This document shows positions 1 through 33,764 of a DNA stretch of 33,764 nucleotides, in pieces. A model generated the notes under the pieces. That model searched no databases and was not told the DNA's origin. It was given only the letters and a program-made list of their open reading frames with translations. Both the position numbers and the translations under genes were made by a program. Numbering within the stretch: the stretch's first letter is position 1; each line of letters opens with the position of its first letter. The stretch comes from Candidatus Poseidoniales archaeon (GTDB lineage Archaea > Thermoplasmatota > Poseidoniia > Poseidoniales > Thalassarchaeaceae): contig QQRX01000026.1 in NCBI GenBank assembly GCA_003602595.1, positions 1 through 33,764 on the forward strand. Reading direction: 5' to 3'.

Positions 1-1
1 A

Positions 2-289
2 ATCACAGAAAACATTGTGGAAAATGCTGTGGACTTCACAATAAATGAATATAGAAATAAGAACAGTCTATTAAATAAAATTGTTTCATTAATATTATGG
101 ATATTTTCCCCAATCATAGAATTTCATAAGAAAAATCACCAAAAAAGATGGTTTGTCTTTTATGTATATTTTATGGCTATTTTTGTAGGAATCCCACTCT
201 TGTTCCTTTCTATATTTATTGATGTTTTAATCGACTTTTTTTACGAGATGATTATACAGAGCATATCTTCATTTTTTGATACTTTCTAA
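2..289 (+). CDS. C-terminal part of a membrane protein (5' partial)
   Basis: The reading frame is open from the left edge to a TAA at 287-289. A GTG at 17 could be a start, but the frame continues upstream without a stop, so the gene probably begins outside the window. The visible 95 residues contain two strongly hydrophobic stretches, around IVSLILWIFSPII and then FVFYVYFMAIFVGIPLLFL, separated by a basic loop rich in H, K and R. The end is aromatic and hydrophobic. I do not recognise a family. It is most likely an integral membrane protein; the role is unknown. Confidence 0.5.
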   Translation: MTENIVENAVDFTINEYRNKNSLLNKIVSLILWIFSPIIEFHKKNHQKRWFVFYVYFMAIFVGIPLLFLSIFIDVLIDFFYEMIIQSISSFFDTF

Positions 290-356
290 CTTTGATACAT
301 TAGAATTAATGAGAAGTATCTTGAATAAATACCTCTCTGCAATGTATGGTGATTAG

Positions 357-542
357 TTGCCTAAAGTGAAGAGGCCAAAAAAAGGATGGTATAGAGTTAC
401 TAAGAAAAGACCTTTTCGTGGTCCTCCGGTTAAACCAAGTGAGAGAGGATTGCCCCCCTGTCCTGCTTGCGGTCAGTGGACAATGCAAAAGGATAACAAA
501 CGAAATGAATTATTTTGTGGCCTATGCGGAGCAATAATGTAA
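357..542 (+). CDS. Small basic zinc-ribbon protein (61 aa)
   Basis: The first half is very basic (MPKVKRPKKGWYRVTKKRPF). The second half carries CPAC at about residues 35-38 and CGLC about 16 residues later, a four-cysteine zinc ribbon. This suits a small nucleic-acid or ribosome-binding protein, but I cannot name a family. The TTG start is chosen because an in-frame TAG lies directly before it (354-356) and GGTGAT, an archaeal Shine-Dalgarno core, sits at 348-353. An AT-rich GAATAAATA at about 322-330 could be the TATA box. It lies directly upstream of the structured RNA at 550-657 and could share its transcript. Four intact cysteines and codon-like structure make it probably real despite its size. 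Confidence 0.6.
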   Translation: MPKVKRPKKGWYRVTKKRPFRGPPVKPSERGLPPCPACGQWTMQKDNKRNELFCGLCGAIM

Positions 543-549
543 GTGTGCG

Positions 550-657
550 AAATCCAATATGTAGATACCTCTTCGGAGGTATGCCACTGTGATGAAAAAC
601 CGCACCGGATGCTTTGTACATCAAGAGTGATGGGCGATCTGAGTGGCACTAGGATTT
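550..657 (+). ncRNA. Candidate structured RNA with a kink-turn; family unknown
   Basis: Nested complementary segments fill the gap between two genes. The outer stem is AAATCC 550-555 with GGATTT 652-657. A hairpin ATACCTC-TTCG-GAGGTAT lies at 565-582 (UUCG tetraloop). A helix TGCCAC 582-587 / GTGGCA 643-648 follows; base 582 can join only one of these two helices. This helix abuts GTGATGA (589-595) and CTGA (639-642), the exact layout of a box C/D kink-turn: three-base bulge T588-G589-T590, G591.A642 and A592.G641 sheared pairs, T593.T640, G594-C639. Inside, CGC(A)CC 601-606 can pair with GGGCG 632-636, and GATG 608-611 with CATC 619-622. The spacing does not fit a double-guide C/D RNA (only 5 bases between the inner GTGATGG and CTGA). 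It could be a free ncRNA or a leader of the protease gene at 665, which has no clear TATA box of its own. Confidence 0.45.
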
Positions 658-664
658 GTTGATA

Positions 665-2248
665 ATGAGTGATGAGAAAATCATTGTAGATTCTCAAAAT
701 AGAAAATTTAGAATTCCTAATCCAACTAGGCTAACTAAACCTCCAGAAGATATCAGAATAGCCAGAATAAGTAGTCCATGGAAAATTTATTTTAGTATGA
801 TAGGTACTGTTCTTCCTGCCTTTTTTCTATTATATACATCTCTTTTCATAATAGTTGGAATTATGGATAACAATCCAATCATGACATTATCAGGTAGCCT
901 TTGTAGCCTGCCACTTCTTTTCATTATATTACGTCTTTACAGACCTCGATTGATACATGTTAAATTAGCTTCTCCAAGTGAGAAAGGGCAATATCTCCAT
1001 CCTCTACCTTCCGGCGGTTCATTACAAACAGATATGAAGACAGAATTAAAAAGATACATAATTAGGGATGATTCTGTACTCGATTTGCCTCCTACAAATC
1101 AATTATGGTTTGTGTTTATCTCAATAGTTTTGACCGGAATTATTGTTTCAGTCTTGTTTTTCTCTCAATCTACTGAATTATTCGGAGTATTATTATTTGT
1201 GATCATTGCAATTCCATTGTGGTTAATTGGATTTTCTTTGCCAGTACTTGCTTGGTGGGGAACTTCTACACAATCATTGGGTTTACCTACAAAGAGAAGA
1301 GATGCTGAGTCATGGCTACTAGCAGGTATGGCCTCAGCATTTCCTGCATTTATCTTCAATAGTTTTGCTGCACCTGCAATCATCCCTTCTTCATTTCCTT
1401 TATGGGCCAGCGATTTATGCTTACTTGCAATCAGTGCCCCATTTTGTGAAGAAATTTTCAAAGGAATAGCAGTGGCGCTATTTTTACCATCAATAAAAGG
1501 ACCAAAACATGGCTTTCAAGTAGGTTTTACTGTAGGATTAGGTTTCGCTTTGATAGAAAACTTTCAATATATTGGAATCTCATTAATGGGTGGACCCCTG
1601 GGGATAACTATTACAATCCTGATTAGGGGAATTGGATCTATTCCTGGTCATGCAGTATGGACTGCAGTAACTGGTACTGCATTGGGTTGGTTGGTTAAAG
1701 AAACAGATTTCAAGACTAAGTTAGAATGGTATGCCAAATCCTGGTCTCAAGATGCTGTTGATTTTATCGAAGGTGTAGGTATTGATTTTGATGGAGATGG
1801 AGATTTATCTGGTTATGATGGCTCAGATATATCTTTTAATTCAATTCTAGAAAAAAATAGTTCAGATCCTGTTAAAACTAATTCTCCTTGGTTATTGCTA
1901 GACAGTTCTGGCAAAATTTTTAACCAATTTGAGATTAAAGATTTTCCGAAATCAATTAATTTATCTAATGATGGATTATCCACGACATCTAGCTCCCTTT
2001 TACCCTCAGGCATAATGCCACCAAAGTCAATATCTGCGGCAATAGTGTTAGCTATCCTTGGACATTCATTTTGGAATGCCACTTCTTATCTATCTTACTT
2101 TCTGCCAGCATCTTACGGATTGGGTGAGACTTATTCCTCATTAATATCAATAATCTGGACATTAATACTGATTATATCTATATTATTCATAGCCAATCAA
2201 TTATTGAAAGGCATTAAAATTATAGATTCAAATAATATTAATGATTGA
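665..2248 (+). CDS. PrsW-type intramembrane metalloprotease with an EF-hand-like loop
   Basis: Polytopic membrane protein of 527 residues. It shows the PrsW signature motifs: EEIFK at 262-266, ENFQY from residue 298, HAVW at 329 and HSFWN at 467. These glutamates and histidines are the expected metal and catalytic residues of the family, whose bacterial members cut membrane-bound anti-sigma factors; the archaeal substrate is unknown. Membrane segments occur before and between the motifs. A soluble insert of about 110 residues lies between the HAVW and HSFW helices and contains a 12-residue DxDxDG loop (DFDGDGDLSGYD, 374-385) that matches a calcium-binding EF-hand loop. ATG 665 is preferred to a TTG nine bases upstream because it is the only ATG and fits the leader spacing. 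No TATA box is evident right upstream, so it may be read through from the RNA at 550-657. Confidence 0.75.
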   Translation: MSDEKIIVDSQNRKFRIPNPTRLTKPPEDIRIARISSPWKIYFSMIGTVLPAFFLLYTSLFIIVGIMDNNPIMTLSGSLCSLPLLFIILRLYRPRLIHVKLASPSEKGQYLHPLPSGGSLQTDMKTELKRYIIRDDSVLDLPPTNQLWFVFISIVLTGIIVSVLFFSQSTELFGVLLFVIIAIPLWLIGFSLPVLAWWGTSTQSLGLPTKRRDAESWLLAGMASAFPAFIFNSFAAPAIIPSSFPLWASDLCLLAISAPFCEEIFKGIAVALFLPSIKGPKHGFQVGFTVGLGFALIENFQYIGISLMGGPLGITITILIRGIGSIPGHAVWTAVTGTALGWLVKETDFKTKLEWYAKSWSQDAVDFIEGVGIDFDGDGDLSGYDGSDISFNSILEKNSSDPVKTNSPWLLLDSSGKIFNQFEIKDFPKSINLSNDGLSTTSSSLLPSGIMPPKSISAAIVLAILGHSFWNATSYLSYFLPASYGLGETYSSLISIIWTLILIISILFIANQLLKGIKIIDSNNIND

Positions 2249-2283
2249 ATCCATAAAATAGGATAATAGGGGAATAATTCTTG

Positions 2284-2293
2284 ATAACATATA
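2284..2293 (+). promoter_or_regulatory. Possible TATA box for the DUF92 gene
   Basis: ATAACATATA centred about 27 bases before the ATG at 2316, with no Shine-Dalgarno site between. This spacing would give a leaderless transcript. It is weak evidence in an AT-rich genome. Confidence 0.25.
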
Positions 2294-2315
2294 CTAACAG
2301 CAACACGGGGTCTGG

Positions 2316-3053
2316 ATGGAAGTGGCAACTGAACTATTGATTTCACTAATATTAGTTGGAATACTATTATTGATATCTAAATTCTATGATTTCTTAGATT
2401 TAGGTGGTCTTTTGGCTGCTTTAACGGTTGGATTATTAATATCTTTACTAGGTCATTGGACTTGGCTAATAGTATTAATGTCATTTTTAATAATGTCATC
2501 TGTAGTTACTAAATGGAGGTATGAAGAAAAATCATTACTTTCAGTTGAGGAATCTAATGAAGGCAAGAGAGGTTGGAAAAATGTTCTTGCAAATGGAGGA
2601 GGGGCATCATTAATTGCCATAATTAATTATCTTTTAGGAGGTCATGATTATGCTTATGCGGCCTTTTGTGCGTGTGTGGCAGTTGCTTCTTCGGATACTC
2701 TTGCATCTGAAATAGGAAGTTTAGATCCCAGGACCAGAATCATCACAACTTTAGCAGCCGTTCCTGCAGGAACTAATGGAGGAATGTCTCCTACTGGGAC
2801 TGTCGCCGCCTTTTATGGAGGGCTGATAGTTGCGATAATTTCTACTCTTTTGGGAGCCTTGAATGGAGACTCAAATCCTCCATTTTTCCTTTTCTTATGT
2901 ATCACAGTAATAGGTTGGCTTGGTTGCCAATTAGATTCTCTGCTGGGGGCATTATTTGAGAATCGTGGCTACCTCGGAAAACATAGTGTAAACTTCATAT
3001 CAACAATTGCTGGCGCAATTGCTGCGGTATGGGCGATTCAATTTTTCCTTTAA
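2316..3053 (+). CDS. DUF92 family integral membrane protein
   Basis: 245 residues, almost entirely hydrophobic with about six membrane segments. The conserved DUF92/TMEM19 core is visible: SSDTLASEIGSL at about residues 124-135 followed by GTNGGMSPTGT at about 152-162. Plant and cyanobacterial members (VTE6) act as phytyl-phosphate kinases, and archaeal members are suspected to handle isoprenoid phosphates; assigning that reaction here is inference. The ATG at 2316 follows a 67-base gap from the protease gene. The next gene starts about 20 bases downstream, so the two may be co-transcribed. Length is normal for the family and no key motif is missing. Confidence 0.7.
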   Translation: MEVATELLISLILVGILLLISKFYDFLDLGGLLAALTVGLLISLLGHWTWLIVLMSFLIMSSVVTKWRYEEKSLLSVEESNEGKRGWKNVLANGGGASLIAIINYLLGGHDYAYAAFCACVAVASSDTLASEIGSLDPRTRIITTLAAVPAGTNGGMSPTGTVAAFYGGLIVAIISTLLGALNGDSNPPFFLFLCITVIGWLGCQLDSLLGALFENRGYLGKHSVNFISTIAGAIAAVWAIQFFL

Positions 3054-3072
3054 ACTTCTAATGGGTATTATT

Positions 3073-5403
3073 ATGTCTTCAAAAAGATACAATTATCATC
3101 AAATATTAATATTATTATTAATCACATTATTGTTTATTTCTTCATTTTCAAGTGCTCAAACAGTTGAGGAAAATAATGGTCCAGGAATTTCTTATGATTA
3201 TCCAGATAATCACATGCTTTTCATTAAAGGAGATGAAGAATCACCATTTTTAGATAGAAATTGGTCGGTTTTGACTGGATTCCCTCAAGGCAGCATTTCT
3301 TTTAGTAGAACCAGTTCAACTTTGAATCCAAATATATTAAATGTTCAATCTTCTCCTGTAGAAGAACCCTTTAGATTTGAAGGCAATATTTCTGTAATTC
3401 TGTTTGCTTCTTTAGAAGGTGGCAGTAGTAATTCATGTGAGGCTTCTGATTTTTTACCCAGCCCTGTTGGTTCTGAAACTCAATTTGAAGTCTCTTTGTT
3501 GATGGGTGGAGTTTCTGTTATTTCTAATCAGTATACAGAATCTATTTCAATGTCTGAAGGATATACTTCTCCACATGAGTTTTCAGTACAAGGAGGGCAA
3601 ATTAATGTAAGTTTGAATAAAGGTGATACTATAGATTTGTCAATAAATGTTAGACATGAATGCGTAGAATCGGGAGCACTTTTATGGGGGAATTATGACG
3701 TTACATCTGGGATAATATTTGAAGGACAAATATTGGATATCAATATTGAAGCATTAGTTGATGCAAATCGGATGGTTAGGGTAGAAATGACTCCAATTTC
3801 TCCTTGGGGGTTAGATGATTTTTCTCATCAAATTTTTGAGATTGTTGGACCTACTGAATGGAGTAGTATGTATCATGGAAAATGGGATAATGAAGATTTA
3901 CGGCAGTACCATTTCGAAAATCCTCAAGGAATTAGAGTTGGAGAAGATAATAGAACAACTTATACTTGGTCGACAGATAAACCGTTGAAACCAGGTAATT
4001 ACATGGTTGATATGTGCATCGATCTATCCGATCAAGATCCAGTTAATGACTGTAATATAATTATTATTTTACGCTTCACTGTGCCTGATGATCCACAATC
4101 TTTAGTCAATGGAACATGGGCAGCAATTATCATCCCAATAGGTATTTTTGGATGGATATTTATTTCACTCAAGGAAGCAATGCTACCTCTCCCTGCATAT
4201 GGTGTAATTATACTACTTGCTTTTGCTAGTCTTGGCCCTGCAGTTCAATTGCCTGATATTGATTCAGAACCTTTCAGGGACAATGGCGCTGTACCGCCAT
4301 TTATGTTGATTTCCCATAATCCCGATACAAATTCTATGACACTTTCTGACATAATGGAGGATTCAGATATAGTTGTTATTGGGATGTTTCAACATGGCTC
4401 TCCAAATGCATTACTTCAGTATGACGATTTTTCAAAATCATCAAGGAATTCAGAGTTAGATATTTCATATGTTCAGATTGCGACTGGCGAGGGTTTGGAA
4501 GCAAGTTATTTAGATTCTTATTCAGAAAAACTAAACAATTCTTGGCCTCTTTTAATAGATGAATATGACTCTAGAATGGGCTTATCTCTTCCAAATAAAG
4601 CTAGTGATGCTGTTTTAGTTGTTGATTCTGCAGGATTTATTACAGAATGGAAGCCAGGCTCAATGTCTTCATCAGAAATCGAAGAAGCATCAATTAAGGC
4701 CTCATTTGGTTCTGGTAATAATCCAATCCAGATCATTTCACTCGTTTTTTCGACAGCATTTCTGCCGCTAATTGTTTTGGCAATGCCTAGAGAGAGACAA
4801 TTCAAATTCCCTGAAGATCCTTTAATACCTGGTGCAGGTAGCCTATTAATTCTGTATTCTTCAATAGTTGGATTTACATATTGGGCATTACCCGTTGCAT
4901 TATTTTCTTCTCTAGGACTAGGATTCTTTTGGATTTGGATTGAACTTTTCTTAGCCTGTTTACTAACTTATCATGGTATTTCAATTTTAAAATTAGGTAA
5001 AATAATCGAAATTGAGTTCCTAGCCAATTTAGCATATAATAAATTACCAGATAGTTATCGTTCTTGGAAATCTAAAGAAAGTTTTAGTGAAGATGCATAT
5101 CTTGGACTTTGGCTTGCTTGGCTTTTATGGTTAAGAGTCCCAGATATGATATCTCAAGGAATAGGCGGAATCGCTAGATCAGGTTTATTCGGCCCATTAA
5201 TGGCTATTTTATTCCTTATTTTGTTTATATTTTGTGCAGGAGTTTCAATAATTATTTTACGTAATTTAGCTTTAATTCTTGGACCAATTTCAAGAATTTT
5301 TGGAGAAATGAGTATAGGATTAAGGCCTAGAGCATGGGGTATTGCATCAACCACATTCGGATTGTGGATATTATTCAGTATTATTTTCGGCCCTTTATCA
5401 TAA
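3073..5403 (+). CDS. Large exported multi-domain membrane protein of unknown function
   Basis: 776 residues from ATG 3073. The frame is open further upstream (ATG 3061 and earlier), but 3073 gives a clean signal peptide (basic MSSKRYNYHQ, hydrophobic ILILLLITLLFISSF, then SSA) and follows a GGTATTATT spacer like other starts here. Residues about 30-345 are a polar, beta-rich extracellular part with scattered cysteines. Two membrane segments follow at about 350-395. A soluble domain at about 420-555 reads like a thioredoxin/peroxiredoxin fold (strand VVIGMF, later VLVVDSAGFITEWKPG) but has no CxxC. The remainder, about 555-776, is polytopic. No family recognised. The thioredoxin-like reading is tentative. 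It overlaps no neighbour and ends 72 bases before the tRNA. Confidence 0.6.
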   Translation: MSSKRYNYHQILILLLITLLFISSFSSAQTVEENNGPGISYDYPDNHMLFIKGDEESPFLDRNWSVLTGFPQGSISFSRTSSTLNPNILNVQSSPVEEPFRFEGNISVILFASLEGGSSNSCEASDFLPSPVGSETQFEVSLLMGGVSVISNQYTESISMSEGYTSPHEFSVQGGQINVSLNKGDTIDLSINVRHECVESGALLWGNYDVTSGIIFEGQILDINIEALVDANRMVRVEMTPISPWGLDDFSHQIFEIVGPTEWSSMYHGKWDNEDLRQYHFENPQGIRVGEDNRTTYTWSTDKPLKPGNYMVDMCIDLSDQDPVNDCNIIIILRFTVPDDPQSLVNGTWAAIIIPIGIFGWIFISLKEAMLPLPAYGVIILLAFASLGPAVQLPDIDSEPFRDNGAVPPFMLISHNPDTNSMTLSDIMEDSDIVVIGMFQHGSPNALLQYDDFSKSSRNSELDISYVQIATGEGLEASYLDSYSEKLNNSWPLLIDEYDSRMGLSLPNKASDAVLVVDSAGFITEWKPGSMSSSEIEEASIKASFGSGNNPIQIISLVFSTAFLPLIVLAMPRERQFKFPEDPLIPGAGSLLILYSSIVGFTYWALPVALFSSLGLGFFWIWIELFLACLLTYHGISILKLGKIIEIEFLANLAYNKLPDSYRSWKSKESFSEDAYLGLWLAWLLWLRVPDMISQGIGGIARSGLFGPLMAILFLILFIFCAGVSIIILRNLALILGPISRIFGEMSIGLRPRAWGIASTTFGLWILFSIIFGPLS

Positions 5404-5513
5404 ATTTATCATTAATTCCATCATTATGACCGAGACCATCATAAGAGTAGGGTTTCTCGCATTCGATATCCCTATGGGGGTATAGTATAACCTGGTAGTA
5501 CAGCGGGCTCCAG

Positions 5514-5584
5514 TTGCACGGGAATGACGACGAGATGGTTTTCTGATGGTTTTGATGACCAACTGGAGCACCGACCTGTCGCAA
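5514..5584 (+). ncRNA. Intronic box C/D guide RNA for C34 of pre-tRNA-Trp
   Basis: In order: C box ATGACGA 5524-5530, 12-nt guide 5531-5542, D' box CTGA 5543-5546, 5-nt spacer, C' box TTGATGA 5552-5558, 12-nt guide 5559-5570, D box CCGA 5571-5574. Both guides are exactly 12 nt, the canonical archaeal geometry. The terminal stem TTGC-ACGGG 5514-5522 pairs with CCTGT 5575-5579 and GCAA 5581-5584, with C5580 bulged. The D guide segment CAACTGGAGC (5560-5569) is a perfect 10-bp complement of the pre-tRNA at 5507-5516. The fifth base before the D box, G5566, pairs with C5510, which is C34, so the N+5 rule predicts 2'-O-methyl C34. Known in haloarchaea and other Euryarchaeota: the tRNA-Trp intron guides methylation of its own precursor. 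Confidence 0.9.
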
Positions 5585-5590
5585 CCCGAG

Positions 5591-5615
5591 AGCGTGCGCC
5601 TGCCAGGTGCACGCT
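5591..5615 (+). other. Extra 11-bp hairpin in the tRNA-Trp intron
   Basis: AGCGTGC 5591-5597 pairs with GCACGCT 5609-5615, then G5598.T5608, then CCT/AGG, closing a GCC loop at 5602-5604. The segment is GC-rich against an AT-rich background. It lies between the box C/D unit and the 3' splice site. It may hold the intron in a shape that brings the two splice bulges together; that is inference. Confidence 0.8.
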
Positions 5616-5664
5616 AGGCGGAAGACACCTGCTGATCTGGGTTCAAATCCCAGTGCCCCCACCA

Positions 5665-5670
5665 TTTTTT
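5665..5670 (+). terminator. T-run terminator after tRNA-Trp
   Basis: TTTTTT begins at the base after the encoded CCA. Archaeal RNA polymerase ends on T-runs, so this is a plausible 3' end for the tRNA transcript. Confidence 0.5.
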
Positions 5671-5693
5671 ATTGCATTATTTAGCATATCTCA

Positions 5694-5709
5694 GTTTATT
5701 TGAATAAAC
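5694..5709 (+). promoter_or_regulatory. TATA region with overlapping palindrome, subtilase promoter
   Basis: GTTTATT-TG-AATAAAC is a perfect 7+7 inverted repeat. Its right part, TTGAATAAA (5700-5708), is centred about 25 bases before the ATG at 5729, so it can serve as the TATA box of a leaderless transcript. A palindrome over the TATA box could also be an operator; AT-rich chance symmetry is possible. Confidence 0.4.
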
Positions 5710-5728
5710 ATTCCCATTTCGCACGTAT

Positions 5729-7903
5729 ATGAGGGATGGAAAAGTTGCAACTCTCCTAATATTCATTTTAATAACTTCACTAATGGGCAGTATTTATTCA
5801 ACATCAGACAACCTTGACAAAAAAACTCAAAATTTCGATTTATTAATTGAGGATTTTGAATTCTTGTCACAGAAAGACGTTACATGGCTAAATCCAGATC
5901 CTTGGTGGATGACTACTTCTTTAGATTCAGATAGAAATGGAATTCATGATTCTATTCAAAATGCCACCGGTCTTGTAAATATTGGAATTTCCTTCTCACG
6001 AGAAATAACTGAGGAGGATAAAACAAAATTGATGAATATGGGATTTGAAATACGTTTGGAATTAAAGTCTGTAAATGCTCTTTTGTTGGGCCCTATTGAG
6101 AGTTACCAAGCAATAGATTTAGCAAATTTTGAAGACATAGTTATGGTTGAAAGATATGGTTCAGTTATTTTTTATGGTGATATCCAAACTCCTTCTGTAA
6201 AAGCTAGTAATTCAAGTATTTATCCTGGAGCATGGGATTTAGGAGTTACTGGCAAAGGCGTGAATATCGCACTTACTGATACCGGGGTTGATAACGAACA
6301 TCCTGGATTGATAGGAAAATTCGTTGCAGGCTACGATGCGGTTTGCTACAACCCCTCTGATCCTAATTGCATTTTAGCAGGTTTTGGTCAAAGGCCAACT
6401 GACGGTACTTTTGATCCTGATGATGCAAATCAACACGGCACTGCGTGCATGGGTATGGCCAGCGCAACAGGAGTTGAGGCCGATGGGAGTATCTCTAATT
6501 TTACTGGCGCTGCACCAGATGCCAAACTAATCGATGTTAGAATAGGTACCGATGTTGGGGCAGGGCCATTCGAGAATTATTTACTTGAACAAGAGTTCTA
6601 TGAATCTGCAATGAATGGTATTCAATGGATTATAGATCATAAAGATGATGCTTGGCAAGGAGCACAAGAAGAAGATTATGGAATTGATATAATCTCTTTG
6701 TCGTGGGGGATAACAAGTCACGAAAATGGAGGTTCAGATGGCACAGATATGCATAGTAGAATATTAGATGAAGCAATGGAAGCCGGAATATCTGTTTCGG
6801 TAGCGGCAGGAAATGATGGCCCAGATAATGACGGTTTATCTGGGATGGGCTCATCATCATTATCAATTACAGTGGGGGCAACTGATGATCAGAATACGAT
6901 TGATAGGAGCGATGATACTGTAGCAAGCTATTCTAGCAGAGGTCAAAGAAAAGATAATGGTAATGGCAACCCAATAGATGAATTAAAGCCTGAAATAAGT
7001 GCACCTGGATCAAATATAATTCAAGCGGAAGCTTGCGTTACTAGTGGAGGTTGCAATAATTTCATTGGAGGCGATGCATCACAGAATACCTACACGAGTA
7101 GAGGTAGTGGTACATCATACGCCACACCTTCTGTTTCTGGAATAATCGCATTATTAATAGAAGCTAATGAAGACCTGACTCCAATGCAAATTAAAGAAGT
7201 ACTCAAACAAACATCTGAAAGAAAAGGAGAGCCAAGTGCTCCAGATATAGATCCTTACTGGAACAGAGATTTTGGATACGGTATGGTTGATGCATTTGCA
7301 GCAGTATCTCTTGCAATACACCTCAAAGAAACTAATCAGACTATGTCTATGAATCCATATATTCAAAATCATCTACTTTCTGTAAACTACGAGAATACTT
7401 CTTCTTGCTCAGATTGCGTAGAAATAATAGGACATACATGGGGTCAAATGGGGGATGTTGAAGGTATTCAATATCGTGTAGATGATGGGCCTTGGACTTT
7501 CTTTGATCCCAATCAGTTAGAAAACAATGATTCATCTTCTGAAATAGGCCCTTTAACTCCACTAATTTGGAATCTACCTATTTATCATAGCCAACTATCT
7601 GGTACTTATCATGAAATAGAAATCAGATCAACTTCAGGAGATGAGCATTCGCTCCCAGTGCTGGTTAATGTATACGTATCTCCGAACAGTATTCAAAATC
7701 AACCTTTTTCTATTATAAATCTTCTAATTGTATGTTTATTTGTTTTTGTTGCAGGTTACTCAATTATATCACAGAAGAAAAATGATACTGCTTTTAGTAT
7801 CTCAAAAAAATTCCATAATGGTTTTTTTAATCCTTCTAGAGTTGATGAATCTCAGAAATTAGATTCTGATAATGCACTAGATGCACAATTAATCCATGAT
7901 TGA
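5729..7903 (+). CDS. Membrane-anchored subtilisin-like serine protease (S8 family)
   Basis: 724 residues. The N-terminus has a signal peptide (VATLLIFILITSLMGSIYS). A propeptide-like region at about 60-150 follows, then the S8 catalytic domain with Asp184 (TDTGVD), His236 (QHGTACMG), oxyanion Asn362 (AAGNDGPDN) and Ser463 (GTSYATPSVSG). All four key residues are intact, so it should be active. After the catalytic domain comes a beta-rich region of about 120 residues with a CSDC motif, a single membrane segment at about 655-678 and a short polar cytoplasmic tail. The protease is therefore held outside the cell by its C-terminus, suiting breakdown of proteins or maturation of surface proteins. 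The ATG at 5729 lies about 25 bases after a TATA-like box and has no Shine-Dalgarno site. Confidence 0.92.
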   Translation: MRDGKVATLLIFILITSLMGSIYSTSDNLDKKTQNFDLLIEDFEFLSQKDVTWLNPDPWWMTTSLDSDRNGIHDSIQNATGLVNIGISFSREITEEDKTKLMNMGFEIRLELKSVNALLLGPIESYQAIDLANFEDIVMVERYGSVIFYGDIQTPSVKASNSSIYPGAWDLGVTGKGVNIALTDTGVDNEHPGLIGKFVAGYDAVCYNPSDPNCILAGFGQRPTDGTFDPDDANQHGTACMGMASATGVEADGSISNFTGAAPDAKLIDVRIGTDVGAGPFENYLLEQEFYESAMNGIQWIIDHKDDAWQGAQEEDYGIDIISLSWGITSHENGGSDGTDMHSRILDEAMEAGISVSVAAGNDGPDNDGLSGMGSSSLSITVGATDDQNTIDRSDDTVASYSSRGQRKDNGNGNPIDELKPEISAPGSNIIQAEACVTSGGCNNFIGGDASQNTYTSRGSGTSYATPSVSGIIALLIEANEDLTPMQIKEVLKQTSERKGEPSAPDIDPYWNRDFGYGMVDAFAAVSLAIHLKETNQTMSMNPYIQNHLLSVNYENTSSCSDCVEIIGHTWGQMGDVEGIQYRVDDGPWTFFDPNQLENNDSSSEIGPLTPLIWNLPIYHSQLSGTYHEIEIRSTSGDEHSLPVLVNVYVSPNSIQNQPFSIINLLIVCLFVFVAGYSIISQKKNDTAFSISKKFHNGFFNPSRVDESQKLDSDNALDAQLIHD

Positions 7904-7941
7904 TGCCTCAATGCCATTTTGATGATTTTTATCAATTCTTC

Positions 7942-7947
7942 TTAAAA
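7942..7947 (+). promoter_or_regulatory. TATA box for the aminotransferase gene
   Basis: TTAAAA centred about 27 bases before ATG 7972. The position matches leaderless initiation at that ATG and supports choosing it over in-frame starts upstream. Confidence 0.45.
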
Positions 7948-7971
7948 CCTTTAGCCATCCCTCGGCAGCCC

Positions 7972-9123
7972 ATGGCAAGGTTCTCCGACCGTGCAAACAG
8001 CATACGTCCTACGGGAGTGAGGCGTATGTTCGATATGGCTGGAGATGATACAGTACAATTTGGTCTTGGAGAACCAGATTTTCAACCTCCAGAATTAGCC
8101 ATAGAGGCTTTCAACCTTGCAATGAAACAGGGTAAAAATAAGTATACTACTACCGCAGGACTACCACAATTAAGAGAAAAGATAGCTAAAGAATGGTCTC
8201 ATTTATCTCCAAATTTAGATCAATCAAATGTATGCATAACAATGAGTGGGACAAATGCACTTTTGGATGTGTTCCTAGCTATAGTAAATCCAGGAGATAA
8301 TGTCTTAATCCCTGAACCTTATTTTCCACTCTACCCTCAACATGCAGTAATTTGCGGTGGCGAGCCAAATTTCTACCCTTGTAATTTTGATAATGGTTTC
8401 GTACCAACAATTGCGGATTTAGAGTCAAGAATAAATGAAAAAACAGTGGCAATATTAGTTAATTTTCCCAGTAATCCTACAGGTGCAACAGTTTCTAAAA
8501 ACCAACGCGACAATTTAGTTGAATTTGCCAAAAAAAATGATATATGGATAATTACAGATGAAGTTTACGATCGAATAATTTACAATGAAGAACATGTTTC
8601 ATTTTTGGGTGCTGGTCATGATAAATTATTTTTAATTAATTCCTTCTCAAAAACATTTGCGATGACAGGGTGGAGAATTGGATATGTTCTTTCTCCCGAT
8701 TCTGACGCTATGGTAGAAATAAATAAAATGCAATATTACGTTACTGCTTGTAGCAATGATGCAATGCAATATGCAGTATTAGAGGCCATGAATAAGGCTT
8801 CAGATTACCCGTCATTAATGTGTGCCGAATTTAAATCAAGAAGAGATTTGATTTGCAACAGGCTTAATTCAATGCCAGACGTCTCATGTCACGTTCCAGA
8901 TGGAGCTTTCTACGTTTTTCCTAAGGTTCATGTTGATGGATATAATAGTGAGCAGTTAGCCATAGCTATTTTAGAAAAAGGAGGTGTACTTTGCTCCCCA
9001 GGAACTGCATTCGGAGAAGCAGGTGAAGGGCACTTGAGGTTTGCTTATACGCTTGATAAGGAAGGAATATCTAAAGGAATGGATCGACTTGAAGAAGTAC
9101 TTTCTGAATTAAGAGGAGAGTAA
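7972..9123 (+). CDS. Class I/II PLP aminotransferase (aspartate aminotransferase-like)
   Basis: 383 residues. Fold type I signatures are clear: FGLGEPDFQPP near residue 25, NKYTTTAGLPQLREK for the substrate arm, NFPSNPTG at about 166, TDEVYDRIIY at about 190 and SFSKTFAMTGWRIGY with the PLP lysine at K227. The C-terminus has the substrate-carboxylate arginine in LRFAYT. The protein transfers amino groups between amino acids and 2-oxoacids in the cytoplasm; the substrate (aspartate, or broader as in many archaeal members) cannot be told from the sequence alone. A longer frame starts at 7900 overlapping the protease stop, but the family N-terminus, the TATA spacing and the lack of conservation-like features before MARFSDRA favour 7972. 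Confidence 0.9.
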   Translation: MARFSDRANSIRPTGVRRMFDMAGDDTVQFGLGEPDFQPPELAIEAFNLAMKQGKNKYTTTAGLPQLREKIAKEWSHLSPNLDQSNVCITMSGTNALLDVFLAIVNPGDNVLIPEPYFPLYPQHAVICGGEPNFYPCNFDNGFVPTIADLESRINEKTVAILVNFPSNPTGATVSKNQRDNLVEFAKKNDIWIITDEVYDRIIYNEEHVSFLGAGHDKLFLINSFSKTFAMTGWRIGYVLSPDSDAMVEINKMQYYVTACSNDAMQYAVLEAMNKASDYPSLMCAEFKSRRDLICNRLNSMPDVSCHVPDGAFYVFPKVHVDGYNSEQLAIAILEKGGVLCSPGTAFGEAGEGHLRFAYTLDKEGISKGMDRLEEVLSELRGE

Positions 9124-9124
9124 T

Positions 9125-9358
9125 TTGTTACATTTAATTCTTAATATTCTATATTTTTCAATAGGATTTTTAATACCTTTTTCTTTAGATTTAATTACTT
9201 ATTTTAATAATAATCGAAAAAAACACATATTTCTTATATTAATTCTCTTATTTTCTGGATTATTTTTGTTCATATATGGTCCGCACATAGTCGCCTTTGG
9301 CCTATTCTTAGGTTCAGGTTGGAAATTAATAAATTTCACTTTAGATTATTTTTTGTAA
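9125..9358 (+). CDS. Small membrane protein (77 aa), unknown function
   Basis: It starts with TTG two bases after the aminotransferase stop. The purine-rich end of that gene (AGAGGAGAG) could act as Shine-Dalgarno site, so it may be translationally coupled. The protein is very hydrophobic with about three membrane segments separated by a basic NNNRKK turn at about residues 28-33. Its stop at 9356-9358 directly abuts the stop of the convergent gene at 9359. No family recognised. Exact fit into the gap supports a real gene, but low complexity and AT-richness leave doubt. Confidence 0.5.
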   Translation: MLHLILNILYFSIGFLIPFSLDLITYFNNNRKKHIFLILILLFSGLFLFIYGPHIVAFGLFLGSGWKLINFTLDYFL

Positions 9359-10366
9359 TTAATCATCATTAAAAAAACCAAATGGATCATCACCATTAAC
9401 CTCTTTTTCGTTAGATAATTCTAGAGAATTTATATTCACATTTTTTAATTTTTCTTCTTGACCCAACATCCATTCTGGCATTTCTTTCATACCACTTAAT
9501 ACTGAGAAAGTGGTAAATGTGGCCATAGGCAGAACTGAAATTGCGACAATTGAGTCAAGTAAGGCCTTTTCTGGAATGACGGCTTCATCGACTACAGTTT
9601 TTATTACTATTTTTTCTAATTGCATTTCATGCCATTGCTCATAATCAATGCCCAACCAACCTAATGACAATGCTAGAAAAAATCTTGCAAATACCCAATA
9701 AAGAATCAAAGGCATCGTCCAAGATATTCTTCCAAATCTTCCTAAAATATTCCTTAATAAATATGCAAAACCAATTAATTTAGAAGAAATCAATGGATGT
9801 ATCCTAATTGCTGCCCATAATGCGATAAGATAGCCTATTATTCCCAATTGAAATGCAGAGTCAGATTTAATCAAACTTTCCGGAACACCTTCCATTATTA
9901 TTAGAGGAACAGCAATTAGGATTACTTGCAAAGGTATTGCCAATAATTGCAAACCACCATGAACTGTCATTATATCAAAATTTTCTTTTTTTATTTTATT
10001 ATACACCAACCTACTCATTGTCCCATGTGGTGTTTTATAGGCACTCAATCTTGCTCTATCTATCAATTCAGGATCATTAATTCTCCTACTTAATCCAGCT
10101 ACAGCAATCCAACCTCCATTATTTGAAACATAAAAAGGAGTATATCCGCTCATTATTAAAGCAAGTCCAAGAGAAATAACTCCATATGTTATTCCTGCTA
10201 TGACAATCCAACTAATCATTTCCGTCCTGAGTCCTACACTTGCATTTTCAATATCTAAATCTATCAAATATGCAATAGAGAATAGGAAGGTTGGAACAAT
10301 TGTCACTTGACATATTATTATTATCAATAAGTGAAACCGTTTTAGTAAATTCCCGCCTACACTCAC
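9359..10366 (-). CDS. Polytopic membrane protein of unknown function (335 aa)
   Basis: About six hydrophobic segments: around residues 12-32, 49-71, 137-157, 168-187, 213-235 and 266-290. A conserved-looking soluble loop (about 80-130) contains NNGGWIAVAGLSRRIND and YKTPHGTMSR, likely a family core, but I cannot name it. The C-terminal 45 residues are polar and acidic, ending DDPFGFFNDD, which suggests a cytoplasmic tail. The start taken is a GTG (10364-10366); the next internal methionine would remove the first membrane segment. It is the only minus-strand gene between 1 and 18790 and ends back-to-back with the small membrane protein. Confidence 0.65.
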   Translation of the reverse strand: MSVGGNLLKRFHLLIIIICQVTIVPTFLFSIAYLIDLDIENASVGLRTEMISWIVIAGITYGVISLGLALIMSGYTPFYVSNNGGWIAVAGLSRRINDPELIDRARLSAYKTPHGTMSRLVYNKIKKENFDIMTVHGGLQLLAIPLQVILIAVPLIIMEGVPESLIKSDSAFQLGIIGYLIALWAAIRIHPLISSKLIGFAYLLRNILGRFGRISWTMPLILYWVFARFFLALSLGWLGIDYEQWHEMQLEKIVIKTVVDEAVIPEKALLDSIVAISVLPMATFTTFSVLSGMKEMPEWMLGQEEKLKNVNINSLELSNEKEVNGDDPFGFFNDD

Positions 10367-10492
10367 ACCCCCACGTCACATTCAACAGAGATAAGGTCTT
10401 CATTTGTTGCCCATCTAAGAGATATCATTTTAACACATTTTTTAAAATTCCAAATTTTATAGTCACTAAACTTCCACCCCATACTTTCATAG

Positions 10493-10499
10493 ATAAAAG
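10493..10499 (+). promoter_or_regulatory. TATA box for the 1141-residue surface protein
   Basis: ATAAAAG centred about 24 bases before ATG 10520, with no Shine-Dalgarno site between. It is consistent with a leaderless or near-leaderless message. Confidence 0.4.
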
Positions 10500-10519
10500 T
10501 TCATCCCAAATACTTGTAC

Positions 10520-13500
10520 ATGCGTAGTCTCTATTCTTATGCCATCGTTATCACCTTTCTTTTGGTTAGTGCTTATCCAGTGTTAACATCTACGAATTTT
10601 AATGACCCTGATTATTTTGAGGTAAGTCCTAGATCTGATGCTGTAGATTTTAAAGCTCTCGACATCGAATTAGGAAATTCTTCCGGAACTCCAATGCAAT
10701 GGATACAGCCTAATTCCACAGTCCAAGAATATTTGATTAAAGGTACTCCGATACAAATAAATGTGACATTCATTCAATTAGGTTTCCAACCTACTCAAGT
10801 AACTGCAAATGCCACTCTTCAAATTTGGCATCCCATAGGCTTCATGATAAAAGAGTGGAGTTTCAATGTTACTCTATCGAGCTCACAATCTGAAAGATTA
10901 TCCTTTGTTTGGACGCCTGATACTGCTCATAGTACTTTAACTCAAGATGGTTTATTGAGTGGAGGAATGGTCATAGTTGGGGCTGTTGATGCTGGTTTGC
11001 AAGATGGAAATAATGGTAATGATAGGGTAGAGCGAGAAGTCCCTGTTGCAGCATGGTCCGACGATATGGAAAATGGCAATTGTGGCGATGAAGGAAACGA
11101 AGGGAAATATTGTACCAACATGCCGCAAGGTTATGGAAGGCCAACATGGTTTGGAGCAGGCTATGAGCAAAATGGGCTAACCTTGGATGGAGATTTTCCT
11201 ACTGGAACTTGGAGAATGGAAAATAATAACAGTGCAAATGGAGATTGGCACTGGAAAGTTTCAGGAGATGACAGCGATAGATATGCATCAAATAGATACG
11301 ACAGGCTACATTGGGCTTGGGTGACAACCAGTAATCAGGATGGTTGCTCCGATGGCATTTGGGGAGACGGCTATGAACATGGTTTGGGACAAGGTAGTTT
11401 CACTTCGGCTATGTCTTCACTTTATTCTCAATATATTTGTAAGGTCAAAATAAAAAGTCCAAATTTTTATTCAATGCAAATTGTAACTAAAGCTTGGGGA
11501 CAAATGGACAATGGCGATTCTATATTATTAGAAACTGATTCTGGATATGAAACCCATTATTATAATTACACCGAACAAAATCTTTCTACTAATGAAGGCG
11601 AATGGTCGAGGCTAATATGGAATGTATCAGATTTACATCAGAGCGATGGTTTTACTCTTTCTCTTTTGTTCCTATCAGATGGGTCTGACGCTAACGAAGG
11701 GATTCACCTTGACTCTTTCTTAATTTTTGGAATTGAGAGATATCCAGAATATACACTAGACGCACAATGTAATGATCCCTTGCCCAATTCCTACATCGTT
11801 TTAGCAGCTGATCCTAATCCTCCCTCACTTCATTGTAGGATAATGAACAAAGGATATATTGATATCACGCTGAGATATTTCACCGTTCTATCAAATCAGT
11901 CTTGGATGTATAAATATCCATTGAGAATAGATTCCAATAATCTAGTAGATCATGATAATTATGTGGTTAGTAAGGTCATCAAAGCAAGAACTGTTACAGA
12001 TGTTTGGTTTAATCTATCTATACCTGATGGAACTTTGGTCCAGGAAATAGATTGGATAGTTGATATAAATGATGGAATTCAAAATAATTCAAAATTTGCA
12101 CTAGTCATACCTGTTAAAGTTGAACCTACATATTCAATCACTTTATCTCCAGATAAATTATCTAACCCTGCGGCAACACTTTTGCCCGGCGATAAAGCAA
12201 ACATAACAATGAACATGAAGAATAATGGTAATCAAATTGCAACATGGAATTTGGGAGGTTCTTTTGATACAAATGAATGGTCTTCAGAATACATAAAATG
12301 GTATGATGCTTCCACAGGTCAATTAATATCATTGCTTAACTCTTCAATAAATGAAGAATTTGTTCTAAATGCAGAAATTACTGTTCCTGAAGGACTAGCA
12401 CCAGGAATTTACACCCTAACATTAGTTGCAAATGGTAGATCTCCTGCCATATTCCAGGCAGAAACCGTTCTCTACATTGAAGTCCCAGTATATCATGACT
12501 TAGTCGTGGCGCCAATTAAAAGTGAGTTGTTTGCTCCTGCCAATGGTTTTGGAAAAGTTGTAGAGATATTCTTAATCAATAATGGGAATACTGAAGAATC
12601 ATTTGATATTTCTGTATCGACTGATTATTGGCAATTATTACCGGCTACTAGTACAGAGTTGACATCTGGAATACCTCCAAATGGTGGAGATACCACAATC
12701 TCACTACTTTTGCCTATGAATAAAGGAGTTGAAAACGGAACATATGAAGTTAAAGTAACTGCAACTAGTAAGATCGATCCCGCTTATTCATTTAGTGCAA
12801 ACATCTATGTTACTGTTCCAGTCACTTATCTTGTTGAAATTCCTGATTTAGATATGACGGAAGAGATATTCGGTGCGGGTAGCGATGATAGAACCCTTCG
12901 TTGGGAAATTTGGAATAGAGGAAATACTGTTGATGCCTTTGATATATCATTTTCTCATGTTTCTGATGTCTTCACTTCAACTTCTTTGCAAAATAATGGT
13001 AGAACTCCATATATTCAAGCAGGTACATCTTATAATTTATCTGTAAGTTATTCATTTGGTGCAGACGCTGAAGGCTCTAGAAAAATAACTTTAGAAGCTA
13101 CAAGCGTTGAATCTTCTAGAAATGATGTATCAGTAATGGGCAGTGGAGAGGCTCTTTTCAATGTTGGGACAGTAGGGTGGCTACGTACCGCACCTCCCTC
13201 ACAGTTTTCCGATGCTATGGAAATTTCTGAAGCAGGAGACTATTATTCTCTTTCTTTTATTATCGAAAGTACGCATCCTACTGAAGATCAACAAGTAAGA
13301 ACTGAGGTTGAACTTGAGAACCAATACACAATATACAGGGCTTGGTTGGATGAAGAAGATATCAATTTCGTCCTTAAAGCAAAAGAGGAAAGAGAAGTAA
13401 CAATATATCTCGACGTAAGGTCTGAAGATCTTGAGAATCTTTTAATGAATCAAGTAGACTTCGATGTTTCATTGGTAGTTAGCAGTGAATTAGATGTATC

Positions 13501-13945
13501 TACTAGAACTGTATCTATTAATTTAATTAAACCTGAACCAGTGGAAACTGGGCCAGATGCAGAAAATATTGCTTGGATTACTGGCAATGTTTTAGTAATG
13601 ATTCTTGGATTTGTAGCATTTATTGGAATATCTTCAATTTCACTGCGTATTATTAGAAAAGCCAATGCACCATTGGAAGAAATATCTACCTTGGATGGGT
13701 ATAACATGACTATAGATGGATGGGATGGACAAAAAACTACTCCTAATTTAGAACTACCTTCTTCGGATCAAGTTGCTAATTCAATGTTTGGTGGTTCTGA
13801 GGAAATATTCCAACAACCTCCACCAACTACTTCTGAAATACCAAATTCGCCCCCTCTCCCAGAAAATGGATTACCTGAAGGTTGGACTATGGAACAGTGG
13901 GTTCATTATGGCCAAGAATGGTTGGATGAAAATACAAATGAATAA
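10520..13945 (+). CDS. Large secreted, C-terminally anchored surface protein
   Basis: 1141 residues. The signal peptide is MRSLYSYAIVITFLLVSAYPVLTS. Residues about 25-175 form a beta-sandwich. Residues about 180-410 hold a cysteine- and tryptophan-rich module resembling MAM or jelly-roll domains of secreted proteases and adhesins (Asp- and Gly-rich loops, paired Cys). Residues about 420-1000 contain several repeats of roughly 110 residues with the pattern 'PGDKANITMNMKNNGN...ATWNL', like CARDB/NEW3-type Ig-like repeats used to build stalks. One membrane helix lies at about 1015-1040, followed by a cytoplasmic tail of about 100 residues ending in LPEGWTMEQWVHYGQEWL. Likely an adhesin or ligand-binding surface protein; no enzyme motif seen. 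ATG 10520 is preferred to the TTG two codons earlier. Confidence 0.75.
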   Translation: MRSLYSYAIVITFLLVSAYPVLTSTNFNDPDYFEVSPRSDAVDFKALDIELGNSSGTPMQWIQPNSTVQEYLIKGTPIQINVTFIQLGFQPTQVTANATLQIWHPIGFMIKEWSFNVTLSSSQSERLSFVWTPDTAHSTLTQDGLLSGGMVIVGAVDAGLQDGNNGNDRVEREVPVAAWSDDMENGNCGDEGNEGKYCTNMPQGYGRPTWFGAGYEQNGLTLDGDFPTGTWRMENNNSANGDWHWKVSGDDSDRYASNRYDRLHWAWVTTSNQDGCSDGIWGDGYEHGLGQGSFTSAMSSLYSQYICKVKIKSPNFYSMQIVTKAWGQMDNGDSILLETDSGYETHYYNYTEQNLSTNEGEWSRLIWNVSDLHQSDGFTLSLLFLSDGSDANEGIHLDSFLIFGIERYPEYTLDAQCNDPLPNSYIVLAADPNPPSLHCRIMNKGYIDITLRYFTVLSNQSWMYKYPLRIDSNNLVDHDNYVVSKVIKARTVTDVWFNLSIPDGTLVQEIDWIVDINDGIQNNSKFALVIPVKVEPTYSITLSPDKLSNPAATLLPGDKANITMNMKNNGNQIATWNLGGSFDTNEWSSEYIKWYDASTGQLISLLNSSINEEFVLNAEITVPEGLAPGIYTLTLVANGRSPAIFQAETVLYIEVPVYHDLVVAPIKSELFAPANGFGKVVEIFLINNGNTEESFDISVSTDYWQLLPATSTELTSGIPPNGGDTTISLLLPMNKGVENGTYEVKVTATSKIDPAYSFSANIYVTVPVTYLVEIPDLDMTEEIFGAGSDDRTLRWEIWNRGNTVDAFDISFSHVSDVFTSTSLQNNGRTPYIQAGTSYNLSVSYSFGADAEGSRKITLEATSVESSRNDVSVMGSGEALFNVGTVGWLRTAPPSQFSDAMEISEAGDYYSLSFIIESTHPTEDQQVRTEVELENQYTIYRAWLDEEDINFVLKAKEEREVTIYLDVRSEDLENLLMNQVDFDVSLVVSSELDVSTRTVSINLIKPEPVETGPDAENIAWITGNVLVMILGFVAFIGISSISLRIIRKANAPLEEISTLDGYNMTIDGWDGQKTTPNLELPSSDQVANSMFGGSEEIFQQPPPTTSEIPNSPPLPENGLPEGWTMEQWVHYGQEWLDENTNE

Positions 13946-14000
13946 TTTTCAAAATAATATATTGTGCGAGGACTTATGACTAACAATACAGTGGCAGATG

Positions 14001-14011
14001 TAATAATATAA
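14001..14011 (+). promoter_or_regulatory. TATA box for the thermosome gene
   Basis: TAATAATATAA lies 15-25 bases before the GTG at 14026. It is the strongest AT motif in the gap; spacing is slightly short for a leaderless start. Confidence 0.35.
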
Positions 14012-14025
14012 CGGAAGTGCTTCAA

Positions 14026-15636
14026 GTGTATAACGGACAACAACCAATTTTTATCATGAAAGAAGGAACGCAAAGGACTAGTGGCCGTACTGCCCAGAGT
14101 AACAACATAGCCGCTGCAAAGGCCGTAGCAGACGCAGTACGTTCTACTCTCGGTCCAAAAGGAATGGATAAGATGCTGGTTGACAGTATGGGTGATGTAG
14201 TAATCACAAATGATGGCGCTACTATTCTAAAAGAAATGGACATAGAACATCCAGCAGCAAAAATGATCATAGAGATTGCAAAAACTCAGGAACAACATTG
14301 TTATGATGGAACTACAAGTGCCGTAGTAATAGCAGGAGAGTTGTTGAAAAGAAGCGAAGATCTTGTTGAGCAAAATGTTCATCCAACAGTAATTTGTGAA
14401 GGCTTTAGGTTGGCATCCGACAAAGCCGCGGAATTAATAGAGAATCACGCTATTGAAGTATCGCCCAAAACATTAGAAGAAGTAGCAAAAACAGCATTAA
14501 CAGGAAAAAGTGCGGGCGCTGTCAAAGAATTCTTGGCAGATATTAGTGTACGTGCAGTTTTAGCTGTTGCACAAGAGGTTGACGATTTGACTATCGTTGA
14601 TTTAGATGATGTTAAGGTTGAAAAGAAACAAGGCGGTTCGATAAGAGATAGTTCTCTTATAGATGGTATTATCTTAGATAAAGAAAGAGTTCATTCTGGT
14701 ATGCCTAGGATAGTATCGGAAGCTAAAATCGCCTTAATCAATTCTGCTATAGAAGTAAAGAAGACAGAAGTTGATGCAAAAATACAGATTACAGATCCTA
14801 ATATGTTATCCAAATTCATGGCCGAGGAAGAAAATTATCTTAAATCGCTAGTAGATAAAATATCTTCAGTTGGTGCAAATGTAATTATTTGTCAAAAAGG
14901 AATAGACGATTTAGCACAGCATCATATGGCCAAGTCCGGTATTTTCGCTGTAAGAAGGGCCAAAAAGAGTGATATGGAAGCATTATCAAAGGCTACTGGA
15001 GGAAATATAATCACTAATGTAGATGATTTATCCGTTAATGATTTAGGGCTTGCTGCAAAGGTAGAAGAAAAGAAAATAGGAGATTCTGATATGGTTTTCA
15101 TTACAGGATGCCCTGAAGCAAAGAGCGTTTCAGTCTTACTCAGAGGAGGTACTGAACACGTGGTAGATGAAATCCGAAGGGCTTTCGATGACTCTATTGG
15201 AGTTGTTGCAGTTGCACACGAAGATGGTGCTGTATTGACAGGAGGCGGTTCTGTTTTAGCAGCAATAAGCAGAGATTTACGATCTTACGCCGAAGGTATT
15301 GGGGGAAGGGAACAGATGGCTATTGAAGCATTTTCTGGAGCACTTGAAGTAATACCACGCACTCTTGCTGAGAATGCTGGCTTAGATCCTGTTAATACTA
15401 TCATAGACCTGCGAAAAGCACATTCTGAGGGTAAATCTACTTTCGGAGTTAATGTATATGAAGGAGGTGTTGCAGATATGGATAAAGCAATGGTTTTTGA
15501 ACCTAGCAGAGTAGTTGAACAGGCGATACAAAGCGCCTCCGAAACCGCTGTTATGATTCTTAGAATTGATGATGTTATTTCTAGTCGAAGTTCTGGTCCG
15601 TTGGAAGGCGGCGAATTTGATGGAATGGGTATGTGA
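14026..15636 (+). CDS. ths: Thermosome subunit (group II chaperonin)
   Basis: 536 residues, normal for the family. It forms the double-ring ATP-driven protein-folding chamber of the archaeal cytosol. Visible motifs: [14 protein letters not shown] at the N-terminus, [42 protein letters not shown] and, later, [14 protein letters not shown] and a GGEFDGMGM tail typical of group II subunits. The ATP motif normally read as GDGTT is YDGTT here (Tyr93, Asp94), so the catalytic Asp is kept but the preceding Gly is replaced. GTG 14026 gives [15 protein letters not shown], which matches the usual N-terminal length; GTG 14017 is also possible. Only one subunit gene is in this window. Confidence 0.95.
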
Positions 15637-15681
15637 TTTACCCTACTTTTTACATTACATTTGAAATTTAAAAAACGAGAC

Positions 15682-15690
15682 TTATAATAA
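15682..15690 (+). promoter_or_regulatory. TATA box for the flavodoxin-SdhB-like / HdrB-like pair
   Basis: TTATAATAA. Transcription would begin near 15710, leaving a short leader with GGTGT (15725-15729) before ATG 15734. A T-run at 15647-15651 between this box and the thermosome stop could end the upstream transcript. Confidence 0.4.
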
Positions 15691-15733
15691 TCGACTACTA
15701 GTGGAAAGGGTTGTACAACTATCAGGTGTTACG

Positions 15734-17929
15734 ATGTCCGACTCTTTACCGCTTCTAATTTTGTATGGATCACAATCCGGGAACTCTGAAGAGATAGCAG
15801 TTCAAGCCGGTAAAGAAGCCGCTTCACATGGTTTGACTGCAACTGTAAAAGGAATGGATGAAACCTCAGTTACGGAAATTTCTACCAGTAACAGAGTTCT
15901 GATTTGCTGCAGTACTTGGGGAGATGGAGAACAACCAGATAATGCTGAAGAATTATGGGAAGCAGTTAATGCCGATGCTGATCTTTCTTTGGAAGGAGTA
16001 AGTTATTCCGTCTTAGCATTGGGCGATACTTCATACGATTTATTTTGTGAATCAGGGAAAGAATGGGATAATTTCTTCGAATCCAGAGGGGCAACAAGAA
16101 TCTATCAACGCGTCGACTGTGATGTTGATTATGAAGAGCCAGCAAAAATTTGGATCGATTCTACTTTACCACTTATGGCTGCGGTCGAAAGTAGTTTAGT
16201 TGAAATAATTGCTACCGATGCCTCTCTAGAGTCTGAGCCAAAACTTGATGAGGTACCGAGTAGTTCTAATGAAGAAATTGCGGACAATAATTCTGATATG
16301 GCATTAGATTCTTTCCTAGAGGCTGGAGATCGAAGTCTTACCGTATTATTTGGGTCTCAGTCTGGAAACTCAGAAGAATTAGCATCAAAAATTGTCAAAG
16401 AATCCTCTAAATACGGACTCTCGGGGACAGTTTATGATATGGATGGTTTTGATTTCAACTCTCTTTCGAACCATAAAAGAGTGTTAATAGTATGTTCAAC
16501 ATGGGGAGAAGGAGAAATGCCAGATAACGCCGAAGAGCTCTGGAAAAAGGCTAATTCGGAGAACAACCCTATTCTGAAAGGAGTAAATTTTTCTGTTCTT
16601 TCATTGGGAGATTCTAGTTATGAATTATTTTGTCAATCAGGAAAAGATTGGGATCGCCGATTTGAAGAGTTAGGAGGTAATAGACTTGTGACAAGAGTTG
16701 ATTGCGATGTAGATTATGACTCATTAGCGACTCAATGGACTATAGAGTCATTAATCCATATGTCTGCCGTAGATGGAACTGGTAGTTTCCAAGAAGATAA
16801 ATTAGATTTAATACGTAATTATGTTGATGGCTCTGATGCAGTGGGGGCAACCGGGGATGACGGTTTCAATATTCCTTCATTAATTTCAGATTATCTACAA
16901 ACAGAAATTTCAATTTTCAGATATGATCCTGAAACTAAGTCTAGAGGTAAAGACACATGGCTTTGCTCTTTACCAGGACATATGTCTATATTGGAAATTC
17001 TAAGAACTATAAAATCTTCACATGATGGAAGATTGACATTTAGAGATGGACATTGTGAAGACCCAAATACCGCTATTTCAATAAATGGAAGATTAGTTCT
17101 ACCAGGTACATTACGATTAGACACACTCCCATTAAACGATGATGGGACTATACGTTTGCGACTTGCTCCTTTACCTTGTTTTGATGTAGTTAGAGATTTA
17201 CTTGTAGATACTTGGAATCTAGAAAGAAAGCGTGAGTCCAGTAAACCGTGGATGGTTGCTGCTACTAGAGAAGGAAAAGATACCTCTCAAGGGCCAATTG
17301 GTATTATGACAAAATCTACAGCATTACATTTGCATTCAATTAAGAATTTCTCAAGTTTTCCTCTTTTACATGCATGCTCTGATGCCACTCCCTTCTCAGA
17401 AAATTATATTGGACCATCTTTGATTGTTAGTGCTTGGGCTAGAAGAAATGACCCTCGTACTTCAATAAATAAAAAATCAGAAATTGATACTTATTTATCC
17501 TCTTCGTCCGGTATCAAGGCTGAAACGGATTTATCTCCGATAAGACGCCAAAGTGCTATTTTTGATTCTATCTCAAACGCTTTACTAGACGCAAAGACTT
17601 CTTCACTGAATAGAGATTCGTTCAATGGAAGGCATGGAAAGCATGTGTGGTGGTATACTTGGTCAGTTAAAAGTAGTGGTAAAGTAAATGATACAGTTAT
17701 TTTTAGACAAGTGTTAGGTCCTTTGGGATTACTTAGTAATTTATTTTCTGGAGTCACTGCTAGAATGTTACTTGGTTTTACAAGAACAGGTGGGAACATG
17801 GTAAATGACGGATTAGGAATGGTATTGCCTCCGGCAGGAATAGGAAAAATGCCTAGACAATTCAATAAATCTGTAGGTAATCATCATGAAGTGGTAGCAA
17901 TATTTAATGAATTGGATGGTAGATTTTAG
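15734..17929 (+). CDS. Tandem flavodoxin domains fused to a cysteine-depleted SdhB-like scaffold
   Basis: 731 residues. Flavodoxin domain 1 (about 5-140) and domain 2 (about 198-340) both have the FMN phosphate loop GSQSGNSEE and the flavin loops CSTWG(D/E)GE and LGD(T/S)SY, like the FMN domain of sulfite reductase flavoprotein. They resemble each other closely, so one arose by duplication. From about 390 the protein follows the order of succinate dehydrogenase iron-sulfur subunit B: FRYDPE, LTFRDG, SINGR, DVVRDLLVD, KPW, YIGPSLIVSAW. Aligned by eye with SdhB, almost all cluster ligands are gone: the [2Fe-2S] cysteines, three of four in the CxxCxxC..C group (only Cys548 kept) and the whole third group. 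A C-terminal region of about 110 residues is unrecognised. ATG 15734 is chosen for GGTGTTACG before it. The stop overlaps the next start by one base. Confidence 0.8.
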   Translation: MSDSLPLLILYGSQSGNSEEIAVQAGKEAASHGLTATVKGMDETSVTEISTSNRVLICCSTWGDGEQPDNAEELWEAVNADADLSLEGVSYSVLALGDTSYDLFCESGKEWDNFFESRGATRIYQRVDCDVDYEEPAKIWIDSTLPLMAAVESSLVEIIATDASLESEPKLDEVPSSSNEEIADNNSDMALDSFLEAGDRSLTVLFGSQSGNSEELASKIVKESSKYGLSGTVYDMDGFDFNSLSNHKRVLIVCSTWGEGEMPDNAEELWKKANSENNPILKGVNFSVLSLGDSSYELFCQSGKDWDRRFEELGGNRLVTRVDCDVDYDSLATQWTIESLIHMSAVDGTGSFQEDKLDLIRNYVDGSDAVGATGDDGFNIPSLISDYLQTEISIFRYDPETKSRGKDTWLCSLPGHMSILEILRTIKSSHDGRLTFRDGHCEDPNTAISINGRLVLPGTLRLDTLPLNDDGTIRLRLAPLPCFDVVRDLLVDTWNLERKRESSKPWMVAATREGKDTSQGPIGIMTKSTALHLHSIKNFSSFPLLHACSDATPFSENYIGPSLIVSAWARRNDPRTSINKKSEIDTYLSSSSGIKAETDLSPIRRQSAIFDSISNALLDAKTSSLNRDSFNGRHGKHVWWYTWSVKSSGKVNDTVIFRQVLGPLGLLSNLFSGVTARMLLGFTRTGGNMVNDGLGMVLPPAGIGKMPRQFNKSVGNHHEVVAIFNELDGRF

Positions 17930-18789
17930 TGCCCTTAAAGTATGCATATCATCCAGGTAATGTCTCACATAGCAGTGCACCAGAAGTTAGTGATACTATT
18001 TTTCCAATAGCCAGATCTTTGAATATTGAATTAGTATCATTAGATGGCGCAACTAGTTGTGGAGCAGGAATAATACGTCAGGCAAACAAAAGACTACAGT
18101 TAACTTTGAATGCACGTACATTTGCTATGGCAGAGAATCTTGGATTAGATATAATCACTCCTTGCGCTACTACATCTGGAAACTTAAATGAAGATTTACA
18201 AACTCTGAAAGACAATCCAATTTTACTTGCAGAAGTAAATACGATATTGAATAAGACTTGTGGTTTACAATTCAATTGCTCCATAAAAGTTCATCACTTA
18301 CTTCATGTCTTAGTTGATGAAGTGGGTCTAGAAAAAGTATCATCGATGGTAAAAAATCCTATAAATTTCAATATTGCAGGTTATTATGGGCCTAATATGC
18401 AACAATTAGGTATGTGTGGAGGAGATAATCCTTATGATCCATCATATCTTGAAAGATTAATCACATCAGTAGGAGGTAACCCTGTTGATTGGGATAGTCG
18501 AACTCAAAGTGTCGGAGCTCCCGGTTTACTCTCTGAAGAACCTACGGTATTGAAGCAATCTGCAAATGTGATTATGGATGCTAAAGATGAAGGGGCAGAA
18601 ATTATTGTCAGTGCCTGTAATCTTTCTCATACAGTACTTGATGTCTATCAAGGCAAGGCATCCAGACAAGTTAATTATCCAATTAATATGCCCATAATCC
18701 ACATGACGGAAATGCTAGATTTTGCCTTTGGACATCATAATACCAGACTTGCTCAGTTAAAGACTAGGATTGCAGTAATTGGTAATTAA
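17929..18789 (+). CDS. HdrB/SdhE-like CCG-domain protein with most cluster cysteines lost
   Basis: 286 residues, the length of HdrB. Two CCG-type halves are recognisable: YHPGN, TSCGAG, TPCATT, then YYGPN, VDWDSRTQSVGAPG and SACNLS. In HdrB, SdhE and the TfrB C-terminus these positions carry ten cysteines that bind two non-cubane [4Fe-4S] clusters. Here they read N11, S43-C44, C79/T82, P155, S194-V195 and C230/S233, so only three remain. The scaffold residues around them are kept, which suggests a preserved fold without the clusters. Its GTG start overlaps the upstream stop (TAGTG), so it is translationally coupled to the flavodoxin/SdhB-like protein, the same pairing as SdhB with SdhE or within TfrB. 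It likely forms a complex with it; the activity is unknown. Confidence 0.8.
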   Translation: MPLKYAYHPGNVSHSSAPEVSDTIFPIARSLNIELVSLDGATSCGAGIIRQANKRLQLTLNARTFAMAENLGLDIITPCATTSGNLNEDLQTLKDNPILLAEVNTILNKTCGLQFNCSIKVHHLLHVLVDEVGLEKVSSMVKNPINFNIAGYYGPNMQQLGMCGGDNPYDPSYLERLITSVGGNPVDWDSRTQSVGAPGLLSEEPTVLKQSANVIMDAKDEGAEIIVSACNLSHTVLDVYQGKASRQVNYPINMPIIHMTEMLDFAFGHHNTRLAQLKTRIAVIGN

Positions 18790-18790
18790 T

Positions 18791-20530
18791 TTAATCGAAC
18801 TCGTCTAAACCTCTTTGGCCCACAGAACGAAATTTTTCTAACTTAATTCTATTAATTGTCTCTTTTTCCATTTTCACTTTACTTTCGTCAAATTCAACTA
18901 CCGTAGGGCCGTGTGAATCTTTTTCTCTCTGGAGAAATTCTGATGCAGTTATTATCTTACCTTCACTTTTGATTTTAAAATTATTTAATTTATTATCGCC
19001 AATATGATTTGATAAAGACAATCTCCTCTTGACTCTCTGAACAGCTTTGTGCATATTCCTTTCCCTCTTTAATGCTGCAGATCTAGCATTCTCGTCTCTT
19101 GTCCCTTCAGCAATCAATACGACAATCTCTCCTTCTCTCTGTCTTCCAGTCCTACCTCTTCTTTGTATAGTTCTTGTTTCACTAGAAACTGGTTCATAAA
19201 ATATCACCAAATCTGCTGTTGGAATATCTAATCCTTCTTCTCCTACTGAGGTAGAAATAAGAACATTCGCAGTACCGTTCCTAAATTCTTCCAATCTTTT
19301 TATCTGCTCTTTGGGTTTCAAACCTTCGCCACTAGATCTATTGGTCTGACCTATGAATTGTATGGCTCGAGCATCTTTTAAATCTCTCATTGCTTCATCC
19401 AATACAGTAATGGTATCTCTAAAACTTGCAAAAATTATTATTTTACTATCTAGATTTCTTCTCAATCTCTCTCTAACCAACCGTCTTACTGCACCCACTT
19501 TTGAGTGAATCTCATTCTTCTTCTTAATTTCTACCAGAAGCTTTTGAATCCTATTGTCTCGCATGAAATTTCTGACAGATTTATTACTATTCTCTTTTTC
19601 TAACCTATTTAGAAATTCTCTTGAAGCAGCGGTTCCTTGACAAAGCATATGATTGATTAGATGGTGCAATCTCATTGCGATACCAATCTGGGATATTGAA
19701 GAATATGCACTTTTTTTACCTTTGTTGATGGCCCTTTTAGCTCTATCCATTGCGTTTGACAGTCCTATGTGATTAATTTCTCCGGGCATTATGTATATCC
19801 CTAACCTTCGTTCTCGATCCACAATTCCTTTTTGCCATAGTATCAATGGATTAGTAAGTACTAGTATTTCTTCAGGAACATTGACTTTTATTTCTTGAAC
19901 TTCTAAATTTGATAAATATCCAGATATCATTGGATCTTCAGGAGTCCTAAGATGTATTCTTTCTAAATTTAGATTTTTACATATTTCTTCAACCTGCGAA
20001 ATATTTGATCCTGGACTTGCGGTCATGCCAAGTATCAATGGATTTAGAGATTTTGAATTATATAATCTTCCAACCTGAGCCATTGCATGCTCTCCTGTGC
20101 AATGATGGGCTTCATCTAAAATTACTAATGAATATTCTTCAATCCTAAGAATCTCATTAATTATATCATTCTTTACTACTTGAGGAGTAGCTACAACTAT
20201 TCTAGAAGATAACCACATCTCCTCCCTTTTGTTTACCATATTCTGTCCTGTTATTGATACAGGCTTGATTTTTTCCAAAGCTAGAGTTTTATTTATCCCT
20301 TTTAAGTGCTGATTTACTAGTGCAACAGTAGGGGCTATTAGTAGAATCTTTCCTTCTTTCTCAATCAATTTTTCTGCAATTAGCATCCATGCTACCGCAG
20401 TCTTTCCTGCGGCAGTAGGTAAAATTAACAACATTGACCCAGCCAACGATTCATTAACAGCATCTAATTGATAAGCACGAGCTTCAACTGCATCTGATAC
20501 CAAGTTAACATGCTGTATCGTGGAGTACAT
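18791..20530 (-). CDS. hef: Hef/FANCM-type DNA helicase, helicase-only form
   Basis: 579 residues from the ATG at 20528-20530. Superfamily 2 motifs are in order: Walker A PTAAGKT (K43), motif Ia APTVALVNQH, DEAH at about 139-142, motif III GMTASPGS, motif V STSVGEEGLDIP and motif VI QRRGRTGR at about 465-472, separated by the helical insertion typical of Hef/Mph1/FANCM. This family remodels stalled replication forks and other branched DNA. Euryarchaeal Hef often carries a C-terminal ERCC4 nuclease and HhH; here the protein ends about 100 residues after motif VI in a charged tail, so those are missing. A longer frame reaches 20656, but the residues before MYSTIQHV do not look conserved and would run through the intergenic RNA region. 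It ends one base from the convergent HdrB-like gene. Confidence 0.85.
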   Translation of the reverse strand: MYSTIQHVNLVSDAVEARAYQLDAVNESLAGSMLLILPTAAGKTAVAWMLIAEKLIEKEGKILLIAPTVALVNQHLKGINKTLALEKIKPVSITGQNMVNKREEMWLSSRIVVATPQVVKNDIINEILRIEEYSLVILDEAHHCTGEHAMAQVGRLYNSKSLNPLILGMTASPGSNISQVEEICKNLNLERIHLRTPEDPMISGYLSNLEVQEIKVNVPEEILVLTNPLILWQKGIVDRERRLGIYIMPGEINHIGLSNAMDRAKRAINKGKKSAYSSISQIGIAMRLHHLINHMLCQGTAASREFLNRLEKENSNKSVRNFMRDNRIQKLLVEIKKKNEIHSKVGAVRRLVRERLRRNLDSKIIIFASFRDTITVLDEAMRDLKDARAIQFIGQTNRSSGEGLKPKEQIKRLEEFRNGTANVLISTSVGEEGLDIPTADLVIFYEPVSSETRTIQRRGRTGRQREGEIVVLIAEGTRDENARSAALKRERNMHKAVQRVKRRLSLSNHIGDNKLNNFKIKSEGKIITASEFLQREKDSHGPTVVEFDESKVKMEKETINRIKLEKFRSVGQRGLDEFD

Positions 20531-20557
20531 GAGTTGCCATGTTAAGAGACATAGTTC

Positions 20558-20566
20558 AAAATATTT
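20558..20566 (-). promoter_or_regulatory. Possible TATA box for the helicase gene
   Basis: Read on the minus strand, AAATATTTT lies about 28-36 bases before the ATG at 20530. This supports the shorter start and a leaderless or very short leader. Confidence 0.3.
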
Positions 20567-20598
20567 GCACTTGTAAAATGTTAAAATCATCACATCAG

Positions 20599-20605
20599 TA
20601 TAATG
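20599..20605 (+). promoter_or_regulatory. Possible TATA box for the leader RNA / ribosomal cluster
   Basis: TATAATG lies about 40 bases before the structured region that starts near 20641. A second AT-rich site, GATAAATTG at about 20780-20788, lies 28 bases before the uL3 start and could be an alternative promoter that skips the leader. Confidence 0.25.
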
Positions 20606-20640
20606 TTTAACCCCCGATTTATTCAAATAGGGTATGTTAG

Positions 20641-20770
20641 TCGGAAGGCCGCTCACAACGTGAGATACCAGACACCATGGGCTCTGTAAAACATCCCAAT
20701 TGTCAGTTTTACGCTCGTAAAACTGGGAAAAGTGTCACGGTGTCTCCTTTACGTATTGAGCCCATTTGCC
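20641..20770 (+). ncRNA. Candidate structured leader RNA upstream of the ribosomal cluster
   Basis: Dense complementary segments lie between the divergent helicase and uL3. Stem A: GAGATACC 20662-20669 with GGTGTCTC 20739-20746 (one G.U); GACACC 20671-20676 competes for the same GGTGTC. Stem B: ATGGGCTC 20677-20684 with GAGCCCAT 20758-20765, perfect 8 bp. Stem A and stem B interleave, so they form either an H-type pseudoknot (7-nt and about 11-nt loops) or two exclusive states. Hairpin C: CAGTTTTAC-GCTC-GTAAAACTG 20704-20725, 9 bp. A second GTAAAAC at 20686-20692 can steal GTTTTAC 20706-20712 from it. Hairpin D: CTCAC-AAC-GTGAG 20652-20664, which overlaps stem A. Such competing helices are typical of regulatory leaders; r-protein autocontrol is plausible but not shown. 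No known family recognised. Confidence 0.5.
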
Positions 20771-20810
20771 TCCTTGTGAGATAAATTGGTAAAAAAAGGA
20801 GAAATGCATT

Positions 20811-21896
20811 ATGGCAGATAAGAGTAAACCTCGCAGAGGAAGTATGGGCTATAGCCCTAGGAAACGTGCTGTCAGGCAATTTCCTCGTATATCTTCATGG
20901 CCAAATTCTGAATCATCCGAAATTAAGGTTCAAGGTTTCGCTGGTTGGAAAGCTGGTATGACTCATATCTTGATGAGAGATAATAATCCTAACTCAACGT
21001 CTTCCGGACAAGAAATAAGGAAAGCAGTGACCGTAGTAGAAACTCCTCCAATGAAAGTTCTCGCGGTACGTGGTTATCGAAATACTCCTTATGGTATGCA
21101 AACAGCTGGAGAAGTTTGGTCAAATACTTCTGAATCGGGGCCTGATGGATTAATGCCAAGATTAGCAAATGATACTCGTGGAAGGAGAGATATTGATGAA
21201 GGAAGAAAACCAGCAAAAAGAGCTGGTCGTATCCCTTTAAGAAATACTGATAATTTAGAACAATCCTTTAATGCATTAAAAGATGGATCTAGTAATCTCT
21301 GTGAAATTAGACTAATCGTTGCTACTCAACCAGCATTAGTTAAGAGTATTCCAAGCAAAACTCCTGAAATTATGGAAGTTGGCCTTGTTGGGGGAGATAT
21401 TAATGATAAATTAGATTGGGCAAAAGAAAGGCTTGGAGGTTTTATCAGTGTTGAAGATGTTTTCGAGGTAGGAAAAGCAATTGACGTCGTGGGAGTTACA
21501 AAAGGCAAAGGTTGGCAGGGTTCAATCAAAAGATGGGGGATAAAACTTCTCAGTCATAAAAATAGTAAGCGCCGAAGACAAGGTGGAAACATGGGAGATT
21601 TCGGTACAGCTTATGTACGAAAAACAATTAGACAAGCTGGTCAAGTAGGATATCATAAAAGAACAGAATTGAATAAGAGAATTCTTAGGATTTCGAACCC
21701 CGAAGAATCAGAGATTACACCAGCTGGAGGATTTTTACATTATGGAGAAGTAAATAATTCATATGTGATATTTCAAGGCAGTTTACCCGGCCCGGCAAAA
21801 AGAATGCTAAGATTCAGAGACTCCATACGTCCAAAACCAGATCAACCTGAGATAGAGATTACATATCTCAGTACTTCGAGTAAACAAGGTGTGTGA
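20811..21896 (+). CDS. rpl3: Large subunit ribosomal protein uL3 (L3)
   Basis: 361 residues, slightly longer than usual archaeal L3. Family marks: the N-terminal PRRGSMGYSPRKRA, FAGWKAGMTHIL, the central basic SHKNSKRRRQGGNMGDFG loop that reaches the peptidyl transferase centre, and GQVGYHKRTELNKRI. First gene of the S10/spc-like superoperon, preceded by GGAG at 20798-20801 and by the structured leader. It binds 23S rRNA early in large-subunit assembly. The uL4 start follows within ten bases of its stop. Confidence 0.98.
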   Translation: MADKSKPRRGSMGYSPRKRAVRQFPRISSWPNSESSEIKVQGFAGWKAGMTHILMRDNNPNSTSSGQEIRKAVTVVETPPMKVLAVRGYRNTPYGMQTAGEVWSNTSESGPDGLMPRLANDTRGRRDIDEGRKPAKRAGRIPLRNTDNLEQSFNALKDGSSNLCEIRLIVATQPALVKSIPSKTPEIMEVGLVGGDINDKLDWAKERLGGFISVEDVFEVGKAIDVVGVTKGKGWQGSIKRWGIKLLSHKNSKRRRQGGNMGDFGTAYVRKTIRQAGQVGYHKRTELNKRILRISNPEESEITPAGGFLHYGEVNNSYVIFQGSLPGPAKRMLRFRDSIRPKPDQPEIEITYLSTSSKQGV

Positions 21897-21901
21897 TTAT
21901 T

Positions 21902-22780
21902 ATGAAGATAAAAGCATACAATTTGGTTAACTCTGTAATCCAAGAAGAACTAGACGCAGGATTATTGGCCGAATCATACGAAGTATCAGTGAAAGATGGT
22001 AAGAATATCACTCTTCCTGAAGTTTTCAATACAGAAATTCGACATGATTTAGTAAAATCTGCAGTCCATGCTTCTAGAGCAAATAGAAGGCAACCATATG
22101 GCCATCGTGAACATGATGGAAAGAGATCACCACAACCGGGAATGAAACATTCTGTAGAATGGTGGGGCAAAGGGAGAGGTGTTTCACGCATAATGAGGAA
22201 AACCGGTCAAAGGACTGCGGCTCAAAATCCACATACAAGAGGAGGACGAAGAGCTCATGGACCAATGGTAGCGAAAAACTGGTCTCAAAAGTTAAATTCT
22301 AAACAAAAAATTATGGCTAGAAATTCTGCAATCAGTGCTTCTGTAGATAAATCAATTGTTTCTGCTAGAGGGCATAAATTTAGTGATGAAGTCAGATTTC
22401 CCATAATTATAGGAGACTACATGGAATCACGAAATGGTACAGATGAGAAGTATGATTTGGAAAGTATACCTTTGCAATATTCAACTCGAAAATTCGTAGC
22501 TATGATGGAAGGTTTAGGCTTAGGAGACGACCTTATCCGTGCAAAAGAAGGACGTAAAATTAGGGCTGGTAAGGCTACAATGCGAGGACGTAAATATAGG
22601 ACTCCAAAGAGCATACTACTGGTTGTTTCAAAGAAAGAAGGACTGCATAAAGCAGCCAAAAATGTCCCAGGAGTGGATGTAATAGCAACTAAAGATTTAT
22701 CCGCTGAAGATTTGGCTCCTGGTGGGGACATTGGAAGACTGACAGTTTGGACTAAGTCCGCGATAGAGGAGTTGGAGTGA
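21902..22780 (+). CDS. rpl4: Large subunit ribosomal protein uL4 (L4)
   Basis: 292 residues. LPEVFNTEIRHDLV and SRANRRQPYGHREH are the archaeal/eukaryotic L4 core, followed by the extended exit-tunnel loop GKGRGVSRI...TRGGRRAHGP. It shapes the peptide exit tunnel. The ATG at 21902 is taken over a GTG nine bases earlier because the L3 gene end supplies GGTGTGTG as Shine-Dalgarno and the family begins MKxKxYN. About 20 extra residues (EELDAGLLAESYEVS) sit before the conserved core. In bacteria L4 represses its own operon, so it is one candidate ligand for the upstream leader; that is speculation here. Confidence 0.97.
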   Translation: MKIKAYNLVNSVIQEELDAGLLAESYEVSVKDGKNITLPEVFNTEIRHDLVKSAVHASRANRRQPYGHREHDGKRSPQPGMKHSVEWWGKGRGVSRIMRKTGQRTAAQNPHTRGGRRAHGPMVAKNWSQKLNSKQKIMARNSAISASVDKSIVSARGHKFSDEVRFPIIIGDYMESRNGTDEKYDLESIPLQYSTRKFVAMMEGLGLGDDLIRAKEGRKIRAGKATMRGRKYRTPKSILLVVSKKEGLHKAAKNVPGVDVIATKDLSAEDLAPGGDIGRLTVWTKSAIEELE

Positions 22781-22785
22781 TTTTA

Positions 22786-23076
22786 ATGGTTGATCCGTAC
22801 AGTATAATATTGATGCCATGGATTACTGAGAAAACTCTGGAGGCACGCAGAGTAGCAGATTTTGACGGATCATATAAAGAAAATAATAATCGAATAGAGT
22901 TTATTGTAAGGCGTGAAGCCACAAAACCACAAATACGTGAAGCAGTTGAAAAACTTCTTGATGTTAAGGTATCTAAGGTAAATACAAAAATAACTCGTTC
23001 AGGAAAACATGCCAGTATACGTTTAGCAGAAGGCTATGATGCAGAAGAGGCTGCGCTCAAATTAGGAGCATTTTAG
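22786..23076 (+). CDS. rpl23: Large subunit ribosomal protein uL23 (L23)
   Basis: 96 residues. PWITEKTLEARR, NNRIEFIVRREATKPQIREAVEKL and VSKVNTKITRSGKHASIRL are the L23 core. It lines the exit of the peptide tunnel and is a docking site for SRP. ATG 22786 is chosen; GGAGTGAT at 22774-22781, which includes the uL4 stop, is the Shine-Dalgarno site. Confidence 0.97.
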   Translation: MVDPYSIILMPWITEKTLEARRVADFDGSYKENNNRIEFIVRREATKPQIREAVEKLLDVKVSKVNTKITRSGKHASIRLAEGYDAEEAALKLGAF

Positions 23077-23088
23077 TGAGGTGATATT

Positions 23089-23802
23089 ATGGGTAAAAGA
23101 ACACGTTCACAACGTCAGGGTTCAAGTCCAAAGAATAGAGTAAGTTCTCACCGTTTCCCTGCAAATAACAAACTTCCTCGCAAATTTGATGAAGTCGGCG
23201 AAATTGTAGATTTAATCCATAGTCCAGCACATACGGCACCTCTTGCAAAAATCAAGTTCGAAGATGGCACTGTAAGTCATTTTGCCGCTCCAGAAGGAGT
23301 TTCAGTTGGACAAAATGTCGCTTTTGGTGAAAACGTATCATTAAGACCAGGAAATGTAACAACCTTGGATAGAATACCTGAAGGGACACCTGTTTGTAAT
23401 GTAGAATCAAGACCAGGGGATGGTGGGAAATTTGCTAGGTCTGGTGGCAATTCGGCTATCCTAGAGACTCGTATGGATGATACTGTAAGGGTTCGTCTTC
23501 CAAGTGGGAGACTGAAGGAATTACCTTCTAAATGCCGTGCTACTATTGGAGTGTTGGGAGGCCATGGAAGGACTGACAAACCATTGATGAAAGCAGGCGC
23601 AGCTCACCACAGAGCCAAAGCAAGAGGGAAATTATATCCATCAGTCAGTGGAGTTGCCATGAATCCAGTTGATCATCCTCATGGTGGAGGTAATCACCAG
23701 GCAGTTCATGGCCCTAACTCTGTTAGCCGCAACGCACCTCCAGGACAAAAAGTGGGTAATATAGCACCTAGCAGGACAGGTAGAGGAAGAAGAAAGGAGT
23801 AG
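23089..23802 (+). CDS. rpl2: Large subunit ribosomal protein uL2 (L2)
   Basis: 237 residues, normal. GKRTRSQRQGSS at the N-terminus, an SH3/OB core (IVDLIHSPAHTAPLAKIKF) and the strongly conserved C-terminus VAMNPVDHPHGGGNHQ, whose histidine lies near the peptidyl transferase centre. It bridges the subunits. GAGGTGAT at 23076-23083 is the ribosome-binding site. Confidence 0.98.
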   Translation: MGKRTRSQRQGSSPKNRVSSHRFPANNKLPRKFDEVGEIVDLIHSPAHTAPLAKIKFEDGTVSHFAAPEGVSVGQNVAFGENVSLRPGNVTTLDRIPEGTPVCNVESRPGDGGKFARSGGNSAILETRMDDTVRVRLPSGRLKELPSKCRATIGVLGGHGRTDKPLMKAGAAHHRAKARGKLYPSVSGVAMNPVDHPHGGGNHQAVHGPNSVSRNAPPGQKVGNIAPSRTGRGRRKE

Positions 23803-23809
23803 ATTATAG

Positions 23810-24310
23810 ATGGCACGTAAATCCAGGAAAATGTTCCGTTCACCGAAACTTGCAAGGCGTCAAGCAAGAAAAAGAAGATCAAAGATTAGCGAACGTAGGA
23901 AAAAAGAATTCCTGTGGAGAGGTTATACACTTGAGGAATTATTGAATCTTCCATTATATCCTCCTATTAATAGTCCAGATTCTGACAGTATCGCAACTCT
24001 TATGCCTTCTCGTGCTAAGCGTTCTTTAGCCAGAGGACTCAGCCCAGAATGTGAAAAACTTCTATTAAAGATAAGAGAAAATAAAGCTCAAAAAACTATT
24101 AGAACACATTGCAGAGGTATGTATGTATTGCCAGAGATGGTTGGAACTACTATTGGAATACATAATGGCCATATGTTTGTCAATGTGGAAATAATACCTG
24201 AGATGATTGGGCATGCATTAGGAGAATTTGCAAGGACAAGAAATTCAGTTACACACACAGGGCCGGGTGTAGGTGCTACCCGTTCATCACAGCACGTTTC
24301 GTTAAAGTGA
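23810..24310 (+). CDS. rps19: Small subunit ribosomal protein uS19 (S19)
   Basis: 166 residues. An archaeal-type N-terminal extension rich in R and K (residues 1-40, ending with [16 protein letters not shown]) precedes the S19 core: [43 protein letters not shown]. It binds the 16S head and the A-site finger. GGAG is placed 12 bases before the ATG, seven bases after the uL2 stop. Confidence 0.97.
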
Positions 24311-24320
24311 GGTTAATTGT

Positions 24321-24845
24321 ATGAGTAGAGAAGTAGGTAAACCCCAGTCAGGATATACTCAACTTTTAGATGGGTCATATTTAGCAACTGCAAGAGCAGT
24401 TAATATCAATTGCCACCATAAACACTGTTATCACATAGCCAAAGCACTAAGGGGAATGAACGCATCCAATGCACTACTTTATTTGGACGATGTGATTAAC
24501 AAGAAAAAAGCTATTCCATATACCCGCCGTTCAAGAAAAGGACGAGGCGGAAATACCATGGCTGGCCATAGAAAGGGTAAGCTAGGACCAGGTAAATACC
24601 CTAACAAAGCTTCAAAAGAATTTTCTAAATTAATATCAAGTGCAATGGACAATGCTCGCCAAAGATATGATACTATAGATCCGGATGACATGATAATAAC
24701 TCACATTGCTGCACATAGAGGCCAAGTTGCTACCAATTGGCGTCCTAGGGCGCAAGGAAGAGCAACGCCAAGTAATCATTATCAAGTAAATCTAGAAATA
24801 TTCCTAGAATACTTTGGCGATGAAGAAGAAGAGGATGAATTCTGA
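24321..24845 (+). CDS. rpl22: Large subunit ribosomal protein uL22 (L22)
   Basis: 174 residues. ATARAVNINCHHKHCYHIAKALRGM and the beta-hairpin region ITHIAAHRGQVATNWRPRAQGRATP identify it; the hairpin reaches into the exit tunnel. It ends in an acidic tail (GDEEEEDEF). The usual archaeal VNxSPRK motif is changed to NCHHKHC, with two histidines and two cysteines close together, a small oddity. GAGGTTA precedes the start. Confidence 0.96.
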   Translation: MSREVGKPQSGYTQLLDGSYLATARAVNINCHHKHCYHIAKALRGMNASNALLYLDDVINKKKAIPYTRRSRKGRGGNTMAGHRKGKLGPGKYPNKASKEFSKLISSAMDNARQRYDTIDPDDMIITHIAAHRGQVATNWRPRAQGRATPSNHYQVNLEIFLEYFGDEEEEDEF

Positions 24846-24855
24846 GGTGAAATTT

Positions 24856-25551
24856 ATGGGACAAAATACGATTAGGGCATTACTCAATAGAAACGTTGAA
24901 CGCCAATTAGTACGTGAATATCTTCTAAAAGAAACAGAAAAAGCTGGTTTTGGTGGTTTAACATTCAATCGTACTCCAGAAGGGACAAAAGTTACTCTAA
25001 AAGCTGAGCAAGTTGGTAGGGTAATTGGCCGTAGAGGAAAAGTAATTCATGAATTACAAAGAAGACTCCAAGAAGATTTCAATCTTCACGAGCCTCAATT
25101 AGAGGTTGATGAAATAGAAGAATCAAGATTAAATGCCCAAGTCATGGCTAGCAGACTAGCCAGTTCTCTAGAAAGAGGTTGGTTTTTCCGTCGAGCAGGG
25201 CATAGTACTGCTCAGAATATTATGGATGCTGGAGCAAGGGGGTGCTTAGTAATACTCAGTGGTAAAATCACTGGAGCAAGACATAGAGTTGAGAAATTTC
25301 AACAAGGACATATCAAATTCTGCGGTGAAACAGCTTTAGAGTTCATGGATACTGGATTTTCAACAGCAGTAAAGAAACTTGGAACAATAGGTTGTACTGT
25401 TAAGATAATGAGAAAGGGAATCAAACTCCCACATGAGGTTACATTGCTAGAACGCCATGAGGCCGGTTTACCCGCTCTAGAACAAGTCGCAATGATAAAA
25501 GAAAAAGATTCAGATTTACCAGAAAATAATGATTTAAAGGAGGAAGAGTGA
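24856..25551 (+). CDS. rps3: Small subunit ribosomal protein uS3 (S3)
   Basis: 231 residues. An N-terminal type II KH domain with GxxG (GRVIGRRGKVIHELQ) and the C-terminal lobe (SSLERGWFFRRAGHST, ARGCLVILSGKITGARHR, FCGETALEFMDTGF) are clear. It forms part of the mRNA entry channel. ATG 24856, preceded by GAGGTGA just after the uL22 stop, is chosen over an ATG inside the uL22 acidic tail (24814). The last 25 residues are acidic. Confidence 0.97.
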   Translation: MGQNTIRALLNRNVERQLVREYLLKETEKAGFGGLTFNRTPEGTKVTLKAEQVGRVIGRRGKVIHELQRRLQEDFNLHEPQLEVDEIEESRLNAQVMASRLASSLERGWFFRRAGHSTAQNIMDAGARGCLVILSGKITGARHRVEKFQQGHIKFCGETALEFMDTGFSTAVKKLGTIGCTVKIMRKGIKLPHEVTLLERHEAGLPALEQVAMIKEKDSDLPENNDLKEEE

Positions 25552-25553
25552 AG

Positions 25554-25757
25554 ATGTCACATGTAAAATCTAGAGATATAGATTCTATGAACATGGAACA
25601 ACGGGAACGCCGCCTTGTTGAACTCAAAGAAGAATTGTTACAATTACGCTCTCAGCAAGCACTTGGAGGATCTTCAGCAGATTCAGGTGCATACAAACAA
25701 ACTCGTAGGTCTATAGCCCGCCTAATAACAAAAATGAATCAAGGGCAAAAGGAGTAG
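25554..25757 (+). CDS. rpl29: Large subunit ribosomal protein uL29 (L29)
   Basis: 67 residues, two long helices. MEQRERRLVELKEELLQLRSQ and KQTRRSIARLITKMNQ match the family (cf. the bacterial LRxxxARxxT pattern). It sits near the tunnel exit beside uL23. ATG 25554 uses GGAGGAAGAG at the end of uS3; a GTG at 25548 overlapping the uS3 stop is the alternative. Confidence 0.93.
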   Translation: MSHVKSRDIDSMNMEQRERRLVELKEELLQLRSQQALGGSSADSGAYKQTRRSIARLITKMNQGQKE

Positions 25758-25763
25758 AAATAA

Positions 25764-26063
25764 ATGGCAGGTATATGTAATCTATGTGGATTGCCCGATG
25801 AATTATGTATATGTCAAGAAATAGCAAAAGAACAACAGAAAGCAATAATATCAGTAGTTAAGAGGAGGTATGGAAAAATGGTTACTATGATAGAGGGAAT
25901 AGATGATACCGCTATCGATATAAATCAACTCGCTAAGATATTAAAGAGTGCTTGTGCAAGTGGCGGAACAGTCAAAGACCGTACAATTGAATTGCAAGGA
26001 GATCACAAAAAAAGAGCCTCTAAAGTTCTTGAGAATAATGGTTACAGGGTGGAGGTACGTTAA
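25764..26063 (+). CDS. sui1: Translation initiation factor aIF1 (SUI1/eIF1 family)
   Basis: 99 residues. An N-terminal CNLCGLPDELCICQ motif (three or four cysteines, a possible metal knuckle) precedes the SUI1 fold: VKRRYGKMVTMIEGID, then KSACASGGTVKDRTIELQGDH, the classic KxxxGCGGTVKD-type loop. It controls start-codon selection on the small subunit. Its place between uL29 and Rpp29 is the conserved euryarchaeal order. GGAG precedes the ATG. Confidence 0.96.
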   Translation: MAGICNLCGLPDELCICQEIAKEQQKAIISVVKRRYGKMVTMIEGIDDTAIDINQLAKILKSACASGGTVKDRTIELQGDHKKRASKVLENNGYRVEVR

Positions 26064-26324
26064 ATGATGAATGTTATTAATATGCCTTGGATTTCTCGTA
26101 CTTTACACATAACTAATTCATCAGACCCAACTCTAGAGGGAGTAAGTGGATTAATATTGAATGAGACAAAGAAGACAATATTGATAGAATCTAAAGGAAA
26201 AGATTTGTTATTGGCTAAAAATATAATTCATTTTACTCTTGATGATAGTGGTGATGAGATCGATGGTAAATTAGTATCTCAACGTCCTGAGGATAGAATT
26301 AATAAGAAATATAGGAGGAATTGA
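26064..26324 (+). CDS. rnp1: RNase P protein component 1 (Rpp29/POP4)
   Basis: 86 residues. An Sm-like beta-barrel is visible: GVSGLILNETKKTILIES, KNIIHFTL, then the signature EIDGKLVSQRPEDRINKKYR. It is a protein subunit of RNase P, which trims the 5' ends of tRNA precursors. It begins one base after the SUI1 stop (TAAATG), with GGAGGTACG as ribosome-binding site. The second ATG, three bases on, is equally possible. Confidence 0.95.
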   Translation: MMNVINMPWISRTLHITNSSDPTLEGVSGLILNETKKTILIESKGKDLLLAKNIIHFTLDDSGDEIDGKLVSQRPEDRINKKYRRN

Positions 26325-26325
26325 T

Positions 26326-26667
26326 ATGCCAGAAATTAGAGATATTGGAGTAGATGTAAAACCTCCTAAAGGAGAATGGGATGGAAATATGAATTGCCCA
26401 TTCTATGGAAATTTAAGAGTAAGGGGGCAAATAATTGAAGGAATAGTTTCTACTTCCTCTATGACCGATGCAATTGTTGTTGAGAGGAGGATGGAGAGAT
26501 ACATGAAAAAGTATGAGCGTTATGAAAAACGCACACGTCGTTATTCGGCTCATCTTCCTTCATGTATCGGAGATTTGAATCCTGGCGACAAAGTTCGTAT
26601 AATGGAGTGCAGACCATTATCAAAAACTATCAAATTCTGCGTTATTGAGTCGGAGGAGAGTAAATGA
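26326..26667 (+). CDS. rps17: Small subunit ribosomal protein uS17 (S17)
   Basis: 113 residues, OB-fold. CPFYGNLRVRGQIIEGIVSTSSM, VVERRMERYMKKYERYEKRTRRYSAHLP and GDKVRIMECRPLSKTIKF are diagnostic of the archaeal/eukaryotic type. It binds 16S rRNA early in assembly. GGAGGAATTGAT precedes the start; its stop overlaps the uL14 start (ATGA). Confidence 0.97.
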   Translation: MPEIRDIGVDVKPPKGEWDGNMNCPFYGNLRVRGQIIEGIVSTSSMTDAIVVERRMERYMKKYERYEKRTRRYSAHLPSCIGDLNPGDKVRIMECRPLSKTIKFCVIESEESK

Positions 26668-27062
26668 AAGGAATAGCAGGAAAAGTAACTGCTGGTTTGC
26701 CAACACAAGCTAAGTTAGATTGTGCAGATAATACTGGAGCCAAAATCGTTCAAGTAATCAATGTTCCAAAAAAGGGTGGCGTAGCAAGAAGATATCCTGC
26801 TGCAGGTGTTGGCGATATGATACGTGTTACCGTTCGCAGAGGAACTCCCGAGACACGAAGGCAAATATTTACAGCAGTTATTATTAGACAGACAAGGCCA
26901 TTTAGAAGAGTTGATGGTACATGGGTGCGCTTTGAAGATAATGCATGCGTACTAACTAACGAAAGAGGCGATATCCAAGGTTCAGATATCAAAGGACCTG
27001 TCAGTCGCGAAGCAGCTGAAAGATGGCCAAGAATAGCCGCAACTGCGAAGCAAATTGTATGA
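26664..27062 (+). CDS. rpl14: Large subunit ribosomal protein uL14 (L14)
   Basis: 132 residues, normal. LDCADNTGAKIVQVINVPKKGG, GDMIRVTVRRGTPETRRQ and VRFEDNACVLTNERGDIQGSDIKGPVSREAAERWPRIAATA are standard. It sits at the subunit interface near the factor site. Overlaps uS17 by four bases. Confidence 0.98.
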   Translation: MKGIAGKVTAGLPTQAKLDCADNTGAKIVQVINVPKKGGVARRYPAAGVGDMIRVTVRRGTPETRRQIFTAVIIRQTRPFRRVDGTWVRFEDNACVLTNERGDIQGSDIKGPVSREAAERWPRIAATAKQIV

Positions 27063-27073
27063 GGTGTAAATAT

Positions 27074-27514
27074 ATGGTAAGTAAAAAACCCGGAAAACAA
27101 CGCCAAGAGCAGAGGAAATCTCCACTCCACATAAAGCGGAAAAGAATGAGGGCTAGATTAGTTTCAGATGATCCAGATCTCATATATGTCCGTACCGTTA
27201 CGGTCCGTGTAGGCGATGAAGTAGAAGTTTTAAGAGGAGATTTCAGTCACCCAAATAGCGTAAAAAGTGAATCAAGAGGTAAAAGACTTGGACAAGCTAG
27301 AGGCAGAGCAGGTGTCAAGTCTAAAATAGTAGGAATAGATTCGAAAAATGATCGCGTTTTCATCGAAGGACTCACACAAAATACCGCAGATGGTAAAGAA
27401 GAAGCAGTTCCAATACGCCCTTCTAATATAATAGTCACAAAGTTGTATGAAGGTGACCCATTAAGAATCAAAAGAATCACAGAAAGATCATCTCCAGGAG
27501 GTTCAGTAGAATGA
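27074..27514 (+). CDS. rpl24: Large subunit ribosomal protein uL24 (L24)
   Basis: 146 residues. The archaeal N-terminus SKKPGKQRQEQRKSPLHIKRKRM, a KOW motif (VRVGDEVEVLRGDF) and a C-terminal extension are visible. It starts 23S folding. ATG 27074 is taken because GAGGTGTAA (27061-27069) sits right before it; an earlier ATG at 27023 lies inside uL14. Between residues 65 and 85 the usual KOW partner segment is replaced by an R/G-rich stretch (SRGKRLGQARGRAGVKS). Confidence 0.95.
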   Translation: MVSKKPGKQRQEQRKSPLHIKRKRMRARLVSDDPDLIYVRTVTVRVGDEVEVLRGDFSHPNSVKSESRGKRLGQARGRAGVKSKIVGIDSKNDRVFIEGLTQNTADGKEEAVPIRPSNIIVTKLYEGDPLRIKRITERSSPGGSVE

Positions 27515-28209
27515 GTAGTAGTCATATAAAGAGACTAATGATGCCCAGAAGTTGGCCTTTGCCAAGAAAAACAAGTGTATGGGTGCAAAAACCAAATCCC
27601 TGCGGTCATAGTTTAGAAAACTGCATGCCTATGACTCTTATTCTTCGTGATATCATGGGTCTTGCCCATACAAAAAGAGAAGCAAAAAGAATATTGCATT
27701 CACGGAAAATTATGGTCGATGGTAAAATAGAAACAGATCCTGGTAGAGGAGTAGGATTGATGGATGTTTTAACCATAGGGGATGATAATTATCGATGTAT
27801 TTTAGATACAAATGGTAAACTCCGATATAGGCCAATAACTAAAAAATCTGCGGATTCAAAAATATGTAGAATAACAGGTAAGTCTACCATAAAAGGAGGA
27901 ATAACTCAATTACATCTACATGATGGTCGCAACATATTATTGGAATCTGATTCTGTCTACAAGACTGGAGACTCAATAGTAATTTCTCTTCCGGATCAGA
28001 AAATCAAAAGCCACCTACCAATCAAAGAAGGTGCTTTGGCATATCTCACTGGCGGAAGTCACATCGGAGAAACAGCCCAAGTTCGTGAAACAATTGTAAA
28101 ACGTTCTTCTAAAGCAAATGAGACAATTTTTGACGATTTTGGCACAGTTTCTGAATATGTTTTCGTCATAGGGAAAGAAAAAGATCTACCACTGGAGGAT
28201 GAAAAATGA
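27511..28209 (+). CDS. rps4e: Small subunit ribosomal protein eS4 (S4e)
   Basis: 232 residues. HIKRLMMPRSWPLPRKTSVWV, then an S4 RNA-binding domain (AHTKREAKRILHSRKIMVDGK, GLMDVLTI) and a C-terminal KOW-like domain (KEGALAYLTGGSHIGETAQV). Found only in archaea and eukaryotes. Overlaps uL24 by four bases; GGAGG lies 11 bases upstream. Confidence 0.97.
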   Translation: MSSSHIKRLMMPRSWPLPRKTSVWVQKPNPCGHSLENCMPMTLILRDIMGLAHTKREAKRILHSRKIMVDGKIETDPGRGVGLMDVLTIGDDNYRCILDTNGKLRYRPITKKSADSKICRITGKSTIKGGITQLHLHDGRNILLESDSVYKTGDSIVISLPDQKIKSHLPIKEGALAYLTGGSHIGETAQVRETIVKRSSKANETIFDDFGTVSEYVFVIGKEKDLPLEDEK

Positions 28210-28733
28210 GTCAATCTACAAACCCAATGCAACAGCCTCGTGCAACAAAGGTTACTGTAAATATAGGCGTGGGAGAGGCCGGACAAAGGTTACAACTGGC
28301 CGAACAAGTTTTAGAAATCCTTACTGGACTTAAACCTGTCAGGACTCTTTCCACTCAAACCAATAGAGATTTAGGTACACGTGAAGGGGCGCCTATTGGT
28401 TGTAAGGTAACTATAAGAGGTGAACAAAAAATAGACTCATTTTTGAAAGATGCTTTTTGGGTCAGAGAAAATACTCTACCATCATACAACTTTGATAATC
28501 AAGGTAATTTATCATTTGGAATATCTGATTATACTGACTTTCCTAATCAAAAATATGACCCAGAAATAGGTATTTTTGGAATGGACATAAATGTACTATT
28601 GGAAAGGCCCGGGCATCGTATTAAACATCGACGCAGGCGTAGTTCAAAGGTTTCAACTAAACATCGTGTTTATCGTGAGGAATCGAAATTATGGTTTCAA
28701 GAACGTTTTGGGATAAATATAGTGGAGGAGTGA
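28206..28733 (+). CDS. rpl5: Large subunit ribosomal protein uL5 (L5)
   Basis: 175 residues. [55 protein letters not shown] and [24 protein letters not shown] define it. It binds 5S rRNA with uL18. Overlaps eS4 by four bases with GGAGG before the ATG. Confidence 0.98.
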
Positions 28734-28738
28734 TTGTT

Positions 28739-28891
28739 ATGGCAAGAGATCACGGAGAAGAAATAGGTAGGACGATTGGCTGCCGTAGATGTGGCCGTAG
28801 AAGGGGCCTGATACGAAGACATGGACTACATCTATGCCGACAATGTTTCCGAGATGTAGCTACAGATATAGGATTCAAGAAATATTCATGA
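28739..28891 (+). CDS. rps14: Small subunit ribosomal protein uS14, zinc type
   Basis: 50 residues. A zinc ribbon with CRRC at about residues 15-18 and CRQC at about 33-36, plus the [19 protein letters not shown] core, marks the zinc-binding form. It sits in the 16S head. ATG 28739 follows GGAGGAGTGATT, which contains the uL5 stop. Confidence 0.97.
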
Positions 28892-28903
28892 GGTGATAAA
28901 AAG

Positions 28904-29293
28904 ATGCAATTTGACCCCCTAAGTGACGCTTTTACACGTATATATAATGCTGAGCAAGCAGGACACTATGAAGTGTCTGTTAAACCAGCAAGTAAACTTC
29001 TAGGTAGCATGCTATCTATTATGCAAACATCTGGATATATTGGAGAATATGAAAAAATAGAAAATGGTCGCGGAGGCGGTTTTAGAATAGAATTAATAGG
29101 TGCAATAAACAGATGTGGAGTTATTAAACCAAGATATTCGGTTCAAAGACTTGACTACGATAAGTGGGAGTCAAGATATCTCCCCGCCCGTGATTTTGGT
29201 CTTTTAATTTTGACAACTAATCAGGGAATTATGAATCATTATGATGCAAAGAAGGAGAGAGTAGGCGGTCGGTTGCTTGCATATATTTTCTAG
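28904..29293 (+). CDS. rps8: Small subunit ribosomal protein uS8 (S8)
   Basis: 129 residues, normal for archaea. DPLSDAFTRIYNAEQAG, VKPASKLLGSMLSIMQTSGYIGEYE and the C-terminal YLPARDFGLLILTTNQGIMNHYDAKKE identify it. It binds helix 21 of 16S rRNA. In bacteria S8 represses the spc operon. GAGGTGAT precedes the ATG by ten bases. Confidence 0.98.
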   Translation: MQFDPLSDAFTRIYNAEQAGHYEVSVKPASKLLGSMLSIMQTSGYIGEYEKIENGRGGGFRIELIGAINRCGVIKPRYSVQRLDYDKWESRYLPARDFGLLILTTNQGIMNHYDAKKERVGGRLLAYIF

Positions 29294-29304
29294 GGGGATT
29301 AAGT

Positions 29305-29856
29305 ATGGTAAAAGTAGATCACATAGCACATGATATTGAACTCCCAGAAGGAGTTACTGCAACAGTTTCAGGAACGGTTTTGAGAGTAACAAAAGGCAGT
29401 AATTCAATAGAAAGAGATTTTATTCATCCCAAAATAGAAGTTAGACATTCTGAGGATAAAATAACAGTATTTTGTAACCTACCCCGTAGAATTGAGAAGG
29501 CATTAGCCGGGACATGGGCTGCACACATTTCTAACATGATTTTCGGTGTTGATACAGGCTTCGAATATCATTTAAAAGCAGTATATAGTCATTTTCCTAT
29601 GACTCTAAAAGTCCAAGGAAATGAAATGACTGTTACCAATTTGTTTGGAGAAAAAGTCCCTAGGGTAGCAAAGTTACCTTGGACTCCTGCTGAGGTTGAA
29701 GTTAAAGTAATGAATAAAACTGATGTCATTGTAAAAGGAATAGATAAAGAAAAAGTCGGCCAAACAGCAGCAAACATAGAACGCTCATGCAGAATAAGAA
29801 ATAGAGATAGAAGAGTTTTCCAAGATGGAATATATATAACTTCAAAGGGCGTATGA
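29305..29856 (+). CDS. rpl6: Large subunit ribosomal protein uL6 (L6)
   Basis: 183 residues with two repeated L6 folds. ELPEGVTATVSGTVLRVTKGS, AAHISNMIFGVDTGFEYHLKAVYSHFPM and VIVKGIDKEKVGQTAANIE are diagnostic. It lies near the GTPase-factor site. GGGGGATTA precedes the ATG. Confidence 0.98.
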   Translation: MVKVDHIAHDIELPEGVTATVSGTVLRVTKGSNSIERDFIHPKIEVRHSEDKITVFCNLPRRIEKALAGTWAAHISNMIFGVDTGFEYHLKAVYSHFPMTLKVQGNEMTVTNLFGEKVPRVAKLPWTPAEVEVKVMNKTDVIVKGIDKEKVGQTAANIERSCRIRNRDRRVFQDGIYITSKGV

Positions 29857-29869
29857 AGGAGGAATGTGA

Positions 29870-30553
29870 ATGGAATACGATAAAATGACTGTTGCACAAT
29901 TAAAAGATTTACTCCGTGAAAATGATTTACCAGTTTCAGGAAAAAAAACAGAATTAATTGAACGTTTATCTTCAATTTCTTCCGAAAAAGAAATTCCAAA
30001 AGAAGAATTAGCTGAGGAAGAAATTACTGATACAGAAGAAGCCTCTAGTTCAGAGGAATCTTATTCTGAAGACTTTTTTGAAGAGGACGAGGATTTTTAT
30101 GATGACTTTGGAGGGATACATACTGCTAGGCAGAAACCAATCTTGGATGAGGAAACAAAAACTATGCTAAAGTTTAGAGCTGCCCAGAAAAAGAAACAAC
30201 CAGCATTCCGTAGGCAAGAATGGTTTAGGTACAAACGATTATCTCATTCTGGTTGGAGAAAACCAAAAGGTTACCAATCAAAACAAAGACTGAACATGAA
30301 ATATCGCACTCCTATGGCGAGAATAGGGTTTGGTAAGATATCTGCTGTAAGGGGTCTACATTCTTCCGGATTTGAAGAAGTTCTAATACATAAAATTGAA
30401 GATTTAGAATCACTAAATCCAGAGAAACAAGCTATAAGAATAGGTTCTTCTGTAGGAAATAGAAAGCGTTTATCAATCCACGATCGCGCTGATGATTTGG
30501 GGCTAAGGGTTCTCAATCGCCGCAGAATTGATCGTAAGGGGGACTTACAATGA
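29870..30553 (+). CDS. rpl32e: Large subunit ribosomal protein eL32 (L32e) with N-terminal SAP domain
   Basis: 227 residues, against about 130 for a plain eL32. Residues 6-35 (MTVAQLKDLLRENDL, then PVSGKKTELIERL) match the SAP helix-extended-helix consensus, a DNA- or RNA-binding fold. Residues about 40-80 are an acidic linker of E, D and S. The eL32 core starts near 95: FRRQEWFRYKRLSHSGWRKPKGYQSKQRL, YRTPMARIGFG, VRGLHSSGFEEVLIHKIEDLE. eL32 is an archaeal/eukaryotic large-subunit protein. In haloarchaea the same position carries a different, helix-hairpin-helix, extension. GGAGG precedes ATG 29870; the stop overlaps eL19. Confidence 0.95.
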   Translation: MEYDKMTVAQLKDLLRENDLPVSGKKTELIERLSSISSEKEIPKEELAEEEITDTEEASSSEESYSEDFFEEDEDFYDDFGGIHTARQKPILDEETKTMLKFRAAQKKKQPAFRRQEWFRYKRLSHSGWRKPKGYQSKQRLNMKYRTPMARIGFGKISAVRGLHSSGFEEVLIHKIEDLESLNPEKQAIRIGSSVGNRKRLSIHDRADDLGLRVLNRRRIDRKGDLQ

Positions 30554-31026
30554 TAATCACTAATCAGAAGAGAATGGCCGCACAAATTCTTTCAAAGAAA
30601 GAAGGCCGAGAAGTTGGAATCCACAGAGTGTGGATTCATCCCGATTATTTGGAAGAAGTTACTAGTGCAGTACAAAAAGATGACGTCCGACAACTTATTG
30701 ATGAAGGAATAATTAAAGCAAAACCAATTATTGGAATTAGTCGTTCTAGAGCACGAAAAGCAGCTATACAGAAATCTAAAGGACGACGTAAGGGACATGG
30801 TTCTAGAAAAGGTACATTCAACTCAAGAGCGCCTAAAAAGGAGCGCTGGATGAGAATTATTAGATCTCAAAGAAAGGTTCTGAAGGAATTTAGAAATGAC
30901 GAAACATTAACGCCCTCAAAATATAGATATTATTATCGTAAGGCAAAGGGTGGTTCATATCGTTCTGTTGCCGATATGAAGAGAAATATGGAAATAGATG
31001 GGATTTCATTTGGAGGTGAAAATTAA
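30550..31026 (+). CDS. rpl19e: Large subunit ribosomal protein eL19 (L19e)
   Basis: 158 residues. NQKRMAAQILSKKEG, HRVWIHPDYLEEV, LIDEGIIKAKPIIGISRSRARK and GRRKGHGSRKGT are standard. It contacts both subunits by a long C-terminal helix. Overlaps eL32 by four bases (ATGA); a GGGGG purine run precedes the start. Starting at 30550 gives the usual short N-terminus. Confidence 0.97.
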   Translation: MIITNQKRMAAQILSKKEGREVGIHRVWIHPDYLEEVTSAVQKDDVRQLIDEGIIKAKPIIGISRSRARKAAIQKSKGRRKGHGSRKGTFNSRAPKKERWMRIIRSQRKVLKEFRNDETLTPSKYRYYYRKAKGGSYRSVADMKRNMEIDGISFGGEN

Positions 31027-31541
31027 TGGCACATGGTAAGAATCAAAGACTGCGATTTAAGAGACGTCGCAATGGTCAAACAGATTATAGAAGAAGAATG
31101 AAATTACTTCGAGGAGGCAACCTAAGAGCAGTAGTTCGAGTATCTAATACCCAAGTAATTTGCCAGTTAGTTGAATTCGGAATGGAAGGTGACAAAATAC
31201 TAGACTCAATTTCTGGTCAAACTCTCGTTGATAATTACAAATGGCCCAGTGACGCCTCTAGAAAATCTATTCCTGCTTCATACTTAGTAGGTTTTTCACT
31301 TGGAAAGAGAGCGGTTGATGCTGGACATAAGGAAGCAATATTAGACATCGGACTAGCTGCTTCATCTACAGGGAATAGGGTTTTTGCAGCATTAAAAGGT
31401 ATGATTGATGCCGGTTTAGAACTACCACATGGCGAATCAGTACTACCCAGTGATGATAGGATAAATGGAGTCCACATAAATGATAATATTGCTAAATCAG
31501 TAGCAACTACAAAGAAAGCAATAGAGGGGGCAAAGAAATGA
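31026..31541 (+). CDS. rpl18: Large subunit ribosomal protein uL18 (L18)
   Basis: 171 residues. RFKRRRNGQTDYRRRMKLLRGG at the N-terminus, VVRVSNTQVICQLVEF and LDIGLAASSTGNRVFAALKGMIDAGL match archaeal L18, the main 5S rRNA binder. It overlaps the eL19 stop by one base (TAATG) and has GGAGGTGA upstream. Confidence 0.97.
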   Translation: MAHGKNQRLRFKRRRNGQTDYRRRMKLLRGGNLRAVVRVSNTQVICQLVEFGMEGDKILDSISGQTLVDNYKWPSDASRKSIPASYLVGFSLGKRAVDAGHKEAILDIGLAASSTGNRVFAALKGMIDAGLELPHGESVLPSDDRINGVHINDNIAKSVATTKKAIEGAKK

Positions 31542-32305
31542 GTGAAGAAAATGAAGTCCCCGAGGAAGAAAACGTAACATTAGCACCAGGTTTGTCTATG
31601 GCCTTATATCCTTCAGAATCAGAAGAACCTGTAAGACGTAGAGGACCAGATCCATTGGCCGGACTTAGGATGTGGGAGCCTAGAACTAGACTTGGAAGGA
31701 TGGTTAGGGAAGGAAAGATTTTGACTTATGAAGAAGCATTGGAGACGGGTTACCCAATAAGAGAAGTAGAGGTAGTTGATGCTTTACTTCCGGATCTCAC
31801 TGATGATGTTCTGGGAGTGAACATGATACAGAGAATGACAGACTCTGGACGCCGTGTTAGATTCAACGTGTTATGCGTTGTTGGCAATGGAGATGGATAT
31901 GTCGGATTAGCCGTTTGTAAAGGAAAAGAAGTTTCTAGTACTATCAAGAAAGCAATAGATAGTGCAAAATTAAATCTAATACCTGTTATGAGAGGCAATG
32001 GTTCGTGGGAATCATCTGAAGGACCTGGAAACAGTGTTCCGTTCAAGGTAACAGGTAGGTCAGGATCTACTAGAATTACACTATTACCTGCACCATCTGG
32101 AAAAGGTTTAGTCATAGGAGATTATGGAAGACGTGTACTAACTCTTGCGGGAATAACCGATGTTTGGTCTCGTTCTAAGGGCCAAACACGTTCTACTATC
32201 AATTTCGCGAAGGCTACTTTTAATGCTTTAGTAGAATTAAATAAAACACGTATCCATGATTCTGATCGTGATCGTTTACATATGAAGTCAGGGAGGGAAC
32301 TTTGA
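31538..32305 (+). CDS. rps5: Small subunit ribosomal protein uS5 (S5)
   Basis: 255 residues, longer than most because of an acidic N-terminus of about 40 residues (EENEVPEEENVTLAPG). The core follows: WEPRTRLGRMVREGKI, RRVRFNVLCVVGNGDGYVGLAVCKGKE, and the second domain with GRSGSTRITLLPAPSGKGLVIGDYGRRVLTLAGI. It guards decoding accuracy at the mRNA entry. Overlaps uL18 by four bases. Confidence 0.97.
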   Translation: MSEENEVPEEENVTLAPGLSMALYPSESEEPVRRRGPDPLAGLRMWEPRTRLGRMVREGKILTYEEALETGYPIREVEVVDALLPDLTDDVLGVNMIQRMTDSGRRVRFNVLCVVGNGDGYVGLAVCKGKEVSSTIKKAIDSAKLNLIPVMRGNGSWESSEGPGNSVPFKVTGRSGSTRITLLPAPSGKGLVIGDYGRRVLTLAGITDVWSRSKGQTRSTINFAKATFNALVELNKTRIHDSDRDRLHMKSGREL

Positions 32306-32775
32306 TGGTTTTTTTAGTTATTAGAGCACGTAGTGATCGTGGAGTTACTGGTAAAATAAGAGATACTATGGCAATGTTGAACTTAACTAAAGTTAATCAT
32401 GCTACTATTCTTCCTAATGAACCTTCATATGTTGGGATGCTCAATAAAGCTAAAGATTACATTACATGGGGCGAAGTTGATTCTGAGTTAATAACTAACT
32501 TACTTAAGGAAAGAGGCAGGATGGTTGGCGATAAACCTGTTACTGATAAATCAATCAAAGAAAATAGTCAATTTTCTTCTGTAGAAAAATTTGCTCAAGC
32601 TCTTTCATCAGGTGAAGCAAGATTGAAAGATGTCAATAATCTAAAACCAGTCCTGCGATTACACCCTCCTAGAGGATCAAAAGGCTGGGGAGGAATAAAG
32701 AGAAGCTACAATGTTGGTGGAGCATTAGGATTTCGTGGTGAAGCTATTGGAGATTTAGTTTCTAGAATGATATGA
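32305..32775 (+). CDS. rpl30: Large subunit ribosomal protein uL30 (L30, long archaeal type)
   Basis: 156 residues, the long archaeal/eukaryotic L30/L7 form. FLVIRARSDRGVTGKIRDTMAMLNL, ANHATILPNEPSYVGMLNKAKDY-like segment, and the C-terminal VLRLHPPRGSKGWGGIKRSYNVGGALGFRG are diagnostic. ATG 32305 overlaps the uS5 stop by one base (TGATG), after GGGAGGGAA. Confidence 0.97.
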   Translation: MVFLVIRARSDRGVTGKIRDTMAMLNLTKVNHATILPNEPSYVGMLNKAKDYITWGEVDSELITNLLKERGRMVGDKPVTDKSIKENSQFSSVEKFAQALSSGEARLKDVNNLKPVLRLHPPRGSKGWGGIKRSYNVGGALGFRGEAIGDLVSRMI

Positions 32776-32784
32776 GGTGTTATT

Positions 32785-33174
32785 ATGGTATCAAGAACAA
32801 ATAAATTTCGTGGAAGCAGATATCATGGCAGAGGTAAAAAATCTGGCCGTGGTGCAGGAAAAAGAGGAGGAAGAGGAAATGCTGGTATTAACAAGCATCG
32901 TCTACTTACAAGATTGAAATATATGCCAAGGCATTGGGGTATGCACGGATTTAATAGACATCCAAGTCTAAGGAAAGTAAATATTTCCATAAATTTACAA
33001 GAATTGCAAGATATGGTAGAAGGAGATGATGTAAATCTAGGTGAACTAGGTTATGACAAACTTCTAGGTAAAGGAAAAATGAACCGTGGCATGAATATTA
33101 TTGTTGCAAAAGCTAGTGCTCGTGCAGTTTCAAAAGTTGAGGCTGCAGGCGGAACTGTTACAATAGAAGATTAA
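32785..33174 (+). CDS. rpl15: Large subunit ribosomal protein uL15 (L15)
   Basis: 129 residues, a little short. TNKFRGSRYHGRGKKSGRGAGKRGGRGNAG is the glycine- and arginine-rich N-terminus that threads into 23S rRNA; NISINLQEL and the end KASARAVSKVEAAGGTV complete it. GAGGTGTTATT precedes the ATG. It is followed by 32 bases to the secY start. Confidence 0.97.
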   Translation: MVSRTNKFRGSRYHGRGKKSGRGAGKRGGRGNAGINKHRLLTRLKYMPRHWGMHGFNRHPSLRKVNISINLQELQDMVEGDDVNLGELGYDKLLGKGKMNRGMNIIVAKASARAVSKVEAAGGTVTIED

Positions 33175-33206
33175 TAAAAAAAATAAGAGTAAAAAGGAGG
33201 AATCAT

Positions 33207-33764
33207 ATGGTAAATCGTAGACCAAACGTCATAGGTCTAGTAATACTATCTGCATTATATTGGGGGGCACTTTATTATTGGCTTAGAGCCGATTTACATT
33301 CTGATATTAGAGATGTCCAAATAGATGCTCTAATCCTATTTTCATTATCAATTCCTTATGTTGCATTTGTTATGTGGGGTGCAATGACAGATTTGCCAGA
33401 ATCCATAGCAAATATTCCTTACATAGGAAAGTACATAAAAGCAGAAATTTGGATAATCATATTAATCTCTTTTGCAATATGGGCTTGGATAGATCCTAGT
33501 CTTGTCGGCATTCTTTTCGTTGGAATAGCTCTACTTGGTCTACCAGTTGGACTATCTTTAGCATGTTTTCTCTACACAGGAGAAGGTGGAAGTAGATTAT
33601 ATGGTCTAAAAAGATTAGTTGATGTTTATCCAAGTATAACAAAACCAGAAGGGCATGTAAGATTTAATCAAAAGCTTTGGACTACTACCTTAGTTCTAAT
33701 AATTTATTTCGCAATGACTAACGTAATGATTTATGGTCTATCTGATTCCACATTAGATATATTC
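33207..33764 (+). CDS. secY: SecY translocase subunit with an extra N-terminal membrane region (3' partial)
   Basis: 186 codons are open to the window edge. ATG 33207 has a strong Shine-Dalgarno AAGGAGG (33194-33200). Residues about 8-26, 41-60, 80-95 and 99-123 are four membrane segments that do not look like SecY. From about residue 131 the archaeal SecY start appears: LYGLKRLVDVYPSITKPEGH, then the first canonical membrane helix LWTTTLVLIIYFAMTNVMIYGL. Archaeal SecY normally begins with the amphipathic helix and the KPEGHVPF segment, so about 130 residues are extra. There is no in-frame ATG, GTG or TTG just before the normal start that would allow a short form. SecY forms the protein-conducting channel and closes the ribosomal cluster in the usual archaeal position. 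Confidence 0.88.
   Translation, partial: MVNRRPNVIGLVILSALYWGALYYWLRADLHSDIRDVQIDALILFSLSIPYVAFVMWGAMTDLPESIANIPYIGKYIKAEIWIIILISFAIWAWIDPSLVGILFVGIALLGLPVGLSLACFLYTGEGGSRLYGLKRLVDVYPSITKPEGHVRFNQKLWTTTLVLIIYFAMTNVMIYGLSDSTLDIF

Follow-up and report, generated by a model that had tools for sequence, protein, structure and literature searches.

Two adjacent genes of Poseidoniales (Marine Group II) archaea, here termed P1 and P2, encode relatives of SdhB and HdrB/SdhE in which the cysteines that hold the iron–sulfur clusters have been lost step by step from both partners, while purifying selection has kept the proteins themselves. P1 additionally carries flavodoxin domains in front of its SdhB-like part, and at its N-terminus flavodoxin and ferredoxin replace each other again and again among close relatives. 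The analysis started from a stretch of 33,764 nucleotides of contig QQRX01000026.1 from a Candidatus Poseidoniales archaeon, referred to as the window, with the following features:

15734–17929, plus strand: P1, flavodoxin (Fld-a)–flavodoxin (Fld-b)–cluster-less SdhB-like protein, 731 aa (open frame; Pfam/NCBIfam matches; dN/dS)
15758–16138, plus strand: Fld-a, CysJ-type flavodoxin domain of P1 (PF00258 match; in many relatives a [4Fe-4S] ferredoxin, Fer4_13, at the same place)
16343–16717, plus strand: Fld-b, CysJ-type flavodoxin domain of P1 (PF00258 match; alignments)
16895–17926, plus strand: SdhB-like region of P1, 0/12 Fe-S ligands (Fer2_3 match at 16907–17218; ligand alignment; hhalign)
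17929–18789, plus strand: P2, HdrB/SdhE-like protein, 286 aa, 3/10 cluster ligands, namely C44, C79 and C230 (TIGR03288; AF2/Foldseek; ligand alignment)
18163–18165, plus strand: codon of the invariant C79, first Cys of the former N-terminal CxxC of HdrB (alignment)
18616–18618, plus strand: codon of the invariant C230, the equivalent first Cys of the former C-terminal CxxC of HdrB (alignment)

The P1 frame runs uninterrupted from an ATG at 15734 to a stop codon ending at 17929, the one base that it shares with P2. A preliminary description of this DNA had read the locus as two flavodoxin domains before an SdhB-like region, followed by an overlapping HdrB/SdhE-like gene, and profile searches bear this out for every part. 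Two Flavodoxin_1 domains were recognized in P1 (Pfam, E 9.6e-65), and they match the CysJ structure 1ykg (E 4.9e-28). Fld-b, with the FMN-loop motifs GSQ.GN, STWGEG, GD..Y and CDVD invariant among 19 aligned members, occurs in all classified members but one, which is cut by a contig end. Among the eight genomes that were examined first, six have no flavodoxins outside P1, and the genome of the window (80% complete), with both its copies inside P1, belongs to these six. Residues 392–494 of P1 are a Fer2_3 domain that passes the curated Pfam cut-off (E 4.7e-9), and residues 389–593 match the NCBIfam SdhB/FrdB models with a best E of 4e-13, though a score of 49 bits, where 228 are required, is far under the models' own thresholds. 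The homology to the Fer2_3 and helical domains of SdhB/FrdB thus continues along the chain; by hhalign the region aligns to cluster-bearing SdhB over 282 columns, it shares a C-terminal extension with the SdhB proteins of SdhA-SdhB-SdhE operons, and it is predicted to fold as FrdB/SdhB (TM about 0.8 by target). P2 is covered over its full length by the HdrB model TIGR03288 (E 3e-38) and also matches the SdhE model (E 1e-29), both below the respective cut-offs, and its predicted structure (AF2, pLDDT 91) has HdrB as the closest PDB fold (Foldseek, TM 0.89 to HdrB structures, 27% identity). A flavodoxin-SdhB'-HdrB' unit was modelled from a relative with P1 and P2 in frame, the TGA being bridged for the sake of the model only, and the resulting structure (pLDDT 78) matches HdrB, FrdB/SdhB and the CysJ flavodoxin.

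Ligand positions were scored by alignment to relatives that have kept their clusters. In P1 of the window all twelve ligands of the SdhB [2Fe-2S], [4Fe-4S] and [3Fe-4S] clusters are replaced (0/12), as the preliminary description had noticed for nearly all of them; other Poseidoniales have sporadic cysteines only in these columns, and the alignments of close relatives show no SdhB cysteines kept at other positions. P2 retains C44, C79 and C230, so the earlier count of seven lost out of ten was exact, and in place of the two CCG sites with ten cysteines that define HdrB/SdhE no complete site is left in the window. Of 50 members from across the order, eight have the N-terminal HdrB site complete and the others are down to one or two cysteines out of five there; the C-terminal site is complete in none, C230 alone being kept. 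C79 and C230, which occupy equivalent positions in the two halves of P2, are invariant in 50/50 Poseidoniales and 7/7 outgroup proteins. It might be asked whether the substituted sites bind something else, zinc for example or a cluster ligated by residues other than cysteine, in which case the proteins would not be metal-free. Two replacements in P1, S549 and E597, are indeed invariant among the 19 members aligned, but most ligand positions are now Gly, Phe, Leu, Thr or Ile or vary freely and the [2Fe-2S] ligands are wholly lost, which makes this reading very improbable.

The order of events was read from a tree rooted with Thermoplasmatota SdhA-SdhB-SdhE proteins, for which most ligand columns were masked. 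In both families the early branches (g7 in one; g16, g17, g19, g21 and g22 in the other) include members with a complete N-terminal HdrB site, and the loss of this cluster happened twice in parallel, once per family. All losses counted on P2 run toward fewer Fe-S ligands, and no member sampled has the SdhB clusters or the C-terminal HdrB cluster. On this tree, the iron-binding residues have disappeared in steps.

Random decay does not account for these losses. Of 293 Poseidoniales genomes 255 encode the pair, among them all 35 near-complete ones, nearly always as a single copy, the few second matches being mostly genes split across contigs. The frames are intact across the order, no frameshifts were seen, and the loci that were compared share the gene order thermosome–P1–P2–helicase (minus strand)–L3–L4. 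Between congeners whose synonymous sites are unsaturated, dN/dS is 0.04–0.13 in P2 and the SdhB-like region, with about 0.05–0.08 in the latter, as expected for a pair under purifying selection. The preliminary description had argued against decay from the intact frames, and this argument is strengthened by the selection data and by the near-complete genomes. The sole point in favour of pseudogenes is the loss of ligand residues itself; with the presence in near-complete genomes and the low dN/dS against it, that reading was rejected and is practically untenable.

Several other properties of the locus were recorded. In one genome (G005, L037:4871-7834) a deletion fuses P1 and P2 in frame to a protein of 987 aa in which the conserved C-terminal tail of P1 is lost. 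Gene fusion was not retained as a line of evidence, as G005 is the only case and a second apparent fusion (G219, L108) depends on an ambiguous base at the stop. The helicase after P2 (window 18791–20656) is DEAD/Hef-like and lacks the nuclease. Several relatives from the other family have an ERCC4-type nuclease-like protein as a separate ORF between P2 and the helicase (L047:7997-8848, L048:6066-6797, L049:4873-5649, L051:8438-9238), and a Hef protein may have been split here, its nuclease being lost or moved.

The origin of the pair can be placed within the phylum. Other Thermoplasmatota have an SdhA-SdhB-SdhE arrangement with all ligands, the SdhA of which was confirmed by Pfam in one locus (L097), and its SdhB and SdhE align to the C-terminal part of P1 and to P2. 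These full-length alignments and the same two-gene order, which also link the pair to the SdhA-SdhB-SdhE succinate dehydrogenases/fumarate reductases, including 8-methylmenaquinol:fumarate reductase and TfrB, identify it as a descendant of the SdhB–SdhE half of such a reductase. P1/P2 differ from these enzymes in the missing SdhA, in the ligand counts of 0/12 and 3/10 and in the flavodoxin or ferredoxin domains in front. An SdhA-like or other substrate subunit was not found beside the pair in the conserved neighbourhood. An SdhA does exist elsewhere in the window's genome, where the preliminary description had advised looking for it, and it belongs to a genuine SdhA-SdhB-anchor operon with all cysteines present and separate from the pair; P1/P2 are therefore not complex II, and this assignment was rejected. 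Canonical complex II has been reported in Marine Group II archaea (PMC6336850). The pair is absent from the sampled genomes of Marine Group III, the sister group. With HdrB of the CoB-CoM heterodisulfide reductase P2 shares the predicted fold and the cluster cysteines C79 and C230, whereas the window species has neither a complete CCG site nor HdrA and HdrC. Outside the archaea, the best P2 relatives in the genome scan were HdrB-like proteins of SAR202/Dehalococcoidia marine bacteria with 35–39% identity (L216-L222). An uncharacterised Helicobacter pylori protein (PDB 3kwl) matches the predicted fold over the SdhB-like and HdrB-like parts (TM 0.67 by target), and its sequence weakly resembles the HdrB part (E 0.004); unlike P1/P2 it is a single chain without flavodoxins, possibly a further example of an altered SdhB–HdrB protein.

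The N-terminus of P1 is the most changeable part of the system. It is a [4Fe-4S] ferredoxin in 23 of 49 loci (typed as Fer4_13 in the three that were scanned), a flavodoxin as in the window in another 23, and neither in three. The gene tree calls for 11–13 changes between the ferredoxin and flavodoxin states, which differ even inside single genera, and the additional flavodoxin has at least four separate origins, in each case being related to Fld-b domains from within its own protein family. The suggestion of the preliminary description that flavins had taken the place of the clusters can therefore be upheld in part: flavodoxin does repeatedly swap with the N-terminal ferredoxin, but the flavodoxins are not simple substitutes for the SdhB and HdrB clusters, because ferredoxin-bearing relatives that have the N-terminal HdrB cluster also lack the SdhB and C-terminal HdrB clusters. 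An intact N-terminal HdrB site goes together with a ferredoxin-type P1 in 8/8 cases, which are phylogenetically not independent. In iron-limited phytoplankton, flavodoxin replaces ferredoxin as partner of the NADP reductase. P1 resembles this case in that flavodoxin stands in for ferredoxin as a possible partner of such a reductase, and differs from it in exchanging a fused domain within one gene, many times.

Iron scarcity would fit as the driver of this exchange, in line with the iron-sparing role in iron-poor sea water that the preliminary description had suggested. The alternative that it follows oxygen or reactive-oxygen stress, or is plain domain shuffling between a reductase and P1 without an iron-sparing benefit, is unlikely but deserves attention: domain copies appear to move between the two proteins, the states are mixed within genera, and the names of the metagenome-assembled genomes show no clear habitat pattern for ferredoxin- versus flavodoxin-type P1. 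It is harder to reconcile with the uniform direction of the losses on P2, and a hint at iron comes from stand-alone flavodoxins of the same type that adjoin heme/iron uptake genes. Specifically, these CysJ-type flavodoxins lie next to a PNPOx/CREG plus DUF2470 protein (HugZ-like, of the heme-utilisation type; L149:1572-5501, L258:2021-6286, L261:270-4500, L257:2190-3514), and in L149, L258 and L261 both genes are within an apparent heme/siderophore uptake operon with binding protein, permease and ATPase. The stand-alone flavodoxins beside the HugZ-like protein may donate electrons for heme-iron release.

A candidate partner of P1 is a CysJ-type FAD/NADPH reductase, which is encoded in 53 of 55 genomes and in 18/18 near-complete ones. 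CysJ, the flavoprotein of NADPH-sulfite reductase, unites FMN and FAD/NADPH domains in one chain and has a hemoprotein partner. Here, similar flavodoxin domains sit on the SdhB-like protein, and a separate FAD/NADPH protein matches the rest of CysJ (E 8e-115); in the window's genome it is a solo reductase outside the P1/P2 operon (contig C23, L306:1580-2878). No sulfite reductase hemoprotein (NIR_SIR) was found in any of eight genomes, and a sulfite reductase was therefore rejected. Whether the reductase has its own flavodoxin depends on the type of P1: this is the case in none of 28 genomes with a ferredoxin–flavodoxin P1, in 12 of 23 with two flavodoxins and in 6/6 with Fld-b as the only such domain (Fisher p 1.5e-7), where part of the states was assigned by frame length rather than by reading and the reductase–flavodoxin fusion of G003 was reconstructed across two contig ends. 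In kinship-independent pairs the contrast is about 4.7 versus 0, with a borderline median p of 0.06. The reductase flavodoxins interleave with Fld-a of P1 in three parts of the tree, as if the flavodoxin module moved between the two proteins, and an apparent remnant linker in the reductase of a congener (L309) suggests that its flavodoxin was recently deleted. Because it covaries with the P1 type and its flavodoxin interleaves with the first one of P1, the reductase is the likely electron donor to P1. Marine Group III genomes contain the solo reductase despite the absence of P1/P2, and it must therefore serve other partners too.

The scheme that we prefer, with confidence somewhat short of even, derives P1 and P2 from the SdhB and SdhE halves of an ancient reductase of the SdhA-SdhB-SdhE type. 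This enzyme would have given up SdhA and, stepwise, its clusters, and would have been rewired to NADPH. Electrons would pass from NADPH to the FAD of the separate CysJ-type reductase, from there to a one-electron module (Fld-a in the window, the [4Fe-4S] ferredoxin in many relatives, or a reductase-fused flavodoxin) and on to the FMN presumably bound by Fld-b. The SdhB'–HdrB' scaffold, now cluster-less, would position Fld-b at the former substrate pocket of HdrB, and there the invariant C79 and C230 would act on a thiol/disulfide substrate; in the version of the window the chain would require no iron. That the substrate is a disulfide at C79/C230 is a guess and the weakest step. To our knowledge, two-electron chemistry at a cluster-less cysteine pair has no direct precedent in HdrB, and this counts against the proposal. 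The absence of the SdhB relay clusters and of the C-terminal HdrB site in every member, together with the lack of a substrate subunit close by, could also be taken to mean that P1/P2 are a redox-coupled regulator or docking scaffold, for instance a sensor of the flavodoxin/ferredoxin pool, with the SdhB/HdrB fold serving only as a binding platform without HdrB' catalysis. We consider this a minority prospect: C79 and C230 have stayed invariant although other ligands vanished, the eight members with a complete N-terminal HdrB site suggest redox chemistry of P2, and the whole chain is strongly constrained.

The P1/P2 locus has been listed earlier by annotation only (PMC6741140), and in open-access papers we came across no account of the lost clusters or of the exchange of fused domains. 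Our analysis corrects annotations that read the locus as complex II and sulfite reductase. It is possible, if rather doubtful, that the pair works as a thiol/disulfide oxidoreductase driven by NADPH and free of iron, the FMN domains having functionally taken over from the Fe-S clusters of a complex II/heterodisulfide reductase scaffold, and that the repeated independent ferredoxin-to-flavodoxin change across Marine Group II has recorded iron or oxygen stress in the genomes. For these abundant archaea of the surface ocean, P1/P2 are a core gene pair whose natural variants lead, through intermediates, from SdhB–SdhE with all clusters to a form that has no complete Fe-S site, and the proteins of sister species make the replacement of an Fe-S relay by flavins, and its driver, directly testable.

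Follow-up and report, generated by a model that had tools for sequence, protein, structure and literature searches.

The SecY protein of the Poseidoniales is almost certainly a fusion of 14 helices with a two-step architecture, in which the ten-helix channel is preceded by an N-terminal annex of four further helices. SecY and Sec61 are among the most conserved membrane proteins, their accessory helices normally being separate subunits, and the Poseidoniales (Marine Group II, MGII) are globally abundant marine archaea. The gene begins near the end of the stretch of DNA analysed here (the window), which is one entire contig of 33,764 bp (G000:C25) from an assembly of approximately 1.37 Mb and approximately 81% completeness, and which ends inside the first transmembrane helix of the SecY core. 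SecY itself is known; an earlier description of the four-helix-extended form was not found in the open-access literature searched, where one MGII genome paper names secY solely as a conserved neighbour in the ribosomal operon (PMC6741140).

Position, start and reading frame of secY

The last open reading frame of the window is the start of secY, of which 186 codons are present with no stop before the contig end at 33764. The features of this region are as follows.

32785-33174, + strand: rpl15 (uL15/L15; PF00828), directly upstream of secY in the ribosomal-protein operon
33190-33206, + strand: Shine-Dalgarno sequence (GGAGG) and spacer of secY, recognised by sequence; an SD-like motif is common in relatives
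33207-33764, + strand: 5' part (186 codons) of the ORF of the secY fusion, which runs off the contig here and is complete in relatives
33207-33398, + strand: hairpin A, with TM1 (residues 8-30), TM2 (residues 35-60) and a conserved DLPE loop (AF2); confined to Poseidoniales by profile search
33399-33572, + strand: hairpin B, with TM3 (residues 77-95) and TM4 (residues 97-122) (AF2); homologous to the two-helix module by hhalign and alignment
33573-33662, + strand: conserved linker (by column entropy), with the amphipathic helix Y-x-G-x-x-x-S-R-L-Y-G-L (residues 130-138) and the KPEGHV loop, which would correspond to KPER by position
33663-33764, + strand: canonical SecY start, with the first core helix and the beginning of the plug domain (NF006341 from residue 134; PF10559 at residues 165-186)

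The order rpl15-secY is common to Poseidoniales relatives and to MGIII, the sister lineage within the class Poseidoniia. In Poseidoniales secY closes the operon, and the adk and DUF106/EMC3 genes that lie 3' of secY in MGIII are located elsewhere (L230 and L231 versus L232). The ribosomal protein L32e of the window (29870-30553, + strand) is a SAP-L32e fusion: its N-terminus is a SAP domain (PF02037, E 1e-13, residues 3-33), after which comes a long acidic tract.

The ATG of secY stands after AAGGAGGAATCAT, and the homologous start is preceded by an SD-like motif in 51 of 61 Poseidoniales loci; among the 1426 internal ATGs of the same ORFs, taken as a control, 132 (9.3%) are so preceded. In-frame start codons in the window are ATG at residues 1, 56 and 60 and TTG at residue 63, after which the next is ATG at residue 170. 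Because no start codon occurs between residues 63 and 170, translation in the window cannot start at the usual SecY position, and the contention of the first-pass annotation that the Shine-Dalgarno sequence and ATG lie approximately 130 codons ahead of that position is borne out.

An intact fusion in a single frame, 639-662 aa long and with a normal SecY C-terminus, is encoded by the nearest relative (98% identical) and by approximately 55 others, the open frame running to approximately 640-660 codons in Poseidoniales wherever the contig is long enough. Of the relatives searched, 52 of 59 matched the extended secY, as did 242 of 293 genomes at class level; none of the rows listed had an internal stop. 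The unmatched genomes are for the most part incomplete or fragmented, and two that are at least 90% complete (G042 and G043) gave nothing with this query. A search with a profile of hairpin A found the hairpin in G043, where the end of a contig interrupts it. The four-helix SecY is present in each of the 22 Poseidoniales genera sampled, with no stop splitting the extension. SecY ORFs are shortened or contain runs of N at L005 (G007:C2) and L022 (G026:C35), likely owing to assembly problems.

The alternative, in which a frameshift or read-through ties a separate gene further upstream to a SecY that starts later, has a negligible probability, has nothing found in its favour and is refuted by this comparison: the frame is single in 22 genera, the window offers no later start that would serve, and the Shine-Dalgarno sequence stands at the upstream ATG. 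The stop, frameshift or sequence error that would have separated the two parts was sought in the relatives and did not appear, and the first-pass reading of one fused protein is sustained by the shared frame, by the position of the Shine-Dalgarno sequence and by dN/dS values of approximately 0-0.12. The rest of SecY, whose intactness it proposed to confirm, is intact in the relatives; in the window's own approximately 81% complete assembly neither the remainder of secY nor any second SecY match was found.

The extension and its junction with the SecY core

Approximately 127 extra residues with four confidently predicted helices precede the normal archaeal SecY. The AF2 model of window residues 1-145, made with 53 sequences, has helices at residues 8-30, 35-60, 77-95 and 97-122, with pLDDT 94-97 over the helix block and pTM 0.82, in agreement with the four membrane segments noted at first reading; four helices were obtained again, at pLDDT of approximately 83-92, in a model of a congener's full fusion. 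Loop 1-2 has 0.3 K/R and 2.6 D/E, and K/R number 1.8 in the N-terminus, 3.0 in loop 2-3 and 4.9 in the linker. These predicted charges fit the positive-inside rule with a cytosolic N-terminus; since an even number of helices was added at each step, the N-terminus would stay cytosolic and the topology of the core would be unchanged.

Mean column entropy is 1.79 bits in hairpin A, 1.52 in hairpin B, 0.60 in the linker and 0.42 in the core. Conserved elements of the extension are YWGxLxYW in TM1, the DLPE loop, and V105 and G111 in TM4; the invariant positions are Y18, W25, P64, K78, V105 and G111, of which Y18, W25, V105 and G111 lie within helices. Neither a conserved charged groove nor conserved charged residues within the helices were seen. 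Among informative close pairs dN/dS is approximately 0-0.12 in the extension and 0.00-0.06 in the core, values that indicate purifying selection on the extension.

In the window protein the match to the NCBIfam SecY model (NF006341) starts from residue 134, the Pfam Sec61 plug domain (PF10559) covers residues 165-186, and in a congener (L006) the NCBIfam SecY equivalog models, NF006341 among them, cover residues 134-638 above cut-off. The protein thus belongs to the SecY/Sec61 alpha family by its ten-helix core with plug, of which the window shows the start of the core with the plug and the relatives the full core; the top Foldseek structural matches of the fusion are Sec61/SecY (7tm3, 1rh5). 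The short cytosolic N-terminus of usual SecY architecture, which is not a strict criterion, is absent, the four-helix bundle preceding the amphipathic helix. The linker between them is very conserved (consensus YxGxxSSRLYGLxRxVDVYPSIxKPEGHVRF). A Sec61 loop that contacts the ribosome is conserved in archaeal SecY as KPER (PMC11186639), and by its position in the sequence the KPEGHV loop would be the equivalent of this archaeal and eukaryotic element, in which case the annex would hang directly before a ribosome-facing part of the channel.

The profile searches and structure prediction called for by the first-pass annotation found nothing convincing for these four helices in Pfam, in the PDB or with Foldseek. 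No Pfam family covers the extension, although weak matches are scattered in single members; the best E-value in a PDB sequence search was 0.12; Foldseek returned nothing at E<=0.001 from the PDB and a viral library; and the phage records searched contained no match. For particular translocon partners, no match to PF00584 (SecE) was reported in the extension, neither PF03911 nor a GLxRYF-type cytosolic motif (Sec-beta/SecG) was found there, and Oxa1/YidC/EMC3 insertases gave neither a Pfam match (PF01956/YidC profile) nor a Foldseek match at E<=0.001.

Distribution and history in the Thermoplasmatota

Comparison of secY lengths, 639-662 aa across Poseidoniales relatives, with the rest of the phylum resolves three classes of approximately 640, 570-590 and 515 aa. 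MGIII has a SecY of 569-572 aa with a two-helix extension only, and this form recurs in several other Thermoplasmatota families, including Lutacidiplasma, Aciduliprofundum and UBA184, mostly at 584-592 aa. Other Thermoplasmatota have no extension, their SecY being 513-519 aa long in the first loci measured and starting with the N-terminus MAEE-KSxLYxLKP. The best 80 of 398 candidates for the two-helix module came from Thermoplasmatota, the exceptions being a single record labelled Neomarinimicrobiota and some titled only "Euryarchaeota archaeon". The record labelled Neomarinimicrobiota (L138, PCCQ01000053.1) encodes a SecY of the MGIII type and is probably a misbinned contig.

The two-helix module is homologous to TM3-TM4 together with the SxLYGLKP linker: hairpin B aligned with it by hhalign over 59 columns at E 4e-10, whereas controls did no better than approximately 4e-3. 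Half of the four-helix module is shared with other Thermoplasmatota and would be older than the four-helix form, which a reader of the sequence alone could not have seen. Hairpin A, including stand-alone copies, was not found outside the N-terminus of Poseidoniales secY at E<=0.001 in a profile search of 243 genomes of the phylum, and its hhalign alignment with the two-helix module is weak (E 1.3e-3). Hairpin A may or may not have originated as a duplicate of hairpin B: their alignment is partial, spanning only 22-24 columns at E 1e-3 and a probability of 21%, with SecY control windows at E of approximately 4e-3 to 0.02.

On a SecY-core tree the four-helix state needs one change, with support of 100, and by this tree it arose once; the distinction between some extension and none needs six changes, and so implies losses or repeated gains among the two-helix lineages. 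The tree is unrooted, with five MGIII rows that have non-ATG starts scored as two-helix, and whether a given change was a gain or a loss is something that we infer. Faster evolution of the SecY core in MGII was also considered: the stem of the tree is long (1.1), yet between-group identities show no clear excess when set against L15 and L30. A two-helix hairpin may have been inserted in Thermoplasmatota ancestors between the MAEE-type N-terminus and the KSxLYxLKP amphipathic helix, and may later have been lost or gained repeatedly, the second hairpin then being added in front, once, in the ancestor of the Poseidoniales.

Possible role of the annex and comparison with known systems

That the annex is a structural or accessory part of the translocon is somewhat favoured. 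It would lie in the membrane beside the ribosome-bound N-terminal half of SecY, just before the KPEGHV loop and the first core helix, a location deduced solely from its covalent attachment ahead of that loop and helix. There it might serve as an intramembrane cofactor, permanently joined to the channel at 1:1, which braces the N-terminal half of SecY, shapes the lipid and nascent-chain surroundings at its edge, or both, doing covalently the job of the separate small translocon subunits found elsewhere. The suggestion of a translocon accessory made at first reading is to this extent plausible, and a specific insertase role is weakly supported.

Replacement of SecE or Sec-beta by the extension is highly improbable. 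Its attraction is that the Pfam score of Sec-beta is unusually low in Poseidoniales and MGIII, but it is largely refuted by the genes themselves: a separate SecE candidate gene occurs in all Poseidoniales tested, that of the window's own genome lying on G000:C61, and a Sec-beta with the cytosolic motif (GIQQAAGLIRYFDEESED) is encoded separately in Poseidoniales relatives, including most congeners, although it was not found in the window's own incomplete (approximately 81%) genome. The first-pass statement that the extension resembles neither protein agrees with the profile searches. The Sec-beta of MGIII (L124, L125, L126) appears to have two hydrophobic segments rather than one in an ORF of 85-89 aa. 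In Poseidoniales the Oxa1-type protein DUF106/EMC3 (PF01956) likewise has its own gene, found in the genome of the window too, and has become longer (300-360 aa versus approximately 220). Relatives have SecE, Sec-beta and the Oxa1-type protein alike, and an explanation of the fusion by the loss of any of these was therefore rejected.

Two readings of greater weight, each rather unlikely, differ in how much activity they grant the annex. It could serve multipass proteins as an insertase or intramembrane chaperone built into the channel, comparable in function to SND3 or the TMCO1 units, as its place in the translocon would allow: eukaryotes set separate multi-helix insertases beside Sec61 (PMC12572126, PMC9630114), and the displacement of the Oxa1-type gene from the secY neighbourhood in Poseidoniales, together with its greater length, hints at a rearranged insertion machinery. 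The helices, however, have no conserved charged residue among their invariant positions, no insertase was matched by Foldseek or HMM, and the Oxa1-type protein is still encoded in these genomes. Doubtful to a slightly greater degree is a variant in which the annex is a channel-fused accessory for multipass insertion, held at 1:1 and with a fold unlike known insertases, which would make SecY a self-contained "multipass translocon". At the other extreme, the hairpins might have been gathered by constructive neutral evolution as a neutral or weakly selected decoration with no specific activity. The two-helix form is patchy, as its six changes on the tree attest, many Thermoplasmatota live without an extension, and the hairpins are far less conserved than the core (1.5-1.8 versus 0.42 bits), which also fits a mostly lipid-facing, weakly constrained decoration and keeps a largely neutral explanation alive; against it are the retention of the extension by every Poseidoniales genus sampled, a dN/dS far lower than 1, and the six invariant residues, P64 and K78 included.

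Archaeal SecY and eukaryotic Sec61 alpha (PF00344, NF006341) share with the fusion the full-length core with plug from approximately residue 134, but the solved SecY/Sec61 chains matched, of approximately 375-490 residues, do not cover the four extra N-terminal helices of Poseidoniales. The multipass translocon units (TMCO1/GEL, PAT and BOS, and fungal SND3) are similar in placing extra membrane bundles beside the channel (PMC9630114, PMC12572126), but are separate proteins of other folds, and neither their sequences nor their folds match the annex. DUF106/EMC3 (PF01956) is a membrane-insertion factor whose gene lies close to secY in other Thermoplasmatota, MGIII among them, but in Poseidoniales it is separately encoded and does not match the annex. 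The two-helix SecY of MGIII and other Thermoplasmatota has the homologous hairpin and linker, but is without TM1-TM2 (569-592 versus 639-662 aa). SecY is not always a ten-helix protein, a whole order having four fused helices and its outgroups exactly half of them, and the states of zero, two and four extra helices form a stepwise natural series in which to ask how translocons acquire accessory membrane domains.
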